DNA from: Ideonella benzenivorans | GTDB lineage: Bacteria; Pseudomonadota; Gammaproteobacteria; Burkholderiales; Burkholderiaceae_C | Direction of reading: 5' to 3' | Length of the DNA: 64,000 nucleotides | NCBI RefSeq assembly: GCF_020387415.1 | Contig: NZ_JAGWCB010000012.1 | Location: 62,001 to 126,000, forward strand | Part shown: positions 1 to 64,000 of the stretch, piece by piece | How positions within the stretch are numbered: position 1 is the first letter of the stretch | Layout of the letters: each line of letters opens with the position of its first letter | Notes under the pieces: generated by a model | Databases searched by the model: none | Seen by the model: only the letters and a program-made list of their open reading frames with translations | Told to the model about the DNA's origin: nothing | Made by a program: the position numbers and the translations under genes

Positions 1-419
1 GCAACTGCCTGCTGCAGGCCACGGCCTACCAGCACGACATGGCGGGCCCGCACTTCGAGGAGTTCTACCCGAACCGGCCGGTGGACGCCTCGCACCCCGA
101 TGTGCTGCTGGACCACAACCGCTGCATTCTCTGCGGCCTGTGCGTGCGGGCCAGCCAGCTGCTGGACGGCAAGTCGGTCTTCGCCATCGGCGGGCACGGC
201 ATCCACAGCCACCTGGTGGTCGACAGCCCCAGTGGACAGTTGGGCGATTCGGCGCTGAGCGTGCACGACCAGGCGACCGGCATCTGCCCCGTGGGCGCGC
301 TGATGCCCAAGCGGGTGGGCTTTCAGGACCCGATCGGCCAGCGGCGCTTCGACCTGCACCGGGTGGACGAGCCGCACAGCCAGGAGGCCCCGCCGCCCGG
401 CCAGGAAGACACGCCATGA
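1..419 (+). CDS. hoxU: NAD-reducing hydrogenase diaphorase subunit HoxU (3' part only)
   Basis: This is the C-terminal part of HoxU, the iron-sulfur subunit that links the HoxF flavoprotein to the HoxYH hydrogenase in the cytoplasmic bidirectional NAD-linked [NiFe] hydrogenase. The frame is already open at base 3, so the gene begins outside the window. About 138 residues are visible. They contain a ferredoxin-like cluster motif, CILCGLCVRA, a second ligand set around TGICPVGAL, and the family stretch RPVDASHPDVLLD. The stop overlaps the start of hoxY (ATGA, 416-419), which indicates translational coupling. Identification rests on these motifs and on the hoxY-hoxH-hoxW genes that follow. The upstream partner hoxF is expected but not visible. 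Confidence 0.93.
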   Translation, partial: NCLLQATAYQHDMAGPHFEEFYPNRPVDASHPDVLLDHNRCILCGLCVRASQLLDGKSVFAIGGHGIHSHLVVDSPSGQLGDSALSVHDQATGICPVGALMPKRVGFQDPIGQRRFDLHRVDEPHSQEAPPPGQEDTP

Positions 420-994
420 CGACGCCCGCGCCCCCCGCCTATCCGGAGCCGGCCCCGCGCAAGCTGAAGGTGGCGACCACCTCGCTGGCCGGCTGTTTCG
501 GCTGCCACATGTCGCTGCTGGACATCGACGAGCGGCTGTTCACGCTGATCGAGCATGTGCAATTCGATTGCTCTCCGCTGACCGACCTGAAGGAGGTTGG
601 CCCCTGTGATCTGGGGCTGATCGAGGGGGGCCTGTGCAACGTGGAGAACATCGAGGTGCTGCAGGCCTTCCGCGCCCAATGCAAGGTGCTGGTGGCCGTG
701 GGCGCCTGCGCGATCAACGGCGGCCTGCCTGCCCAGCGCAACCGGCTGGACATCGGCGATGTGCTGCGCGAGGTCTACGTCCACCGGCCCGGCACGCGCG
801 CGGATGCCCAGGTGCCCAACGACCCCGAGCTGCCGCTGCCGCTCAACCAGGTGCGGCCCATCCACGAGGTGGTGCTGGTGGATTACGAGCTGCCGGGCTG
901 CCCGCCTTCGGCCGACACCTTCTGGGCCTTCTTCACCGACCTGCTGGCCGGGCGCACCCCGCGCCTGGCCCACGGCCAGATCCACTACGACTGA
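416..994 (+). CDS. hoxY: NAD-reducing hydrogenase small subunit HoxY
   Basis: This 192-residue protein is the [NiFe] hydrogenase small subunit of the Hox type. It carries the proximal Fe-S cluster that passes electrons between the HoxH active site and the HoxFU diaphorase. Cluster ligands are visible as GCFGCH (Cys27 and Cys30), the Cys of AVGACAINGG and the Cys of LPGCPPSAD. It is short and has no twin-arginine signal, as expected for a soluble cytoplasmic enzyme rather than a membrane-bound uptake hydrogenase. The ATG at 416 overlaps the hoxU stop by four bases. The hoxH ATG follows five bases after its stop, so the genes form one operon. Confidence 0.95.
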   Translation: MTTPAPPAYPEPAPRKLKVATTSLAGCFGCHMSLLDIDERLFTLIEHVQFDCSPLTDLKEVGPCDLGLIEGGLCNVENIEVLQAFRAQCKVLVAVGACAINGGLPAQRNRLDIGDVLREVYVHRPGTRADAQVPNDPELPLPLNQVRPIHEVVLVDYELPGCPPSADTFWAFFTDLLAGRTPRLAHGQIHYD

Positions 995-999
995 ACCCC

Positions 1000-2514
1000 A
1001 TGGCCAGCACCGACCTGGAAACCGCCGCCCACCCGCAAGGCCTGCGCCGCGTGGCCATCGACCCGGTGTCGCGGGTGGAAGGCCACGGCAAGGTCACGCT
1101 GCTGCTGGACGAACACCACCGCGTCCAGCAGGCCCGGCTGCACATTGTCGAATTCCGGGGTTTCGAGGCCTTCATCGAAGGCCGCCCCTACTGGGAGGTG
1201 CCGGTGATGGTGCAGCGCCTGTGCGGCATCTGCCCGGTGTCGCACCACCTGGCCGCCTGCAAGGCCCTGGACCATGCGCTGGGCATCACCACCCTCCCCC
1301 CCAGCGCCGAGAAGCTTCGCCGGCTGATGCACTACGGCCAGGTGCTGCAGTCGCACGCGCTGCACTTCTTCCACCTCTCGTCCCCCGACCTGCTGTTCGG
1401 CTTCGACTCGGAGCCGGCCCGGCGCAACATCGTCGGCGTGGCTCAGGCGCATCCGGACATCGCCCGCCAGGGCGTGCTGCTGCGCAAGTACGGGCAGGAG
1501 ATCATCCGCGCCACTGCCGGCAAGCGGGTGCATGGCACGGGCTCGGTCCCGGGTGGGATGAACCGCCACCTCAGCCCCGAGGACCGCGGGATGCTGCGCG
1601 CCCAGGCCGACACGATGGTGCAATGGGCCCAGGATGCCGTTCACCTGGTGCAGCGCCTGCATGCCCAGAACCCGGCGCTCTATGACCAGTTCGCCCGCCA
1701 CCCGGCCCACCTGCTGTCGCTGGTCCGGCCGGACGGTGCGCTGGACCTCTACGCCGGCCGGCTGCGGGTGCGCCATGCGCAGGGCACGCTGCTGGAAGAC
1801 CAGGTGGACGACCAGCGCTACCTCGATCTGATCGAAGAGGAAGTCCGCCCCTGGAGCTACATGAAGTTCCCCTACCTGCGCCGCCTGGGCCCGGCCGAGG
1901 GCTGGTACCGGGTGGGCCCGCTGGCCCGGGTGCAGAACTGCGACCGCATTCCCTCGCCGCTGGCCGAGACCGAACGGCAGGCGTTCGTCGCCCATGGTCA
2001 GGGCGCGCTGATCGACGCCACCCTGGCCTACCACTGGGCCCGGATGATCGAGCTGCTGCACACGGCGGAAGTGGTGCGTGAGCTGCTGGACGACCCGGAC
2101 CTGCTGGCCGGCGAGCTGCTGGCCAGCGGCCAGCGCACGGGCGAAGGCGTCGGCATCCTCGAAGCCCCCCGCGGCACGCTGATCCACCACTACCGGATCG
2201 ACGACGATGACCTGGTGCGCTACTGCAACCTGATCGTCTCCACCACCCACAACAACCAGGCGATGAACGAGGCCGTGCGCTCGGTGGCCCGCACCTACTT
2301 CGACGGGCGCGAGGTCACCGAAGGCCTGCTCAACCACATCGAGGTGGCGATCCGCGCCTACGACCCCTGCCTGTCCTGCGCCACCCACGCCATGGGCCAG
2401 ATGCCGCTGGAGGTCGTGGTGCTCGACGCGGCGGGCCACTGCCTGTCGCATGTGCGCAAGTCCAGCCAGGGCGAACTCACCCAGGGGTCCGGGACGCTGG
2501 ATTGGACGGCTTGA
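1000..2514 (+). CDS. hoxH: NAD-reducing hydrogenase large subunit HoxH
   Basis: This 504-residue protein is the catalytic [NiFe] subunit that oxidises or produces H2. The N-terminal metal motif is RLCGICPVSHH (Cys75, Cys78). The C-terminal motif is DPCLSCATH (Cys457, Cys460, His463). Homologues are made as precursors and cleaved after this His by the dedicated protease HoxW once nickel is inserted. Here the peptide after His463 is 41 residues long, which from memory is longer than the roughly 24 residues removed in Cupriavidus HoxH. Its last bases overlap the putative TTG start of hoxW. Together with hoxU and hoxY it makes up most of a soluble NAD-dependent hydrogenase. Confidence 0.96.
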   Translation: MASTDLETAAHPQGLRRVAIDPVSRVEGHGKVTLLLDEHHRVQQARLHIVEFRGFEAFIEGRPYWEVPVMVQRLCGICPVSHHLAACKALDHALGITTLPPSAEKLRRLMHYGQVLQSHALHFFHLSSPDLLFGFDSEPARRNIVGVAQAHPDIARQGVLLRKYGQEIIRATAGKRVHGTGSVPGGMNRHLSPEDRGMLRAQADTMVQWAQDAVHLVQRLHAQNPALYDQFARHPAHLLSLVRPDGALDLYAGRLRVRHAQGTLLEDQVDDQRYLDLIEEEVRPWSYMKFPYLRRLGPAEGWYRVGPLARVQNCDRIPSPLAETERQAFVAHGQGALIDATLAYHWARMIELLHTAEVVRELLDDPDLLAGELLASGQRTGEGVGILEAPRGTLIHHYRIDDDDLVRYCNLIVSTTHNNQAMNEAVRSVARTYFDGREVTEGLLNHIEVAIRAYDPCLSCATHAMGQMPLEVVVLDAAGHCLSHVRKSSQGELTQGSGTLDWTA

Positions 2515-3008
2515 CGTCGCTGGCCTCCCCTGCTGACAACGCCCCCTGGCTGCTGATCGCCTGGGGCAACCGCAGCCGTGGCGATGATGCGCTGGGGCCT
2601 CTGTTGCTGGACCGCCTGCAAGCCTGGCTGGGCCAGACGGTTGGCGCACAGGCGCCCCAGGTGGCCTGCATCGAAGACCAGCAACTGCAGGTCGAACACG
2701 CACTGGACCTGCTCGGACGCCGGGGCGTTCTGTTCATCGATGCCGCGCTCGATCTGAGACAACCCTTTGCCATCGAAACCCTCCGAGCGAGGCGGGACGC
2801 CAGCTTCAGCACCCACGCCCTGTCCCCGCAGGCCGTGCTGCAAGCCCACCTCGACGTCTGCCGATGCCCACCGCCACCCAGCACCCTGTTGACACTGCGG
2901 GCCTCTGCCTTCGACCTGGGGACCCCGCCCAGCGCGCAAGCGCTGAGCGATCTCGCGCTGGCCGAAGTCTGGGCACGTGACTGGCTGACCCGTTGCCGGC
3001 GGACGTGA
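2502..3008 (+). CDS. hoxW: Hydrogenase maturation protease HoxW
   Basis: This 168-residue M52-family endopeptidase is predicted to remove the C-terminal tail of pre-HoxH after nickel insertion. The N-terminal signature is WGNRSRGDDALGP, equivalent to the GN-x-DDG motif with the nickel-sensing acidic residue. No ATG is available. The longest frame starts with TTG at 2502 inside the end of hoxH, and another TTG lies at 2511, so the exact start is uncertain. Overlap with hoxH fits translational coupling of protease and substrate. No hoxI or hyp genes follow. The next gene is on the opposite strand, so this is the end of the operon. Confidence 0.85.
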   Translation: MDGLTSLASPADNAPWLLIAWGNRSRGDDALGPLLLDRLQAWLGQTVGAQAPQVACIEDQQLQVEHALDLLGRRGVLFIDAALDLRQPFAIETLRARRDASFSTHALSPQAVLQAHLDVCRCPPPPSTLLTLRASAFDLGTPPSAQALSDLALAEVWARDWLTRCRRT

Positions 3009-3026
3009 CGCGGCCGGTCGATCAGC

Positions 3027-4148
3027 TCATGCGGCCGCCGCGCCTGGCAGCGTGGCCATCAGGCGCTGCAACCGCGCCGCCAGCTCCGGCGACGTCAATG
3101 CCAAAGGGAGGCGGGCCATGCGCGGATCGGCCAGACAGGCCTTCACCCGGGTGAACGTGGGCGAAGGGTCACTGGCCAGATCGAAGTCCTGCAGAGACTT
3201 CAGCTGGCCCTGGGCCAGCAATTCCCCCAGCCGGGCGCACAGATAGCCCAGGGCCAAGGGCAGCGCCCGCGCGCCGTCCAGCGAGCGATAGGAACGGACC
3301 AGCAGTTCGTCCGCATCGCTGGCATCGGCAATGACGCTCGCCGGCAAACCCCACTGCGCCATCAGCAGGCGGCCGATCTCTGAGGCTGGCAGGCCCAACT
3401 GGGCTTGCTCAGCGGCACAGCGCCCCGGGTGATCGGGCTGCACCAGGTCCTTGAGCAAGCCCATCGGCGTGGTCGCCACCACCGCCAGCCGGCCCAGAAA
3501 GGACAGCAGCACCGCACTCACCACCGCGCCACGGTCCTCGATCGGCAATTCGGCCGTCAGATGCTGCGCCAGCTCACTCGCCAGGGCACTGGCGCGCCAG
3601 ACACGGTCCAGCATCGGCTGGCGCACCGGAGCATCTGGTGCGAAGGAGGACATCATGGCGTAGCGCAGGCAGATCGCACGCACCTCGGTCAGGCCCAGGT
3701 GGATCACGGCCTGAGCCACGCTGGTCACCGGCGTCTCCAGCCCATACAGCGGCGAGTTCACCGCCGACAGCAGCTTGCCCGCAATGACCGGTTCCGAGAC
3801 GATGAGATCCACCAGTTGGGCCGAGCTGGCTTCACTCAGCAGATCGGTCGACACCAGGTGCAGCATCAGGCGCGATGGCCGGGGTATGTGCTGAAACACG
3901 GCCACCAAGGCGGCCTGCCGCGCTGGCGGCACCTCTGCTGCGGACACCCAATGGAAAGGCGCGGGGGGATCGGGTTCGGCGTCCTCGGTGGCCCCGCTTG
4001 GAGCCGACGAACCCGCTTCGGTGGGCTGTGCGACGGGAATCACGCGCTTCATGGCCTCCGGACGAGACCGTTGGGAACGCTGCCCCAGGACAACCCAGGC
4101 CAGGGCCACCACGCCCAGGGCCACCGCCAGCCAGATGATGTTGCTCAT
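3027..4148 (-). CDS. Membrane-anchored HDOD-domain protein
   Basis: This 373-residue protein has an N-terminal membrane segment (about residues 5-22, following MSNIIWLAVALG), a short Pro/Ala-rich linker, and an HDOD domain from about residue 100 to 290. The domain shows the typical I-P-x-P-S and SEPVIAGKLL...VNSPLYG patterns. HDOD proteins are HD-superfamily relatives, often without complete metal-binding residues, and commonly take part in signalling. The exact role here is unknown. The open frame extends upstream to 4316 but would run through a tRNA gene, so the ATG at 4148 is chosen. It is convergent with hoxW, 18 bases away, and is probably transcribed alone. Confidence 0.75.
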   Translation of the reverse strand: MSNIIWLAVALGVVALAWVVLGQRSQRSRPEAMKRVIPVAQPTEAGSSAPSGATEDAEPDPPAPFHWVSAAEVPPARQAALVAVFQHIPRPSRLMLHLVSTDLLSEASSAQLVDLIVSEPVIAGKLLSAVNSPLYGLETPVTSVAQAVIHLGLTEVRAICLRYAMMSSFAPDAPVRQPMLDRVWRASALASELAQHLTAELPIEDRGAVVSAVLLSFLGRLAVVATTPMGLLKDLVQPDHPGRCAAEQAQLGLPASEIGRLLMAQWGLPASVIADASDADELLVRSYRSLDGARALPLALGYLCARLGELLAQGQLKSLQDFDLASDPSPTFTRVKACLADPRMARLPLALTSPELAARLQRLMATLPGAAAA

Positions 4149-4232
4149 GGCGCGGATTCTGCAATTGGGCGTGACACCCCGAAACCGGGACAAGCCAGCC
4201 CCAAAGGCCTCAAACCGCACGTGCCAATGAAA

Positions 4233-4254
4233 AACGCCGCTTTGAAGCGGCGTT
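4233..4254 (-). terminator. Hairpin terminator after tRNA-Ser
   Basis: A near-perfect inverted repeat (AACGCCGCTT / AAGCGGCGTT) is followed on the minus strand by a run of five T. It lies just downstream of the tRNA-Ser 3' end. It is symmetric and could also act on the plus strand. Confidence 0.75.
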
Positions 4255-4268
4255 TTTGGCAAGGCGGT

Positions 4269-4361
4269 TGGCGGAGACGGAGGGATTCGAACCCTCGATG
4301 GAGTTTTTGACCCCATACTCCCTTAGCAGGGGAGCACCTTCGGCCTCTCGGTCACGTCTCC
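4269..4361 (-). tRNA. tRNA-Ser (anticodon GCU)
   Basis: On the minus strand the acceptor arms GGAGACG and CGTCTCC pair, followed by G and an encoded CCA. The anticodon stem CTCCC/GGGAG encloses the seven-base loop CTGCTAA, giving anticodon GCT for AGC/AGU codons. A GGTTCGAATCC T-arm and a long variable arm of class II tRNA type are present. The 93-base length including CCA fits tRNA-Ser. A terminator follows. Confidence 0.95.
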
Positions 4362-4389
4362 AACCTAAGCTTTGCAGTATAGCGTGAAA

Positions 4390-5679
4390 TTACGCTTTTG
4401 CCTCGTCGATTGTCGGAATTGCTGCATCCAGATCGAAAGCCTTGTGCAGCGCGCGCACGGCGAGCTCCATGTACTTCTCCGCGATCACGACCGAAGTCTT
4501 GATTTCGCTGGTGCTGATCATCTGGATGTTGATGCCCTCTTCGCTCAGCGAACGGAACATCTTGCTGGCCACGCCCACATGGCTGCGCATGCCAATGCCG
4601 ACGATCGAAACCTTGCAGATCTTGGGATCGCCCAGCACGTCTGACGCGCCAGTGGCCGGCTGCACCTGTGTGCGCAGCAGGTCCAGCGTGCGCTGGTAAT
4701 CGTTGCGGTTGACCGTGAACGAGAAGTCGGTCTTGCCGTTCGACGACACGTTCTGGATGATGACATCCACCTCGATGTTGGCGTCCGCCACCGCACCCAG
4801 GATCTGGGACGCAACGCCCGGCTTGTCCGGCACGCCCGTCACGGTGACCTTGGCTTCGTCGCGGCTGAAGGCGATGCCCGAGACAACGGCTTGTTCCATC
4901 TTTTCGTCTTCCTCGAAGGTGATCAGAGTGCCCGACTTGGCCTCTTCCTCAACACTGATATCCCAGGGGGTGAAGCTGGAGAGCACCCGCAGCGGCACGC
5001 GGTACTTGCCGGCGAACTCGACCGAGCGGATCTGCAGCACCTTGGAGCCCAGGCTGGCCATTTCCAGCATTTCCTCGAAGCTGATCGTGCTCAGACGACG
5101 GGCTTCGGGCACGATGCGCGGATCGGTGGTGTAGACACCGTCCACGTCGGTGAAAATCAGGCATTCGTCGGCCTTCATCGCCGCGGCAATCGCCACCGCC
5201 GAGGTGTCCGAACCGCCCCGACCCAGCGTGGTGACGTTCTGGCCCTCGTCCACGCCCTGGAAGCCGGTGATCACGACCACCTTGCCGGCCGCCAGATCGG
5301 CGCGCACCTTGGTGTCGTCGATGCTCTCGATGCGCGCCTTGGTGTAGGCCGAATCGGTCTTGATGGGCACCTGCCAGCCTGAATAGCTGATCGCCTCCAT
5401 GCCTTCGGCCTGCAGCGCCAGGGACAACAGCCCGACCGACACCTGCTCGCCGGTGCAGGCGATCATGTCGAGCTCGCGCAGCATCGCAGGCGTCTGTTTG
5501 GCGGGAGAGACTTCCTTGGCCAGGCCCAGCAGGCGGTTGGTTTCCCCGCTCATTGCCGAAGGAACGACGACCATCTGGTGGCCCGCGCGGGCCCACTTGG
5601 CCACGCGCTTGGCGACATTGCGGATGCGCTCGGTCGAGCCCATCGACGTGCCGCCGTATTTGTGTACGATCAAAGCCAT
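4390..5679 (-). CDS. lysC: Aspartate kinase
   Basis: This 429-residue enzyme phosphorylates aspartate, the first step toward lysine, threonine and methionine. The N-terminal kinase motif KYGGTSMGS (from residue 7) and the TLGRGGSDTSA and TDVDGVYTTDP stretches are intact. The C-terminal third carries two ACT-type regulatory domains, with VTVTGVPDKPGVAS and VSIVGIGMRSHVG marking their starts. This implies feedback control by lysine and/or threonine. The ATG at 5679 is chosen because the kinase motif begins six residues later; the open frame continues upstream only as antisense to tilS. It sits between tilS and tRNA-Ser on the same strand. Confidence 0.96.
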   Translation of the reverse strand: MALIVHKYGGTSMGSTERIRNVAKRVAKWARAGHQMVVVPSAMSGETNRLLGLAKEVSPAKQTPAMLRELDMIACTGEQVSVGLLSLALQAEGMEAISYSGWQVPIKTDSAYTKARIESIDDTKVRADLAAGKVVVITGFQGVDEGQNVTTLGRGGSDTSAVAIAAAMKADECLIFTDVDGVYTTDPRIVPEARRLSTISFEEMLEMASLGSKVLQIRSVEFAGKYRVPLRVLSSFTPWDISVEEEAKSGTLITFEEDEKMEQAVVSGIAFSRDEAKVTVTGVPDKPGVASQILGAVADANIEVDVIIQNVSSNGKTDFSFTVNRNDYQRTLDLLRTQVQPATGASDVLGDPKICKVSIVGIGMRSHVGVASKMFRSLSEEGINIQMISTSEIKTSVVIAEKYMELAVRALHKAFDLDAAIPTIDEAKA

Positions 5680-5753
5680 GAGGTTGCGAATGTAGCGACA
5701 GCGCCCAGGTGGGCGAAAGACTTGCACAGCCGCTTCGCGACCACGCAAACCCC

Positions 5754-7127
5754 CTATTCTATGGGATCGCTGGCGTTTTCGAGCCGGTCGGCCGTCCAGA
5801 CAGGCCGCCACTGGCGCACCCCGGGGGCAGCCCACTGGCGGGCATCCACCCCCAGCCCCGGCACGAACAGCACCGTGGGCGCGTCCGTGTGGGGATCCAA
5901 GCGGCACAGCAGCGGCGCATCGCGCAGCCAGGCCGGAACACCGACCGCCTGGAATTGTTTCTTCAGGTTGCGGGGCGGCCGCCCGGGCCCCAGCTGAAAC
6001 GTCTCCCCGCCCTGGCGCGACAGGACCCAGGCATCCTGCAGCTGAGCCTGGCTGAGCCCACCTTCCTGGGCGGGCTCGAAATGCAGCGTGCCCCTCCAGG
6101 CGCTCAGCCTGATGGGGCTCACCCCCCGCACCGGCCATCGCGAGCCCCATGCCAAGGGCTTGGCAGAGGATGCAACCTCCGCCTGTGTGACCGACAGAAC
6201 GCCCCGGTAGAGCTGCCAGACCAGCCCCCCTTCGGACGGCCAGCGGGCAGCACCGGGCCGCCCCAGGCGCGCCAGCATCTGACGCTGCAGCATCTCGTGC
6301 GGTGGCGGCTGTTGAAACATCCGGGCGGCCTGCCGCAGCCAGGCCTGCAACGCGAACTGCTGCCGCACCGGCGACAGCTGAGCCCAGGCCTGCAAGGGCA
6401 GCCGGTCTGGCTGACCGCCCAGCTGATGCAGATCGGCCTGTGCCACCTCGTCGATCAACTGGGCCGCCGCCTGGCTGTGCCGGGCCACTGTCACCAGAGC
6501 CTCCGAAGCGGCCGGAAAGTGCTGCGTCAGCACCGGCAGCACGGCCTGACGAATTCGGTTGCGCGCGAAGCGGAGGTCCTGGTTGCTGTCGTCCTCCACG
6601 TGCCGCAGCCGGTGCCGGGCCACATAGTGCGCAATCGCCGTGGCTGGCTGATCCAGCCAGGGACGGATCCAGCACAGGCCGTCGCGCCACATCAGCCCCG
6701 GCATGGCCGCCAGGCCCCTCGGGCCTGCGCCACGCAGGGCTTGCAGCAACACGGTCTCGGCCTGGTCGCGCCGGTGGTGGGCCAACAGCACCGTGTCGGC
6801 CCCTTCGGCCCGGGCCAGTTCGGCCAAGGCGGCGTAACGTTCGCGCCGGGCCCAGGCCTCCACGCTTTCGCCAGCGGACGGTCGGGAGGTCAATCGCCGC
6901 GCACGAAACTGCAAGGCCGCATCACCGGCCGCCCAGCGGTGCACCTGTGCGCGGGCCTGGGCCAGCCAGCGGTCGGCCTGCGGCATCAGGCCGTGGTGAA
7001 CATGCAAGGCCACCACCCGCAGCCCGGTGCCCCGGGCCTGGCGCCACACGGCGTGCAGCAAGGCGGTCGAATCGCGCCCACCGCTGAAGGCCACGGCGAG
7101 CACGGGGGCCGCCGGTGCGGCGGCCAT
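5754..7127 (-). CDS. tilS: tRNA(Ile)-lysidine synthetase TilS
   Basis: This 457-residue N-type ATP pyrophosphatase modifies C34 of the CAU-anticodon tRNA-Ile to lysidine, allowing AUA decoding. The PP-loop AFSGGRDSTALL is near the N terminus. HVHHGL, LLAHHRRDQAETVLLQALRG and the DDSNQD...RNRIR motif follow in family order. The C-terminal region is more variable. The gene starts four bases after the accA stop and is followed by lysC on the same strand, so accA-tilS-lysC are probably co-transcribed. Confidence 0.94.
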   Translation of the reverse strand: MAAAPAAPVLAVAFSGGRDSTALLHAVWRQARGTGLRVVALHVHHGLMPQADRWLAQARAQVHRWAAGDAALQFRARRLTSRPSAGESVEAWARRERYAALAELARAEGADTVLLAHHRRDQAETVLLQALRGAGPRGLAAMPGLMWRDGLCWIRPWLDQPATAIAHYVARHRLRHVEDDSNQDLRFARNRIRQAVLPVLTQHFPAASEALVTVARHSQAAAQLIDEVAQADLHQLGGQPDRLPLQAWAQLSPVRQQFALQAWLRQAARMFQQPPPHEMLQRQMLARLGRPGAARWPSEGGLVWQLYRGVLSVTQAEVASSAKPLAWGSRWPVRGVSPIRLSAWRGTLHFEPAQEGGLSQAQLQDAWVLSRQGGETFQLGPGRPPRNLKKQFQAVGVPAWLRDAPLLCRLDPHTDAPTVLFVPGLGVDARQWAAPGVRQWRPVWTADRLENASDPIE

Positions 7128-7131
7128 GGTC

Positions 7132-8103
7132 TCAGCGCGCCGAGGTGTCGGTGAAACGGCCGTAGGACTTCAGGCGCTCATAGCGGCGCGCCAGAAGATC
7201 CGGTACCGACAGGTCGGACACCTGCCGCAGCGCATCGACCAGCGCGCGCTTGACCGAGGTGGCCATGTGCTTGGGATCGCGGTGGGCACCGCCCACGGGT
7301 TCGTTGACGATCTTGTCGATCAGGCCGAGCGCCTTCAGACGGTGGGCGGTGATACCCAGGGCCTCGGCGGCATCCGACGCGCGCTCGGCCGTCTTCCACA
7401 GGATGGAAGCGCAGCCTTCCGGCGAGATGACGGAATAGACGGAGAACTGCAGCATCAGCACCTGGTCGGCCACGCTGATGGCCAGCGCGCCGCCCGAACC
7501 GCCTTCCCCGATGATCGTGGTGATGATCGGCACTTCGAGCTGGGCCATCTCGAAGATGTTGCGGCCGATGGCCTCGGACTGGCCACGCTCCTCGGCGCCG
7601 ATACCGGGATAGGCGCCCGGGGTGTCCACAAAGGTGAACACCGGCAGGCCGAACTTCTCGGCCAGCTTCATCAGGCGCAGCGCTTTGCGGTACCCCTCGG
7701 GCCGCGGCATGCCGAAATTGCGCGCTGCGCGCTCCTTGGTGTCCCGGCCCTTCTGCTGCCCCACGACCATGCAGGCCTGGCCATTGAAACGGGCCAACCC
7801 CCCGACGATGGACTGGTCGTCCGCGAAGGCGCGATCGCCGTGCAGTTCCTGGAAGTCGGTGAAGATCTCGTTGACGTAGTCCAGCGTGTAGGGACGCTGA
7901 GGATGGCGGGCGATCTGCGTGACCTGCCAGGGTGACAGCTGGGTGTAGATGTCCTTGGTCAGCTGCAGGCTCTTCTTGTCCAGCCGATCGATCTCTTCCG
8001 AGATGTCCACCGCCGACTCGTTCTGGACGTAGCGCAGTTCTTCGATCTTCGACTCGAGTTCGGCAATCGGCTGTTCAAAGTCCAGGAAGTGTCGCTTGCT
8101 CAT
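7132..8103 (-). CDS. accA: Acetyl-CoA carboxylase carboxyltransferase subunit alpha
   Basis: This 323-residue protein is the alpha half of the carboxyltransferase that makes malonyl-CoA for fatty acid synthesis. It pairs with AccD, encoded elsewhere. Family motifs include the N-terminal helical [14 protein letters not shown]-like region, [17 protein letters not shown] and [12 protein letters not shown], which form the CoA-binding and oxyanion sites. Length matches the family. The ATG at 8103 has a clear AAGGAGT ribosome binding site. The open frame could extend 23 codons upstream but without a better start. Confidence 0.97.
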
Positions 8104-8135
8104 GGGCGGGTACTCCTTTTTCAAGCGCAAAGAGA

Positions 8136-8789
8136 TCAGTAATCGACGGGCAGCGGATCGAGGCTGCGCCACAGGTACCAGGTGGCCACCGAACGGTACG
8201 GCGCCCAGCCTTCTCCCAGCTCACGCGCCTCGGCACGCGACACGGGCTCGCCGCTGAAGTAGCGGTTGCTGATGCCCTTGAGCAGGCCCAGGTCGTCAAG
8301 CGGCAACACGTTGGGGCGCATGAGGTGGAAGATCAGAAACATCTCGGCCGTCCAACGACCGATGCCGCGGATTGCCACCAGCTCGTCGATGATGGCTTCA
8401 TCGTCCATGTGCTGCCACTGCGGCACATGGACCTCGCCCTCGACGAAATGCCTGGCCAGATCCCGCAGGTATTCTGCCTTGCGCGCCGACAGACCGGCAG
8501 CGCGCAAGCTAGGGGTCTCCTGCGCCAGGACGAGCGTGGGATCAATCGCGTAAGAGGGGCCGCCCAGCAGCGCGGCGAACTTGTCCCAGACCGATTGGGC
8601 CGCCTTGACCGAGATCTGCTGCCCGACCACCGAGCGCGCCAGCGTGGTGAAGGCGTCGCCCCGGCTTTGCAGACGGGCCTCACCGAACTGGGGGATGAGC
8701 TTCTTCATCACCCGGTCGCGCTTGGAAAGGTACTTGCAGGCGTCGTCCCAGTAACCGGGGGTGACGCCTAGACTGGATGCATCTGCCAC
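8136..8789 (-). CDS. DNA-3-methyladenine glycosylase II (AlkA-like)
   Basis: This 217-residue helix-hairpin-helix DNA glycosylase removes alkylated bases. The HhH element [13 protein letters not shown] (about 138-150) is followed by the catalytic Asp in VLPLDDLG (Asp165/166). The N-terminal [12 protein letters not shown] motif is typical of the short AlkA/MagI type that lacks the Ada-like extra domain. The only start compatible with the frame is GTG at 8789, one base after the cysS stop, which suggests coupling to cysS. The order cysS - glycosylase - accA on one strand suggests a transcript. Confidence 0.9.
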
Positions 8790-8790
8790 G

Positions 8791-10167
<1,377 letters not shown>

Positions 10168-10274
10168 CGGGGAAACGGCTGGCGCACCGGCTGCCATGCC
10201 CCCGTGGACCCACGGGAAAACAGCCGGCTGACGCTCGATACAATCGGGTGAGTATAGCCAAGGAGCCCTTGAAC

Positions 10275-10883
10275 GTGACCGCTACCCTGTCCCGCGTGCC
10301 CCGGATGACCCACCCCATTTCCCTCGGTACCAGCCATTGGGCGGCTATCGCGCTGCTGTGCTTGGGTGCCCTCACACCGGCCTGGGCACAGAAGGTGAAG
10401 CTGGCCACCACGGAAGGCGACATCGTGCTGGAACTGGATCACGACAAGGCGCCCAAGACCGTCGACAACTTCGTCCAGTACGTCAAGAGCGGCCAGTACA
10501 ACGGCACCATCTTTCACCGCGTGATCGACGGCTTCATGATCCAGGGGGGCGGCTACACCCCCGACCTGAAGGAAAAGCCGACCCGCGCGCCCATTCCGCT
10601 GGAAAGCCGCAACGGGCTGCGCAATGTCCGTGGCAGCCTGGCCATGGCCCGCACGATGGTGCCGGATTCGGCCACCGCACAGTTCTACATCAACGTCGCC
10701 GACAATCCGGCGCTGGACCAGCCCAATGCCCGCGATGGCGAGGGCTATGCCGTGTTCGGCAAGGTGGTCCAGGGCATGGACGTCGTCGACAAGATCAAGG
10801 CCGTGGCCACCGGCAACAAGGCCGGCTTTGCCAATGTCCCCGTGCAACCCATCCTGATCAAAAAAGCCACGCTGGAGAAATAA
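10275..10883 (+). CDS. ppiA: Periplasmic peptidyl-prolyl cis-trans isomerase (cyclophilin type)
   Basis: This 202-residue cyclophilin carries an N-terminal export signal. A basic start is followed by a hydrophobic stretch ending AWAQ (about residue 39), then the mature domain [15 protein letters not shown]. The active-site region [14 protein letters not shown] and the substrate-pocket AQFYIN are intact. GTG at 10275 is chosen because AAGGAG lies nine bases upstream; an ATG at 10305 is an alternative giving a shorter signal. A cytoplasmic paralogue begins two bases after the stop. The pair resembles E. coli PpiA/PpiB, but here they are adjacent. Confidence 0.9.
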
Positions 10884-10885
10884 GC

Positions 10886-11389
10886 ATGACCAAGACCGTT
10901 GAACTGACCACTTCTGCCGGCGTGATCCGCCTTGAACTGGACGACACCAAGGCCCCCGTCACGGTGGCGAACTTCCTGTCCTATGTGAACAAGGGCCACT
11001 ACGACGGCACCGTGTTCCACCGCGTGATCAAGAGCTTCATGGTCCAGGGCGGCGGCATGACGGCCGACATGAGCCAGAAGTCGACCGACGCCCCGATCCA
11101 GAACGAGGCCAACAACGGCCTGAAGAACGACAAGTACACGATCGCCATGGCGCGCACCAATGCGCCGCACTCGGCCTCGGCCCAGTTCTTCATCAACACC
11201 AAGGACAACGACTTCCTGAACTTCACCAGCGAGTCGCCCAGCGGCTGGGGCTATGCCGTGTTCGGCAAGGTTGTGGCCGGCACCGACGTGGTCGACACCA
11301 TCGAGAAGGTGCGCACCGGCCGCAAGGGCTTCCACGACGACGTGCCGCTGGAAGCCGTGGTGATCGAGAAGGCTGTCGAGATTGCCTGA
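10886..11389 (+). CDS. ppiB: Cytoplasmic peptidyl-prolyl cis-trans isomerase B
   Basis: This 167-residue cyclophilin has no signal peptide and speeds proline isomerisation in cytoplasmic proteins. The core motifs [23 protein letters not shown] and GYAVFGKVV are intact. It starts two bases after ppiA and overlaps the TTG start of lpxH by eight bases, so ppiA-ppiB-lpxH are transcribed and probably translated together. The sequence resembles its neighbour strongly around the active site, so an old duplication is possible. Confidence 0.95.
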
Positions 11390-12179
11390 ATCCCTGGCTG
11401 CCCAGGCCTCCCCGGGCGCAGCCCCCGCCATCGCGGAGCTTCGGCTGCCGGCGGTCTGGCAGCGCCTGGTCTTCATCTCGGACCTGCACCTGTGCGAGGA
11501 ACTCCCGCGCACCGGGGCAGCGTTCGAGTCGCTGCTGGCGACGGTGCAGGCCGATGCGCTGTTCATCCTGGGGGACCTGTTCGAGTACTGGGTGGGCGAT
11601 GACATGCTGGCGCAGCCTTTCGAGGCCCATTGCGCCAACGCATTGCGCCAGGCCACCGCCCGGCTCCCCATCCACGTGCTGCGCGGCAACCGCGACTTCC
11701 TCCTCGGCGAGCGCTTCTTTGCAGCCACTGGCTGCGTGGATCTGGCCGACCCCACGGCGTTGCGCGCCAGCTGGGGCGAATCGCTGCTGGTCACCCATGG
11801 GGATGCCTTGTGCATCGCCGACACGGCCTACCAACAGTTCCGGGCCCAGGTGCGGCAACCGGCCTGGCAGGCCGCCCTGCTGGCCCGCCCGCTGGAAGAA
11901 CGCCTCGCCTTGGCCAGGCAGATGCGCGCCGCCAGCCGAAGCGGTGACCGCGCACCTGAGAGCTACGCCGATGCCGACCCCGCGCTGTGTTGCCAGTGGC
12001 TGGAAGCGGTAGCGGCCCGGCATCTGATCCACGGGCATACCCACCGCCCGGGTCGCGACCGGCTGCCCTGCGATGGCTGGCGGGATGTGCTCAGCGACTG
12101 GGAGCTGGACCAGCCGCAGCCACGCGCCGACATGCTGATCTGGTCGCGCGAAGGCGTTCAGCGCCAGTCCCTGGTCTGA
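11382..12179 (+). CDS. lpxH: UDP-2,3-diacylglucosamine diphosphatase LpxH
   Basis: This 265-residue calcineurin-like metallophosphoesterase cleaves UDP-2,3-diacylglucosamine to lipid X in lipid A synthesis. The metal-site motifs appear in order: [30 protein letters not shown] and HGHTHRPG. The start is read as TTG at 11382, overlapping the ppiB stop. No ATG lies upstream of the first motif, so the N terminus is somewhat uncertain. Length (family about 240) allows for a short N-terminal extension rich in Ala/Pro. An MtfA-like gene follows eight bases later. Confidence 0.93.
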
Positions 12180-12187
12180 GGGCGCCC

Positions 12188-12976
12188 ATGGGCTGGTGGG
12201 CACGCTGGCGGGCCTGGCGGGAACGCCGCAAGCGCGCCCGCCACGAGATTCCGCGCCCCCTGTGGCATCAGGTGCTGGCCCACTACCCTTTTCTGGCAGC
12301 GTTGCCCCCACCGGAACAACAAGCCCTGCGCGACCTGAGCGCCAGCTTCCTGGCCCGCAAGGAGTTTGCCGGGGCCCATGGCCTGCAGGTGTCCGACGAG
12401 ATGGCGGTAGCCATTGCCGCCCAAGCCTGCCTGCCGATCCTGAAGCTGGACCTGTCGCTCTACGACCGCTTCGTCGGCATCGTGGTCCAGCCCGATGAAG
12501 TCGTCGCCCGCCGCCATGTGATGGACCCGGACGGCGTGGTGCACGAATATGACGAGCCCCTGTCCGGCGAGGCCATGTCCGGCGGCCCCGTGATGCTCTC
12601 CTGGCCAGACGTGGCCGAGGCCGGGGTGCTGGCCATCGATGGCTACAACGTGGTGATCCACGAGTTCGCCCATGTGATCGACATGTGCAATGGCGAGGCC
12701 GACGGCATCCCGCCCTTGCCCAACGCCAAGGTGTTGGCGCATTGGATTTCGGTGATGGACACGGCCCTGGACGAATTCCGTCAACAGCTGGCGGCGGGCC
12801 ACCCCACCCTGCTGGACCCCTACGGCGCGGAAGGACCACAGGAATTCTTTGCCGTTTCGGTCGAAGCCTTCTTCGTCAACCCGCAGCCGTTTCGCGCGCA
12901 CCATCCCACGCTGTACGAACTGCTGGCAGGCTACTTCCGGCAGGACCCCGCCCACCGTACACGCCTCGCGCCGTAG
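12188..12976 (+). CDS. M90-family zinc peptidase (MtfA-like)
   Basis: This 262-residue protein belongs to the MtfA (Mlc titration factor) peptidase family. The zinc site is visible as HEFAHVID (HExxH) with the downstream glutamate region EFFAVSVEAFF. In E. coli MtfA binds the Mlc repressor and has peptidase activity; whether this protein does so is unknown, since no Mlc partner is in the window. The ATG at 12188 follows lpxH by eight bases and the basic N terminus (WWARWRAWRERRKRAR) matches family members. A terminator hairpin follows. Confidence 0.88.
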   Translation: MGWWARWRAWRERRKRARHEIPRPLWHQVLAHYPFLAALPPPEQQALRDLSASFLARKEFAGAHGLQVSDEMAVAIAAQACLPILKLDLSLYDRFVGIVVQPDEVVARRHVMDPDGVVHEYDEPLSGEAMSGGPVMLSWPDVAEAGVLAIDGYNVVIHEFAHVIDMCNGEADGIPPLPNAKVLAHWISVMDTALDEFRQQLAAGHPTLLDPYGAEGPQEFFAVSVEAFFVNPQPFRAHHPTLYELLAGYFRQDPAHRTRLAP

Positions 12977-13005
12977 GCAGCAACCGTTCCGCGCCACCAA
13001 GGTAG

Positions 13006-13030
13006 AAGGGCCCGCCGAAGCGGGCCCTTT
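13006..13030. terminator. Terminator hairpin between mtfA-like gene and clpA
   Basis: GGGCCCGC (13008-13015) pairs with GCGGGCCC (13020-13027) across a CGAA tetraloop, followed by TTT on the plus strand and preceded by AGAA (TTCT on the minus strand). It sits between two convergent genes and probably serves both. Confidence 0.7.
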
Positions 13031-13052
13031 CGGATGGGGAGGGCCGCCCGCT

Positions 13053-15362
13053 TCAGGCCGCCGCGGCTTCCGCCTTGGGCTTGTCCCCGCTCTTGCCGGC
13101 CGGCTGGATGTCCAGCTGAACCTGACCTTCGGCATCAACATCCACCGTCAGGCGGCCGCCATCGACCAGACGGCCGAACAGCAGCTCGTCGGCCAAGGCC
13201 TTGCGGATGGTGTCCTGGATCAGGCGCTGCATCGGCCGCGCCCCCATCAATGGGTCGAAGCCGCGTTTGGCCAGGTGCTTGCGCAACGCGTCGGTGAAGG
13301 TGACCTCCACCTTCTTCTCGGCCAATTGCTGTTCCAGTTGCAGCAGGAACTTGTCGACCACCCGCAGGATGATCTCCTCGTCCAGCGCACGGAAGTTGAT
13401 GATCGCGTCGAGGCGGTTGCGGAATTCCGGTGTGAACAGACGCTTGATGTCCCCCATCTCGTCACCCTGCTCGCGCTTGGTGGTGAAGCCGATGGTGGAC
13501 TTCTGCATGGCCTCGGCCCCCGCGTTGGTCGTCATGATGATGATGACGTTGCGGAAATCAGCCTTGCGTCCGTTGTTGTCGGTCAGCGTGCCATGGTCCA
13601 TCACCTGCAGCAGCACGTTGAACACATCCGGATGCGCTTTCTCGATCTCGTCGAGCAGGAGCACCGCATGGGGCTTCTTGGTGACGGCCTCCGTCAGCAA
13701 CCCGCCTTGGTCGAAACCTACGTAGCCCGGAGGCGCACCGATCAGCCGGCTGACCGCATGACGCTCCATGTACTCAGACATGTCGAAGCGGATCAGTTCA
13801 ATGCCCAGGATGTAGGCCAACTGCTTGGCCACCTCGGTCTTGCCGACACCAGTGGGGCCGCTGAACAGGAAGGCGCCGATCGGCTTGTCCGCCCGGCCCA
13901 GCCCGGAACGGGCCATCTTGATGGCGGAGGACAAGGCCTCGACCGCCGGGTCCTGGCCGAACACCACGCTCTTGAGGTCGCGATCCAGGCTCTTGAGCTT
14001 GCCACGATCGTCGCTGGACACATTGGCCGGCGGGATGCGGGCAATCTTGGCCACGATGTCCTCGACCTCGGCACGCGTGATCGTCTTCTTCTGCCGGCTC
14101 TTGGGCAGCACACGCTGGGCCGCGCCGGCCTCGTCGATCACATCAATGGCCTTGTCGGGCAGGTGGCGGTCGTTGATGTACTTGGCGGACAACTCAGCCG
14201 CAGCCTGCAAGGCCCCCAGGGCGTACTTGACACTGTGGTGTTCCTCAAAGCGCGACTTGAGGCCCTTCAGGATCTCGACCGTCTGCTCGACCGAAGGCTC
14301 GACCACGTCCACCTTCTGGAAGCGGCGGGAGAGGGCCGCATCCTTCTCGAAGATGCCACGGTATTCCTGGAAGGTCGTCGCCCCGATGCACTTCATCGCG
14401 CCGCTGGACAGGGCCGGCTTCAGCAGGTTGCTGGCGTCCAGGGTGCCACCTGAGGCTGCACCGGCCCCGATCAGAGTGTGGATTTCGTCGATGAACAGGA
14501 TGGCCTTGGGCTGCTCCTTGAGCTGCTTGAGCACACCCTTGAGCCGCTGCTCGAAGTCACCGCGGTACTTGGTCCCCGCCAGCAGCGCGCCCATGTCCAG
14601 CGCATAGACTGTGGCATCGGACAACACCTCGGGCACATCGCCTTCGGTGATCCGCCAGGCCAGGCCCTCGGCGATGGCCGTCTTGCCCACGCCCGCCTCC
14701 CCCACCAGCAGCGGGTTGTTCTTGCGGCGCCGGCACAGCACCTGCACCACCCGCTCGACCTCGGCCTCTCGGCCGATCAGAGGATCGATCTTGCCTTCCT
14801 TGGCCTGCTGGTTGAGGTTGGTGGTGAACTGTTCCAGCGGGGAACCCTTGCCCTCGCCGCCCTCTTCCTTGTCGCCTTCAGGGCCACCGCCTTCGTTGGC
14901 ACCCTTGGCCGGCTCCGGCGGATCGGACTTCTTGATGCCATGGGCGATGAAGTTCACCACATCCAGACGGGTGACGCCCTGCTGGTGCAGGTAGTAGACC
15001 GCGTGCGAATCCTTTTCACCAAAGATGGCCACCAGCACGTTCGCGCCGGTCACCTCCTTCTTGCCACCGCCAGTGGACTGCACATGCATGATGGCGCGCT
15101 GGATCACGCGCTGGAAACCCAGCGTCGGCTGGGTGTCCACCTCATCGGTGCCCCCCACGGTGGGGGTGTTCTCGCGGATGAAGGCCACGAGGCTCTTGCG
15201 CAGATCCTCGATGTTGGCCGCACAGGCCCGCAGGACCTCGGCGGCCGAAGGGTTGTCCAGCAAGGCGAGCAGCAGGTGCTCCACCGTGATGAACTCATGG
15301 CGTTGCTGCCTGGCCTCGACGAAGGCCATGTGCAGGCTGACTTCCAGTTCTTGCGCGATCAT
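13053..15362 (-). CDS. clpA: ATP-dependent Clp protease ATP-binding subunit ClpA
   Basis: This 769-residue AAA+ unfoldase feeds substrates to ClpP. It has the N-terminal Clp repeat domain (about 1-140), a first AAA module with Walker [14 protein letters not shown] and a second with [13 protein letters not shown], plus the acidic/Gly-rich linker after residue 145. It lacks the long middle domain of ClpB. The ATG at 15362 overlaps the clpS stop by four bases, so adaptor and unfoldase are translationally coupled. The family MIAQELE start confirms the chosen codon; the frame extends further only inside clpS. Confidence 0.97.
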
Positions 15363-15715
15363 GCGGCCTCCATAATGCATTGAAGCGGATGTCCAGAGCG
15401 ACGTGCTGCGGCGAGCACCAGTTCGACCTTGGTCGCGGCAATGTCCTTGCTGAACACCCCGCACACCGCACGCCCCTCATGGTGGATCTTCAACATGATT
15501 TGGGTGGCGGCCTCAAGATCAAGCCTGAAATATTCCTGCAGCACCATCACCACGAACTCCATCGGGGTGAAATCGTCATTCAGCATGACCACTTGGTACA
15601 TGCGAGGAGGACGCGTACGCTGTGCCTTGCGCTCGGCAACGACCGCCCCCTGCCCATCATCGGGCTTGGTCGTCGGAATCGCCCCGGGGGGCGATGAGGG
15701 TCGGTTCGAGGGCAT
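15359..15715 (-). CDS. clpS: ClpA adaptor protein ClpS
   Basis: This 118-residue adaptor recognises N-degron substrates and delivers them to ClpA. The core is intact: the [15 protein letters not shown] segment that lines the N-end residue pocket, and the [10 protein letters not shown] segment. A disordered N-terminal stretch of about 35 residues precedes it. The ATG at 15715 is preferred; an in-frame upstream start would add eleven residues without a homologous counterpart. It is coupled to clpA through a four-base overlap. Confidence 0.95.
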
Positions 15716-15882
15716 GAATTCAGTATAGCCAGTTGATCGCCCGTGCACACAGGTAGGAAATGGTCACCCGCCCTGGTGAAGCACATGCCTTGAAAAGCAG
15801 ACCGATCACCCCCATATCCGCGGCATCCGGCGAGCCGGCTGAGTGCTTCATCTTCATGCACGACCCCGTGCAGCCGGGGAGA

Positions 15883-15911
15883 TTGACACAGCCCGAGCTC
15901 CTGCCAAGAAT
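15883..15911 (+). promoter_or_regulatory. Sigma-70-type promoter of the cold-shock gene
   Basis: A consensus -35 box TTGACA (15883-15888) is followed by a 17-base spacer and a -10 box AAGAAT (15906-15911, four of six bases matching consensus). The predicted start is near 15918, giving a leader of about 33 bases with an AGGAGG-type ribosome binding site before the ATG at 15951. The leader is too short to be a CspA-type thermosensor. Confidence 0.65.
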
Positions 15912-15950
15912 GACGCAACAAAAGCCCGAAAAGGGCCGCAGGAGGAAGAG

Positions 15951-16175
15951 ATGGAAGCCATTGGCACTGTGAAATGGTTCAACGACGCCAAGGGGTTCGG
16001 CTTCATCGAACCCGAAAGCGGCGGCGGCGATGTTTTTGCGCACTTTTCAGCCATCCAGATGGATGGCTTTCGCACCCTGAAGCAGGGTGGCAAGGTGCGC
16101 TTTGAGCTGGTGGAAGGCCCCAAGGGGCAGATGGCGCAGAACATCCGCCCGCTCGAGGAGCAGGTTCGCTCCTGA
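15951..16175 (+). CDS. Cold-shock domain protein (CspA family)
   Basis: This 74-residue single cold-shock domain binds single-stranded nucleic acid. The RNP1-type motif KGFGFIEPE and RNP2-type motif DVFAHFSAI are present, and the start GTVKWFNDA is canonical. It is slightly longer than the usual 66-70 residues. The ribosome binding site AGGAGGAAG lies just upstream of ATG 15951. A 17-base-spaced promoter precedes it and a strong hairpin terminator follows, so it is monocistronic. The sequence cannot tell whether it is cold-induced or constitutive. Confidence 0.94.
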
Positions 16176-16221
16176 GCAGACCTCCACGCCGGCCTCCAGC
16201 GGGTCGGTGGCTTGCCCAATG

Positions 16222-16260
16222 AAAAAGCCCGGCACCGCTGCTCGCGGTGCCGGGCTTTGT
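16222..16260. terminator. Bidirectional terminator between csp and icd
   Basis: A 15-base stem (16224-16238 with 16244-16258) and a five-base loop TGCTC. Runs of T flank it on both strands (TTTTT on the minus strand, TTT on the plus strand). It separates convergent csp and icd. Confidence 0.85.
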
Positions 16261-16292
16261 GCATGGACGCGGCAAAATGCCGCGCCTCAATC

Positions 16293-17546
16293 TCACATGT
16301 TGTCGATCAGCACCTGGCCGAAGCCCGAGCAGGACACCTGGGTGGCACCGTCCATCAGACGGGCGAAGTCATAGGTGACCTTCTTGCTCAGGATGGACTT
16401 TTCCATCGCGGAGATGATGGTGTCCGCCGCTTCCGTCCAGCCCATGTGACGCAGCATCATTTCGGCCGACAGGATTTCGGAACCCGGGTTCACATAGTCC
16501 TTGCCTGCGTACTTCGGGGCGGTGCCGTGGGTGGCTTCGAACATCGCCACCGAATCCGACAGGTTGGCCCCTGGCGCGATGCCGATGCCGCCGACCTGGG
16601 CGGCCAGAGCGTCGGAGATGTAGTCGCCGTTCAGGTTCAGCGTGGCGATCACCGAGTACTCGGCCGGACGCAGCAGGATCTGCTGCAGGAAGGCATCGGC
16701 GATCGAGTCCTTCACCACGATGTCCTTGCCGGTCTTCGGGTTCTTGAACTTGCACCACGGGCCGCCATCGATCGGCTCGGCGCCGAATTCCTTCTGCGCC
16801 AGCGCATACGACCAGTCGCGGAAGCCACCTTCGGTGAACTTCATGATGTTGCCCTTGTGGACGATGGTCACGCTGGGCTTGTCATTGTCGATGGCGTACT
16901 GGATGGCCTTGCGCACCAGACGTTCGGTCCCTTCGCGCGAGACCGGCTTGATGCCGATGCCCGAAGTTTCCGGGAAACGGATCTTCTTGACGCCCATTTC
17001 CTCGATCAGGAACTTGATGACCTTCTTGGCCTTGTCGCTCTCGGCTTCCCATTCGATGCCGGCATAGATGTCTTCCGAGTTCTCGCGGAAGATCACCATG
17101 TTGGTCTTCTCGGGCGCCTTGACCGGAGACGGCACGCCGGTGAAGTACTGCACCGGACGCAGACAGACATACAGGTCCAGTTCCTGGCGCAGCGCCACGT
17201 TCAGCGAGCGGATGCCACCGCCAACCGGCGTGGTCAACGGACCCTTGATCGACACGACGTAGTCGCGCAGCACTTCCAGCGTCTCGGCGGGCAGCCAGAC
17301 ATCCGGACCATAGATCTTGGTCGACTTCTCGCCGGCGTAAATCTCCATCCAGTGGATCTTGCGCTCGCCGCCATAAGCCTTGGCCACCGCAGCATCGACC
17401 ACCTTGATCATCACGGGCGTGATGTCAAAGCCCGTGCCGTCACCCTCGATGTAGGGAATGATCGGGTTGTTCGGCACGGTGAGCGAGAAGTCCGCGTTCA
17501 CGGTGATCTTCTGCCCACCCTCGGGCACCTTGATGTGCTGGTACAT
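16293..17546 (-). CDS. icd: NADP-dependent isocitrate dehydrogenase
   Basis: This 417-residue TCA-cycle enzyme converts isocitrate to 2-oxoglutarate and makes NADPH. It matches the E. coli-type homodimeric enzyme in length. The isocitrate-binding loop region [19 protein letters not shown], the phosphorylatable-serine region before it, and the metal-binding [21 protein letters not shown] segment are present. The ATG at 17546 is preceded by GGAG nine bases upstream. A TAGAAT -10-like box lies in the leader, but no good -35 box could be matched to it. Confidence 0.97.
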
Positions 17547-17679
17547 GTCGCTTGGCTCCAGGCGTCGTTATGAAAAGAGGTTCCAGAGTCTGAAATTCTA
17601 GTTCAGACCGACTGTCTTTCGCCTGACGTTTGTCCGCAGAAACCACCCCGCTCGGAAATGAGCACAGGCACCAGGGTTC

Positions 17680-18378
17680 TCAGGAGAAACAATAGGCGGC
17701 GACCCGCATCCACAGGTCATGCCCCAGGGCCCAGGCCGATGCCCCCGCCAAGGCCGCACCGGACAGACGCACAGCCCAGGCGGTGACACCGCCCCCCAGG
17801 GTTGCCTGGTGGCCCCACCAACGCAGCAAGAGCGCCGGGGCGGCCCCCAGGGCCACCGATGACGCCAGGGCGAAGACCCCCATCACTGCGGCGCCGCCCA
17901 GTGGACCATTGGCCAGCGCCGCCACCACCAGGGCCGACTGAAGCAGCCCGCAAGGCCAGGCCACCCAGACCACGCCAGCGCCCAAGGCCTTGGACGGCCC
18001 GCGCATGGCCTGCCAGCCGTGGGCATCCGGTGCACTGCGATGCCCGTCCCGCCCCAGCCGGTCCAGCCAGGCGGGCTGCCGCCCCATCAGCAGCAGCCAG
18101 ACCCCCAACGCCAGCGCGGCCACGTGCGCCAGCACCCACAATGGCCGCAAAGCCGGAGACCACTGCCCCAGACTGCCCAAGACCGCCACGCTGGACGCGG
18201 CAACCGCCCCGGCCGTGGCATAGCCCAGGATGCGCCCCAGATGGAACCCCATCCAGGTCGAGCGCCCGCCGCCACAGCCCTTCACCACGGCGGCACTGGA
18301 CGCGCCACACATGGCCACGCAGTGCACCGTCCCGGCCAGCCCCATCATCAGGGCACTGAAAATCAGCGCGAAGTTCAC
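17680..18378 (-). CDS. SafE/TauE-like membrane protein of the cbb3 neighbourhood
   Basis: This 232-residue polytopic membrane protein has about six hydrophobic segments and belongs to the DsbD-like/SafE family. The N-terminal motif GLAGTVHCVAMCG with two Cys is characteristic. Related genes (sometimes called ccoI-linked ycnJ/sulfite-exporter-like) commonly lie beside cbb3 oxidase assembly genes and are suspected of copper or thiol handling; the transported species is not established. It starts two bases after the hemN stop on the same strand, so it is probably co-transcribed with hemN. No TauE transport activity should be assumed. Confidence 0.75.
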   Translation of the reverse strand: MNFALIFSALMMGLAGTVHCVAMCGASSAAVVKGCGGGRSTWMGFHLGRILGYATAGAVAASSVAVLGSLGQWSPALRPLWVLAHVAALALGVWLLLMGRQPAWLDRLGRDGHRSAPDAHGWQAMRGPSKALGAGVVWVAWPCGLLQSALVVAALANGPLGGAAVMGVFALASSVALGAAPALLLRWWGHQATLGGGVTAWAVRLSGAALAGASAWALGHDLWMRVAAYCFS

Positions 18379-18380
18379 CG

Positions 18381-19790
18381 TCAGATGATGCGCGAAAACC
18401 GTTCCCGCATGCGGTCTGCCTGCAGATGTTTGTCAAACGCCATCGCGATGGCCCGCACGAAGAACCAGCCCTTGGCCGTCACCTGAATGGCGCCGGGCTC
18501 GCGCGTCACCAGCCCCATCTCCACGTAAGGAGCCAAGGAGGCCAGTTCGCTCTTGAAATACTCGGGCACCTTGATCAGGTGGGCCAACTCGATGGACTCG
18601 AACTCCAGACGCCCCTGGCACATCAACGCCATGATCACCGCGCGACGCAGGAGGTCGTCCCGGGTCAGGGCCAAACCACGGACCACCGGAAACTGACCTT
18701 GGCGCACCGCGTCATAGTATTCCGGCAGGGTCTTGGCATTTTGGCTGTAGGTGGCCCCCATGCGCCCGATGGCCGACACCCCCAGGCCGATCAAGTCGCA
18801 GTCGGGCTGGGTGCTGTACCCCTGGAAATTCCTGTGCAGGCGCCCCTGCCGCTTCGCTGCGGCCAAGGCATCGCCCGGCAGGGCGAAATGGTCCATGCCG
18901 ATGTAGACGTAGCCGCCGGCCAAAAAGCCCGCGATGGCGCCCGACAACATCGCCACCCGATCCGCCGCGGGAGGAAGGTCGGCCGAATCGATGCGCCGCT
19001 GCGGCTTGAAGCGCTGCGGCAGGTGGGCATAGGCATACAACGCGATCCGGTCCGGCCGCAACTCGCTCACCTGGCGGATGGTGGTGGCAAAGGACGCTGG
19101 ATGCTGCTTGGGCAAGCCGTAGATCAGATCCACATTCACCGACTCGTACCCCAGCGCTCGCGCCTGCTGGACCAAGTCCCGCACGCTCTCGAACGGCTGC
19201 ACACGATGAACCGCCTTCTGAACATCCGGGTCAAAATCCTGCACCCCGAAGCTCAGGCGATTGAAGCCCATCTCGCGCCATCGCGCCAGGCGCTCCGCCG
19301 AGGCCGTGCGGGGATCCACCTCGATGGAAATCTCCGCCCCGGGGGCCAGCTGGAAGGCACGCCCCAACGACGCCATCAGACGCTGAAGCTCCGCGTCGCT
19401 CAGAAACGTGGGAGAGCCACCGCCCAGATGCAACTGAGACACCACCTGCGGCTCCCCCAGGACCCTGGCATGCAGATCAATCTCCAGATCCAGCGCATCC
19501 AGGTACTCCGTGGCGCGCTCGTGGTGCTTGGTGATGACCTTGTTGCAGGCACAGTAGTAGCACACGGACTCACAGAACGGGATATGGATGTACAGGGAGA
19601 GCGGCGGCTTCCCGCCCACCACGGCCCCCTCCGCCCGCTGCCGCAGGGCACAGGCATAGTCCTCTGCCCGGAACGCCTCGACGAACCGGTCGGCCGTTGG
19701 ATAAGAGGTGTAACGCGGCCCCGGCACATCGAACTGTTGCAGCAGTTCCACCGGCAGCGTCACGGCATCTGTGTCTGATGTCTGAACCAT
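18381..19790 (-). CDS. hemN: Oxygen-independent coproporphyrinogen III oxidase HemN
   Basis: This 469-residue radical-SAM enzyme converts coproporphyrinogen III to protoporphyrinogen IX without O2. The cluster motif CESVCYYC (Cys73, Cys77, Cys80) has the HemN spacing, followed by CNKVITKH. The region LHLGGGSPTFLS and the HemN C-terminal domain are intact, which separates it from HemW. The ATG at 19790 is chosen; the frame extends into the intergenic region without homology. It is divergent from fnr, and an FNR-type box lies about 40 bases upstream, so anaerobic activation is likely. That fits the need for haem in the cbb3 oxidase. Confidence 0.96.
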   Translation of the reverse strand: MVQTSDTDAVTLPVELLQQFDVPGPRYTSYPTADRFVEAFRAEDYACALRQRAEGAVVGGKPPLSLYIHIPFCESVCYYCACNKVITKHHERATEYLDALDLEIDLHARVLGEPQVVSQLHLGGGSPTFLSDAELQRLMASLGRAFQLAPGAEISIEVDPRTASAERLARWREMGFNRLSFGVQDFDPDVQKAVHRVQPFESVRDLVQQARALGYESVNVDLIYGLPKQHPASFATTIRQVSELRPDRIALYAYAHLPQRFKPQRRIDSADLPPAADRVAMLSGAIAGFLAGGYVYIGMDHFALPGDALAAAKRQGRLHRNFQGYSTQPDCDLIGLGVSAIGRMGATYSQNAKTLPEYYDAVRQGQFPVVRGLALTRDDLLRRAVIMALMCQGRLEFESIELAHLIKVPEYFKSELASLAPYVEMGLVTREPGAIQVTAKGWFFVRAIAMAFDKHLQADRMRERFSRII

Positions 19791-19823
19791 GCCGGCATGG
19801 TGCCAGCACGCACGCCCCCCGGC

Positions 19824-19837
19824 TTGATTTGACTCAA
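19824..19837 (-). promoter_or_regulatory. FNR/ANR box between hemN and fnr
   Basis: The sequence TTGAT-TTGA-CTCAA matches the FNR consensus TTGAT-N4-ATCAA at nine of ten positions. It is centred about 40 bases upstream of the hemN start codon and 124 bases upstream of fnr. If it lies near -41.5 of the hemN transcript it would be an activating site. It could also mediate autoregulation of fnr. Confidence 0.65.
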
Positions 19838-19954
19838 GCCAGCACCGATACCGACGCCGCAGCGCCCGACAACTTTTGTCCTCCCCGTCAAGAGGCCACA
19901 CGCCCCGGATGTCCGCTTTTCGCCCCCTCTTGGGGCTTCATTCATAATGTGCGC

Positions 19955-20689
19955 ATGACCGACGCCACACAAGTGAAACCGGACGCGTTCAAGGTTGCGT
20001 GTTCCAGTTGTAACCTGCGCGAACTCTGCCTGCCTGTGGGGTTGGGCAGGCCGGATCTTGAGCGCCTTGATGCACTCGTGGCCACCCGCCGCAGCGTTGC
20101 CCGCGGCGATACCCTGTTCCGTGCTGGCGACCAGTTCCAATCCCTTTATGCCGTGCGCACGGGTTTCTTCAAGACCTGCGTGTCATCCGAAGACGGCCGA
20201 GACCAGGTCACCGGCTTCCAGATGGCCGGCGAGTTGCTGGGACTGGACGGTATCAGCAATGACCGCCATTCCTGTGATGCCGTGGCGCTTGAGGATTCGC
20301 AGGTCTGCATCATCCCCTACGGCCAGCTGGAATCGCTGTCCCGTGAATTCACCGACCTGCAGCACCAGTTCCACAAGATCATGAGCCGCGAGATCGTGCG
20401 CGACCATGGCGTGATGCTCTTGTTGGGCAGCATGCGTGCCGAAGAGCGTCTGGCGGCCTTTCTGATGAACCTCACGCAGCGCCTGCAGGCCCGCGGCTTC
20501 TCGGCCTCTTCTCTGATCCTGCGCATGACGCGCGAGGAGATCGGCAGTTACCTGGGACTCAAGCTGGAAACAGTGAGCCGCACCTTCTCCAAGTTCCAGG
20601 ACGACGGCCTGCTGGAAGTGAAGCAGCGTCAAATCCGCATCGTGGATCAGGACGGCCTGCAACAGCTGATCAACGGCACGCCCTGCTGA
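19955..20689 (+). CDS. fnr: FNR-type oxygen-sensing transcription regulator
   Basis: This 244-residue CRP/FNR-family regulator has the four cysteines expected for an O2-labile [4Fe-4S] cluster: Cys16, Cys19 and Cys25 in ACSSCNLRELC, and Cys118 in SQVCIIPY. The C-terminal helix-turn-helix contains GLKLETVSRTFSKF, with the E-x-x-S-R recognition pattern for TTGAT half-sites. It probably controls the adjacent hemN and cco genes. The ATG at 19955 has no Shine-Dalgarno sequence. A CATAAT box ends seven bases before it, so a leaderless mRNA is possible. A three-codon frame (ATG TGC GCA TGA) overlaps the start. Confidence 0.95.
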   Translation: MTDATQVKPDAFKVACSSCNLRELCLPVGLGRPDLERLDALVATRRSVARGDTLFRAGDQFQSLYAVRTGFFKTCVSSEDGRDQVTGFQMAGELLGLDGISNDRHSCDAVALEDSQVCIIPYGQLESLSREFTDLQHQFHKIMSREIVRDHGVMLLLGSMRAEERLAAFLMNLTQRLQARGFSASSLILRMTREEIGSYLGLKLETVSRTFSKFQDDGLLEVKQRQIRIVDQDGLQQLINGTPC

Positions 20690-20751
20690 GCGAGGCAGAA
20701 GACAGGAATGCCTCCCCGGCAGTGCGCGGGCGGGGGTGAGGCGGGGCCGCC

Positions 20752-21033
20752 TCAGACGGGAAACGTGCGTCCAGAGGATCCACCGGCATCGCCCTCAGGC
20801 CCGGACAGCAATTGCGTCAGGGCCGACGCCGTCGCAATGACGCCCCAGAACAGGAGAAAGGTCACCGAGTAGATGGTGTCCTTGCTCCAGTCGATGCGTT
20901 CCTCCCCGAACCAGTGAAGTTCAGCGGGATCGACCACCGCGAAGACCAGCCCCTCGGCCACTCCGGCCATCAGGAATGCAGGCCAGAGAATGCACAGCCA
21001 CCGCACCGCGCACGAACGCACCGATTCAGACAT
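20752..21033 (-). CDS. Small two-helix membrane protein of the cco cluster
   Basis: This 93-residue protein of unknown function has two predicted membrane helices (about residues 9-30 and 51-73) and a short polar C terminus ending TFPV. The sequence between the helices, VDPAELHWFGEERIDWS, is conserved-looking and probably faces the periplasm. The ATG at 21033 has a good AAAGGAG ribosome binding site. It is the last minus-strand gene after ccoG and the FixH-like gene, so it likely belongs to the oxidase transcript. I do not recognise a named family. Confidence 0.7.
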   Translation of the reverse strand: MSESVRSCAVRWLCILWPAFLMAGVAEGLVFAVVDPAELHWFGEERIDWSKDTIYSVTFLLFWGVIATASALTQLLSGPEGDAGGSSGRTFPV

Positions 21034-21098
21034 GTCCTCGCTCCTTTTCTCAGACCTGAACGCCTGAGCGGGAAGCGGCAATGCCTGAATGACAGGCC

Positions 21099-21380
21099 TT
21101 ACCGTTCCTGCTTGGGTGTCGCCGCGTGATTGCGGGCCGCCAACGCAGGCGTCATGGCGTCCACCCCTTCACGGGCCTCGGAGGCACCACCCGACTCGTC
21201 CTTCAACAGCACCGGATCAGCCCCCCGCACAGCCACCACGGCCGACACGACACTGGCGATGACCACAATCAAGGGGCCGGAAATCACCATCCACACCATC
21301 GGATGCCGCCACCATGGCTTCTGGACATCGTCTGCCTTGGAAAGAGGACCTGCAACAGGGGAAACTTCGGATATGGTCAT
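21099..21380 (-). CDS. Short FixH-like membrane protein
   Basis: This 93-residue protein resembles the N terminus of FixH: PWWRHPMVWMVISGPLIVVIASVVSAVVAVRGADPVL forms one membrane anchor followed by the FixH-like R-x-A-DPV segment. The large periplasmic domain of classical FixH is absent. Instead the protein ends with MTPALAARNHAATP, a tail I recall from related Burkholderiales proteins. It lies 24 bases after ccoG, the usual fixG-fixH order, and so is probably involved in cbb3 oxidase copper or assembly functions. An upstream in-frame TTG at 21395 is an alternative start. Confidence 0.7.
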   Translation of the reverse strand: MTISEVSPVAGPLSKADDVQKPWWRHPMVWMVISGPLIVVIASVVSAVVAVRGADPVLLKDESGGASEAREGVDAMTPALAARNHAATPKQER

Positions 21381-21403
21381 CACAGTAGGGCTCAACGAGT
21401 GGG

Positions 21404-22876
21404 TCAGCGCGGCACCATGAAGGTGGACTTTTCGCTCACCTCGACCGACTGGGTCTTGGCATCGTGCGGCATCCGTTCCACCTTGAACTGGATGGGGTGC
21501 ATGCCGCTCCCGGATTGCTGGGCTGATTCGAAGGGAATTTGCGCGTTGACAGTGATCCAGCGCGCCTCGGCCGGTGCCAGTTCAAATTCGGTCGGCCCTG
21601 CAATCATGATGGCCGGCAGCCCCTGCACCTCGACACGATAGCGCTGCACTTCCTCGGCCGAGTTCATGATCTGGACACGGTAGACATTCTCGACTCGCCC
21701 GTCATCGACGATGCGGGCCAGAGAAGCGCGATCCCTCACCACATCGACGCGGAAGGGGCTGCGCAAGGCGATGCTCACGGCAAAGGCTGCGACGATGGCC
21801 ACCAGGATGCTGGTGTAGATCAACACGCGCGGACGCAGGATCCGACGGAACATGCTGCCACGGTCCAGGTGTTGTTCCAGACCGTTCTCGGTTGCATATC
21901 GGATCAATCCGGGCGCATACCCCATCTTGTCCATGATGCCGTTGCAGACGTCGATGCAGGCCGCACAGCCGATGCACTCATACTGCAATCCCTTGCGGAT
22001 ATCGATGCCGGTCGGGCAGACCTGCACACACAGGCCGCAATCCACGCAAGACCCCAATCCCAGCTTGGCCGGATCGGCCTTCTTGGAGCGCGAACCACGC
22101 GGCTCGCCTCGCTCCGTGTCGTAGCTGATGATCAGCGTGTCACGGTCGAACATCACGCTTTGGAAGCGTGCGTAAGGGCACATGTACTTGCAGACCTGTT
22201 CACGCATGTAGCCCGCGTTGCCATAGGTCGCGAACCCATAGAACAGCACCCAGAACCACTCCCATGGGCCGAAGCTCAGGGTCAGGGCTTCCTGCCCCAG
22301 GATGCGGATCGGGGTGAAATACCCCACGAAGGTGAAGCCGGTCCACAGGCCGAACAGAATCCAGGCGCCCTGCTTCCCAAGCCGCCGCCACAGACGGTTG
22401 AAAGTCCAAGGGCCCTCGTCCAGCTTCATGCGCTGGGTGCGGTCCCCTTCGAACACCCGTTCGAACCACATGTAGATCTCGGTGTAGACCGTCTGGGGAC
22501 AGGCATAGCCGCACCACAGCCGCCCCGCCACCGCGGTGAACAGGAAGAGGCTGTAGGCCGAAACAATCAACAGGCCTGTCAGGTAGATGAAGTCCTGCGG
22601 GTACAGAACCAGGCCAAAAATATAAAAACGGCGCGAGGCCAGATCGAAAAGAACGGCCTGACGGTCGTTCCAGGTCAACCACGGCAAACCGTAGAAAACA
22701 ATTTGCGTGAGCCAGACCAAAACCCAACGCCACGTGGCAAACCAGCCACTGACGGCACGGGCATAAATCTTCTTTTGCTTTTGATAGAGCGACACCACCG
22801 CCGCTGTACTGTCACGACCAGAGTCCGGTGCTTGTCCTGCCGGAGATGAAGAGATAGGGGTGGTGGTATCGCTCAT
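21404..22876 (-). CDS. ccoG: cbb3 oxidase accessory ferredoxin CcoG (FixG/RdxA)
   Basis: This 490-residue membrane-bound ferredoxin-like protein is needed for, or assists, cbb3 oxidase maturation, probably by reducing copper for CcoI. Several membrane helices in the first half contain the conserved GRLWCGYACPQTVYTEIY and CKYMCPYARFQ motifs. Two 4Fe-4S motifs follow (CVDCGLCVQVCPTGIDI and CIGCAACIDVC). A helix and a C-terminal immunoglobulin-like periplasmic domain end the protein. It lies 14 bases after ccoP and before the FixH-like gene, matching the fixNOQP-fixGH organisation. Confidence 0.95.
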   Translation of the reverse strand: MSDTTTPISSSPAGQAPDSGRDSTAAVVSLYQKQKKIYARAVSGWFATWRWVLVWLTQIVFYGLPWLTWNDRQAVLFDLASRRFYIFGLVLYPQDFIYLTGLLIVSAYSLFLFTAVAGRLWCGYACPQTVYTEIYMWFERVFEGDRTQRMKLDEGPWTFNRLWRRLGKQGAWILFGLWTGFTFVGYFTPIRILGQEALTLSFGPWEWFWVLFYGFATYGNAGYMREQVCKYMCPYARFQSVMFDRDTLIISYDTERGEPRGSRSKKADPAKLGLGSCVDCGLCVQVCPTGIDIRKGLQYECIGCAACIDVCNGIMDKMGYAPGLIRYATENGLEQHLDRGSMFRRILRPRVLIYTSILVAIVAAFAVSIALRSPFRVDVVRDRASLARIVDDGRVENVYRVQIMNSAEEVQRYRVEVQGLPAIMIAGPTEFELAPAEARWITVNAQIPFESAQQSGSGMHPIQFKVERMPHDAKTQSVEVSEKSTFMVPR

Positions 22877-22890
22877 AAAGTCACTTTAGC

Positions 22891-23808
22891 TCATTGGGCA
22901 GCAACTTTTGTGCTGTGGGACAAGTTCCAGACGTAGGCCGCCAGCACCTTGATCTGTTCGGGCGTGAAGCGCTGGCCCTGCGGTGGCATGACATTGGTCT
23001 TGCCATTGTTGACCATCGCCATCACGGCATCCTCACCCCAGCCGTGCAGCCAGACCTTGTCCGTCAGGTTCGGCGCCCCGACCACCGGATTGCCCTTGCC
23101 TTCCGGGCCGTGACAAGCTGCGCAAGCCGCGAACTTGGTCTTGCCCAACTGTGCGGCCACCGAGTTGTGCGGGCTGCCCGACAGGCTCAGCACATAGTTG
23201 GCCACGTTGCGCACGTCTTCCGGCGTTCCCACGGCAGGCGCCATCACCGGCATCACACCTTGGCGACCGTTGACGATGGTCTTCTCGATGTACTCGGGAC
23301 CGCCATCCCCACCCAGCCAGTCCTGGTCGGTCAGGTTCGGGAAGCCCTTGCTGCCACGGGCATCGGCGCCGTGGCATTGCGCGCAGTTGTTGACGAACAG
23401 CCGCTCGCCAATGGCCATGGCCTGCGGGTTCTTGGCCAGTTCCGGGGCTGGCACATTGTTGAAGGCGGCATACACCGGCGCCATGGCCGCACGTGCCTTG
23501 TCGTTCTCAGTCTGCAGCTGACCGATCTCGGTCCAGCCCAGGGCCCCCTTGTTGGAACCCAGGCCCGGATAGAGCGTCAGGTAGACCGCAGCAAAGACCA
23601 CGGTGATCACGAACAGCCCCATCCACCAGCGCGGCAGTGGGTTGTTCATCTCCTTCAGGTCCTCGTCCCAGACGTGGCCGGTGCTGTTGTCATCGGCCAT
23701 GACCCTTCTGCGGCTGGCAATGATCAACAGCGCCAGGCAGAAGACCAGCCCGCCGATCACGACGGCCGCGATATAGATCGACCATCCGACGTTGAAAAAG
23801 TCACTCAT
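22891..23808 (-). CDS. ccoP: cbb3-type cytochrome c oxidase subunit III (dihaem) CcoP
   Basis: This 305-residue membrane-anchored dihaem cytochrome passes electrons to CcoO. Two N-terminal helices (about 8-32 and 60-82, the second following NNPLPRWWM) are typical. The haem c motifs are CAQCH (142-146) and CAACH (229-233), each with a later axial Met in GVMPVMAP and NVMPPQG. The sequence GHVWDEDLKE is the family signature after helix 1. It sits after ccoQ in the ccoNOQP order. Confidence 0.96.
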   Translation of the reverse strand: MSDFFNVGWSIYIAAVVIGGLVFCLALLIIASRRRVMADDNSTGHVWDEDLKEMNNPLPRWWMGLFVITVVFAAVYLTLYPGLGSNKGALGWTEIGQLQTENDKARAAMAPVYAAFNNVPAPELAKNPQAMAIGERLFVNNCAQCHGADARGSKGFPNLTDQDWLGGDGGPEYIEKTIVNGRQGVMPVMAPAVGTPEDVRNVANYVLSLSGSPHNSVAAQLGKTKFAACAACHGPEGKGNPVVGAPNLTDKVWLHGWGEDAVMAMVNNGKTNVMPPQGQRFTPEQIKVLAAYVWNLSHSTKVAAQ

Positions 23809-23856
23809 TCTTTTCTCCTGTGGTGAGCGGGCCGGCGCTGCCGGCCCTCGCGCACA

Positions 23857-24027
23857 TCACTTCAGGTGGTGAGCACCGTCGCTCTCATCATCCATGAAGG
23901 GCAGCTGGGCCGCCTCGTCAAACCCCGACTTGCGATGCCGACTCCAGGTCCACACCATCAGCGCGACGAACAACACCAGAGACACCACGGTCACGATGCT
24001 GCGCAACATGTTCAGATCGATTGACAT
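23857..24027 (-). CDS. ccoQ: cbb3 oxidase small subunit CcoQ
   Basis: This 56-residue subunit was found by translating the gap between ccoO and ccoP. It starts MSIDLNMLRSIVTVVSLVLF, continues through one membrane helix to WTWSRHRKSGFDEAAQLPF, and ends in an acidic tail. The helix followed by WxWSxRRKxxFxEAAxLPF is the usual CcoQ pattern. The ATG at 24027 is preceded by AGGAG. It has the correct position in ccoN-O-Q-P. CcoQ stabilises the complex and may tune its activity under oxygen. Confidence 0.93.
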   Translation of the reverse strand: MSIDLNMLRSIVTVVSLVLFVALMVWTWSRHRKSGFDEAAQLPFMDDESDGAHHLK

Positions 24028-24044
24028 GCTCGGCTCCTATTCCT

Positions 24045-24665
24045 TTACTTGCGGGCAGTCCCGAGGACCTGCAGGTAGGCCACCAGGGCATCCATTTCGG
24101 TCTTGCCCTTGACCTCGTCACCTGCCGCCGCAATTTCGGCGTCGGAGTAAGGCACCCCCACCTTGCGCAGCGCGCTCATCTTGGGACCGATGGCTGCCGG
24201 ATCCAGCGTGGCGTCCTTCAGCCACGGGAAGGACGGCATGTTCGACTCCGGCACCACATCGCGCGGATTGTTCAGATGCACGCGATGCCATTCATCGCTA
24301 TAGCGACCACCAACGCGCTGAAGATCAGGCCCCGTGCGCTTGCTGCCCCACTGGAACGGGTGGTCGTAGACGTACTCGCCGGCCACCGAGTAGGGGCCAT
24401 AGCGCAGGGTCTCCGCACGGAACGGACGCACCATTTGTGAGTGGCAGTTGTAGCAGCCCTCGCGCAGGTAGACGTCCCGTCCTGCCAGCTGCAGCGCGGT
24501 GTAGGGCTTCAGGCCCGGCACCGGTTGCGTGGTCGAGTGCTGGAAGAACAGCGGAACGATTTCCACCAGCCCCCCGATCGCCACGGCGACCAGGATCAGC
24601 ACAATCATCAGAAAGTTGCTGGTCTCGATCTTCTCGTGACCAGACGGCTTGTGATTGCTCGCCAT
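24045..24665 (-). CDS. ccoO: cbb3-type cytochrome c oxidase subunit II (monohaem) CcoO
   Basis: This 206-residue membrane-anchored cytochrome c hands electrons to the CcoN catalytic subunit. One helix near residues 18-40 is followed by the haem motif CYNCH (71-75) in [16 protein letters not shown], a strongly conserved stretch. The axial Met lies in [11 protein letters not shown]. The ATG at 24665 follows GGAGAA and lies 19 bases after ccoN. Length fits the family. Confidence 0.97.
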
Positions 24666-24684
24666 TTGTTGTTCTCCTTCAGTC

Positions 24685-26130
24685 TCAGGCGTGAGCGACC
24701 ACGGCCGGGATCGGCGTGGGCACGGCACGGCCATTGGCGATCGTCATGACCGTGTTCCAGGCCATGATCAGCATGCCGGTCAGGTACATCAGACCGCCGC
24801 ACACACGAATCACGTAGAACGGATAGGTCGCCTTCACCGATTCGACAAAGCTGTAAACCAGCGTGCCGTCAGGGTTCACCGCGCGCCACATCAGGCCTTG
24901 CATCACACCGGCAATCCACATCGCGGCGATGTAGAGCACGATGCCGATGGTGGCGATCCAGAAGTGCAGCTCAATCGCGCGGGTGCTGTACATGCTCTTG
25001 CGACCGAACATGCGCGGGATCAGGTGATACAGGGCACCGATCGACACCATGCCCACCCAGCCCAGGGCGCCAGAGTGCACGTGGCCCACCGTCCAGTCCG
25101 TGTAGTGCGACAGGGCATTCACGGTCTTGATGGACATCATCGGACCTTCGAAGGTCGACATGCCGTAGAACGACAGGGACACGATCAGGAACTTCAGGAT
25201 CGGGTCGTCACGCAGCTTGTTCCAGGCCCCCGAGAGGGTCATGATGCCGTTGATCATCCCGCCCCAGCTCGGCGCCAGCAGCACCAGCGAGAAGATCATG
25301 CCGACCGACTGCGCCCAGTCCGGCAGCGCGGTGTAGTGCAGGTGGTGAGGACCCGCCCACATGTAGGTGAAGATCAGGGCCCAGAAGTGCACGATCGACA
25401 GGCGATACGAGTACACCGGACGCTCGGCCTGCTTGGGAATGTAGTAGTACATGATTCCCAGGAAGCCGGCGGTCAGGAAGAAGCCCACGGCGTTGTGGCC
25501 ATACCACCACTGGACCATGGCGTCCTGGACACCGGCGTAAGCCGAGTAGGACTTCATCGGCCACAGCGACACCGGCACTTCAGCGCTGTTCACGATGTGC
25601 AGCAGCGCGACAGCGATGATGAAGGCACCGAAGAACCAGTTGGCCACGTAGATGTGACGCACCTTGCGGATGCCGATGGTGCCGAAGAAGACGATGGCGT
25701 AGGACACCCAGACGACGGCGATCAGGATGTCGATCGGCCATTCGAGTTCGGCATATTCCTTGCCAGCGGTCATCCCCAAGGGCAGCGTCACCACAGCCAA
25801 CAGCACCACGATGTTCCACCCGATGAAGGTGAACCACGCCAGCTTGGGCAGAAACAGCGCGGTTTGACAGGTGCGCTGAACCACGTGGTAGCTGGTGGCG
25901 AAGAGCACCGAGCCGCCAAATGCAAAGATCACAGCGTTCGTGTGCAACGGGCGCAGACGACCGTAGGTCAACCACGGGATGCCATTGATGAGCTCAGGCC
26001 ACGCCAACTGGGACGCGACGATCACCCCTACCAGCATCCCTACGATGCCGTACAACACCGCAACGAGGGCGAACCCCCTCACCACGGCGTCTGTGTATGC
26101 CGGTTGTGCCGGCGCGGAACTATTTGCCAT
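24685..26130 (-). CDS. ccoN: cbb3-type cytochrome c oxidase catalytic subunit I CcoN
   Basis: This 481-residue haem-copper oxidase subunit has about twelve membrane helices. It reduces O2 at a haem b3-CuB centre with high affinity. Haem and copper ligands lie in [10 protein letters not shown], the [11 protein letters not shown] helix (CuB and cross-linked Tyr region), AGPHHLHYT, and the [14 protein letters not shown] helix with the high- and low-spin haem histidines. The genes ccoNOQP are contiguous and closely spaced, indicating one transcript for the terminal oxidase used at low oxygen. ccoS lies just upstream. Confidence 0.97.
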
Positions 26131-26162
26131 CGGAAGGCCTCCTTCTTATCGAGACTCTTGAC

Positions 26163-26366
26163 TCACTGAGACGGGTTGGATTGTTTTTGAACACCCTGAC
26201 GAGGCGCTTGATCGTCATCAACGACGGTCGCGTCCTGTTGCAGGATGCGTTCGCCTTCGCGCTCCAGATCATCAAACTGGCCGCGGTGCAGCGCCCAGCC
26301 GAACACGCCGATGATGACCAGGACCAGCACAGCGGACAGCGGAATCAGCAGATAAAGAATGTCCAT
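26163..26366 (-). CDS. ccoS: cbb3 oxidase maturation protein CcoS
   Basis: This 67-residue protein has one N-terminal membrane helix (MDILYLLIPLSAVLVLVIIG) followed by FGWALHRGQFDDLEREGERIL, the diagnostic CcoS pattern with a charged, Gln-rich tail. CcoS is required for haem and copper insertion into CcoN. It sits between ccoI and ccoN on the same strand, 30 bases from each, consistent with one long transcript. Confidence 0.94.
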   Translation of the reverse strand: MDILYLLIPLSAVLVLVIIGVFGWALHRGQFDDLEREGERILQQDATVVDDDQAPRQGVQKQSNPSQ

Positions 26367-26396
26367 CGAATGCCTTGCAGGGGTGTACTGGACACG

Positions 26397-28670
26397 TCAG
26401 CGCCCAATGCGCCAGGCGTTTCCAACCACCAGCAGTGAACTCAAGGCCATGCCCAGCCCCGCCGCCCAGGGCGGAAGATAACCCAGCATGGCCAAAGGAA
26501 TGCAAGCGCTGTTGTAGAGCGCCGCCCAAATCAGGTTCTGTCGCACCACGGTCATCGCCTGTCGGGCCAGCCGCCGCGACAGCACCAAATCCTCCAGGCG
26601 ATTGGACACGATCACGGCATCGGCATGCGAACGGGCCACCAGGGCGCCCTGCCCCATCGCAAAGGAGACATTGGCCCGCGCCAGCACCGGCGCATCGTTG
26701 ATGCCGTCTCCCACCATGCCAACGATGGCGCCGTCGGCCTGAGCCCGAGCCAGCACATCGCGCTTGATCGCCGGCGTCGCATCACCATGGAATTCGGTCA
26801 GCCCCAGCGCGGCCGCCAAGCGGCTGACGCGCTCTGTGCTGTCTCCTGACAACAGGCCCACCTGAATGCCCTCGGCGCCGAGCGCCTGAAGCGCCTGAGC
26901 GGCATCGGGCCTGAGTCGCTCGTCGAACTCAAAGCGTGCCAGCGGCTGCCCCACCGGGCCGAAATAGACGGCCTGCCCCTCATCCTGCCCGGCAGCATGC
27001 CGCAGGGCCCCTTCGCCCCCTACCCAGGCGAAGGACCCCAGCCGCCAGCGACGTCCGGTGCCATCCGCCCCCTCCAGGCCGGCCCCTGCCTGTTCCTGCA
27101 CCGCGTCCCATGGGGCCTGCTCCGAGGCCATCCCCTGCGCAGCCAAGGCCTGGGACAACGGGTGACTGGACCAGCGTGCCAGCGACGCCGCTTGTGCGGT
27201 CAGCGTCACCGCATCGCCATCGTCCGCCAGCAGCACCGTCCGCGACCACTGTGGCCGCTCCTCGGTCAAGGTGCCGGTCTTGTCGGTGTAGAGCCGGGTC
27301 ATGGTGGCCAGGGCCTCCAGTGCATCCAGCCGCTGCACCATCACACCGCGCCGCGCCAGGGCACCGGCGGCAGCCACCAGGGCCGAGGGCGCCGCCAGAG
27401 ACAAGGCACAGGGGCAGGTGACGATCAGCACCGACACCATGACCCAGACCGCCCGGGACGGATCCACCCACGACCAGACCAGCCCGGCCCCCAGCGCCAA
27501 GGCCAGCACCGTCCACAGGAAAGGAGCCGCCCAGGCATCCGCCCACCGGGCCAGCGCCGGGCGCTGGCTCATGGCATCGCGCATCATGGCCACGATGGCC
27601 TCGTGCCGGGTGTCTGCGCCCACCCGCTCTACCTGCATGGTGGCCGGCGCGCCCAGGTTGATGCTGCCCGCCACCACCTCGTCGCCGGCCTGCTTCACCA
27701 CCGGACGGGACTCCCCGGTCAGCAGGGATTCATCGGCCTCGGTTTGCCCTTGCTCCAGTCGGCCATCGGCCGGGAAGGCCGCCCCCACCGGCACGCGCAC
27801 CCGGTCTCCGCGCACCAGACGGAGCACGCTGACCGTCTCGACCGCGTCACCGACCTTGAGCCGCAAGGCCGTCTCCGGCATGCCGGAAAGCGTCTCTTCC
27901 AGCGCCTCGGCGGCGCGGTGGCGAGCGCTCATCTCCAGATAGCGCCCCCCCAGCAAGAAGCTCACGAACATCGTGAGCGAATCGAAGTAGACGTCATGCC
28001 CGAAAGGGCCGGTCGGGTCGAAGGTGGCCCCTGAGCTCGCGACGAAGGTCACCAGCAGCCCCAGCGCGACGGGCACGTCCATGCCGATCTTGTGCAAGCG
28101 CAGACTGCGCCACGCCCCCGTGAAGAAGGGCCCCGCGGAAAACAGCAGCACCGGCAGCGTCACCACCCAACTGCCCCAGTTCAACAGCTGCCGCAGGTCT
28201 GGCGCCAGTTCGTTGCCATGCGCGACATAACTGGGCGTGGCGAACATCATGACCTGCATGGCGCAGAAACTGGCCACAAACACCCGCCACAGCGCCTGCC
28301 GTCGCTCCTTGCGACGCAGCTCCCGCACCGAGGCTGCCGCATCCGGCGCCGCGTCATAACCCGCCCCCCGGATGGCCTGCACCAGCCGGGACGGCGAGGT
28401 CTGCGCCGGGTCCCAGCGAATCTGGGCCCGCCGAGAGGCCGAATTGACGTGCGCCTCCGCGACCCCCGGCACCGCTGCCAGCGCCGATTCGATGATGCCG
28501 GCACAGGCGGCACAGTACATTCCGCTCAGCTGGAACGCGGATTCCGCTTGGCGTTGCCCATCCGCGGCCTCGGTCCAGCGGGTGAAGCGCTGTTGTTCGA
28601 TCGGGTCGTCCAAGACGGCCAGATCAAGACCCGAAGTCGGTTCGGCGCCAAGGGAAACAGCAGCATTCAT
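26397..28670 (-). CDS. ccoI: Copper-exporting P1B-type ATPase CcoI (FixI)
   Basis: This 757-residue copper ATPase supplies copper to the cbb3 oxidase rather than detoxifying it. The N-terminal metal-binding domain contains GMYCAACAGIIESAL (two Cys). The transmembrane ion motif is CPC in VTCPCALSLAAPSAL. The phosphorylation site is DKTGTLTE, and GDGINDAPVLARANVS completes the hinge. Its position before ccoS-ccoN and the proximity to ccoG identify it as the CcoI/FixI subgroup. The ATG at 28670 has AGGGAAA upstream. It may be the first gene of the cco transcript. No convincing FNR box was found in the 75-base gap before it. Confidence 0.95.
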   Translation of the reverse strand: MNAAVSLGAEPTSGLDLAVLDDPIEQQRFTRWTEAADGQRQAESAFQLSGMYCAACAGIIESALAAVPGVAEAHVNSASRRAQIRWDPAQTSPSRLVQAIRGAGYDAAPDAAASVRELRRKERRQALWRVFVASFCAMQVMMFATPSYVAHGNELAPDLRQLLNWGSWVVTLPVLLFSAGPFFTGAWRSLRLHKIGMDVPVALGLLVTFVASSGATFDPTGPFGHDVYFDSLTMFVSFLLGGRYLEMSARHRAAEALEETLSGMPETALRLKVGDAVETVSVLRLVRGDRVRVPVGAAFPADGRLEQGQTEADESLLTGESRPVVKQAGDEVVAGSINLGAPATMQVERVGADTRHEAIVAMMRDAMSQRPALARWADAWAAPFLWTVLALALGAGLVWSWVDPSRAVWVMVSVLIVTCPCALSLAAPSALVAAAGALARRGVMVQRLDALEALATMTRLYTDKTGTLTEERPQWSRTVLLADDGDAVTLTAQAASLARWSSHPLSQALAAQGMASEQAPWDAVQEQAGAGLEGADGTGRRWRLGSFAWVGGEGALRHAAGQDEGQAVYFGPVGQPLARFEFDERLRPDAAQALQALGAEGIQVGLLSGDSTERVSRLAAALGLTEFHGDATPAIKRDVLARAQADGAIVGMVGDGINDAPVLARANVSFAMGQGALVARSHADAVIVSNRLEDLVLSRRLARQAMTVVRQNLIWAALYNSACIPLAMLGYLPPWAAGLGMALSSLLVVGNAWRIGR

Positions 28671-28745
28671 GAAGCAATCGGAAGATGTCAGCCGCCCAGC
28701 GGGCCAGCACGTTGAGGCATGTTATGGCCATCCATCCCCTTTGAA

Positions 28746-29222
28746 ATGACATTCATCAAGAGTAATTCCGTCGTCCTCGGCGCCATTTGGTGGTTGGTCG
28801 GGGTTTTCCCGGGCCTGGCCCAGGCCCAGGGCAGCAGCCCACAAGCCCAGCACCTGCCCTCGGTGACCCTGTCGGCGGGGATGTACAACATCGTGGCCCA
28901 GGTGGCCCAGACGCCGGAGCAGCGGGAAATCGGCCTGATGTTCCGGAAGGCGATGGCCCCGCACGAGGGCATGCTGTTCGTGTTCGAGCTGCCGGCCACC
29001 CAGTGCTTCTGGATGAAGAACACCTTGATTCCGCTGTCCGCAGCGTTCGTCGCCGAGGACGGCACGATCGTGAACATCGAGGACATGGCCCCGATGACCG
29101 AAGCCTCCCACTGCTCCCGCAAACCGGTGCGGTTTGTGCTGGAGATGAACCAGGGCTGGTTCACCAAGCGGGGGCTGAAGGCGGGGGCTCGCCTGAGCGG
29201 CCCGGCCTTTGCGGCCCCCTGA
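28746..29222 (+). CDS. Exported DUF192 protein
   Basis: This 158-residue protein begins with an export signal (hydrophobic core, ending about AQAQG at residues 27-30), followed by a DUF192 domain. Family features include QREIGLMFRKAMAPHEGMLFVF and CFWMKNTLIPLSAAFV. The molecular function of DUF192 is not established. It is divergent from ccoI with a 75-base gap and ends at a strong terminator. The ATG at 28746 is preferred; an upstream start at 28719 would add nine residues before the signal. Confidence 0.85.
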   Translation: MTFIKSNSVVLGAIWWLVGVFPGLAQAQGSSPQAQHLPSVTLSAGMYNIVAQVAQTPEQREIGLMFRKAMAPHEGMLFVFELPATQCFWMKNTLIPLSAAFVAEDGTIVNIEDMAPMTEASHCSRKPVRFVLEMNQGWFTKRGLKAGARLSGPAFAAP

Positions 29223-29241
29223 GCCCGCCGTTGATGGGACA

Positions 29242-29275
29242 ACAAAAAAGGCCGGCATGAAGCCGGCCCTTTTTG
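29242..29275. terminator. Bidirectional terminator between DUF192 gene and sodB
   Basis: GGCCGGC (29250-29256) pairs with GCCGGCC (29262-29268) around an ATGAA loop. TTTTT follows on the plus strand and a run of six T on the minus strand. It lies between convergent genes. Confidence 0.85.
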
Positions 29276-29297
29276 GGAGGCGAAGCTCGCTCGCCGA

Positions 29298-29882
29298 TCA
29301 GGCGGCGAAATTGGCTTCCGCGAACGACCAGTTCACCAGGTTGTTCAGGAAGGTTTCGACAAACTTGGGGCGCAGATTGCGGTAATCGATGTAGTAGGCG
29401 TGTTCCCAGACATCAATCGTCAGAACCGGCTTGTCACCGGTGGTCAGCGGCGTGCCGGCGGCCCCCATGTTGACGATGTCCAGCGAACCATCGGCCTTCT
29501 TCACCAGCCAGGTCCAGCCCGAACCGAAGTTGCCGACGGCGCTCTTCGTGAAGGCTTCCTTGAAGGCCGCAAACGACCCCCACTTGGCGTTGATGGCCGC
29601 AGCCAGCGCACCCGTGGGCTCGCCGCCGCCATTCTTCTTCAGGCAGTTCCAGAAGAAGGTGTGGTTCCAGGTCTGGGCCGCGTTGTTGTACACGGGGCCG
29701 CTGGACTTCTTGACCACGTCTTCCAGCGGCAGGCCCGCGAATTCCGTGCCACCGATCAGGTTGTTGAGGTTCACCACATAGGCATTGTGGTGCTTGCCGT
29801 AGTGGTACTCCAGCGTCTCCCGGCTCATGTGGGGCGTCAGGTCGTCCAGGCCAAACGGCAGCGGCGGCAGAGTGTGTTCCAT
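29298..29882 (-). CDS. sodB: Superoxide dismutase (iron type)
   Basis: This 194-residue enzyme converts superoxide to H2O2 and O2. Metal ligands are His27-type in [11 protein letters not shown], His in TWNHTFFWN, and Asp/His in [11 protein letters not shown]. The short length and the [10 protein letters not shown] segment fit the cytoplasmic Fe-type SodB. Metal preference cannot be proved from sequence. The ATG at 29882 is preceded by AAAGGAA. It lies beside xseA but 87 bases downstream, so it may have its own promoter. Confidence 0.95.
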
Positions 29883-29969
29883 GCAGATTCCTTTCGTGGA
29901 TGACACGGCGGTCGTCAAGCCCGCCGGCTTCATGGGTGAAGAGTCGGCGTCGATTGTAGGCACGGGTGC

Positions 29970-31301
29970 CTAATCCGAGCCGCGAGCAGGCCCAGTATCC
30001 CTGGCCCCAGCTTCGATATCGGTGACGGTGGCCCGGGCGGCACCATCCTGCCAGACAGCGCGCACGGCCTGCCCGGTGGACAACTGGGCCACCGACAGGA
30101 TTGGTCGACCATCCGCGCCTTCCACCCAGGCGTAGCCGCGCGCGAGAACGGCCCGGGGATCCAGCGCAGCCAGCCGGGCTGCCCGCAGTCGCAGCGCATG
30201 CTGCTGCGTCTGCACCATCTGCCCGGCCGCCCGCTGCCAACGGGTCTCCAGATCGGCCCGCCGCTGCCGGGTCCGCAAGACCTGCGCATTTGATGCCGCG
30301 ACCAGACGCTGCCGCAAGCGGAGCAGCCGCTCGGCCTGCAGCTGAAGCTGCCGCCGGGGGTCACGCAGCCGCAGCCCCGCCCGGTCCAGCTGTTGCACCG
30401 CACTTTCCAGGCGTTGATGCACCCGCCGGATCATCCACTGGGCCCTGCCGTCCAGTGCCGCCAGCAGTTCGTCGCGCGCCGGGGACACCAGCTCCGCGGC
30501 GGCCGTCGGCGTGGGCGCCCGCAGGTCCGCCGCCCAGTCGGCCAGGGTCACGTCGGTCTCATGCCCCACGCCGCAGATCACCGGCAGGGCCGACTGTGCC
30601 ACCGCCAGCACCACACGTTCGTCGTTGAAGGCCCACAGGTCCTCCAGGCTGCCGCCCCCTCGGCAAAGCAGGATGACATCGACCTCCGCCCGCGCATTGG
30701 CCTGGGCCAAAGCGGCCTGCAGCGCGGCCGGCGCCTCCGCCCCCTGGACCAGCGACGGGTACAACACCACCTCAACATGTGGCGCACGACGGCGCAGCGT
30801 GGTCACGACGTCGTGCCAGACCGCGCCGCTGGCCGAGGTCAGCACCCCCACGGCGCGCGGATGGGCCGGCAGGGCCCGCTTGCGGGCGGGGTCAAACCAC
30901 CCCTGTGCCGCCAGCCGGGCCTTCAGGCGCAGAAACTCCTCATACAGCGCCCCCGCCCCCAGGGGCTGCAGCGCCTCCACCACCAGCTGCAGTTCGCCCC
31001 GCGGTTCGTAGATGGACAGCCGCCCCCGCAGCTCGACCTGTTGCCCATCCCGTGGCGGGCTGGCCAGCATCGCGGCCTGGCGCCGGAACATGACACAGCG
31101 GATGGCCGCACCGTTGCCCTGCCCATCCTTGAGCGAGAAATAGCAGTGCCCACTCGCCGCCCGCATGTAGCCCGACAGCTCCCCCCGGACCGTGACGGCG
31201 CCGAAGCGCACGGCCATCGCATCGGCGACGGCCAGCAACAGCCCGGCCACACTCCAGGCCCGCCCGACACCATCTTGCCGCGGCTCCAGCTCATCGGTCA
31301 T
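29970..31301 (-). CDS. xseA: Exodeoxyribonuclease VII large subunit
   Basis: This 443-residue subunit is the catalytic part of ExoVII, which degrades single-stranded DNA in both directions. The N-terminal OB-fold contains VRGELSGYMRAASGHCYFSLKD. The conserved catalytic region includes GVLTSASGAVWHDV, CRGGGSLEDLWAFNDE and CGVGHETDVTLADWAADLRAPTPTAAAE. The Arg-rich coiled-coil and C-terminal LxRGYA motif follow. The ATG at 31301 is chosen; upstream codons extend into the intergenic region. It is divergent from exbB across 342 bases. Confidence 0.96.
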   Translation of the reverse strand: MTDELEPRQDGVGRAWSVAGLLLAVADAMAVRFGAVTVRGELSGYMRAASGHCYFSLKDGQGNGAAIRCVMFRRQAAMLASPPRDGQQVELRGRLSIYEPRGELQLVVEALQPLGAGALYEEFLRLKARLAAQGWFDPARKRALPAHPRAVGVLTSASGAVWHDVVTTLRRRAPHVEVVLYPSLVQGAEAPAALQAALAQANARAEVDVILLCRGGGSLEDLWAFNDERVVLAVAQSALPVICGVGHETDVTLADWAADLRAPTPTAAAELVSPARDELLAALDGRAQWMIRRVHQRLESAVQQLDRAGLRLRDPRRQLQLQAERLLRLRQRLVAASNAQVLRTRQRRADLETRWQRAAGQMVQTQQHALRLRAARLAALDPRAVLARGYAWVEGADGRPILSVAQLSTGQAVRAVWQDGAARATVTDIEAGARDTGPARGSD

Positions 31302-31643
31302 GGCCGCATCCTCGAAGCGATCGCGACAGATATCCACGCGCCCGCCATCCCGACGCAACGCGCCCAGAGCCCCTCACGAAAAACGATTCTTCGTCACAAC
31401 ACATTGATTTGTATGGAAATTTGATCGCCATCTTTTTGGGCAATCTAGTGGAAAGCCCGTAGCGACAGGCTTTTCGGCCGCCCCGCACCGGCTTACCCAC
31501 AAAGTTATCCACAGAAAATGTGGATGCCCCAGGGCACAGACAGCCACCGTCGCACATCTGCCGCACGCTGCAATCGACGACCGCCCCTTCAGTTCATAAT
31601 CGCGGGCACGCTGTCTGCAAGGCCTTGGGCCAGAGGGGTATCG
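31302..31643. other. Intergenic region between xseA and exbB
   Basis: No gene is seen in these 342 bases. The left half (about 31375-31450) is clearly A/T-richer than the surroundings. A cluster of DnaA-box-like sequences lies at 31493-31528. A CATAAT -10-like box occurs at 31595-31600 ahead of exbB, but without a good -35 partner. Promoters for both divergent genes must be here, but I could not assign them confidently. Confidence 0.6.
31493..31528. promoter_or_regulatory. Cluster of DnaA-box-like sequences
   Basis: TTACCCACA (31493-31501, one mismatch to TTATCCACA) is followed after three bases by a perfect box TTATCCACA (31505-31513). Seven bases further on is TGTGGATGC (31520-31528), a partial box in the opposite orientation. 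This could be a DnaA-responsive control region or a DnaA-titrating site. No dnaA, dnaN, gyrB or parAB genes are nearby, so a chromosomal origin is unlikely. Confidence 0.45.
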
Positions 31644-32267
31644 TTGCTGTCCATCATACAAGCCGCCGGCTGGCCGATTTGGCCGCTGATCCTGTGCTCC
31701 GTCGGGGCCCTGGCCCTGGTTCTGGAGCGTCTGGTTTACCTGCGCAAGGTGCGCGTGGCCCCCGAGGGACTGACCGACGAGGTGCTGACCGTGGCCAAGC
31801 AGGGTGTTCCCAGTACCGAGGTGCTGAAGAAGCTCGCTGACAACTCCCTGCTGGGCAGCGTGCTGGCCGGTGGCCTGCGTGCCTGGTCCAGCGATCCACG
31901 GGCCCCCGAATCCACCCTGCGGCAGGCCTTCGAAACGGCCGGACGCTCGGCGGCACACCAGTTGGACCGCTATCTGAACGCCATTTCCACCATCGCCTCG
32001 GCCGCTCCGCTGCTCGGGTTGCTGGGCACGGTGATCGGCATGATCGAGATCTTCGGTTCCCAGGCTCCCGGCAACGGCACCAACCCGGTTCAACTGGCTC
32101 ATGGCATCTCCGTCGCGCTGTACAACACGGCGTTCGGTCTGATGGTGGCCATTCCGTCGCTGATGGCGCACCGCTACTTCCGCGGCCGCGTCAACGACTA
32201 TCTGCACGACATGGAGCAGGCCAGCGAGCGACTGCTGCTGCAACTGATGCGCCAAGGCAACCGCTGA
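31644..32267 (+). CDS. exbB: Proton-channel protein of the ExbB/TolQ/MotA family
   Basis: This 207-residue inner-membrane protein has three helices (about 8-28, 110-135 and 155-178), with the family motif ASAAPLLGLLGTVIGMIEIF. It forms the proton channel that energises TonB- or TolA-dependent processes with its ExbD partner, encoded 10 bases downstream. I read TTG at 31644 as the start because GAGGGG lies about six bases upstream and the family MSLLSIIQAAGW-like start follows. No ATG is available. The exbB-exbD-lpxK-trm112-kdsB-adk order is typical of Burkholderiales. No tonB is in the window. Confidence 0.88.
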   Translation: MLSIIQAAGWPIWPLILCSVGALALVLERLVYLRKVRVAPEGLTDEVLTVAKQGVPSTEVLKKLADNSLLGSVLAGGLRAWSSDPRAPESTLRQAFETAGRSAAHQLDRYLNAISTIASAAPLLGLLGTVIGMIEIFGSQAPGNGTNPVQLAHGISVALYNTAFGLMVAIPSLMAHRYFRGRVNDYLHDMEQASERLLLQLMRQGNR

Positions 32268-32277
32268 GCCCGCAGAA

Positions 32278-32718
32278 ATGGCCATGAACTTCCGTGCCCG
32301 CTCTTCCGATGAACCGGAGATCAACCTGATCCCGTTCATTGATGTCTTGCTGGTGATCCTCATCTTCCTGATGCTGTCGACCACCTACTCCCGGTTCACG
32401 GAGTTGCAGGTCAATCTGCCCTCTGCGGCCGCCGATGCCGTGCACGAGCGCCCTGCGCAGATCATCGTCGCCGTCGCGGCCGATGGCCGTTATGCCGTCG
32501 ACAGCCAGGCCGTCGACGGTCGCAGCGTGGACGCGCTGACGGTTGCGCTCCAACGGGCTGCCACGGATCAACAGAACCCCTTCGTGATCATTTCGGCCGA
32601 TGCCACCGCGGCCCACCAGTCGGTCATCAACGTGTTGGATGCCGCCCGCCGCGCCGGCCTGGTGCGCATCACCTTCGCAGCCCAGGCGCCAGGCTCTGGC
32701 GGCAGCCCCAACCCGTGA
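32278..32718 (+). CDS. exbD: ExbD/TolR-family biopolymer transport protein
   Basis: This 146-residue protein has one N-terminal membrane helix carrying the essential Asp (INLIPFIDVLLVILIFLML) and a periplasmic domain. It couples the ExbB proton channel to TonB- or TolA-type effectors. The ATG at 32278 is 10 bases after exbB. The stop overlaps the GTG start of lpxK by four bases. The NLIPFIDV motif is characteristic and intact. Confidence 0.93.
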   Translation: MAMNFRARSSDEPEINLIPFIDVLLVILIFLMLSTTYSRFTELQVNLPSAAADAVHERPAQIIVAVAADGRYAVDSQAVDGRSVDALTVALQRAATDQQNPFVIISADATAAHQSVINVLDAARRAGLVRITFAAQAPGSGGSPNP

Positions 32719-33776
32719 CGACTTCCCGGCTGGCCAACTGGCTGCAGCGCCAGTGGTGGCAGCCTCGCCCTGGCATGGCCGCATGCCTGCTGTGGCCTCT
32801 GTCACTGCTGTATGTGGCACTGTCGTCCTTGCAGCGCTGGCGTGGCCGTCGCTGGGCCCAGCGACAGCGGCCCTTGCGGACACCGGTGATCGTGGTTGGC
32901 AACCTGATCGTGGGCGGCGCAGGCAAGACGCCCACCACCATTGGCCTGCTGCAGGCGTTGCAAGCACGCGGCTGGCACCCCGGTGTGGTGTCGCGCGGTT
33001 ATGGGCGCCAGGATGACGAGATGGTGGAGGTTCATGCCGACACCCCGGCCGGCGTTGCCGGTGATGAGCCCCTGCTGATCCATTTGCGTACGCGCGCGCC
33101 CCTGATGGTCGGCCGCGACCGCTTTGCTGCGGCCCGCGCACTGCTGGATCGGCATCCGGAGATCGACGTGCTCTTGGCCGACGATGGCCTGCAGCACGCG
33201 CGCCTGCCCAGGGACTTGGCCATCGTGGTCTTCGACGCACGCGGACAAGGCAACGGCCTGCCCCTGCCCGCCGGCCCGCTGAGGCAACGCCTGCCCCGCG
33301 AGCTGCCCGACGACTGGCAGGTGCTCTACAACGCCGACCGCCCTTCAACGCGCCTGCCCGGGCCCTGCGCCCAGCGCCGTCTGTCCGGCGCCGCGCTGCT
33401 GCCCCACTGGTGGCAAGGCCTGCCACCGTCGCCCGAGGCCTTGCGGACACTGGCCGGCCAGTCACAACAGCACCCGCTCGTCGCTGCGGCGGGCATTGCC
33501 GAACCCGAGCGCTTCTTCCGCCAGCTGGAACAGGCCGGCCTTCGGCTGAGCCGCCTGCCCCTGCCCGACCACGCGGTGCTGCATCCGCCGCCCTGGCCAA
33601 CCGATGCGTCGGACGTGCTGATCACCGAGAAGGACGCGGTGAAACTGCAGCCGCAGGCACTGCCACCCCTGCCACGCCTCTGGGTGGTCGCGCTAGACTT
33701 GCAGCTTCCTGACGATCTGCTTCGGCGCGTCGACCAAGCTCTGCTCCATTCCAAGAATACGCACCATGACCGCTGA
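32715..33776 (+). CDS. lpxK: Tetraacyldisaccharide 4'-kinase LpxK
   Basis: This 353-residue membrane-associated kinase phosphorylates the 4' position of the lipid A disaccharide precursor. Conserved features are the N-terminal hydrophobic anchor, the P-loop [15 protein letters not shown] (about 60-74), [14 protein letters not shown] and [11 protein letters not shown]. Length matches the family. GTG at 32715 overlaps the exbD stop. The Trm112-like ORF overlaps its last 11 bases, so the whole run is translationally coupled. Confidence 0.95.
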
Positions 33777-33963
33777 CCACCGACTGCTCGAGATGCTGGT
33801 ATGCCCCGTTTGCAAGGGCCCTCTCCAACTGCGGCGAGATGAACAGCAACGCCCCATGGAACTGGTGTGCGCAGCGGATCGCCTGGCCTTTCCCATTCGT
33901 GACGGCATTCCCATCATGCTGGAGGGCGAGGCACGTGTGCTGGGTGCAGAGGAAACACTGTGA
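33766..33963 (+). CDS. Trm112/YcaR-family small zinc-finger-like protein
   Basis: This 65-residue protein has the Trm112-like pattern: [14 protein letters not shown] with two Cys, [22 protein letters not shown] with a third, and a final EARVL. In E. coli the homologue YcaR also lies between lpxK and kdsB. Eukaryotic Trm112 activates methyltransferases; the bacterial role is not firmly established. It overlaps the end of lpxK by 11 bases and its stop overlaps the kdsB GTG start. Confidence 0.92.
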
Positions 33964-34718
33964 CCTTCAGCGTTCTCATTCCGGCGCGCCTGTCCTCCTC
34001 GCGTCTGCCAAGCAAGCCATTGGCCGATCTGGGGGGCAAACCCATGGTGGTGCGTGTGGCGGAACGCGCACTGCAGTCCGGTGCCCGGCGGGTGGTGGTC
34101 GCCACCGATGCCGAAACCATTCAACAGGCCTGCACAGCACATGGCGTCACGGCCATCCTGACGCGCCACGACCATCAGAGCGGCAGTGACCGATTGGCAG
34201 AGGCCTGCACACAACTGGGCCTGGATGGCGACGCCATCGTGGTCAATGTGCAAGGGGACGAGCCGCTCATCGACCCCACGCTGATCCGTGCTTGCGCCGA
34301 GCAGCTGATCCAACACCCCGATTGCGTCACCGCCACCGCTGCCCACGCCATTCATTCCGAGGCGGAGCTGCGCAATCCCAACGTGGTCAAGGTCGTGCTC
34401 GACCGGCGGGGCCGTGCCCTGTACTTCAGCCGCGCCCCCATTCCTTGGTGGCGTGACGGCTCCTCGGGCGGGCACCCCTCGCTGACGTCGAGCTGCCCTC
34501 CGCTGCGCCACATCGGCATCTACGCCTATCGAGCAGGCTATCTGCGCGGCTTCCCTGGACTGGAGGCCTCGCCACTGGAACAGGTCGAGTCCTTGGAACA
34601 GCTGCGCATCCTCTGGCATGGCGAGAAGATCGCGGTTCATGTCACAGACACCCCGCCGCCCGCGGGCGTGGACACCCCCGAAGACCTCGCCCGCGTCCGC
34701 CAGCACTACCTGGGGTAA
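33960..34718 (+). CDS. kdsB: 3-deoxy-manno-octulosonate cytidylyltransferase KdsB
   Basis: This 252-residue enzyme makes CMP-Kdo for addition to lipid A. The nucleotide-binding N terminus [35 protein letters not shown] and the YFSRAPIPW segment are conserved, as is HIGIYAYR. The length is typical. GTG at 33960 overlaps the preceding stop by four bases. With lpxK it supplies lipopolysaccharide core precursors. adk follows after 140 bases. Confidence 0.96.
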
Positions 34719-34762
34719 GCCCGGAGTTTTCAGGCTGAGGCGCGTCAGGTCTGCGCAGGTAA

Positions 34763-35512
<750 letters not shown>

Positions 35513-35531
35513 CCAAGGTTTCACCTCACCC

Positions 35532-35566
35532 AAAAAAGAGCTCACCTTTGGTGAGCTCTTTTTTTA
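35532..35566. terminator. Terminator after adk
   Basis: GAGCTCACC (35538-35546) pairs with GGTGAGCTC (35550-35558) with a TTT loop, followed by a run of seven T on the plus strand. Six A precede the stem, so it could also act on the minus strand. Confidence 0.9.
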
Positions 35567-35590
35567 TCGTGCAGCTGCACTGCATAAAAG

Positions 35591-35617
35591 AGGCGACCCG
35601 AGGGTCGCCTTTTCTTG
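35591..35617 (-). terminator. Terminator after the TonB-dependent receptor
   Basis: AGGCGACC (35591-35598) pairs with GGTCGCCT (35603-35610) across a four-base CGAG loop. TCTTTTATGC follows on the minus strand, 22 bases past the receptor stop codon. TTTTCTT follows on the plus strand. Confidence 0.75.
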
Positions 35618-35631
35618 CTCTCAGAACGACA

Positions 35632-38448
35632 TCAATAGAACTTGTACTTCACACCGAAGTTAAACACCGTTCCCAGCGCGCCGGCTTGATGGTAAGTCGC
35701 ATTGTAGTGCGTCGAACCATAATATGCGGTCAGATCGTAAGGGGCCTTCCGATCAAGGATGTTCTGAATCGATCCATAGACTTGGAGAGCGTCAGAATAC
35801 TTATAGCTACCGCTCAGGTCCACAGTCGTGAACGAAGGCGTCCGGCAGCCCTTCGGTGCATCCTCTCCATCCGCAAAAGTCAGCAGGCAACCATTCGGAT
35901 CGCCAGCGTACTCCACGTTGCGGATACTGGACACGTAGTTCACAGTTCCCGTCAACGAGTAGGGACCATTGTCCCAGCCGAGCGAGAAAGTGGCCTTGTC
36001 CTTGGGGTTACCAGAAGACGAACTCATCGCCGTCGGACCATAGGTACCCGCATACTGGAACGCCGTACCATCTGCCAGCTTGCGCTTGAATGTGTTGACG
36101 TGGGTCCAAGTCGCCGACGCAGTGAACTTGCCAATCGCTTCAATCTTGAAGCGCTGACGCACGTCCAGATCAAAACCGCCAGTGATGGTCGAAGGGCCGT
36201 TCGTGTACGGCGTTGAGACAGCCAGCAGCGTACCGGAATTGGGCACGCCAGCCAGTTCGTCCGACGTATCGCGAATCACGGTCGCCGACGGGAAAGCACC
36301 CGGGTTGTTCAGCACCGCCGCCACGTCCGCCCCCAGGATCTCATTGGTGCGCTTGATGCGCCAGAAATCCAGAGAAACGCTGGTGTCCTTGAAAGGCTCC
36401 AGCACAAAGCCAAACGTGTAGCTGTCGGACTTCTCAGGCTTCACCTTCGGGTTAGCCGCACTCACCACCACCGTTTCGCCTGAACCGCAATCAACCGGAT
36501 CATTGGTGATCGGGCAGCGTACCGGGTCCACGTACGAGGTATAGCCAGCCGAGCCGCCAACGCTCTTGCCACTTTCGGCAGGGCCAGGTGCGCGGAAACC
36601 CTTGGCAAACGTGCCACGCAACACCAGTTCATCCCAAGGCGTGAACTTCAATCCCAGCTTCGGGGTAAACGAGTTTCCGTAGTCGGAATAGTGGTCGTTA
36701 CGAGCCGCTGCGGTGATTTCGAAGTTCTTCAGCACGGGGGCAGACAACTCCGCGTAGAGCGCGTAAACATCCCGCTTGGCGCTAAAACCAGAGTAACCAA
36801 GGCCGATGATGTCAGCTTCATAGGTGCCCGGAGTGGGGGGGCTGTCAACATCTTCATGACGGAACTCCGCACCGACCGCCAACTGCATGGGCCCACCGGG
36901 CAGCGTCATCAGCTCGCGGCTTGCCTTGGCATCCAACGAAGTGATCGAGGTCGTCGCGCTGTTGCTCAGTGTCGGCGAGATGGCATTCCGAGTGGCTTCG
37001 CTGTTCAGGCCGGCATTCACACCCAGGCGATAAAAGGTCAGATCAGGGTTCTTACCAGTCGTGTTGGTACCATTCAGGTAATCGCGCAGCACGCTGTTGC
37101 TGAGGTACCCGTTCTTAGTCACATCGGTCTTGCTCTGGGTGTACAGCAGGCCGGTTTCCCAATCCCAACCAAAGTTCGAGCCCTGCAAGCCCACCAAGGC
37201 ACGGCTCACCGTGGTGTCATAAATGCTGTCACGCCCCCCCAGGTCTGCGGTCACGTAACGCAAGCGCGCGTACTCACCAGAAGGGTTGTCCGGATGGTCC
37301 GGACTCATGGTGATGTAGGTGTTGTCCTTGAAATTTGCATTGATGGCGTCATACCAAGTGCTGCTCACCGAGCTAGGAGTGCCAATGGTAAAGACCTTCG
37401 ACTTGAACAAACCCACTTCAGCAAAACCGCTCAGCCCATCGCCCAGATCCAGCGTGCCACGCGACAGGAAGTTGATCTTGTCTTCCTTCGGCTGCAACTG
37501 GGAATAGTCCAGGGTATTCCAAGTGCATCCAGAGTAGCCCTCCGGCAAAGCGTAATTCGTGGGGCAACCCGTGCTGGGAAGGGCCAGCTGGGTATAAGCA
37601 CCCAGCGCCGTCTGCCCTTCCGGTTCGGACACCGCGCGATACCAACCCCAGGGACTTGCAGAGGCGCCGCCAGCCGGTGTCTTGTAACCGCGGATGCTTC
37701 CTGCGGTAAAGCCGTATCCAAAATGGGTCGCATCAGGATCGCCGATGCCGTTCCGGTTCTTGCGATCAGACTGGAGGATCTCTCCGATTTGCTGTGCTTC
37801 CAACGTGAAGAACACGTTGTACTTGTCGGCACCGAAATCGCCGAAGCCACCGGTCAGCGAAGCCTTCGGCGTCTTGCCGTCGCCATACGACGTCACGCCG
37901 TAGGAGACGTTGGCCGCCAGGCCTTGGTAGTCACGGCGGGTGATGATGTTCACCACACCACCCATGGCATCAGAACCATAGATCGCAGAAGCCCCGTCCT
38001 TGACGACCTCAATGCGATCCACGGCCTCCATCGGAATCGTGCTCAGGTCAACGAAGGTACGTTGACCATCATCCGCCAAGCCATAAGGCGCCATGCGACG
38101 CCCATTCAGCAACACCAGTGTGGCATTGGGGCCCAGACCACGCAGGGATACACCGGAGGCGCCAGCCGCAAACCCATTGCCGAACGCCAGCGGAACCGAT
38201 CCATTGTTGGAAGCGTTCAGCCCCAGAATCACATCGGCGATCGACGTCTTGCCGGACTTCTCGATGTCTTGACGAGAAATCGTTTGAACAGGCGAAGCCG
38301 TCTCAGAATCGACACGCTTGATGTTCGAACCGGTCACGGTGATGCGCTGAACGGCCTCGTCAGCGGCTTGTGCCGGCACCCCGGCCAGCATCGCACCGCT
38401 GCCAAAAGCAATCAGCAGGCTGCGTGCCAGCTCTGTTCGTTTGATCAT
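35632..38448 (-). CDS. TonB-dependent outer-membrane receptor
   Basis: This 938-residue receptor has a signal peptide ending PAQAAD (about residue 28), a plug domain (VQRITVTGSNIKR to VNIITRRD) and a beta-barrel ending in FNFGVKYKFY, with the aromatic C-terminal residue of outer-membrane proteins. ITVTGSNIKR acts as a TonB-box region. The substrate is unknown: no siderophore or carbohydrate genes are adjacent. The gene is visibly lower in GC and richer in Asn/Thr/Tyr codons than its neighbours. The ATG at 38448 has GAGGAG upstream. A hairpin-forming AGTGGT/ACCACT pair lies just before the ribosome binding site. Confidence 0.93.
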   Translation of the reverse strand: MIKRTELARSLLIAFGSGAMLAGVPAQAADEAVQRITVTGSNIKRVDSETASPVQTISRQDIEKSGKTSIADVILGLNASNNGSVPLAFGNGFAAGASGVSLRGLGPNATLVLLNGRRMAPYGLADDGQRTFVDLSTIPMEAVDRIEVVKDGASAIYGSDAMGGVVNIITRRDYQGLAANVSYGVTSYGDGKTPKASLTGGFGDFGADKYNVFFTLEAQQIGEILQSDRKNRNGIGDPDATHFGYGFTAGSIRGYKTPAGGASASPWGWYRAVSEPEGQTALGAYTQLALPSTGCPTNYALPEGYSGCTWNTLDYSQLQPKEDKINFLSRGTLDLGDGLSGFAEVGLFKSKVFTIGTPSSVSSTWYDAINANFKDNTYITMSPDHPDNPSGEYARLRYVTADLGGRDSIYDTTVSRALVGLQGSNFGWDWETGLLYTQSKTDVTKNGYLSNSVLRDYLNGTNTTGKNPDLTFYRLGVNAGLNSEATRNAISPTLSNSATTSITSLDAKASRELMTLPGGPMQLAVGAEFRHEDVDSPPTPGTYEADIIGLGYSGFSAKRDVYALYAELSAPVLKNFEITAAARNDHYSDYGNSFTPKLGLKFTPWDELVLRGTFAKGFRAPGPAESGKSVGGSAGYTSYVDPVRCPITNDPVDCGSGETVVVSAANPKVKPEKSDSYTFGFVLEPFKDTSVSLDFWRIKRTNEILGADVAAVLNNPGAFPSATVIRDTSDELAGVPNSGTLLAVSTPYTNGPSTITGGFDLDVRQRFKIEAIGKFTASATWTHVNTFKRKLADGTAFQYAGTYGPTAMSSSSGNPKDKATFSLGWDNGPYSLTGTVNYVSSIRNVEYAGDPNGCLLTFADGEDAPKGCRTPSFTTVDLSGSYKYSDALQVYGSIQNILDRKAPYDLTAYYGSTHYNATYHQAGALGTVFNFGVKYKFY

Positions 38449-38734
38449 CAGAGAACTCCTCAGTGGTTGATCGATAGACCACTCCTGAGCAAGCCACATG
38501 CCGGTCTTGTGAAGCCTTGATGTACTTGCAGCAGGAACGTGTGAATCGATTGTGACTGAAGGTCAAGCGATGGCATCCCCCTCAAAAATCCCGATCAGCG
38601 CTCTTTCGATGGAAACTGTTGCATCCATGCCGCAATGACATAGGGGGGGCGGCATTTCGGCCGTCCGCCGACGTTCCTGGGACCGTCAATACCCCTATGT
38701 CCTTGAGATGACCATGGATTTGGCGCGCACGGAA
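38449..38734. other. Intergenic region upstream of the receptor
   Basis: No gene is seen. The inverted pair AGTGGT (38462-38467) and ACCACT (38478-38483), enclosing TGATCGATAG, lies immediately upstream of the receptor ribosome binding site and could fold in the leader. No Fur box or convincing -35/-10 pair was found. Confidence 0.4.
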
Positions 38735-39634
38735 TCAGTGCCAACCGACCAGTGCATCCCGCCCTTCCACGGCCAGTTGGACCCGCAGGCCCAGCGGCAT
38801 GGTGATCTTGGTGGGCACGTGTCCGAATGGGAATCCCGTGAGGATGGGGACCTGGGTCTGGCTGCGCAGATGGTCGACAACCGTCTTCAGGGTGTAGCCG
38901 CGGTCCATTGGCGACTTCTTCCAATCCGAGAACGCTCCCAATAGAACCGCCTTCTGGTTGGACAACACGCCCGCCTGCAACAGTTGCAGCAACTGCCGTT
39001 CGACGCGGTAGGGATGCTCTGCCACGTCCTCCAGAAACAGGATACCGCCGCGCACCTTGGGCCAATGTGGCGTGCCCAGCAGCGAGCACAGCACTGTCAA
39101 ATTGCCGCCCCACAGCACACCACGGGCCTCCAGACCATCAAACCCTGCCGGCGCCCGAAAGCCAACGGCCTCTAACTCACCCGACATGGCTTCACAGAAG
39201 CAGTCCGGGGTGATGTCGTCCAACGCCTCAGCACCAAAATCAGCCGCCGCCATGGGGCCGCACCATGTCGGTGCCTTCTTGTGGGCCAACAAGCCCATCT
39301 GGAGGCCGGTGAGGTCGCTGTGCCCCACCCACCGGGTCCCCTGGGCCACGCTCTTGGCCAGCAGATCCCAGTCGAGTCGATCCAGCAAACGCGTCAAACC
39401 ATAGCCACCGCGCGTCGCCATGGCCACCGACGGAGCGGTTGCCGCGACCCGGTGAATGGCCGCCAGTCGCTCGTCGTCCGTCCCGGCAAAGCGTTGGTAC
39501 TTGCGCGCAGCGGCTTCGTCGATGTGAACGTCGAAGCCGCGCTCTTTCAGACGGCGCGCCGCCAGGCGCAGCGGCGCTGCCTTCAGAAGGACACCGGCAG
39601 GCGAATAAAGGATCAGGGAAGGATCTGCGGTCAT
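38735..39634 (-). CDS. ldcA: LD-carboxypeptidase (S66 family, LdcA-like)
   Basis: This 299-residue cytoplasmic peptidase is predicted to trim the terminal D-Ala from murein tetrapeptides during peptidoglycan recycling. Key regions are ATRGGYGLTRLLDRLD, the serine nucleophile in VGHSDLTGL, the Glu region EARGVLWGGNLTVLCSLLGTP, and the catalytic His in FPFGHVPTKITMPLG. The ATG at 39634 overlaps the tadA stop by four bases, so the two are coupled. The longer frame upstream is antisense to nothing useful and lies inside tadA. Confidence 0.92.
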   Translation of the reverse strand: MTADPSLILYSPAGVLLKAAPLRLAARRLKERGFDVHIDEAAARKYQRFAGTDDERLAAIHRVAATAPSVAMATRGGYGLTRLLDRLDWDLLAKSVAQGTRWVGHSDLTGLQMGLLAHKKAPTWCGPMAAADFGAEALDDITPDCFCEAMSGELEAVGFRAPAGFDGLEARGVLWGGNLTVLCSLLGTPHWPKVRGGILFLEDVAEHPYRVERQLLQLLQAGVLSNQKAVLLGAFSDWKKSPMDRGYTLKTVVDHLRSQTQVPILTGFPFGHVPTKITMPLGLRVQLAVEGRDALVGWH

Positions 39635-40269
39635 GATGAACTCGAAGCAGGAGGAAATCCCGCCAAAGCTTCGGGAGGCAGCTCCAACGCCTCGCCTGCG
39701 GGAATGGAAAGCGGCTCCGGCGGCACAGCGAGTGATGACGTGGCCGCCTCTTCTGGCACGGTCTGCCGGATGCGCTGTTGCGAACGACGCTCGGCGAAAA
39801 AGTCCCGCAGGACCTGCCCGCAGGCCTCGGCCATCAGCCCGCCCTGCACCACCGTGTGGTGGTTCAGCTGCCGGTTGGCGAACAGATCCACCACCGAGCC
39901 CGCCGAGCCTGTCTTGGGATCGAACGCACCGAAGACCACGCGCTTGAAGCGCGCATGCATCAATGCCATCGCGCACATCGCGCAGGGCTCGAGCGTCACG
40001 AACAGCTCGCAGTCCGGCAACCGGTAGTTCTCGGCCAGTTGGGCTGCATGGCGCAAGGCAACAAGCTCGGCGTGGGCCGTCGGATCATGGGTGGTGATCG
40101 GCCGGTTGTAACCGGTGGCCAGCACTTGGCCGTCGCGCAGGATCACGGCCCCCACGGGCACCTCTCCGGCCAACCAGGCGTTCTGCGCCTGGTCCAGGGC
40201 GATCCGCATGGCGAATTCGTCCTGGGCAGAAAATGAGGGCTCTTCTGAAGGGGAGGTCGGAGAGGTCAT
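39631..40269 (-). CDS. tadA: tRNA-specific adenosine deaminase TadA
   Basis: This 212-residue deaminase makes inosine at position 34 of tRNA-Arg(ACG). The zinc-binding motifs are HAELVAL (His, catalytic Glu) and PCAMCAMALMHARF. The core DPKTGSAGSVVDLF and NHHTVVQGGL are typical. A C-terminal tail of about 45 residues, rich in Pro, Ala and Ser, extends beyond the usual 160-170 residues. It is coupled to ldcA by a four-base overlap. Confidence 0.94.
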   Translation of the reverse strand: MTSPTSPSEEPSFSAQDEFAMRIALDQAQNAWLAGEVPVGAVILRDGQVLATGYNRPITTHDPTAHAELVALRHAAQLAENYRLPDCELFVTLEPCAMCAMALMHARFKRVVFGAFDPKTGSAGSVVDLFANRQLNHHTVVQGGLMAEACGQVLRDFFAERRSQQRIRQTVPEEAATSSLAVPPEPLSIPAGEALELPPEALAGFPPASSSS

Positions 40270-40314
40270 GATCGGTCGCAGTGGACCGGCATCATGCCAC
40301 GAGGGATACCTGTC

Positions 40315-41004
40315 TCAGCGCAGCATCAGCGCCAGCAACGGCGCCATCAGGACGTTGAGCACGCCGACCAGGACCATCACCAAACCGGCGACCGCGCCTT
40401 CCTCCTGCCCGACCTGGTTGGCCTTGGCCACGCCGGCGCCGTGAGCGCCCATGCCGAACAATGCACCGCGCGCCAGGCTGCTGCGCAGGGGCAGCCAGCG
40501 CAGCAGGCCCTCACCCAGTGCCGCGCCCAGCACCCCAGTGAACACGACGAACACCGCCGTCAGATCCGGCACACCCCCGATGTCGCCCGACACCGTCATC
40601 GCGAACGGCGTGCTGATGGAACGTGGCAACAAGCTCAAGCGCAGTTCACCGCCCACGCCCAGCACGCTGGCCAAACCCCATGCGGACAGCATCGCCGCTG
40701 CGCTGCCAGCCACCATGCCCATCAGCAGGGCCGGCCAATGGCGACGGATCAGCGCCCGCTGCTCGAAGATCGGCACAGCGAACGCCACCGTGGCCGGCCC
40801 CAGCAACAGCACCATCCAGTGCGTTCCCCGGATGTAGTCGGCGTAGTTCTCATGCGCGAGCAGCACCAGCGCGATCAACACCGCAGGCGTCACTGCCAGC
40901 GGCATGCTCCACCAGCGCGGGTACAAGCGATGGAACGACTTGGCAGCCATGTAGATGACGATCGTGATGGTCGACCAGCCGAGCGTCTGCAGCAGCACGT
41001 TCAT
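40315..41004 (-). CDS. LrgB/CidB-family membrane protein
   Basis: This 229-residue protein of the LrgB family has about six to seven hydrophobic segments. Conserved elements include LPRSISTPFAMTVSGDIGGVPDLTAVFVV and GMGAHGAGVAKA. LrgAB/CidAB systems are linked to murein hydrolase control, pyruvate uptake or photorespiratory glycolate transport in different organisms; the role here is unknown. It starts 10 bases after the lrgA-like gene and both are divergent from a LysR regulator. Confidence 0.88.
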   Translation of the reverse strand: MNVLLQTLGWSTITIVIYMAAKSFHRLYPRWWSMPLAVTPAVLIALVLLAHENYADYIRGTHWMVLLLGPATVAFAVPIFEQRALIRRHWPALLMGMVAGSAAAMLSAWGLASVLGVGGELRLSLLPRSISTPFAMTVSGDIGGVPDLTAVFVVFTGVLGAALGEGLLRWLPLRSSLARGALFGMGAHGAGVAKANQVGQEEGAVAGLVMVLVGVLNVLMAPLLALMLR

Positions 41005-41014
41005 GGCAGATTCC

Positions 41015-41422
41015 TCAGGCCGCTGTGTGGCGATGGGCCAGGCGCAGCGTGATGTCCACCACCACGGAGGTCACGGCCATCACCGTCATGGTGCCCAGGA
41101 TGATCACGGCCAGGATCTTCATCCCCAGCCAGCCAAACAGTTCCGGATGGTCCAGCACCGCCGGCACAGCCGGCACGAAGAACAGCAGCATCTCGGCCAG
41201 GAACCAGCGCGCACCTTGGCGCAGGCTGCCCAGTTGAATCCAACCAGTGGTCAGTGCCAGCAGCAACAGCGCCATGCCCACGATCCCGCCCGGCAAAGGC
41301 AGGCCGCTCAGACGCACCAGCGCCTCGCCCAACCCCCAGGCCAGCATCAGCATGGCAATCTGCACCAGGCGGTGGTGCCGCCATTGGCGACGCGCCATCA
41401 CGGACATGTCATGCAAGCTCAT
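41015..41422 (-). CDS. LrgA/CidA-family membrane protein
   Basis: This 135-residue holin-like protein has about four hydrophobic segments. The family motifs GLPLPGGIVGMALLLLAL and LFFVPAVPAVLDH are clear. It is expected to work with the LrgB-like protein encoded immediately downstream. A strong AGGAGG ribosome binding site precedes ATG 41422. The divergent LysR gene starts 89 bases away and probably controls this pair, as CidR does for cidAB. Confidence 0.9.
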   Translation of the reverse strand: MSLHDMSVMARRQWRHHRLVQIAMLMLAWGLGEALVRLSGLPLPGGIVGMALLLLALTTGWIQLGSLRQGARWFLAEMLLFFVPAVPAVLDHPELFGWLGMKILAVIILGTMTVMAVTSVVVDITLRLAHRHTAA

Positions 41423-41497
41423 AAGGGAAACCTCCTGTTGACTTGCAATGTATGCCGCAACGCATCATGATGAAAGCGAATTGTTCTACTAACTTCA

Positions 41498-41512
41498 ATT
41501 CCAAATTGGAAT
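41498..41512 (+). promoter_or_regulatory. Palindromic LysR-type operator overlapping the regulator start codon
   Basis: The 15-base sequence ATTCCAAATTGGAAT is a perfect inverted repeat with one central base and contains the LysR T-N11-A arrangement. Its last two bases are the first two of the regulator ATG at 41511. It lies between divergent lrgA and lysR-type genes, so one site could repress the regulator and influence the lrg pair. Confidence 0.6.
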
Positions 41513-42395
41513 GGACATCAAACTCCGCCCCCTGCGGGCCTTGGTCGAGGTGATGCGCCAGGGCGGCTTCTCACAAGCCGCCCGCACGGTGTTCGCCACC
41601 CAGTCGGCCGTCAGCAAGGCCGTGCGCCAACTGGAGGACGACCTGGGCTTCGTGCTGCTTGACCGCGAGGTGCATCCTCCCCGGCTGACCGCGGCCGGGG
41701 AGATCGTCTATCGCCGCGCCCTGACCCTGCTGACCGAGCAGGACGACCTGCTGGCTGAACTGAATGCCTTGCGCGGCCTGCAGCGCGGTGAGCTGCGGCT
41801 GGGCTTGCCCCCGATCGGCAGCAGCCAGCTGTTTGCCCCGGTGTTTGCCGCCTTCCGCGCACGCTATCCCGGCATCGACATCCGGTTGGTCGAGCACGGC
41901 TCCAAGCGGCTGGAAGAGGTGCTGCGCGCTGGCGAAATCGATCTGGCCGGTCTGTTGGCACCGGTGGCGGATGACTTTGATTGCAAGCCCGTGCGCGAAG
42001 AACCCATCATGGTGCTGATCGCGGCCAGCCACCCCTTCAGCCAACTGTCCGAAGTGGCCCTGGGCCGGCTGTCCGCCCTGCCCTTCCTGTTATTCGAATC
42101 AGGCTTCGCGCTCAACCCGATCATTCTGGAGGCCTGCCAGCAGGCCGGCTTCACGCCAACCGTGGCTGCCCGCACCAGCCAGATCGACTTCATGATCGAG
42201 CTGGTTGCCGCAGGCCTGGGCATCGGCTTCCTGCCGCGGATGATGGCCGAGCAGCGCCACCACGCCGGCGTGCGCACCGTGCACCTGACCGAGCCAGCGC
42301 TCACATGGCAGATGGCCCTGGCCTGGCGGCGCGGCGCCTACCTGTCCCATGCAGCCCAGGCCTGGCTGGACCTGATCAACCCCACCGCCAGCTGA
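41511..42395 (+). CDS. LysR-family regulator of the lrgAB-like pair
   Basis: This 294-residue regulator has an N-terminal winged helix-turn-helix (about 5-65, with GGFSQAARTVFATQSAVSKAVRQLEDDLG) and a LysR substrate-binding domain (about 90-294). The effector is unknown. Its divergent position beside lrgA/lrgB suggests it controls them, possibly in response to pyruvate, acetate or another carboxylate as for CidR. The start ATG at 41511 lies within a palindrome, which implies autoregulation. No Shine-Dalgarno is obvious. Confidence 0.9.
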   Translation: MDIKLRPLRALVEVMRQGGFSQAARTVFATQSAVSKAVRQLEDDLGFVLLDREVHPPRLTAAGEIVYRRALTLLTEQDDLLAELNALRGLQRGELRLGLPPIGSSQLFAPVFAAFRARYPGIDIRLVEHGSKRLEEVLRAGEIDLAGLLAPVADDFDCKPVREEPIMVLIAASHPFSQLSEVALGRLSALPFLLFESGFALNPIILEACQQAGFTPTVAARTSQIDFMIELVAAGLGIGFLPRMMAEQRHHAGVRTVHLTEPALTWQMALAWRRGAYLSHAAQAWLDLINPTAS

Positions 42396-42428
42396 GGCGC
42401 CGCGGCGGGTGCACGCCCCCTGCGCCCG

Positions 42429-43022
42429 TCAGAGGTGCAGAGGCCAGGTGCCCAGCACCCGGTGCTCCGTGCGCCCCAACAGGCTGTGGATCAGCACGAA
42501 CTCCTGCGCGGTCCAGGCAATGGGGGCCACGGCTTCCTCAGGCAACTCGCGCGGGGCATAGGTCAGGGTCACATGCGGCGTGAACCGCGTCTCGACCCAG
42601 CGGCCCAGTCCTTCCCGGGCCATCGCCAGCCCCAGTTGACGCTGGAAGTCCAGCAAGGCGGCCTCTTGCGCCACAGCCGAGCGCAGCACGTAGGGCGCCT
42701 TGTCGCGCCGCAGGCGAAAGCTCGCCCCCCGGTCGAACACCACCTCGAAGGGTGCGACGCAAAGCGAGGCGGCCGCGCGCGAAGCGGCCTGGACCAGATC
42801 CTCCGGGACACCCGCATGGTCACCCAGGTGGTGCAAGGTGATGTGCAGTCGCTCGGGTGCGATGGGCTTGCTGCGCAGGTCATGGGCCTCGCGCAATGCC
42901 TGGCTGGTCTGCGCCAGCTGCAGACACGCCTGCGGGGATGGGCGCAGCGCAAAAAAGAGCCGATCGGTCGGCGGCGAAGCCGCCGGCGCGTCAAAGCCCA
43001 TCAGCGGGAGCTGATCGCCCAC
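42429..43022 (-). CDS. 2'-5' RNA ligase family protein (ThpR-like)
   Basis: This 197-residue 2H phosphoesterase-fold protein has the two HxTx motifs, LHITLHHLG and FTPHVTLTYAP, that form its active site. E. coli ThpR ligates or cleaves 2',5' RNA bonds and has cyclic phosphodiesterase activity; the physiological role is not settled. The start is uncertain: GTG at 43022 has GGGAG eight bases upstream and lies four bases after the guaA stop; ATG at 43001 and TTG at 43040 are alternatives. It is probably read with guaA. Confidence 0.85.
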   Translation of the reverse strand: MGDQLPLMGFDAPAASPPTDRLFFALRPSPQACLQLAQTSQALREAHDLRSKPIAPERLHITLHHLGDHAGVPEDLVQAASRAAASLCVAPFEVVFDRGASFRLRRDKAPYVLRSAVAQEAALLDFQRQLGLAMAREGLGRWVETRFTPHVTLTYAPRELPEEAVAPIAWTAQEFVLIHSLLGRTEHRVLGTWPLHL

Positions 43023-43026
43023 CCCC

Positions 43027-44610
43027 TCACTCCCACTCAATGGTGGCGGGCGGCTTGCTCGAGACGTCGTAGGTCACGCGGTTGATGCCGCGCACCTCGT
43101 TGATGATCCGGCTGGAGACCTTCTTGAGCAGGCTGTAGGGCAGCTCGGCCCAGTCTGCGGTCATGAAGTCGCTGGTCTGCACCGCGCGCAGGGCCACCAC
43201 GTAGTCATAGGTGCGGCCATCGCCCATCACCCCCACGCTCTTGACCGGTAGGAACACCGTGAAGGCCTGGCTCGTCAGGTCGTACCAGCTCTTGCCCGAG
43301 TTCGGCTCGATGGTGGCACGCAGCTCTTCGATGAAGATCGCATCGGCCCGCTTGAGCAGATCGGCGAACTCCGCCTTCACCTCGCCCAGGATGCGCACCC
43401 CCAGACCCGGCCCCGGGAAGGGATGGCGATAGACCATCTCGTGCGGCAGGCCCAGGGCCACGCCCAGCTCGCGGACTTCGTCCTTGAACAGTTCGCGCAG
43501 CGGCTCCAGCAGCTTCAAGCCCAGCGTGGCGGGCAGGCCACCCACGTTGTGGTGGCTCTTGATCGTCGTGGCCTTCTTGGTCTTGGTGCCACCGCTCTCC
43601 ACCACGTCCGGGTAGATGGTGCCCTGGGCCAGCCACTTGGCATTGGTCAGCTTCTTGGCCTCGGCCTGAAAGACCTCGACAAACTCGCGGCCGATGATCT
43701 TGCGCTTCTGTTCAGGGTCGGTCACGCCCTTCAGATGCCCCAGGAACTGGGTTGAGGCATCGACATGCACCACCTTCGCATGCAGTCGGCCCGTGAACAT
43801 CTCCATCACCATCTGGCCTTCGTTCAGGCGCAGCAGGCCGTGGTCGACAAAGACGCAGGTCAGTTGGTCGCCGATGGCGCGGTGGATCAGCGCGGCGGCC
43901 ACGGAGGAATCCACCCCGCCGGACAGGCCGAGGATCACCTCTTCATCGCCGACTTGCTCGCGGATGCGGGCCACCGCCTCTTCGATGTAGTTGCCCATGA
44001 TCCAGTCGCCCGCGCAGCCGGCGATGTCCCGCACGAAGCGGGTCAGCATCTCGGCCCCCTGGATGGTGTGGGTCACCTCGGGGTGGAACTGCACCGCGTA
44101 GTAGCCCTTGTCCTCATTGGCCATGCCGGCAATGGGGCAGCTGGGCGTGGAGGCCATCAGCTTGAAGCCCGGGGGCAGCGTGGTGACCTTGTCGCCATGG
44201 CTCATCCACACCTTGAGCATGCCATGGCCTTCGGGCGTCGCGAAGTCCTGCACCCCCTCCAGCAGACGGGTGTGACCATGGGCCCGCACCTCGGCGTAGC
44301 CGAACTCGCGGGTGTCGCTCCAGCGCACCTCGCCGCCCAGTTGCACGGCCATGGTCTGCATGCCGTAGCAGATGCCCAGCACCGGCACGCCCAGGTCCCA
44401 CACGGCCTGCGGTGCGCGCAGCTGGTGGTCCTCGTAGGTGCTGGCGTGGCTGCCCGACAGGATGATGCCTTTGGGGGCATAGCTGCGGATGAACTCGTCC
44501 GACACGTCGTTCGGATGGATCTCGCAGTAGACATGCGCCTCGCGCACGCGCCGCGCGATCAGCTGCGTCACCTGGGAGCCGAAGTCGAGGATCAGGATCT
44601 TGTCATGCAT
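43027..44610 (-). CDS. guaA: GMP synthase (glutamine-hydrolysing)
   Basis: This 527-residue enzyme aminates XMP to GMP. The glutamine amidotransferase domain shows the catalytic Cys in [12 protein letters not shown] and His/Glu in [10 protein letters not shown]. The synthetase domain has the PP-loop [14 protein letters not shown], and the C-terminal dimerisation region ends PPATIEWE. Length is normal. guaB lies upstream on the same strand, separated by an MFS gene. Confidence 0.97.
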
Positions 44611-44619
44611 GGTGGGATC

Positions 44620-45891
44620 TCAGGAGGAAGGCGCCTCGGTCGAGGCAGGCATCACCACGGACGGGTGGCGCCGGAAATGGCGGAAGGCCAGCACGGTGGC
44701 GGCCACTTGCAGCAGCGCGCACAGGTAGAACGGCGCACCGATGCGCCAGTCGCCATGCGGGAAGTGCGCCGTCATCTGCAGCAGGAAGGAACCGATGACC
44801 GGCGCGGCCACCGCGGTGAGGCTGTTGAGCGAAGCGACCGAACCGAGCGTTCGGCCCTGCGAATGCTCGTCCACGGCGGTGGACACCAGCGTCTGCAAGG
44901 AGGTGCTGACCATCATGCCGAAGATGTCGAGCACGATGATGGCGTACATCATCCAGCCCTGGGTGGCCAGGCCCCAGAGCAGATAGCACACCGCAGAGGA
45001 CACCAGACCGATCACCGCGATGCGCTGCGGCGCCATGCGCTTGAGCGCCACCCGGATCAGACCGCCCTGCACCAGCACCGCCATCACGCCGATGGTGAAC
45101 AGCGACCAGCCGTTTTCCTTGGGGCCCCAGCCGAACTTGAAAGTGGTGTAGAGCACCCATGTGGTGTGCAGGATGAACTGCGCCAGGCTGGACAGGCCGA
45201 TCACCGCCACCAGCATGCCCACCCCTTGCACCTCGCCCAGGCGTTTGAGCGAAGCCACCGGGTTGGCCTTGCGCCAGTCGATGGGATGGCGGCGCTCCTT
45301 GGGCAGCGACTCCGGCAGCACGAAGATGCCGTACAGCGAATTCAGAATGGCCAGGCCGCCCGCCACGAAGAACGGCAGGTGCAGGCTGATGTGGCCCAGC
45401 AGACCGCCCATCACCGGGCCCAGCACGAAGCCCATGCCAAAGGTGGCGCCCAGCATGCCGAAACGCTTGGCCCGCTCGCTGGGGGAGGAGATGTCGGCCA
45501 CATAGGCCTGGGCCACCGCCGCATTGGCCTGCAGCGCGCCGCTCACCAGCCGCACCGCGATCAGCATCCACAGCGCTGTGGCCAAGCCGGTGACGAAGAA
45601 GCTCAGTGCCAAGCCGGTGAAGCCGATGAGCAGCACCGGTCGGCGGCCGAAGTGGTCCGACGCGGCGCCGAGGATCGGCGAACCGAAGAAGTTCGCCAGC
45701 CCGAAGGCCAGGCTGACGATGCCGTACCAGAAGGCCTGGTCGGTCTGCGAGCCGGTGAAGGTACCGACCAACGGTGCCAGCACCGGAATGATCAGACCGA
45801 TCGACACCATGTCGATCAGGACGGTCAGCATGATGAACGGCATGGCAGCCGTCCGTTGGCGGGCGCTTCCCGCAGTCTCGGCAGAACTCAT
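44620..45891 (-). CDS. MFS transporter (TCR/Tet-like)
   Basis: This 423-residue major facilitator has about twelve helices. Motif A appears between helices 2 and 3 as GAASDHFGRRPVLLIG. The N-terminal VLIDMVSIGLIIPVLAPLVG and helix 5 GMGFVLGPVMGGLLG are typical of the tetracycline-resistance-like DHA1 efflux group, but chromosomal members in this setting usually have unknown substrates. It sits between guaB and guaA, 10 bases from guaA and 72 from guaB, so it is probably co-expressed with them. That could suggest purine or nucleoside export, but this is inference. Confidence 0.88.
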   Translation of the reverse strand: MSSAETAGSARQRTAAMPFIMLTVLIDMVSIGLIIPVLAPLVGTFTGSQTDQAFWYGIVSLAFGLANFFGSPILGAASDHFGRRPVLLIGFTGLALSFFVTGLATALWMLIAVRLVSGALQANAAVAQAYVADISSPSERAKRFGMLGATFGMGFVLGPVMGGLLGHISLHLPFFVAGGLAILNSLYGIFVLPESLPKERRHPIDWRKANPVASLKRLGEVQGVGMLVAVIGLSSLAQFILHTTWVLYTTFKFGWGPKENGWSLFTIGVMAVLVQGGLIRVALKRMAPQRIAVIGLVSSAVCYLLWGLATQGWMMYAIIVLDIFGMMVSTSLQTLVSTAVDEHSQGRTLGSVASLNSLTAVAAPVIGSFLLQMTAHFPHGDWRIGAPFYLCALLQVAATVLAFRHFRRHPSVVMPASTEAPSS

Positions 45892-45917
45892 CGGACCTCA
45901 GACTGATGCTTCAATGA

Positions 45918-45942
45918 CAGCGCCCGGACGGGCCGGGCGCTG
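45918..45942 (-). terminator. GC-rich hairpin after guaB
   Basis: CAGCGCCCGG pairs with CCGGGCGCTG around a five-base loop, 20 bases past the guaB stop. There is no T run, so it may only attenuate transcription into the MFS gene. Confidence 0.35.
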
Positions 45943-45962
45943 CGATGGAGCACGACGGGTTG

Positions 45963-47435
45963 TCACTCCGCCCGGTAGTTGGGCGCTTCCTTGGTGATCT
46001 GCACATCGTGCACGTGGCTCTCGCGGATGCCCGCGGCCGTGATCTCGACGAACTCGGCCCGCTCACGCATCTGGTCGATGGTGGCACAACCGCAATAGCC
46101 CATCGAAGCCCTCAGGCCGCCGGCCATCTGGTAGATGATCGACACCAGAGAACCCTTGTACGGCACCCGGCCTTCGATGCCCTCGGGCACCAGCTTGTCC
46201 GCGTTCGGGTTGGTGGTTTCGTCGTTCTCCTGGAAATAGCGGTCGGCGGAGCCGGCCTTCATCGCGCCGATCGAGCCCATGCCGCGGTAGCCCTTGTAGC
46301 TGCGGCCTTGGTAGAGGATGACCTCACCCGGTGCTTCCTCGGTACCGGCAAACATGCCGCCCATCATCACGGTGCTGGCACCGGCGGCGATGGCCTTGGC
46401 GATGTCGCCCGAATAGCGGATGCCACCATCGGCGATCAGCGGCACGCCGGTGCCCTTGAGCGCGGTGGCGACGTTGTCGATCGCCGTGACCTGAGGCACG
46501 CCCACACCGGCCACGATGCGGGTGGTGCAGATGGAGCCCGGGCCGATGCCGACCTTGACCGCATCGGCGCCGGCCTCGACCAGCGCCAGCGCCGCAGCAC
46601 CGGTGGCAATGTTGCCGCCCACCACCTCGACCTGCGGGTAGTTGCGTTTGACCCAACGGACCCGCTCGATCACACCGGCCGAGTGGCCGTGCGCGGTGTC
46701 GACGATCAGCGCATCCACGCCGGCCCGGACCAGCAGCTCCACACGTTCCTCGGTGCCCTCGCCCACGCCAACGGCCGCCCCGACACGCAGCTTGCCGTGA
46801 TCGTCACGGGCCGCATTCGGGAAGGTGGTCTGCTTGGTGATGTCCTTGACGGTGAACAGGCCGCGCAGTTCGAAGGCGTCGTTGACGACCAGCACCCGCT
46901 CGAGCTTGTGCTTGTGCATCAGCTCCTTGGCCTCGGCCAGCGACGCCCCCTCCTTCACGGTGATCAGACGCTCACGCGGGGTCATGATCTCGCGCACCGG
47001 CACATCCAGGCGGGTCTCGAAACGCAGGTCGCGGCCGCTCACGATGCCAACCACCTTGCCCGCCTCGATCACCGGGAAACCTGAGATGCCGTGCTGCTCG
47101 GACAGGGCCTTCACCTCGTGCACCCGGGTATCGGGCGAGATGGTGATCGGGTCCTTCAACAGGCCGGATTCATAACGCTTGACCCGCGCCACCTCGGTCG
47201 CCTGCTGCTTGGGCGTGAGGTTCTTGTGCACGATGCCCATGCCACCTTCCTGTGCGATCGTGATCGCCAGGCGGGCCTCGGTCACCGTGTCCATCGCTGC
47301 CGACACGAGCGGCAGGTTCAGGACAATGTTGCGGGAGAAGTGGGTTGCCAGCGAGGTGTCGCGCGGCAGGACTTGAGAGAACGCGGGGACCAACAACACA
47401 TCGTCAAAGGTCAGCGCTTTGCCAAGAAGGCGCAT
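45963..47435 (-). CDS. guaB: Inosine-5'-monophosphate dehydrogenase
   Basis: This 490-residue enzyme oxidises IMP to XMP, the committed step to GMP. The catalytic loop [17 protein letters not shown] holds the active Cys. Two CBS domains lie at about 95-200. [17 protein letters not shown] and [13 protein letters not shown] are conserved. The ATG at 47435 gives the standard [15 protein letters not shown] start; the frame is open further upstream without homology. It is divergent from a DUF4124-like gene. Confidence 0.97.
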
Positions 47436-47577
47436 GGGGAAGCTCCAGACGCAAAAGCGGATTATACGGAATGTGCACCGGAGCAGCCTGTCGGCCTGGA
47501 TACACATTGCCCGTCCACCCGGGCATGGGGCCGCATACACTGGCGGCTGCGCCCCATTCCCTCCCTGCCAGCCTGCC

Positions 47578-48084
47578 ATGAAGCTGTCCCATCTCTGCCT
47601 CCTCGGTGTCCTGGCCGTCGCTACCTCGGTGGCATCGGCCCAATCGATCTGGAAATGGCGTGACCGGGACGGTCACCTGATGGTCAGTGACCGGCCGCCC
47701 CCCGCCGACATCCCCGAGAAGAGCATCCTGCAGCGCCCCAACGGCCCGCGGATGATGGCCACCAGTGATGAAGCAGCGGCCGCACCGTCCACCCCGGCTT
47801 CGGCCGGCCTGGACAAGGAACTGGAAGCCCGCAAGCGCAAGATGCTGCAGGATCAGGCGGCCGAGAAACAGGAAAAGCTGGCTCAGGCCGCTGCGGCCAA
47901 GGAGCGTGCCTCGGCCCAGAAGCTGGAGAACTGCCAACGCGCCCGCAACCAGCTGACGATGCTGCAAAGTGGCGTGCGCGTGGCCCGCCCCAACGCCCAG
48001 GGTGAGCGGGAGTACCTGGACGACAAAGGCCGCGCCGCCGAGATCGCCCGCACGCAGCAGCTGATCAGCGCCAACTGCAACTGA
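47578..48084 (+). CDS. Exported DUF4124-like protein
   Basis: This 168-residue protein has a signal peptide ending VASAQS (about residue 22), followed by [19 protein letters not shown], the short DUF4124-type pattern found in many betaproteobacterial exported proteins. The middle is a charged, Ala/Lys-rich helix ([20 protein letters not shown]). Two Cys remain near the C terminus ([10 protein letters not shown] and SANCN). Function is unknown. It is a single gene between guaB and rnfH. Confidence 0.8.
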
Positions 48085-48100
48085 GCGCGCACCCTGCGTC

Positions 48101-48436
48101 TCAGGCCTTGTGCCCGCCCGGCGCGGGCCGATCGGTCTTCTGCTTGCGGTAACGCAGACGCCGGGCCTCTTTGGGATCCACACGCAGCCCCCGCCAGACT
48201 TCCACCCGGTCGTGCTGGCGCAGCACGGTGTCCAAAGGTTTGGCCTTCATCCAGATGCCGACCGGCAGTTGCTCGTCCAAGAGCAGGCCATGCCGTTCCA
48301 GCAGGCCACTGACCCGCAGCGCCTGAGCCAAGGTGCTGCCCGGGGCCATCTTCAACGCCACCCGGTCCACTGCCCGTGGCGCGGGGCTGTAGACCACCTC
48401 GATGTCCAGCAGGTCGGCCGGCTCAGCGGGCACCAT
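48101..48436 (-). CDS. rnfH: RnfH-family protein
   Basis: This 111-residue ubiquitin-fold-like protein belongs to the RnfH (UPF0125) family. The beta-grasp core DIEVVYSPAPRAVDRVAL, GLLLDEQLPVGIWMKAKPLDTVLRQHDRVEVWRGLRVDPKEARRLR is typical, ending in a Lys/Arg-rich tail. It usually sits beside ratA and smpB, as here. Despite the name, no rnf genes are present and the function is not established. Its start overlaps the ratA stop. Confidence 0.9.
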   Translation of the reverse strand: MVPAEPADLLDIEVVYSPAPRAVDRVALKMAPGSTLAQALRVSGLLERHGLLLDEQLPVGIWMKAKPLDTVLRQHDRVEVWRGLRVDPKEARRLRYRKQKTDRPAPGGHKA

Positions 48437-48875
48437 AGACCTGCTCCGCGCGCTTGACGAAGGACTCGACGAAGGTGTTGGCCACCCGGTCGAACACCGG
48501 ACTCAGCACCAGTTCCAGCGGACGGCTGGAAAAGGCGTAGCGCAACTCGAACTCGATGCGACAGGCCTTGGGCGGTTCATTGGCCGGCCCGACCGGCAGA
48601 AAGTCCCAGGAACCTTCCAGCATCGAGAACGGTCCATCGACCAGCCGCATCAGCACCTGCCGGTCCGGCTGGTGGGTGTTGCGGGTGGTGAAGGCGTGGC
48701 GCACCCCTGCGTAGTGCAGGTGCACCTTGGCGGTCACGCCGTCCTCGCGCCGCTCCAGGACTTCACCCCGTTCACACCAGGGCAGGAACTGCGGATAGGC
48801 CGGCACATCGGTCACCAGGCGGTACATCTCGGCCGGGGTGTACCAGAGCAGGACGGACTTCTTGACGTGCTTCAT
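48423..48875 (-). CDS. ratA: RatA-like START-domain protein (coenzyme Q-binding family)
   Basis: This 150-residue START/polyketide-cyclase-fold protein matches the RatA/COQ10 family: VKKSVLLWYTPAEMYRLVTDVPAYPQFLPWCERGEVL at the start and FVESFVKRAEQVYG at the end. E. coli RatA was described as blocking ribosome subunit joining, while homologues bind ubiquinone; which applies here is open. The ATG at 48875 begins MKHVKKSVL. It is divergent from smpB, the usual arrangement, and its stop overlaps the rnfH start. Confidence 0.92.
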   Translation of the reverse strand: MKHVKKSVLLWYTPAEMYRLVTDVPAYPQFLPWCERGEVLERREDGVTAKVHLHYAGVRHAFTTRNTHQPDRQVLMRLVDGPFSMLEGSWDFLPVGPANEPPKACRIEFELRYAFSSRPLELVLSPVFDRVANTFVESFVKRAEQVYGAR

Positions 48876-48923
48876 ACAATGGTCCGATTTTAAGGGGCCC
48901 ACCGGCCCACCCTGATTGCCCCC

Positions 48924-49394
48924 ATGTCCGCCCTGATCGCAGAAAACCGCCGCGCCCGTTTCGAATACCACATCGAAGAGCAATTCGAGGCCGGTGTGGT
49001 GCTGGACGGCTGGGAGGTCAAGGCCATCCGCGCCGGCCAGGTGCAACTCACCGACGGCTACGTGGTGATCCGCAATGGCGAGCTCTACCTGATCGGCTGC
49101 CGCATCAACGCGCTGCGCAGCGCCTCCACCCACGTCAGCCCGGAGGCCGACCGCACCAAGAAGCTGCTGATGCACAAGGAGCAGATCAGGCGCCTGATCG
49201 GCAAAGTGGAGCAGCGCGGCTTCACGCTGGTGCCCTTGGACCTGCACTACAAGGCAGGCCGGGTGAAGGCCGAGATCGCATTGGCCAAGGGCAAGGCCCA
49301 GCACGACAAGCGCGAGACCGAGAAGAAGCGCGACTGGGAGCGGGAGAAGGGCCGCCTGATGCGCCACAAGGTCTCCGGCCCGGCCAAGGATTGA
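48924..49394 (+). CDS. smpB: SsrA-binding protein SmpB
   Basis: This 156-residue protein delivers tmRNA to stalled ribosomes. Conserved features include [44 protein letters not shown] and the basic C-terminal tail [16 protein letters not shown]. Length is normal. The ATG at 48924 is separated from divergent ratA by 48 bases. No ssrA (tmRNA) gene was seen in the window. Confidence 0.96.
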
Positions 49395-49399
49395 ATGCG

Positions 49400-50371
49400 A
49401 TGAACACGCCTGCCCTGGACGACATCCTCTACCCGCCGCTGGAGCCGCTGCGCAGCGGCCACCTGCAGGTCGATGGCCGCCACAGCCTCTACTGGGAGAC
49501 CAGCGGCAACCCCGCCGGCATCCCGGTCATCTTCGTGCACGGCGGCCCCGGCGCGGGCACCTCGCCGCGCAGCCGCCGCTACTTCGATCCGGCCCGCTAC
49601 CACATCATCCTGCTGGACCAGCGCGGCTCGGGCCAGTCCACCCCGCTGGGCGACTGCCAGGACAACACCACCGATCGGCTGATCGCCGACTTCGAGCAGC
49701 TGCGCGAGATGCTGGGCATCGAGCGCTGGCTGGTCTTCGGCGGCTCCTGGGGCTCCACCCTGTCGCTGGCCTATGCCCAGGCCCATCCGCAGCGCTGCCT
49801 GGGCCTGGTGCTGCGCGGCATCTGGCTGGGCACGCAGGAAGAGATCGACTGGTGGCTCTATGGGGTGCGCAACATTTTCCCGAGGGAATGGGAAGCCTTC
49901 GCCGGCTTCATTCCCGAGGCCGAGCGCGGCGACCTGCTGGGCGCCTACCAGCGCCGCCTGACCCACACCGACCCGGCCGTCTACCTGCCCGCGGCCCGCG
50001 CCTGGGCCCGCTACGAAGGCGCCTGCATCTACCTGCGCCCGCAGCCCGAGTCGGTGGCCGCCATGACGGACGACACAGCCGCGCTGGGCATGGGCCGGCT
50101 GGAAGCGCACTACTTCGCCCACCAGGCCTTTCTGCGGCCCGGGCAGCTGATCGACGGCGTGCCGGGCATCCAGCACCTGTCGGCCATCATCGTGCACGGC
50201 CGCTACGACGTGATCTGCCCGGTGCGCTACGCCTGTGCGCTGGCCGACGCCTGGCCGCAGGCGCGGCTGGTGGTCGTGCCCGATGCCGGGCACTCGTCCT
50301 ACGAGCCCGGCATCGCTGCCGAGCTCGTGGCCGCCACCGACCGCTTCGCGGCCACCGGCCGGCTGGTCTGA
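49400..50371 (+). CDS. pip: Prolyl iminopeptidase (alpha/beta hydrolase)
   Basis: This 323-residue S33 peptidase releases N-terminal proline. The oxyanion region VHGGPGAGTSPRSRRYFDP, DQRGSGQSTP, the nucleophile elbow FGGSWGSTLSLAYAQAHP and the C-terminal GRYDVICPV and GHSSYEPG (catalytic Asp and His regions) are all present. The ATG at 49400 is five bases after the smpB stop; an in-frame TTG at 49391 is an alternative. It is convergent with the flavin monooxygenase gene. Confidence 0.93.
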   Translation: MNTPALDDILYPPLEPLRSGHLQVDGRHSLYWETSGNPAGIPVIFVHGGPGAGTSPRSRRYFDPARYHIILLDQRGSGQSTPLGDCQDNTTDRLIADFEQLREMLGIERWLVFGGSWGSTLSLAYAQAHPQRCLGLVLRGIWLGTQEEIDWWLYGVRNIFPREWEAFAGFIPEAERGDLLGAYQRRLTHTDPAVYLPAARAWARYEGACIYLRPQPESVAAMTDDTAALGMGRLEAHYFAHQAFLRPGQLIDGVPGIQHLSAIIVHGRYDVICPVRYACALADAWPQARLVVVPDAGHSSYEPGIAAELVAATDRFAATGRLV

Positions 50372-50378
50372 GCCGGGC

Positions 50379-52190
50379 TCAGCGGGTGTGGTGCACGGCC
50401 TGCTGGCCGTAGACCGACACCGGCAGCCCCTCCATGCGGGCCTTGAGCTGCAGCGCCAGGTACAGCGAGTAGTGGCGTGACTGGTGCAGGTTGCCGCCGT
50501 GGAACCACAACCCATCCTGCTGGGTGGGCTTCCACATGTTGCGCTGCTCGCCTTCCCAGGGCCCCGGGTCCTTGGTGGTGGCCGAGCCCAGGCCCCACAC
50601 CTTGCCCACCCGGTCGGCCACCTCGGGGCTGATCAGGTCGGCCACCCAGCCGTTCATCGAGCCGTAGCCGGTGGCATAGACCACCAGGTCGGCCGGCAGC
50701 TCGGTGCCGTCGTCCAGCACCACCGCGTTCTCGCTGAGGTGGCTGATGCCCTTGCCCGACTGCAGCTTGATGCTGCCGTCGATGACCAGGTCGCAGGCGC
50801 CCACGTCGATGTAGTAGCCCGAGGCCCGCCGCAGGTACTTCATGAACAGGCCCGAGCCATCGTCGCCGAAGTCCAGCATGAAGCCGGCCTTCTCCAGCGC
50901 GCGATAGAAGCCCGCATCCCGCTCGCGGATCTGGTCGTACAGCGGCTTCTGGAAGTCGGCCATGATGCGGTAAGGCAGCGAGGCGAAGATCAGGTCCGCC
51001 TTGCGGGTGCTGACCCCGTTGGCCACGGCCTGCTCCGAATACAAGGCGCCCAGGCCGATCTCCATCAGCGAGTCCGAACGCACGATGTGGGTGGACGAAC
51101 GCTGCACCATGGTCACATCGGCCTCGTGCTCCCACAGCGCGGCGCAGATGTCGTGTGCCGAGTTGTTGGCCCCGATCACCACCACCTTCTTGCCGCGGTA
51201 GGCGTCCGGCCCCGGGTGCTGCGAGGAGTGCTGCTGCTCGCCACGGAACACGTCCTGACCGGGGATCTTCGGGATGTTGGGCTTGCCGGACATGCCGGTG
51301 GCGAACACCAGCTGCTGGGGCCGCAGCACCAGGGTCTCGCCGTTGCGCTGCACCGTCACTTCCCAGGCCTGGGTGGTCTCGTTCCAGCGCGCCTGCGTCG
51401 CCCGGGTGGACGGCCAGTAGTTGACCTCCATGACCTTGGTGTACATCTCCAGCCAGTCGCCGATCTTGTCCTTGGGCGCGAACACCGGCCAGTTGTCCGG
51501 AAAGGGCAGGTACGGCAGGTGGTCGTACCAGACCGGGTCGTGCAGGCACAGCGACTTGTAGCGCCCACGCCATTGGTCGCCCGGGCGTTCATGGGTGTCG
51601 ATCACGATGTGCGGCACGCCCAGCTGGCGCAGCCGCGCGCCCAGGGCAATGCCGCCCTGCCCGCCCCCGATCACCAGCACATAGGGCTGCGTGCTGCGGC
51701 CCAGCTCGGCGGCCTCCTGCTCGCGCTTCTCCAGCCAGGTCTGGCGGTGCTTGTGGATGCCGTGCTCGGCCCCCTTGGGGCGACGCTGGCCCAGCGGCTC
51801 CTCGAAGCCCTTGAGCTCCTGCATCGTGGTCAGCAGGGTCCAGATGCGGCCGTTCTTCAGGCGCAGGTGGCCGGTGCCCCGGGCCAGGCTGGTGTCAATG
51901 GTCAGCCAGGCCGAGACCACGCCGTCGGCCTCCTCCACCGTCTCCTTCGGATCGAGCTCAAAGCGCACCGGCAGGGCCGGGCTGAGCTGGTGGCGCAGCA
52001 TCTCGGTGATCTGCGCCGGTCCCTCCATCGTCTTCAGGTTCCAGGTGAAGAGCACGAGGTCGCGCCAGTAGCTCTCGTCGGCGAAGAGGCCGGCCACAGC
52101 CTCGCTCTTCTCGGCGGCCAGGCCCTGGTTGAGCGCGTCCAGCACCGCCTGTGCTGCGGCCTGGGGATCGGAGGTGGAAGGAAGGGTCAT
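50379..52190 (-). CDS. Flavin-containing monooxygenase with N-terminal NTF2-like domain
   Basis: This 603-residue protein has an N-terminal region of about 130 residues resembling NTF2/SnoaL folds (AVAGLFADESYWRDLVLFTWNLKTMEG). A flavin-dependent oxygenase follows, with FAD motif VIGGGQGGIALG (173-184), FMO-type signature FRGEQQHSSQHP (315-326) and NADPH motif VIGANNSAHD (338-347). The FATGMSGKPNIPKIPG segment is also typical. It is likely an N-hydroxylase or Baeyer-Villiger-type enzyme; the substrate is unknown. ATG 52190 has AGGAG upstream. A sigma-54 promoter and a divergent sigma-54 activator indicate inducible expression. Confidence 0.85.
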   Translation of the reverse strand: MTLPSTSDPQAAAQAVLDALNQGLAAEKSEAVAGLFADESYWRDLVLFTWNLKTMEGPAQITEMLRHQLSPALPVRFELDPKETVEEADGVVSAWLTIDTSLARGTGHLRLKNGRIWTLLTTMQELKGFEEPLGQRRPKGAEHGIHKHRQTWLEKREQEAAELGRSTQPYVLVIGGGQGGIALGARLRQLGVPHIVIDTHERPGDQWRGRYKSLCLHDPVWYDHLPYLPFPDNWPVFAPKDKIGDWLEMYTKVMEVNYWPSTRATQARWNETTQAWEVTVQRNGETLVLRPQQLVFATGMSGKPNIPKIPGQDVFRGEQQHSSQHPGPDAYRGKKVVVIGANNSAHDICAALWEHEADVTMVQRSSTHIVRSDSLMEIGLGALYSEQAVANGVSTRKADLIFASLPYRIMADFQKPLYDQIRERDAGFYRALEKAGFMLDFGDDGSGLFMKYLRRASGYYIDVGACDLVIDGSIKLQSGKGISHLSENAVVLDDGTELPADLVVYATGYGSMNGWVADLISPEVADRVGKVWGLGSATTKDPGPWEGEQRNMWKPTQQDGLWFHGGNLHQSRHYSLYLALQLKARMEGLPVSVYGQQAVHHTR

Positions 52191-52241
52191 GCGTGTCTCC
52201 TGTGTCGTGTTGCAGCGCTCGTCGGCGCCGCACCTCTTTCG

Positions 52242-52256
52242 GCAATGCCTGTGCCA
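52242..52256 (-). promoter_or_regulatory. Sigma-54 promoter of the monooxygenase gene
   Basis: On the minus strand the sequence TGGCACA-GGCA-TTGC matches the -24/-12 consensus TGGCACG-N4-TTGC at all but one position. The GG and GC are separated by exactly ten bases. Expected transcription start is near 52231, about 41 bases before the monooxygenase ATG. Confidence 0.8.
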
Positions 52257-52392
52257 GCCACCGGGTCGGCACCGCGCTGCGCCCGGCTTCGAGGCACCTC
52301 TTCCCTCGTGCAGGCCCGTGCACCGGCCCCTCTGCGCCCGCCCCGCTGGCCCCGACTGCCCGGGCTCGCCGCATCCGGTCCCGCGCCACAGG

Positions 52393-52453
52393 TGTTGCAT
52401 CGGCGATGGTCCGCTGCAACAGTCCTGCGACACCTGTCGTGCCGGCCTGTCGC
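52393..52453. promoter_or_regulatory. Candidate upstream activator sites
   Basis: TGTTGCA (52393-52399) pairs with TGCAACA (52415-52421), separated by 15 bases. GCGACA (52427-52432) pairs with TGTCGC (52448-52453), also 15 bases apart. An internal tight dyad CGACA-CC-TGTCG lies at 52428-52439. They are about 160-220 bases upstream of the sigma-54 start, a normal enhancer distance. Confidence 0.5.
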
Positions 52454-52542
52454 GCACCGCCTCGCCAGGCTGTGGGTAAACCTCCATGCAGCGCCGCAGG
52501 GCCCTTGCTCACAATCAAGTGACGCCCACGGTGGCCCCTCGC

Positions 52543-54576
52543 ATGAACGCACGCTCCTACGCCTCCCACGTCCAGGAGATCGAGTCCTTCGGCCTCGGTC
52601 TGAACCGCAGCACGCCCGCGCGCGACGCGGCCGTGCTGCGCAGCTGGCAGCGCTGCATCGAACGCCATCGGCTGGATCCGGCCGCCACCTGCGAGGCCTA
52701 CATCGTCCCCGAGGGCCAACTGCGGGTGCACCGCGAGGAATCCGAGCCGCTGATCCGCATTGCCCGCAGCGGGCTGGAGCGCCTGTACCAGCAACTGGCC
52801 GGCCTGCAGTACGTGCTGCTGCTGGCCGACCGCCACGGCATCACGGTGGACTTCCTCGGGCATGAGGGCGACGCCGACGCGCTGCGCCAGGCCGGGCTCT
52901 ACCTGGGCTCCGACTGGCGGGAAGACCGCGCCGGCACCTGCGCGGTGGGGGCCTGCCTGGAAGGCGGCGAGGCGCTGATCATCCACCAGAGCGACCACTT
53001 CGACTACACGCACACACCGCTGTCCTGCACCGCCGCGCCCATTTACGACCACCGTGGCGAGCTGGCCGCGGTGCTGGACCTGTCGCTGCTGCGCTCGCCC
53101 GAATCGCGCAGCAGCCAGAGCCTGGCCCTGCACCTGGTGACGTCCACAGCCCGGCGCATCGAGCTGGCCCACCTGATGGAGCGCTCGCGCAGCGACTGGG
53201 TCTTGCGCCTGTCCCGCTCACCCGACTTTCTGGACGTGGACCCGGACGCCGCGCTGACGCTGGACGGCGCGGGCCGGGTGCGTGGCATGACGCAGGCCGC
53301 GGCCCGCATCCTGGCCCAGGCCATCGGCCTGCCCTGGGCCGAGCGGCGCGACCTGCTGGGCCTGCCGCTGGAACGCTTCTTCGAGCTGGATGTGGACGGC
53401 CTGCCCAGCCTGCTGCGCCACCGTCTGGCGCAGGACCGCATCGTGCGCGCCCGCGACGGCAGCATCCTGTTCGCCCACGCCATCGAGCCGCAGCGCGGTG
53501 GCGCCACGCCGGTGCGCGACGCAGCCCCGAGCGCCGCCACCACGACCGCCAGCCCGGTGCCGCAGGCGCTGCGCGCCCTGTCGGCCGGCGACGCCAGTCT
53601 GGACGCCCTGCTGCACAAGGCCGCCCGGCTGGCCCCGCAGCGCCTGCCGGTGATGATCCAGGGCGAGACCGGCGCCGGCAAGGAGTACCTGGCCCGGGCC
53701 CTGCACGCGGCCAGCGGCCGGCCGGGGCCCTTCGTCGCCATCAACTGCGCCGCCATCCCCGAGACCCTGCTGGAGAGCGAGCTCTTCGGCTACCTGCCCG
53801 GCACCTACACCGGCGGCGCCAGCCGCGGCAAAACGGGCCTGGTGGAGGCCGCGCACCGCGGCACCCTCTTCCTGGACGAGATCGGCGACATGCCGCTGCA
53901 CCTGCAGGCCAAGCTGCTGCGGGTGCTGTCCGAGTCGGAGATCACGCCGCTGGGCGCGCGCCAGCCCAAGCCGCTGGATCTGCGGGTCATTTCGGCCAGC
54001 CATCGGCCGTTGGCGGTGCTGGTGGAGCAGGGCCTGTTCCGCCAGGACCTGCTGTTCCGCCTGAACGCGGCCCAACTGAGCCTGCCGCCGCTGCGCCTGC
54101 GTCAGGACCTGGACGCCCTGATCGACCGCCTGGCCGAGGCCCAGTGCCCGGGCCTGCGGCCCACGCCCGAAGCCCGCGCCCTGCTGCGCGCCCACAGTTG
54201 GCCCGGCAACCTGCGCGAGCTGCACAACGCCCTGTGCCATGCAGCCGCGCTGAGCGAAGGGCCGTGCTTCGGCCCGGAACATCTGCCGGAAACGGTGCTG
54301 GCCACGGCCGCGGGAGAGCCCCAGACTCGCGCGCTGCCCCCTCGCCTGCCTGCGCCGCCCCAGGAACCGCCCCCGCAGGTCGGCAAAGCGGCTGATCCCG
54401 TGGAAACCGCTGATCCTGCGATGGCGCTGGAGCAGCTGCTGCAGCGCTGCCAGGGCAATGTGTCCGAAGCGGCCCGCCTGCTGGGCGTCAGCCGCTCCAC
54501 CATCCACCGCCGCATCCAGCGCCTGGCGCTGGGCGAACGGCGGGTGCGCTGGTCCCCCGCGGACGGACGGGACTGA
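52543..54576 (+). CDS. AcoR-type sigma-54-dependent transcription activator
   Basis: This 677-residue bacterial enhancer-binding protein has an N-terminal GAF-type sensor region (about 60-200), an AAA+ domain with Walker A GETGAGKE (374-381) and Walker B TLFLDE (441-446), and a C-terminal Fis-type helix-turn-helix (GNVSEAARLLGVSRSTIHRRI). The loop that contacts sigma-54, normally GAFTGA, reads GTYTGG (420-425). It is divergent from the monooxygenase gene, whose promoter has a sigma-54 signature, so it is the likely activator. AcoR-like proteins respond to small carbonyls or alcohols; the ligand here is unknown. ATG 52543 is chosen. Confidence 0.9.
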   Translation: MNARSYASHVQEIESFGLGLNRSTPARDAAVLRSWQRCIERHRLDPAATCEAYIVPEGQLRVHREESEPLIRIARSGLERLYQQLAGLQYVLLLADRHGITVDFLGHEGDADALRQAGLYLGSDWREDRAGTCAVGACLEGGEALIIHQSDHFDYTHTPLSCTAAPIYDHRGELAAVLDLSLLRSPESRSSQSLALHLVTSTARRIELAHLMERSRSDWVLRLSRSPDFLDVDPDAALTLDGAGRVRGMTQAAARILAQAIGLPWAERRDLLGLPLERFFELDVDGLPSLLRHRLAQDRIVRARDGSILFAHAIEPQRGGATPVRDAAPSAATTTASPVPQALRALSAGDASLDALLHKAARLAPQRLPVMIQGETGAGKEYLARALHAASGRPGPFVAINCAAIPETLLESELFGYLPGTYTGGASRGKTGLVEAAHRGTLFLDEIGDMPLHLQAKLLRVLSESEITPLGARQPKPLDLRVISASHRPLAVLVEQGLFRQDLLFRLNAAQLSLPPLRLRQDLDALIDRLAEAQCPGLRPTPEARALLRAHSWPGNLRELHNALCHAAALSEGPCFGPEHLPETVLATAAGEPQTRALPPRLPAPPQEPPPQVGKAADPVETADPAMALEQLLQRCQGNVSEAARLLGVSRSTIHRRIQRLALGERRVRWSPADGRD

Positions 54577-54585
54577 GCCCGCTCT

Positions 54586-55776
54586 TCAGCGCGCGTCCAG
54601 CCGGGCCAGGCCGGCGGCCAGGTCGGCGATCAGATCGTCCACGGCTTCCAGGCCGATGCACAGGCGCACCAGCGTGCCGCGGTAGGGGCTGCCCAGCGTG
54701 CGCATGGCGCCACCCTGGTAAGGCACGGCCAGGCTCACCGGCCCGCCCCAGCTCCAGCCGATGCGAAAGCGCTGCAGCCCGTCGACGAAGCCGTCGACCT
54801 GCGCGGCGCTGAAACGCGGGTCCATCTCCAGCGTCAGCAGGCCGGCCGCGGCGCGGCACAGCGCCGCCCAGTGGGCATGGCCTGGGGAATCCGGCAGCGC
54901 CGGGTGCAGCACGCGTGTCACCTGCGGCTGGGCCTGCGCCCAGGCCGCGATGCGCCGGGCGGCGGCGTCCTGCGCCGCATAGCGCAGCGGCAGGCTGGGC
55001 AGGTTGCGCAGCACCAGCTCGACATCGTTGGCACCCACGCCCAGGCCCAGGCGGCTGTGCGTCCAGGCCAGCTTCTCGTACAGGGCCGTGTCGCGGCAGG
55101 CCACCGAGCCCATCAGCACGTCCCCGCCGCCCGAGGGGTACTTGGTCAGCGCATGGATGGTCACATCCACCGCGAGCCCCTCGCCCAGCGCGAAGGCATC
55201 GAAGGCCAGGCCGGCGCCCCAGGTGTTGTCCAGGGCGATCACGGCCTGCGGCGCCTTCTCCCGCACCGTTCGCACCAGGGCCGGCAGGTCGGGGAACTCC
55301 AGCGTCACCGAGCCCGGTGCCTCCAGCCAGACCAACTTGACGGTCTCGTCCAGCGCCTGGGCCAGGCTGTCGGGCTGCATCGCGTCGTACAGGCGGTGGC
55401 CAATGCCCCAGGCTGCCATCTCGTGGCGGGCGAAGTCCTTGCTGGGGTTGTAGACGTTGTCCGGCATTAGCAGGGTGTCGCCCGCCTTCAGCAGGCCCAT
55501 GTTGACCACGGTGATGGCCGACAGCCCGCTGGGCGCCAGCAGCACATGCTGGGCGCCTTCCAGCGTGGCCAGCCGGGCCTCCAGCGTGAAGGTGGTGGGC
55601 GTGCCGTGCAGGCCGTAGGTGTAGGCGCTCTTGTCCACCCAGCTGCGCTGGCGCAGCGCCGCCATGGTGGGGAAGTAGACCGTGGAACCCTTGCACACCG
55701 GCACGGCGGGCGATTCGAAATCGCCCGGGGCCTGGTAGGGGTGGTGGATCAGGTCGGTGGACTTGGAATCACTCAT
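54586..55776 (-). CDS. metC: Cystathionine beta-lyase-like PLP enzyme
   Basis: This 396-residue Cys/Met-metabolism PLP enzyme is predicted to cleave cystathionine to homocysteine, pyruvate and ammonia. PLP-binding lysine lies in IHALTKYPSGGGDVLMG, and TYGLHGTPTTFTLEARLATLEG with SGLSAITVVNMGLLKAGD form the cofactor site. The sequence LIHHPYQAPGDFESPAVPVCKGST is the usual MetC-type start. Related gamma-lyases cannot be ruled out. It is convergent with the activator gene and lies 22 bases after rimO on the same strand. Confidence 0.87.
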   Translation of the reverse strand: MSDSKSTDLIHHPYQAPGDFESPAVPVCKGSTVYFPTMAALRQRSWVDKSAYTYGLHGTPTTFTLEARLATLEGAQHVLLAPSGLSAITVVNMGLLKAGDTLLMPDNVYNPSKDFARHEMAAWGIGHRLYDAMQPDSLAQALDETVKLVWLEAPGSVTLEFPDLPALVRTVREKAPQAVIALDNTWGAGLAFDAFALGEGLAVDVTIHALTKYPSGGGDVLMGSVACRDTALYEKLAWTHSRLGLGVGANDVELVLRNLPSLPLRYAAQDAAARRIAAWAQAQPQVTRVLHPALPDSPGHAHWAALCRAAAGLLTLEMDPRFSAAQVDGFVDGLQRFRIGWSWGGPVSLAVPYQGGAMRTLGSPYRGTLVRLCIGLEAVDDLIADLAAGLARLDAR

Positions 55777-55798
55777 GGGACAGGCCTGCGCTGAAGGA

Positions 55799-57205
55799 TC
55801 AGAAAGGTTCGCCGACCAGGTCGTGGCCTTCGGCCCCGACGATGCGGACCTTGGCGAATTCGCCCACCTTCAGCTGCACCGAGGCCTTGGCCGGCGGCAG
55901 GATGCGCACCGTGCCGTCGATCTCCGGCGCGTCGGCGTAGGTGCGCCCCACCCCGCCGCGGCGGCCCAGGGCCGGCGCGCTGTCCACCAGCACCTGCATG
56001 GTGGCGCCCACGCGGCGGCTCAGGCGCTCGATGGAGACCTGCTCGGCCACGGCCATGAAACGGGCACGGCGTTCCTCGCGCACGTCGTCGGGCAGCGCGC
56101 CCGGCAGCTCATTGGCGGTGGCGCCATCCACCGGCGAATAGGCGAAGCAGCCGGCGCGGTCGATCTGCGCCTCGCGCAGGAAGTCCAGCAGGTACTGGAA
56201 TTCTTCTTCGGTCTCGCCCGGGAAGCCGGCGATGAAGGTCGAGCGGATCACGATCTCTGGGCACAGCTCGCGCCAGCGCAGGATGCGCTCCAGGTTCTTC
56301 TCGCCGCTGGCCGGGCGCTTCATGCGCTTCAACACATCCGGGTGAGCGTGCTGGAAGGGCACGTCCAGGTAGGGCAGGATCAGGCCCTCAGCCATCAGCG
56401 GGATGACCTCGTCCACATGCGGGTAGGGGTAGACATAGTGCATGCGCACCCAGGCGCCATGCTCGCGGGCCAGCTCGCCCAGTTTGGCCGCCAGGTCCAG
56501 CATGCGGGTCTTGACCGGCGCGCCGTTCCAGAAGCCGGTTCGGTACTTCACGTCCACGCCATAGGCCGAGGTGTCCTGGCTGACCACCAGCAGCTCCTTC
56601 ACCCCGCCTTCGAACAGGGCCCGGGCCTCGTTGAGCACATCGCCCACCGGGCGCGAGACGAGGTCGCCGCGCATGCTGGGGATGATGCAGAAGGTGCAGC
56701 GGTGGTTGCAGCCCTCGCTGATCTTCAGGTAGGCGTAGTGCTTGGGGGTGAGCTTGATGCCGGCGGCCGGCACCAGGTCCACGAAGGGGTCGTGCGGCTT
56801 GGGCACGTGCTGGTGCACCGCATCCATCACCTCCTGGGTGGCGTGCGGGCCGGTCACGGCCAGCACCTTGGGGTGCACCTCGCGCACCATGTTGCCGCCG
56901 TCCGCGCCCTCGCGCGCGCCCAGGCAGCCAGTGACGATGACCTTGCCGTTCTCGGCCAGGGCTTCGCCGATGGCGTCCAGGCTCTCCTGCACGGCGTCGT
57001 CGATGAAGCCGCAGGTGTTGACGATCACCAGGTCGGCGCCCTGGTAGGTCTTGGCGGTCTTGTAGCCTTCGGCCGAGAGCTGGGTGAGGATCAGCTCAGA
57101 GTCGGTCAGCGCCTTGGGGCAGCCCAGGCTGACGAAGCCGATGGTGGGGGTCTCGCCGCTGGTGCCCGGGGTGGCGACGGCGGCGGTGTCGGATGCGGAG
57201 CTCAT
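55799..57205 (-). CDS. rimO: Ribosomal protein S12 methylthiotransferase RimO
   Basis: This 468-residue radical-SAM enzyme adds a methylthio group to Asp88 of ribosomal protein S12. The N-terminal MTTase domain has [28 protein letters not shown] and [10 protein letters not shown], whose Cys bind the second cluster. The radical-SAM motif is CNHRCTFC in [17 protein letters not shown]-terminal TRAM domain ends at [10 protein letters not shown]. The CPK signature separates RimO from MiaB. ATG 57205 is chosen. Confidence 0.96.
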
Positions 57206-57248
57206 GGGGCCGGATTGTCTCAAACCCGTCCCGGCCCTGGGGGAGGGC

Positions 57249-57818
57249 TTATTTCTCCGTCGGCGGCGGGAAACCGCCGAACAGGTTGCCAGCCTGCTTC
57301 TGCATCTGCTCCTGCATCTGCACGAACAGGTTCTTGGACTGCTCCAGGTAGTTGCCCATCAGGCCCTGCATCATCGGGGCCTGGCCGCTCATGAACTGGG
57401 ACCACATCTCGGGCGTGAAGCTCTTGGGGTCGTACAGGCCGCTGGCCTGCTCGGCCAGGCGGCTTTGCATGTCCACGAAGGTCTGCAGGTTCTTCTCGAG
57501 GTAGCTGCCCATCATGCCCTGCATGGCGTGGCCGTAGAAGCGGATGATCTGCGCCAGCGAACGGGCGCTGAACATGGGCATGCCGCCCGCCTCTTCCTCC
57601 AGGATGATCTGCAGCAGGATGCTGCGGGTCAGGTCCTCGCCGGTCTTGGCGTCCCGCACCTCGAACTCGAGGCCGTCCAGCACCATCTGCTTCACATCGG
57701 CCAGCGTGATGTAGCAACTGGCCTGGGTGTCGTACAGACGCCGGTTCGGGTACTTCTTGAGGATGCGCAGGGCGGCTGTCGAGGCCGTTCCGCTGGCGTC
57801 CGGGTGCTCTTGGGTCAT
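57249..57818 (-). CDS. phaR: Polyhydroxyalkanoate synthesis repressor PhaR
   Basis: This 189-residue regulator has the PhaR/PhaF DNA- and PHB-binding N-terminal domain with [23 protein letters not shown], followed by [14 protein letters not shown] and a Gln/Met-rich C-terminal region ([18 protein letters not shown]). PhaR represses phasin and its own gene until polymer forms. It indicates a polyhydroxybutyrate-accumulating host, although no pha synthase genes are in the window. It is upstream of rimO on the minus strand and divergent from metY. Confidence 0.94.
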
Positions 57819-58025
57819 CGGGATGGGGCTCCGTGGTGCTGGCGCCCCCGGGGCATCGGGAGGCGCGACCGATTCTAGTGGTGCCCCCCCGGTGTCGAGC
57901 CCCGGGATTGCACGGTTGGCTGCAGCGCAGCAAAGCGCAGCTGCTTATGCGCGTCACGTGCTTCGCGCCGGCCCGAGAAGGCGATAGCCTTGGGGGCTGC
58001 TTTCACACCCCACACACAAAACACC

Positions 58026-59324
58026 ATGAGCTCTGCACCGCAACGCTTCGAAACCCTGGCCGTCCATGCCGGTTACGACCCCGACCCCACCACCAAGTCG
58101 GTGGCCGTGCCGCTCTACCAGACGGTGGCCTACGCCTTCGACAGCGCCCAGCACGGCGCCGACCTGTTCGACCTGAAGGTGCCGGGCAACATCTACACCC
58201 GCATCATGAACCCGACCACCGACGTGCTGGAAAAGCGCGTCGCGGCGCTGGAAAGCGGCATCGGCGCCCTGGCCCTGGCCTCGGGCCAGGCCGCAGTCAC
58301 CTATGCCATCCTGACCATCACCGAGGCCGGCGACAACATCGTCTCCTCCAGCGCCCTGTACGGCGGCACCTACAACCTGCTGGCCCACACGCTGCCGCAG
58401 TATGGCATCCAGACCCGCTTTGCCGACTACCGCCAGCCCGAGCAGTTCGAAAGCCTGATCGACGAACGCACCAAGGCGCTCTACGCCGAGACCCTGGGCA
58501 ACCCCAAGGGCAATGTGACCGACATCGCCCGCCTGGCCGAGATCGCCCACCGGCACGGCATCCCGCTGATCGTGGACAACACGGTGGCCAGCCCCTACCT
58601 GTGCCGGCCGATCGAGCACGGCGCCGACATCGTGGTGGAGTCGCTCACCAAGTACCTGGGCGGCCACGGCACCAGCCTGGGCGGCGCCATCATCGATTCG
58701 GGCAAATTCCCCTGGGCCCAGCACAAGGCGCGCTTCAAACGGCTGAACGAGCCGGATGTGAGCTACCACGGCGTGGTCTACACCGAGGCCCTGGGCCCGG
58801 CGGCCTACATCGGCCGGGCGCGCGTGGTGCCGCTGCGCAACACCGGCGCGGCCATCTCGCCCTTCAACGCCTTCCAGATCCTGCAGGGCATCGAGACCCT
58901 GGCCCTGCGCATGGACCGCATCTGCGACAACACCCTGGCGCTGGCCCAGTACCTGCAACAGCACCCCAAGGTGGGCTGGGTCAACTACGCCGGGCTGGCA
59001 GACCACCCCGAGCACCCGCTGGCCCAGAAGTACCTGGGCGGCCGCCCCTCGGGCCTGTTCACCTTCGGCGTGAAAGCGCCGGCCGGCCACGGCCGTGAAG
59101 CCGGTGCGCGCTTCCTGGATGGCTTGAAGCTCTTCACCCGCCTGGTGAACATCGGCGACGCCAAGTCGCTGGCCACCCACCCGGCCTCCACCACCCACCG
59201 CCAGCTCTCGCCCGCGGAACTGGAGAAGGCCGGTGTGAGCGAGGACGCGGTGCGCCTGTCGGTGGGCATCGAGCATGTGGACGACCTGATCGCCGACCTC
59301 GACCAGGCGCTGGCGGCCGTCTGA
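58026..59324 (+). CDS. metY: O-acetylhomoserine sulfhydrylase (MetY-type)
   Basis: This 432-residue PLP enzyme is predicted to make homocysteine directly from O-acetyl- or O-succinylhomoserine and sulfide. The start FETLAVHAGYDPDPTTKSVAVPLYQTVAY, the cofactor site ASGQAAVTYAILTI, and the PLP lysine in VVESLTKYLGGHGTSLGG identify the MetY group. C-terminal VRLSVGIEHVDDLIADLDQAL is typical. Substrate preference is not visible. The ATG at 58026 has only a weak ribosome binding site. No SAM-riboswitch fold was recognised in the 207-base upstream region. Confidence 0.93.
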   Translation: MSSAPQRFETLAVHAGYDPDPTTKSVAVPLYQTVAYAFDSAQHGADLFDLKVPGNIYTRIMNPTTDVLEKRVAALESGIGALALASGQAAVTYAILTITEAGDNIVSSSALYGGTYNLLAHTLPQYGIQTRFADYRQPEQFESLIDERTKALYAETLGNPKGNVTDIARLAEIAHRHGIPLIVDNTVASPYLCRPIEHGADIVVESLTKYLGGHGTSLGGAIIDSGKFPWAQHKARFKRLNEPDVSYHGVVYTEALGPAAYIGRARVVPLRNTGAAISPFNAFQILQGIETLALRMDRICDNTLALAQYLQQHPKVGWVNYAGLADHPEHPLAQKYLGGRPSGLFTFGVKAPAGHGREAGARFLDGLKLFTRLVNIGDAKSLATHPASTTHRQLSPAELEKAGVSEDAVRLSVGIEHVDDLIADLDQALAAV

Positions 59325-59421
59325 GCTGCGCGGCATGAAGAAAGGCCGCCGGCACAGAGGTGGCCTATAAGATGCTTGCCGCTGGGGGCCTGTGTGCCCC
59401 CGGCCGCACGCTTCATCGTTC

Positions 59422-60210
59422 ATGACTCCCCCCGCTTCGTCCCCGATCCGCAAGGCGCGCGCTGCCGCCACGCGCGCCGGTGGCGTGCTGCGGCCCGCCC
59501 CGCCCCCTTCGGTGACGGAGGCCCCCTCGCCGCTGTTCCGCCCGACGCTACCGCCCAGCAGCGAGCCGGTGGCCCCGCCGCGGCGCACCGTGCGCCAGCC
59601 CCGGCAGCGCCACCATGCCGGCCGCGCGCAGATCCTGGCGGCCATCCGCAGTTCGGCCATCGACGTCTTCAGCCGCCACGGCTTTGCCGGTGCCACCATG
59701 CAGGCCGTCGCCGAGGGCGCCGGCCTGACCAAGCAGCAACTGCTCTATTACGCCGGCAGCAAGGACGAGCTCTACGCCAACCTGCTGCACGAGGTGGTCA
59801 ACGAATGGCGCGAGGCCTTTTCGCTGACCGAGGAAGCGGGCCAGACCCCCGCCCAGTTGCTGCGCGACTATGTGCACCGCAAGCTGCACTACGCCCTGGT
59901 CAATGGGCCGGTGTCGCGCATCTTCACCGCCGAGATGCTGGCCGGTGGCACCCACATCGCCCGCTACTGGCCGGAGATGCTGGCCTCGACCCAGTCCAAG
60001 GCCCGGCTGCTGCAGCGCTGGATGGATGCCGGCCTGCTGCGCCCGCGCGACCCGCTGCTGCTGCTGCAGCAGATCTGGGGCATGACCCAGTACTACGCCG
60101 ACTACCAGGCCCAGGTGGCGGTGATGATGGGCGCCCACCCGCCGCAGGACGCCATCGCTGACGAGATCGCCACCACGGTGCTGCTGGCCTGCGGGCTCTC
60201 GCCCGACTGA
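59422..60210 (+). CDS. TetR-family regulator, RutR-like
   Basis: This 262-residue regulator has an unusual Pro/Ala/Arg-rich N-terminal extension of about 65 residues before a TetR helix-turn-helix (RAQILAAIRSSAIDVFSRHGFAGATMQAVAEGAGLTKQQLLYYAGSKDELY). Its ligand domain ends like the RutR/YcdC group (LLLLQQIWGMTQYYADYQAQV). RutR senses uracil or thymine in E. coli; here the ligand is unknown. It directly precedes the nitrogen-scavenging operon, where a RutR-like operator lies at the expected promoter. The start at 59422 is the only ATG before the fold; GTG near residue 50 is an alternative. Confidence 0.85.
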   Translation: MTPPASSPIRKARAAATRAGGVLRPAPPPSVTEAPSPLFRPTLPPSSEPVAPPRRTVRQPRQRHHAGRAQILAAIRSSAIDVFSRHGFAGATMQAVAEGAGLTKQQLLYYAGSKDELYANLLHEVVNEWREAFSLTEEAGQTPAQLLRDYVHRKLHYALVNGPVSRIFTAEMLAGGTHIARYWPEMLASTQSKARLLQRWMDAGLLRPRDPLLLLQQIWGMTQYYADYQAQVAVMMGAHPPQDAIADEIATTVLLACGLSPD

Positions 60211-60241
60211 TCTGCCGATCCGCCGGACGGATTCTGGTGCG

Positions 60242-60256
60242 GCACGCCTCAAGTGC
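60242..60256 (+). promoter_or_regulatory. NtrC-type activator site 1
   Basis: GCAC-GCCTCAA-GTGC has the exact GCAC-N7-GTGC layout of NtrC sites such as those at E. coli glnA (from memory). It lies about 155-170 bases upstream of the predicted sigma-54 start. Confidence 0.5.
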
Positions 60257-60265
60257 GTGCATCGC

Positions 60266-60280
60266 GCACCCTGGGCGTGA
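60266..60280 (+). promoter_or_regulatory. NtrC-type activator site 2 (near match)
   Basis: GCAC-CCTGGGC-GTGA matches the GCAC-N7-GTGC core in seven of eight positions. Its centre is 24 bases from site 1, slightly more than two helical turns, a spacing suitable for cooperative binding. Confidence 0.35.
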
Positions 60281-60383
60281 GCCCTTCCCGGGGCTCCGTC
60301 GTCCCCTTTCCCAGCACGCCCCAGCGGCGCTGAAGACGCAGCGCCGACGCCGCGCCACCCGGCGCTGGCCCCGCCGTGCCGCC

Positions 60384-60398
60384 TGGCATCGCGCTTGC
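60384..60398 (+). promoter_or_regulatory. Sigma-54 promoter of the nitrogen-scavenging operon
   Basis: TGGCATC-GCGC-TTGC carries the -24 GG and -12 GC separated by exactly ten bases, with TGGCA and TTGC intact. The predicted start is near 60410, about 27 bases before the ATG of the first enzyme gene. Confidence 0.75.
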
Positions 60399-60403
60399 TT
60401 ATT

Positions 60404-60419
60404 TTGACCAACAGTCCAA
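60404..60419 (+). promoter_or_regulatory. RutR-like operator over the predicted start site
   Basis: TTGACCA-AC-AGTCCAA has one exact TTGACCA half and a weaker second half (four of seven bases) compared with the RutR consensus TTGACCA-NN-TGGTCAA. It covers the expected transcription start, so binding by the adjacent TetR-type protein would block transcription. Confidence 0.55.
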
Positions 60420-60436
60420 TTTAAGAGCCGATCGCC

Positions 60437-61024
60437 ATGCGTGTCCTTGTGATCTTCTGCCACCCGGTGGAAACCAGCTTCAACGCGGCCCTGCACCAGG
60501 AAGTGTTGCAAGGCCTGCGGGCCGCCGGCCACGAGGTCGATGACTGCGACCTCTACGCCGAAGGCTTCAACCCGGTGCTCTCGCGCGAGGAACGCCTGGG
60601 CTACCACACCGTGCCCAGCAACCAACTGCCCGTCAAACGCTATGTGGAGCGGCTGCAGTGGGCCGAGGGCCTGGTGTTCTGTTTTCCCACCTGGTGCATG
60701 GGCCTGCCGGCCATGCTCAAGGGCTTCTTCGACCGGGTGCTGATGCCCGGTGTGGCCTTCGACATCAGCGACCCGGCCCACGTCAAGCCGGCGCTGACCC
60801 ACCTGAAGCACATCTCGGCGGTGGTCACCTACGGCCGGCCGCGCTATGTGGCCTGGTACATGGGCGACCCGCCGCGCCGCGTCATCCAGCGCTACCTGCG
60901 CCTGCTCACCGGCGGCACCGCGCGCATCAGCTACCACCCGTACTACCACATGAACGTGGCCACGCCGACCACGCTGGGGGCCTTCAAGGCCAAGGTGCGC
61001 GCCGCCATGGAACGCTTCGCCTGA
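60437..61024 (+). CDS. Flavodoxin-fold NAD(P)H oxidoreductase (MdaB/KefF-like)
   Basis: This 195-residue protein has the flavodoxin-like NAD(P)H:quinone oxidoreductase fold: VLVIFCHPVETSFNAALH at the N-terminal FMN/FAD-binding loop, CFPTWCMGLPAMLKGFFDRVLMPG, and THLKHISAVVTYGRP. It could supply reduced flavin or reduce a heterocyclic intermediate. As the first gene after a sigma-54/RutR-like control region, it is predicted to act in the same pathway as the downstream amidohydrolase and creatininase. Its substrate is unknown. Confidence 0.82.
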   Translation: MRVLVIFCHPVETSFNAALHQEVLQGLRAAGHEVDDCDLYAEGFNPVLSREERLGYHTVPSNQLPVKRYVERLQWAEGLVFCFPTWCMGLPAMLKGFFDRVLMPGVAFDISDPAHVKPALTHLKHISAVVTYGRPRYVAWYMGDPPRRVIQRYLRLLTGGTARISYHPYYHMNVATPTTLGAFKAKVRAAMERFA

Positions 61025-61029
61025 ACGCC

Positions 61030-62340
61030 ATGGCCAGCCCCACCCTCACCGCCACGGCGCCCACGCGGCTGCTCAACGCCCGCCTGCCGCGCTGGCTGCT
61101 GCCGGCCGCTTGGCCGATGGACGCCGCAGGCCGTCCGGCCCTGGCCTGCCTCCGTCTGCAAGACGGCCGCATCCAGGCCCTGGCCCCGATGGCACCGGAC
61201 ACCGCAGCGGCCTCCGCCGCCGACTGGGACCTGGCCGGCGCGCCGGTGCTGCCCGGCCTGGTGGACGCCCACACCCACCTCGACAAGACCTTCACGCTGG
61301 ACCGCATCGGCGCCGTGAAGCCGGGCCTCCTGGCCGCCATCGAGGCCATGATGGCGGACCGCGCCCACTGGACCCGCGCGGACATCCATGCCCGTGCCAG
61401 CCAAGCCCTGCGCTGGGCCTGGGAAGCTGGCGTGACCCGCATCCGCAGCCATGTGGATTGGTGGGAACCCAGCCAGGAGCCACTGGGCTGGTCGGTGCTG
61501 GGCGAGCTGGCGCAAGAGTGGGCCGGCCGCATCCAGCTGGAGCGCGCCGCGCTGATCCCGCAGACTGCCTTCGAGGACCTGACCCAGGCGCACCGCCTGG
61601 CCCGCCACATCGCCGCCAGCGGCCCCGGTGCCCTGCTGGGCGGCTTCATCCATTCGCACCACTGGACGGCCCGCTCGGCCCGCCAGCTGCTGCAGGCCGC
61701 GGCCGAGGCCGACCTGGACCTGGACCTGCATGTGGACGAAGAACTCAACCCTGCCGCCGAGGGCCTGGCCCTGGTGGCCCGCACGCTGCGCGAGATCGGC
61801 TACGCCGGCCGGGCCGTCTGCGGCCATGTCTGCGCGCTGTCGGCCCAACCCGAAGCCCAGGCCCTGGCCACGCTGGACGCGGTGGCCCAGGCCCCCATCA
61901 CACTGGTCTCCCTGCCCATCACCAACCTGCTGCTGCAGGACGCCGTGACCGGCCGCACCCCGCGCCAGCGCGGCATCACCCTGGTCAAGGAAGCGCGCGA
62001 GCGCGGTATCCCGGTGCTGCTGGCCAGCGACAACGTCGAGGACCCGTTCTGCGCCATCGGCAGCTACGACCCGGTCGACGCCTTCGCCACCGGCGTGCAG
62101 GTGGCCCAGCTGCCCGAGGCCTTCGACAGCTGGTCCCAGGCCCTGTGTCGGCCCGACTGGCTCGACCGGTGCGCCAGCGCTGGCTGGGAGGCGTCGCCGG
62201 CCCTGACCGGCCGCGTGGCCGACCTCGTCATCTTCACCCGCGCCGGTGCCAGCGGCTGGCCCTCGCGTGCGCAACACCGGGTGGTGCTGCGCGCCGGGCA
62301 GCGGCTGGCGCCCACCTCTTTCGACACGGTGACCCCATGA
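61030..62340 (+). CDS. Cytosine-deaminase-like amidohydrolase
   Basis: This 436-residue amidohydrolase has the CodA-type metal site: HTHLDK (His81, His83), LHVDEELN (His234, Glu237), GHVCAL (His266) and ASDNVEDPF (Asp334). The order and spacing match cytosine deaminase, suggesting hydrolytic deamination or ring opening of a cyclic amidine. E. coli-type specificity is not assured, since flanking residues differ (SDNVEDPF rather than GHDDVFDPW). It starts five bases after the oxidoreductase gene, and its stop overlaps the next start (ATGA). No codB permease is adjacent. Confidence 0.85.
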   Translation: MASPTLTATAPTRLLNARLPRWLLPAAWPMDAAGRPALACLRLQDGRIQALAPMAPDTAAASAADWDLAGAPVLPGLVDAHTHLDKTFTLDRIGAVKPGLLAAIEAMMADRAHWTRADIHARASQALRWAWEAGVTRIRSHVDWWEPSQEPLGWSVLGELAQEWAGRIQLERAALIPQTAFEDLTQAHRLARHIAASGPGALLGGFIHSHHWTARSARQLLQAAAEADLDLDLHVDEELNPAAEGLALVARTLREIGYAGRAVCGHVCALSAQPEAQALATLDAVAQAPITLVSLPITNLLLQDAVTGRTPRQRGITLVKEARERGIPVLLASDNVEDPFCAIGSYDPVDAFATGVQVAQLPEAFDSWSQALCRPDWLDRCASAGWEASPALTGRVADLVIFTRAGASGWPSRAQHRVVLRAGQRLAPTSFDTVTP

Positions 62341-62807
62341 ACACCTCTGCTTCTGCCGGCGCCGCGCCGCTGGCCCGCTACGCCGCCAGCCGCCGCGTGG
62401 GCGACTACATCTTCCTGTCTGGCGTCATCGCGGTGGACCCGGCCGCCAGCCGCATCGTGCGCGGCTATGACGACATCCCGCCCGAGGCGGCGGCGTTGAT
62501 TGGCCGCACTGGCGAGTTCTCCTGCGACATCAAGGAAGGCCCGATCCTGGCCCAGAGCTGGTACGTGCTGGACCGCATCCGCCAGACCATCGAGGCCGAG
62601 GGCGGCCGCATGGAGGACGTGTTCAAGCTGGTGCAGTACTTCCGCGACCTGGACCACTTCCCGCTCTACAACCGGGTGCGCAAGCTGTTCTATCCGAACC
62701 AGCCCCCGGTCTCCACCGTGGTCGGGGTCAGCGGCCTGATGCCCACCGACGACATCCTGATCGAGGTGGAAGGCACGGCCTATCTGCCGCTGCCCCGCCC
62801 GGAGTGA
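62337..62807 (+). CDS. Divergent RidA-family protein
   Basis: This 156-residue protein has the RidA/YjgF fold, with VGDYIFLSGVIAVDP, GPILAQSWYVLDRIRQTIEAEGG and DVFKLVQYFRDLDHF. Canonical RidA enzymes carry an Arg in a P-A-R-S type segment that binds the enamine/imine carboxylate; here the equivalent region reads QPPVSTVVGVSGL with Val instead. It may therefore have lost enamine deaminase activity or act on a different substrate. RutC plays a similar position in the rut pathway. It overlaps the neighbouring genes at both ends. Confidence 0.85.
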   Translation: MNTSASAGAAPLARYAASRRVGDYIFLSGVIAVDPAASRIVRGYDDIPPEAAALIGRTGEFSCDIKEGPILAQSWYVLDRIRQTIEAEGGRMEDVFKLVQYFRDLDHFPLYNRVRKLFYPNQPPVSTVVGVSGLMPTDDILIEVEGTAYLPLPRPE

Positions 62808-62812
62808 ACGCC

Positions 62813-63673
62813 ATGCTGCACGGCTTCTGCCCCCCTGCCCGCTTTCTGCCCTACCTGAGCTGGACCGACATCACGACCCTGCCCGACCGCGAGAACACCG
62901 TCATCGTGCTGCCTGTGGGCGCCACCGAACAGCACGGGCCGCACCTGCCCTGCGCGGTGGACACGCTGATCGCCGCCGGTGTCGTGGGCCATGCGCTGTC
63001 GCGCCTGCCGGCCTCGGTGCCGGCCTATGCGATGGCGCCCATCACCTACGGCAAGTCCGAGGAGCACCTGCACTTTCCCGGCACCGTCACCCTCACCGGC
63101 CGCACGCTGCTGTCCACCATCGAGGAGTTGGGCGAGTCGGTCTACCGCGCGGGCTTTCGCAAGCTGCTGTTCGTGAACGGCCACGGCGGCCAGCCCCAAG
63201 TGCTGGAGATGGCGGCGCGCGAACTGCGCCTGCGCCACGGCGACTTCATCGTCGTGCCCAGCTTCACCTGGCGGGTGCCGCATGTGGCGGGCCAGTACCT
63301 GAGCGAACGCGAGAAGCGCCTGGCCATGCACGCCGGCCATGCCGAGACCGCGCTGGTGCTGGCCCTGGCCCCCGAGACCGTGCACATGGAACGGGCCGAG
63401 GCCCACTACCCGCCCGAGTTCCCGTCCAAGCTGCTGTCGCCCGATGGCCGGCCCGCCTGCGCCTGGGCCGCCCGCGACTTCGGCGACAGCGGTGTGATCG
63501 GCGACCCGACCCCGGCCACCGCCGAACAGGGCCAGGCCATCCTCGATTCGCTGGCCACGGGCTGGGCCCAGGCCATCACCGAGCTGCATGCAGCCCGCTG
63601 GCCCGCGCGCAGCGCCGAGACCTGGGAGCGCGGCCACTTCACCGGCGATGTGGCCGGCCGTACCGCCGCCTGA
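62813..63673 (+). CDS. Creatininase-family amidohydrolase
   Basis: This 286-residue protein belongs to the creatininase family, metal-dependent hydrolases of cyclic amides and formamides. Metal ligands are Glu39, His41 and Asp50 in GATEQHGPHLPCAVD, with GHGG in FVNGHGGQP and Glu in MHAGHAETALVL. In this cluster it probably opens a ring or removes a formyl group produced by the cytosine-deaminase-like enzyme. ATG 62813 has GGAG eight bases upstream; GTG at 62804 is an alternative. The ABC binding-protein gene follows 70 bases later. Confidence 0.86.
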   Translation: MLHGFCPPARFLPYLSWTDITTLPDRENTVIVLPVGATEQHGPHLPCAVDTLIAAGVVGHALSRLPASVPAYAMAPITYGKSEEHLHFPGTVTLTGRTLLSTIEELGESVYRAGFRKLLFVNGHGGQPQVLEMAARELRLRHGDFIVVPSFTWRVPHVAGQYLSEREKRLAMHAGHAETALVLALAPETVHMERAEAHYPPEFPSKLLSPDGRPACAWAARDFGDSGVIGDPTPATAEQGQAILDSLATGWAQAITELHAARWPARSAETWERGHFTGDVAGRTAA

Positions 63674-63743
63674 ACGGGCGCACCCCGATCCCTCGTTCAC
63701 CTTTCACCGTCCCTTCCTCCCTTAGCCGTAGGAGTTCTTCACG

Positions 63744-64000
63744 ATGCAACGCCGTACTTCCTTCTCCTTCAAGCGCACCGGCCGCGTGCTGGCCGCTGGC
63801 CTGGCTCTGCTGGCCGCGGGCGCCTCGCACGCCGCCGAGGAGAAGTTCGTCTACCTGACCAACTGGTTCGCCCAGGCCGAGCATGGCGGCTTCTACCAGG
63901 CGGTGGCCACCGGCCTGTACAAGAAGCACGGCCTGGACGTGACCATCAAGATGGGCGGCCCACAGGTCAACGGCGTGCAGCTGCTGGCCGCCGGTCAGGC
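63744..64000 (+). CDS. NMT1/THI5-like ABC transporter substrate-binding protein (5' part only)
   Basis: The visible 85 residues start with a cleavable export signal (RVLAAGLALLAAGASHA, cut about residue 31), followed by KFVYLTNWFAQAEHGGFYQAVATGLYKKHGLDVTIKMGGPQVNG. This is the substrate-binding protein pattern of the NMT1/THI5-like family, which includes uptake proteins for pyrimidine-type compounds. A TAGGAG ribosome binding site precedes ATG 63744. The gene is cut by the window end; permease and ATPase genes are expected beyond it. It supports uptake of the pathway substrate. Confidence 0.85.
   Translation, partial: MQRRTSFSFKRTGRVLAAGLALLAAGASHAAEEKFVYLTNWFAQAEHGGFYQAVATGLYKKHGLDVTIKMGGPQVNGVQLLAAGQ

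Follow-up and report, generated by a model that had tools for sequence, protein, structure and literature searches.

The window, that is, the whole stretch of 64,000 nucleotides analysed here, corresponds to positions 62,001–126,000 of contig NZ_JAGWCB010000012.1 of Ideonella benzenivorans (GCF_020387415.1). At its right end (59422–64000) lie six genes, all on the + strand and each with a Pfam match above the cut-off. The first encodes a TetR/RutR-like regulator with a TetR_C_3/YcdC-type C-terminus (59422..60210, +; TetR_C_3, 90.6 bits); an alternative start of this ORF is a GTG at 59392. It is followed by a flavodoxin-fold NAD(P)H oxidoreductase (60437..61024, +; Flavodoxin_2, 107.4 bits), an amidohydrolase of the cytosine-deaminase group (61030..62340, +; Amidohydro_3, 68.9 bits), a RidA-like protein (62337..62807, +; Ribonuc_L-PSP, 50.6 bits), a creatininase-family hydrolase (62813..63673, +; PF02633, 249.8 bits) and an NMT1/THI5-like ABC substrate-binding protein (63744..64000, +; PF09084, 105.5 bits), whose gene continues past the window edge to C13:126748. 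The first-pass annotation had described these six families as a run of overlapping or closely spaced genes on one strand, and all of them are indeed present. It had also proposed a search of the right flank for transporter genes, and there Pfam identified on the same strand an ABC ATPase (C13 126814–127644) and an ABC permease (127641–128462), as well as an FAD oxidase (FAD_binding_4, 128488–129867) and, as last gene, a zinc deaminase of the CMP/dCMP type (129860–130360). The run comprises ten genes on one strand, with the six genes of the window as its left part. Overlaps amount to 4 bases for amidohydrolase/RidA and ATPase/permease and to 8 bases for FAD oxidase/deaminase. After the last gene the opposite strand carries a tRNA-Val and, judged by eye, a RelA/SpoT-like gene.

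The regulator is RutR-like as annotated before, its best PDB match being 3loc (RutR, E 4e-27), but with 120.4 bits it stays far below the equivalog cut-off of 368 of the NCBIfam RutR model. The cluster also shares with the Rut pathway a RidA-like protein (RutC belongs to that family) and flavin chemistry, whereas its RidA-like protein likewise scores far below the rut cut-off. No RutA, RutB or RutD was detected among the ten proteins scanned, in agreement with the earlier statement that this is not the standard rut pathway. The best RutA match in the whole genome reached 68.2 bits (cut-off 498.3), and with no RutA at cut-off in operon or genome the standard rut pathway was excluded.

An operator-like site, TTGACCAACAGTCCAA (60404..60419, +), is located 17 bases before the flavodoxin ATG. 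In relatives the operator spans 27 bases (TGACC-N17-GGTCA) and lies ahead of the first structural gene. Of 10 type A loci inspected, including that of the window, 8 have it (L034, L039, L040, L042, L043, L044, L045 and L046), and it is absent from L005 and L138. The left half alone is intact in the window copy, and the exact pattern does not occur in the 64-kb window. A genome-wide search with one operator consensus, which is stricter than the site, gave no match with up to three mismatches. By its sequence the window copy is a degenerate candidate site.

Clusters with the same core genes were found in Burkholderiales, Enterobacterales, Rhodobacterales and Hyphomicrobiales. We searched 80 amidohydrolase loci with the other proteins of the window cluster (tblastn, E 1e-5, unfiltered). 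Matches on the same stretch were obtained for the FAD oxidase in 71 loci, for the creatininase and the ATPase in 68 each, for the binding protein in 67, the permease in 65, TetR in 58, RidA in 42 and the flavodoxin in 36, and for the last-gene deaminase in just 2; some loci are cut by contig ends, and ABC and TetR proteins form large families in which some matches may be unrelated. Judged by this co-occurrence the grouping exceeds chance, and the clustering is kept in other genomes, which the earlier annotation had named as a test of its proposal. The core set of pterin/folate catabolic clusters, as they occur in Variovorax and Rhizobium, is present, namely amidohydrolase, creatininase, binding protein, ATPase, permease, FAD oxidase, flavodoxin or Fer2 reductase, and RidA.

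The amidohydrolase scored 316 bits against NCBIfam PRK07583 (cut-off 403) and remained below all three listed cytosine-deaminase cut-offs, which rules out a plain cytosine deaminase. Its predicted structure is nearest to 5-methylcytosine and cytosine deaminases, and the metal and catalytic residues HxH, HxDE, H and D are kept (H81, H83, H234, D236, E237, H266 and D334, invariant in 20 aligned rows with PDB deaminases aligned). It is 37–42% identical to the Variovorax-type pterin deaminase and falls into a separate clade (100% SH-aLRT), apart from the family to which the demonstrated enzyme belongs. We consider it a probable pteridine deaminase.

The demonstrated enzyme, a Variovorax pterin deaminase, deaminates folate and pteroate according to the sections of You et al. 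2022 (PMC9513972) considered here. The 5’ primer for this gene (PDA) given there fits the start of the amidohydrolase gene in the Variovorax sister clusters with 2–4 mismatches in 21 of 24 loci and with 6 in the remaining 3. For the 'endoribonuclease' primer from the same source, printed as the complement, the fit to the start of the next RidA gene is perfect in 8 of the 24 loci and shows 1 mismatch in 7, 2 in 8 and 5 in 1. Since both published primers fit at these positions, the Variovorax sister amidohydrolase is, by sequence, assigned to the gene family of the demonstrated pterin deaminase. A control with shuffled primers comprised 20 shuffles per primer on one strand of part of the loci and ignored position, so that the argument depends on the positions at which the actual primers match. 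Like the window, the Variovorax locus has an amidohydrolase followed by a RidA gene, together with a creatininase, an ABC transporter, an FAD oxidase and often TetR and a flavodoxin or Fer2 reductase, but the gene order differs, and tetronate genes adjoin the Variovorax cluster and not that of the window. The words 'gene cluster' and 'transporter' are absent from the main text of PMC9513972, and the sections considered leave open the steps after pterin deamination. Mosaic operons combine sister-type enzymes with window-type transporters (L089, L086, L087, L093). Both cluster types occur together in some genomes, e.g. G122, and may therefore have different substrates.

For the FAD protein the sole close solved relative is PDB 6v42 (39% identity; full-length match of 440 residues, E 6e-98; phmmer 331.7 bits vs 32.8 for the next PDB match), whose title names a flavin oxygenase 'involved in folate catabolism'. 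It was also the top Foldseek hit of the FAD protein model (TM 0.88, next 0.71). 6v42 is placed outside the clade of the window protein (SH-aLRT 99); 6v42/6v43 and the window protein share family and fold, but only about 40% of residues. Kin of 6v42 (about 66%) are located on two annotated Rhizobium plasmids, clustered with a creatininase, an ABC transporter, a 'cytosine deaminase', an NAD(P)H oxidoreductase and RidA. These are the same core genes as in the window, except that LysR replaces TetR and the last-gene deaminase is lacking in both records. Similar clusters surround 6v42 kin (65–76%) in genomes of the same phylum, e.g. L171, L172 and L175.

The creatininase-family protein stays below the curated cut-offs for creatininase (TIGR04448, 106.7 vs 235 bits) and MftE (TIGR03964, 148.7 vs 172 bits). 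Its metal-site motifs are invariant in 11 aligned cluster members, and it is probably a cyclic amide (lactam) hydrolase. In RidA imine deaminases an active-site arginine plays a role. This arginine is missing from the cluster RidAs: motif comparison gave P(V/A)ST in all 13 aligned members including that of the window, vs PARA in the ordinary RidA of the genome (L001). The flavodoxin-fold oxidoreductase is a probable supplier of flavin or electrons.

Deaminases vary within one type of cluster. PDB 2paj, which we take to be isoxanthopterin deaminase, was reportedly described as such by Hall et al. in 2010. Ten family genomes have a 2paj-like deaminase (L038 copy, 673 bits), and in 7 of these it is surrounded by window-type transporter and FAD genes. 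In some related clusters such a gene occupies the position of the deaminase; it belongs to another amidohydrolase branch than the window enzyme. A window-type FAD gene (at least 56%) is present in 15 family genomes. Of these, 9 carry the window-type amidohydrolase and 7 the 2paj-like gene, 2 of the latter having both; the one remaining genome has a zinc deaminase inside the cluster. The swap is not clean, since sister-type amidohydrolases lie elsewhere in three of the genomes counted (G001, G009, G064) and the 2paj-like gene of G148 is outside the cluster. We give no weight to the hypergeometric value for co-occurrence of the two deaminases (0.0067, uncorrected for kinship). The window genome contains no match to the 2paj-like deaminase at E 1e-80. 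Hall et al. 2010 is cited for isoxanthopterin deaminase in the portion of PMC5270733 considered.

We conclude with good confidence that the cluster is an operon for uptake and breakdown of pteridines (pterin or folate rings) under a RutR-like repressor. On sequence grounds a pteridine is the most likely substrate because of the kinship of the FAD protein to 6v42, the assignment of the Variovorax sister amidohydrolase to the pterin deaminase family and the 2paj-like deaminase in some relatives. The substrate, whose presence would presumably induce the operon, would be imported by the NMT1-type binding protein, ATPase and permease. The exocyclic amino group would then be removed by the amidohydrolase, possibly also by the last-gene zinc deaminase, and the ring would be oxygenated by the FAD protein aided by the flavodoxin-fold oxidoreductase. 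The creatininase-family enzyme may hydrolyse the resulting lactam and thereby open the ring, with the RidA-like protein handling a late intermediate. The likeliest intermediate would be a 7-oxo compound resembling isoxanthopterin or violapterin, of which the predicted creatininase activity would cut the C7–N8 amide. On this reading the first-pass annotation was right to propose a single module for the import and hydrolysis of a cyclic nitrogen compound.

The annotation's own choice of substrate was a modified pyrimidine, for which 5-methylcytosine, hydroxymethylpyrimidine or a RutR-type ligand would be examples; it would be taken up, deaminated and opened. The RutR-like regulator, the NMT1/THI5-like binding protein (by Pfam NMT1 alone) and the fold of the amidohydrolase agree with this, as does N335 at the position of CodA D314, where a serine goes with 5-methylcytosine use according to the sections of PMC6186785 considered. 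The three lines of evidence named for pteridines all speak against it, and we regard it as quite improbable. Breakdown of an oxidised purine (8-oxoguanine-like) or of an s-triazine or azapurine by the same enzyme types is likewise unlikely. The last-gene deaminase is nearest by sequence to the CMP/dCMP-type deaminases 8wlv/5xkq, presumably s-triazine/5-azacytosine deaminases, and 8-oxoguanine deaminase is among the enzymes that the 2paj-like gene resembles. On pADP-1 a 57% relative of the window amidohydrolase lies beside atzDGEHF (cyanuric acid operon), but without any other cluster partner, and this triazine lead was dropped; the 6v42 title and the Variovorax data favour pteridines.

Use of creatinine or hydantoin, to which the creatininase-family gene might point, deserves hardly any credence: creatinine use was rejected on the creatininase score given above, and none of the ten proteins was identified by Pfam as being of the creatinase or hydantoinase type. 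If the ring is indeed a pteridine, a single operon with a regulator could equally serve to detoxify or salvage oxidised pterins of the cell itself instead of supporting growth on external ones; that it has a binding protein, ATPase and permease dedicated to it points to import and makes this very unlikely. A pteridine operon would be equally compatible with nitrogen scavenging, with use of the carbon or with disposal of an unwanted pterin.

Genes for D-erythronate and L-threonate use (DenD, LtnD, OtnK, OtnC, OtnI) adjoin clusters in Variovorax and three alphaproteobacteria, which suggests a ring cleavage releasing C6 plus the side chain. Tentatively, the cluster family could represent a general bacterial ring cleavage of unconjugated pterins by deamination, flavin-dependent oxygenation to a 7-oxo lactam, creatininase-type C7–N8 opening and C6 hydrolysis to a diaminouracil-type pyrimidine and a keto acid (C7, C6 and side chain) that loses C7, the window type being a branch for pterins without that side chain; we hold this to be possible but doubtful. 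If it is true, D-erythro-neopterin would yield D-erythronate and L-threo-monapterin L-threonate (C6 plus three side-chain carbons), which would explain the neighbouring genes. A search of the window genome for OtnK (3-oxo-tetronate kinase) gave nothing at E 0.001. As to the oxygenases that accompany some relatives, this genome has a 2OG oxygenase relative (44–49%) and a distant Rieske protein (27%), both off-cluster on contig C18.

The pathway had been called undescribed. Its kind is partly known from 6v42 and the pterin deaminase in the sections of PMC9513972 considered, and some enzymes of the route seem to be known already, the whole route seemingly not. The open-access literature searched yielded neither a paper describing the cluster as a whole nor one that mentions 6v42/6v43 by name; the cluster may be in print elsewhere, in subscription papers or theses. 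The portions of PMC12625717, PMC4617892, PMC12746152, PMC7662398 and PMC13054789 considered contain nothing on it. As far as searched, the joined-up gene set, the varying deaminases, the operator and the tetronate genes beside sister clusters are new.

Most cells either synthesise or use pterins and folates. To our knowledge, the dismantling of the pterin ring by bacteria is poorly described; Fan et al. are said to have reported Arad3529 as a pterin deaminase in 2013, in an abstract suggesting an undescribed pterin pathway. A recurring cluster with transporter, regulator and oxygenase makes pterin-ring breakdown directly testable and suggests a role for numerous genes at present annotated as 'cytosine deaminase', 'creatininase' or 'FAD-binding oxidoreductase', while the tetronate genes beside sister clusters predict the carbon products of pterin breakdown.

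The six genes in which the first-pass annotation had seen a possible nitrogen-scavenging pathway for a modified pyrimidine or similar heterocycle (59422-64000) were confirmed, and four more operon genes lie beyond the window edge. On the contig the order is TetR, flavodoxin-fold oxidoreductase, amidohydrolase, RidA-like, creatininase-family, NMT1 binding protein, ABC ATPase, permease, FAD_binding_4 oxidase and CMP/dCMP-type zinc deaminase; the search of the right flank for permease and ATPase genes, which had been proposed there, was positive for both. The zinc deaminase gene is followed by tRNA-Val and then, on the opposite strand, a RelA/SpoT-like gene (named by eye). Immediately to the left of the operon we noticed two PLP-type sulfur amino acid enzymes (54586-55776 and 57990-59324), MetC-like and O-acetylhomoserine sulfhydrylase-like, with rimO-like and phaR-like genes between them (all by eye).

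The operon is a real, widely conserved module. Among 150 same-family genomes, the window genome included, the amidohydrolase was detected in 22 (E 1e-30) and the FAD protein in 23 (E 1e-60), and 20 stretches around 27 amidohydrolase matches were retrieved and inspected. Three cluster types are set apart in both the FAD and the amidohydrolase trees: type A (the window, a Comamonadaceae, a Pantoea and a Klebsiella plasmid), type B (Variovorax, Rhodobacterales, Brucellaceae and others) and type C (Rhizobium plasmids and same-phylum genomes). With mosaic loci excluded, best tblastn identities between A and B are mostly 33-47%, and higher for ATPase and permease (45-56%) and RidA (49-67%). The Enterobacterales type A clusters are plasmid-borne (L038, Klebsiella plasmid p2B17602; L035, a Pantoea plasmid); in both records a PDR/VanB-type reductase and a LysR gene replace flavodoxin and TetR.

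The TetR regulator is RutR-like (3loc, E 4e-27) but scores below the RutR cut-off. The RutR consensus consists of TTGACC half-sites. Our scan for inverted repeats with spacers of N10 to N20 placed a 27-base repeat, TGACC-N17-GGTCA, before the first structural gene of eight type A loci out of 10 examined, the window being among the 10; the operator-like site of the window retains the left half only, and that of L138 is shorter (16 bases). Locus L045 (contig G105:C12) holds a tandem pair of type A amidohydrolase/creatininase sets and a TetR/binding-protein/2OG set, with an operator-like site at each; two of its sites are additional to the one ahead of the first structural gene, one of them (N16) where the binding-protein/2OG-oxygenase pair starts. 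The same scan also gave N20 repeats within genes for binding proteins and others, and a single N17 match within the FAD gene of L043, all of which we take as chance.

The ring acted on is most likely a pteridine. The only close solved relative of the FAD protein is 6v42, titled a flavin oxygenase involved in folate catabolism; the match is slightly stronger for two type B members (354 and 402 bits) than for the window protein (332). Kin of 6v42 at about 66% identity lie within annotated Rhizobium clusters carrying the same genes, and the closest kin seen (75-76%) within similar clusters of same-phylum genomes. According to You et al. 2022 (PMC9513972), a Variovorax deaminase active on folate and pteroate was cloned with one primer on the deaminase start and the other on an 'endoribonuclease' gene behind it; the methods give the latter primer as the complement of the gene start that it matches. 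In 24 Variovorax loci the first primer fits the start of the type B amidohydrolase with 2-4 mismatches in 21 and 6 in 3; for the second, at the start of the RidA gene that follows, 8 loci show no mismatch, 7 show one, 8 show two and 1 shows five. Since shuffled primers reach 3-6 mismatches somewhere in the set, whatever the position, the weight rests on the fit of the real primers at both gene starts; the link between the two enzymes is one of primer fit.

All metal residues of the amidohydrolase are present. The metal-site motifs of the creatininase, EQHGPHLP, a subsequent D, N(G/S)HGG and E, are invariant in all 11 aligned proteins, which come from clusters of types A, B and C. N335 of the window amidohydrolase occupies the position of CodA D314, which PMC6186785 (numbered 315 there) calls critical for specificity. 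Against the RidA step of the proposed pteridine-breakdown scheme counts the arginine of the genome's ordinary RidA, which is missing from all 13 aligned cluster RidAs, so that an ordinary imine-deaminase role for them is doubtful.

The deaminase place is filled by varying enzymes. The L038 copy of a second deaminase scores 673 bits to PDB 2paj, which we take to be an isoxanthopterin deaminase. Enzymes of this type are reported in PMC5270733. Relatives of the 2paj-like deaminase (51-65% identity) occur in 10 of the 150 family genomes, and in seven (G001, G009, G039, G047, G101, G109, G115) the gene adjoins at least two type A transporter/FAD genes. In G041 it lies on a 3.8-kb contig with a Rieske gene as sole companion, in G098 a flavodoxin relative alone is near it, and in G148 no cluster was found around it. 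The G109 cluster (TetR, flavodoxin, creatininase, transporter, FAD, RidA, Rieske oxygenase, 2paj-like deaminase) is without amidohydrolase. A type A FAD gene (at least 56% identity) is present in 15 of the family genomes. Nine of these have the type A amidohydrolase and seven the 2paj-like gene, two genomes being counted in both groups; the one left over, G064, carries inside its cluster a relative (52%) of the deaminase that ends the window operon. The swap is not clean, however: the 2paj-like gene of G148 is not part of the cluster, and a type B amidohydrolase is also present in G001, G009 and G064, either at another place or within a mosaic. Amidohydrolase and zinc deaminase occur together in the window operon, L044 and L138.

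In four mosaic loci (L089, L086, L087, L093; L089 and L086 share their genomes with L055 and L053, respectively) the amidohydrolase, FAD and creatininase genes are of type B, but the binding protein (58-61% identity) and ATPase (70-73%) are type A-like. The permease is likewise type A-like (66-72%) in L089, L087 and L093; the contig of L086 ends first. L089 additionally has a type A FAD gene, a 2paj-like deaminase and a 2OG oxygenase. The mosaics link transport of type A with enzymes of the pterin type, although a second substrate is possible.

D-erythronate/L-threonate catabolic genes adjoin sister clusters. The 3-oxo-tetronate kinase was found in 24 of 80 named loci, 21 from Variovorax plus Frigidibacter L105, Aquamicrobium L116 and Paenochrobactrum L122. 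In Variovorax L061 (4254-10001) LtnD, OtnI, OtnK and DenD pass the NCBIfam cut-offs, and OtnC (229.8) is below its cut-off of 250; L105, L116 and L122 each have relatives of DenD, LtnD, OtnK, OtnC and OtnI at 34-53% identity to these versions. The Rhodoferax cluster L088 contains a threonate dehydrogenase relative. Because the FAD tree places the three alphaproteobacteria in one clade, this amounts to two or three origins, not five. Tetronate genes were absent from every type A locus searched, and the kinase was not found in the window genome. We infer that the pterin C6 and side chain would become the tetronate.

On pADP-1 (NC_004956.1; L033, 13929-15260) the amidohydrolase of the window has a 57% relative that adjoins a BMP-type ABC transporter and the cyanuric acid operon atzDGEHF, without the other cluster genes. 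A second run in the window genome (contig C18; L206, 5215-11232) includes LysR-like and hydrolase genes (both by eye), a 2OG oxygenase (44-49% to its L089 counterpart), binding protein, ATPase, permease and a zinc deaminase that shares 63% identity with that of L087; it is possibly a companion pathway. In the open-access literature searched, we found neither the route as a whole nor its transporter, regulator, creatininase step or tetronate link. The window operon is best classed as a divergent branch of a system for pterin/folate breakdown that is known in part.
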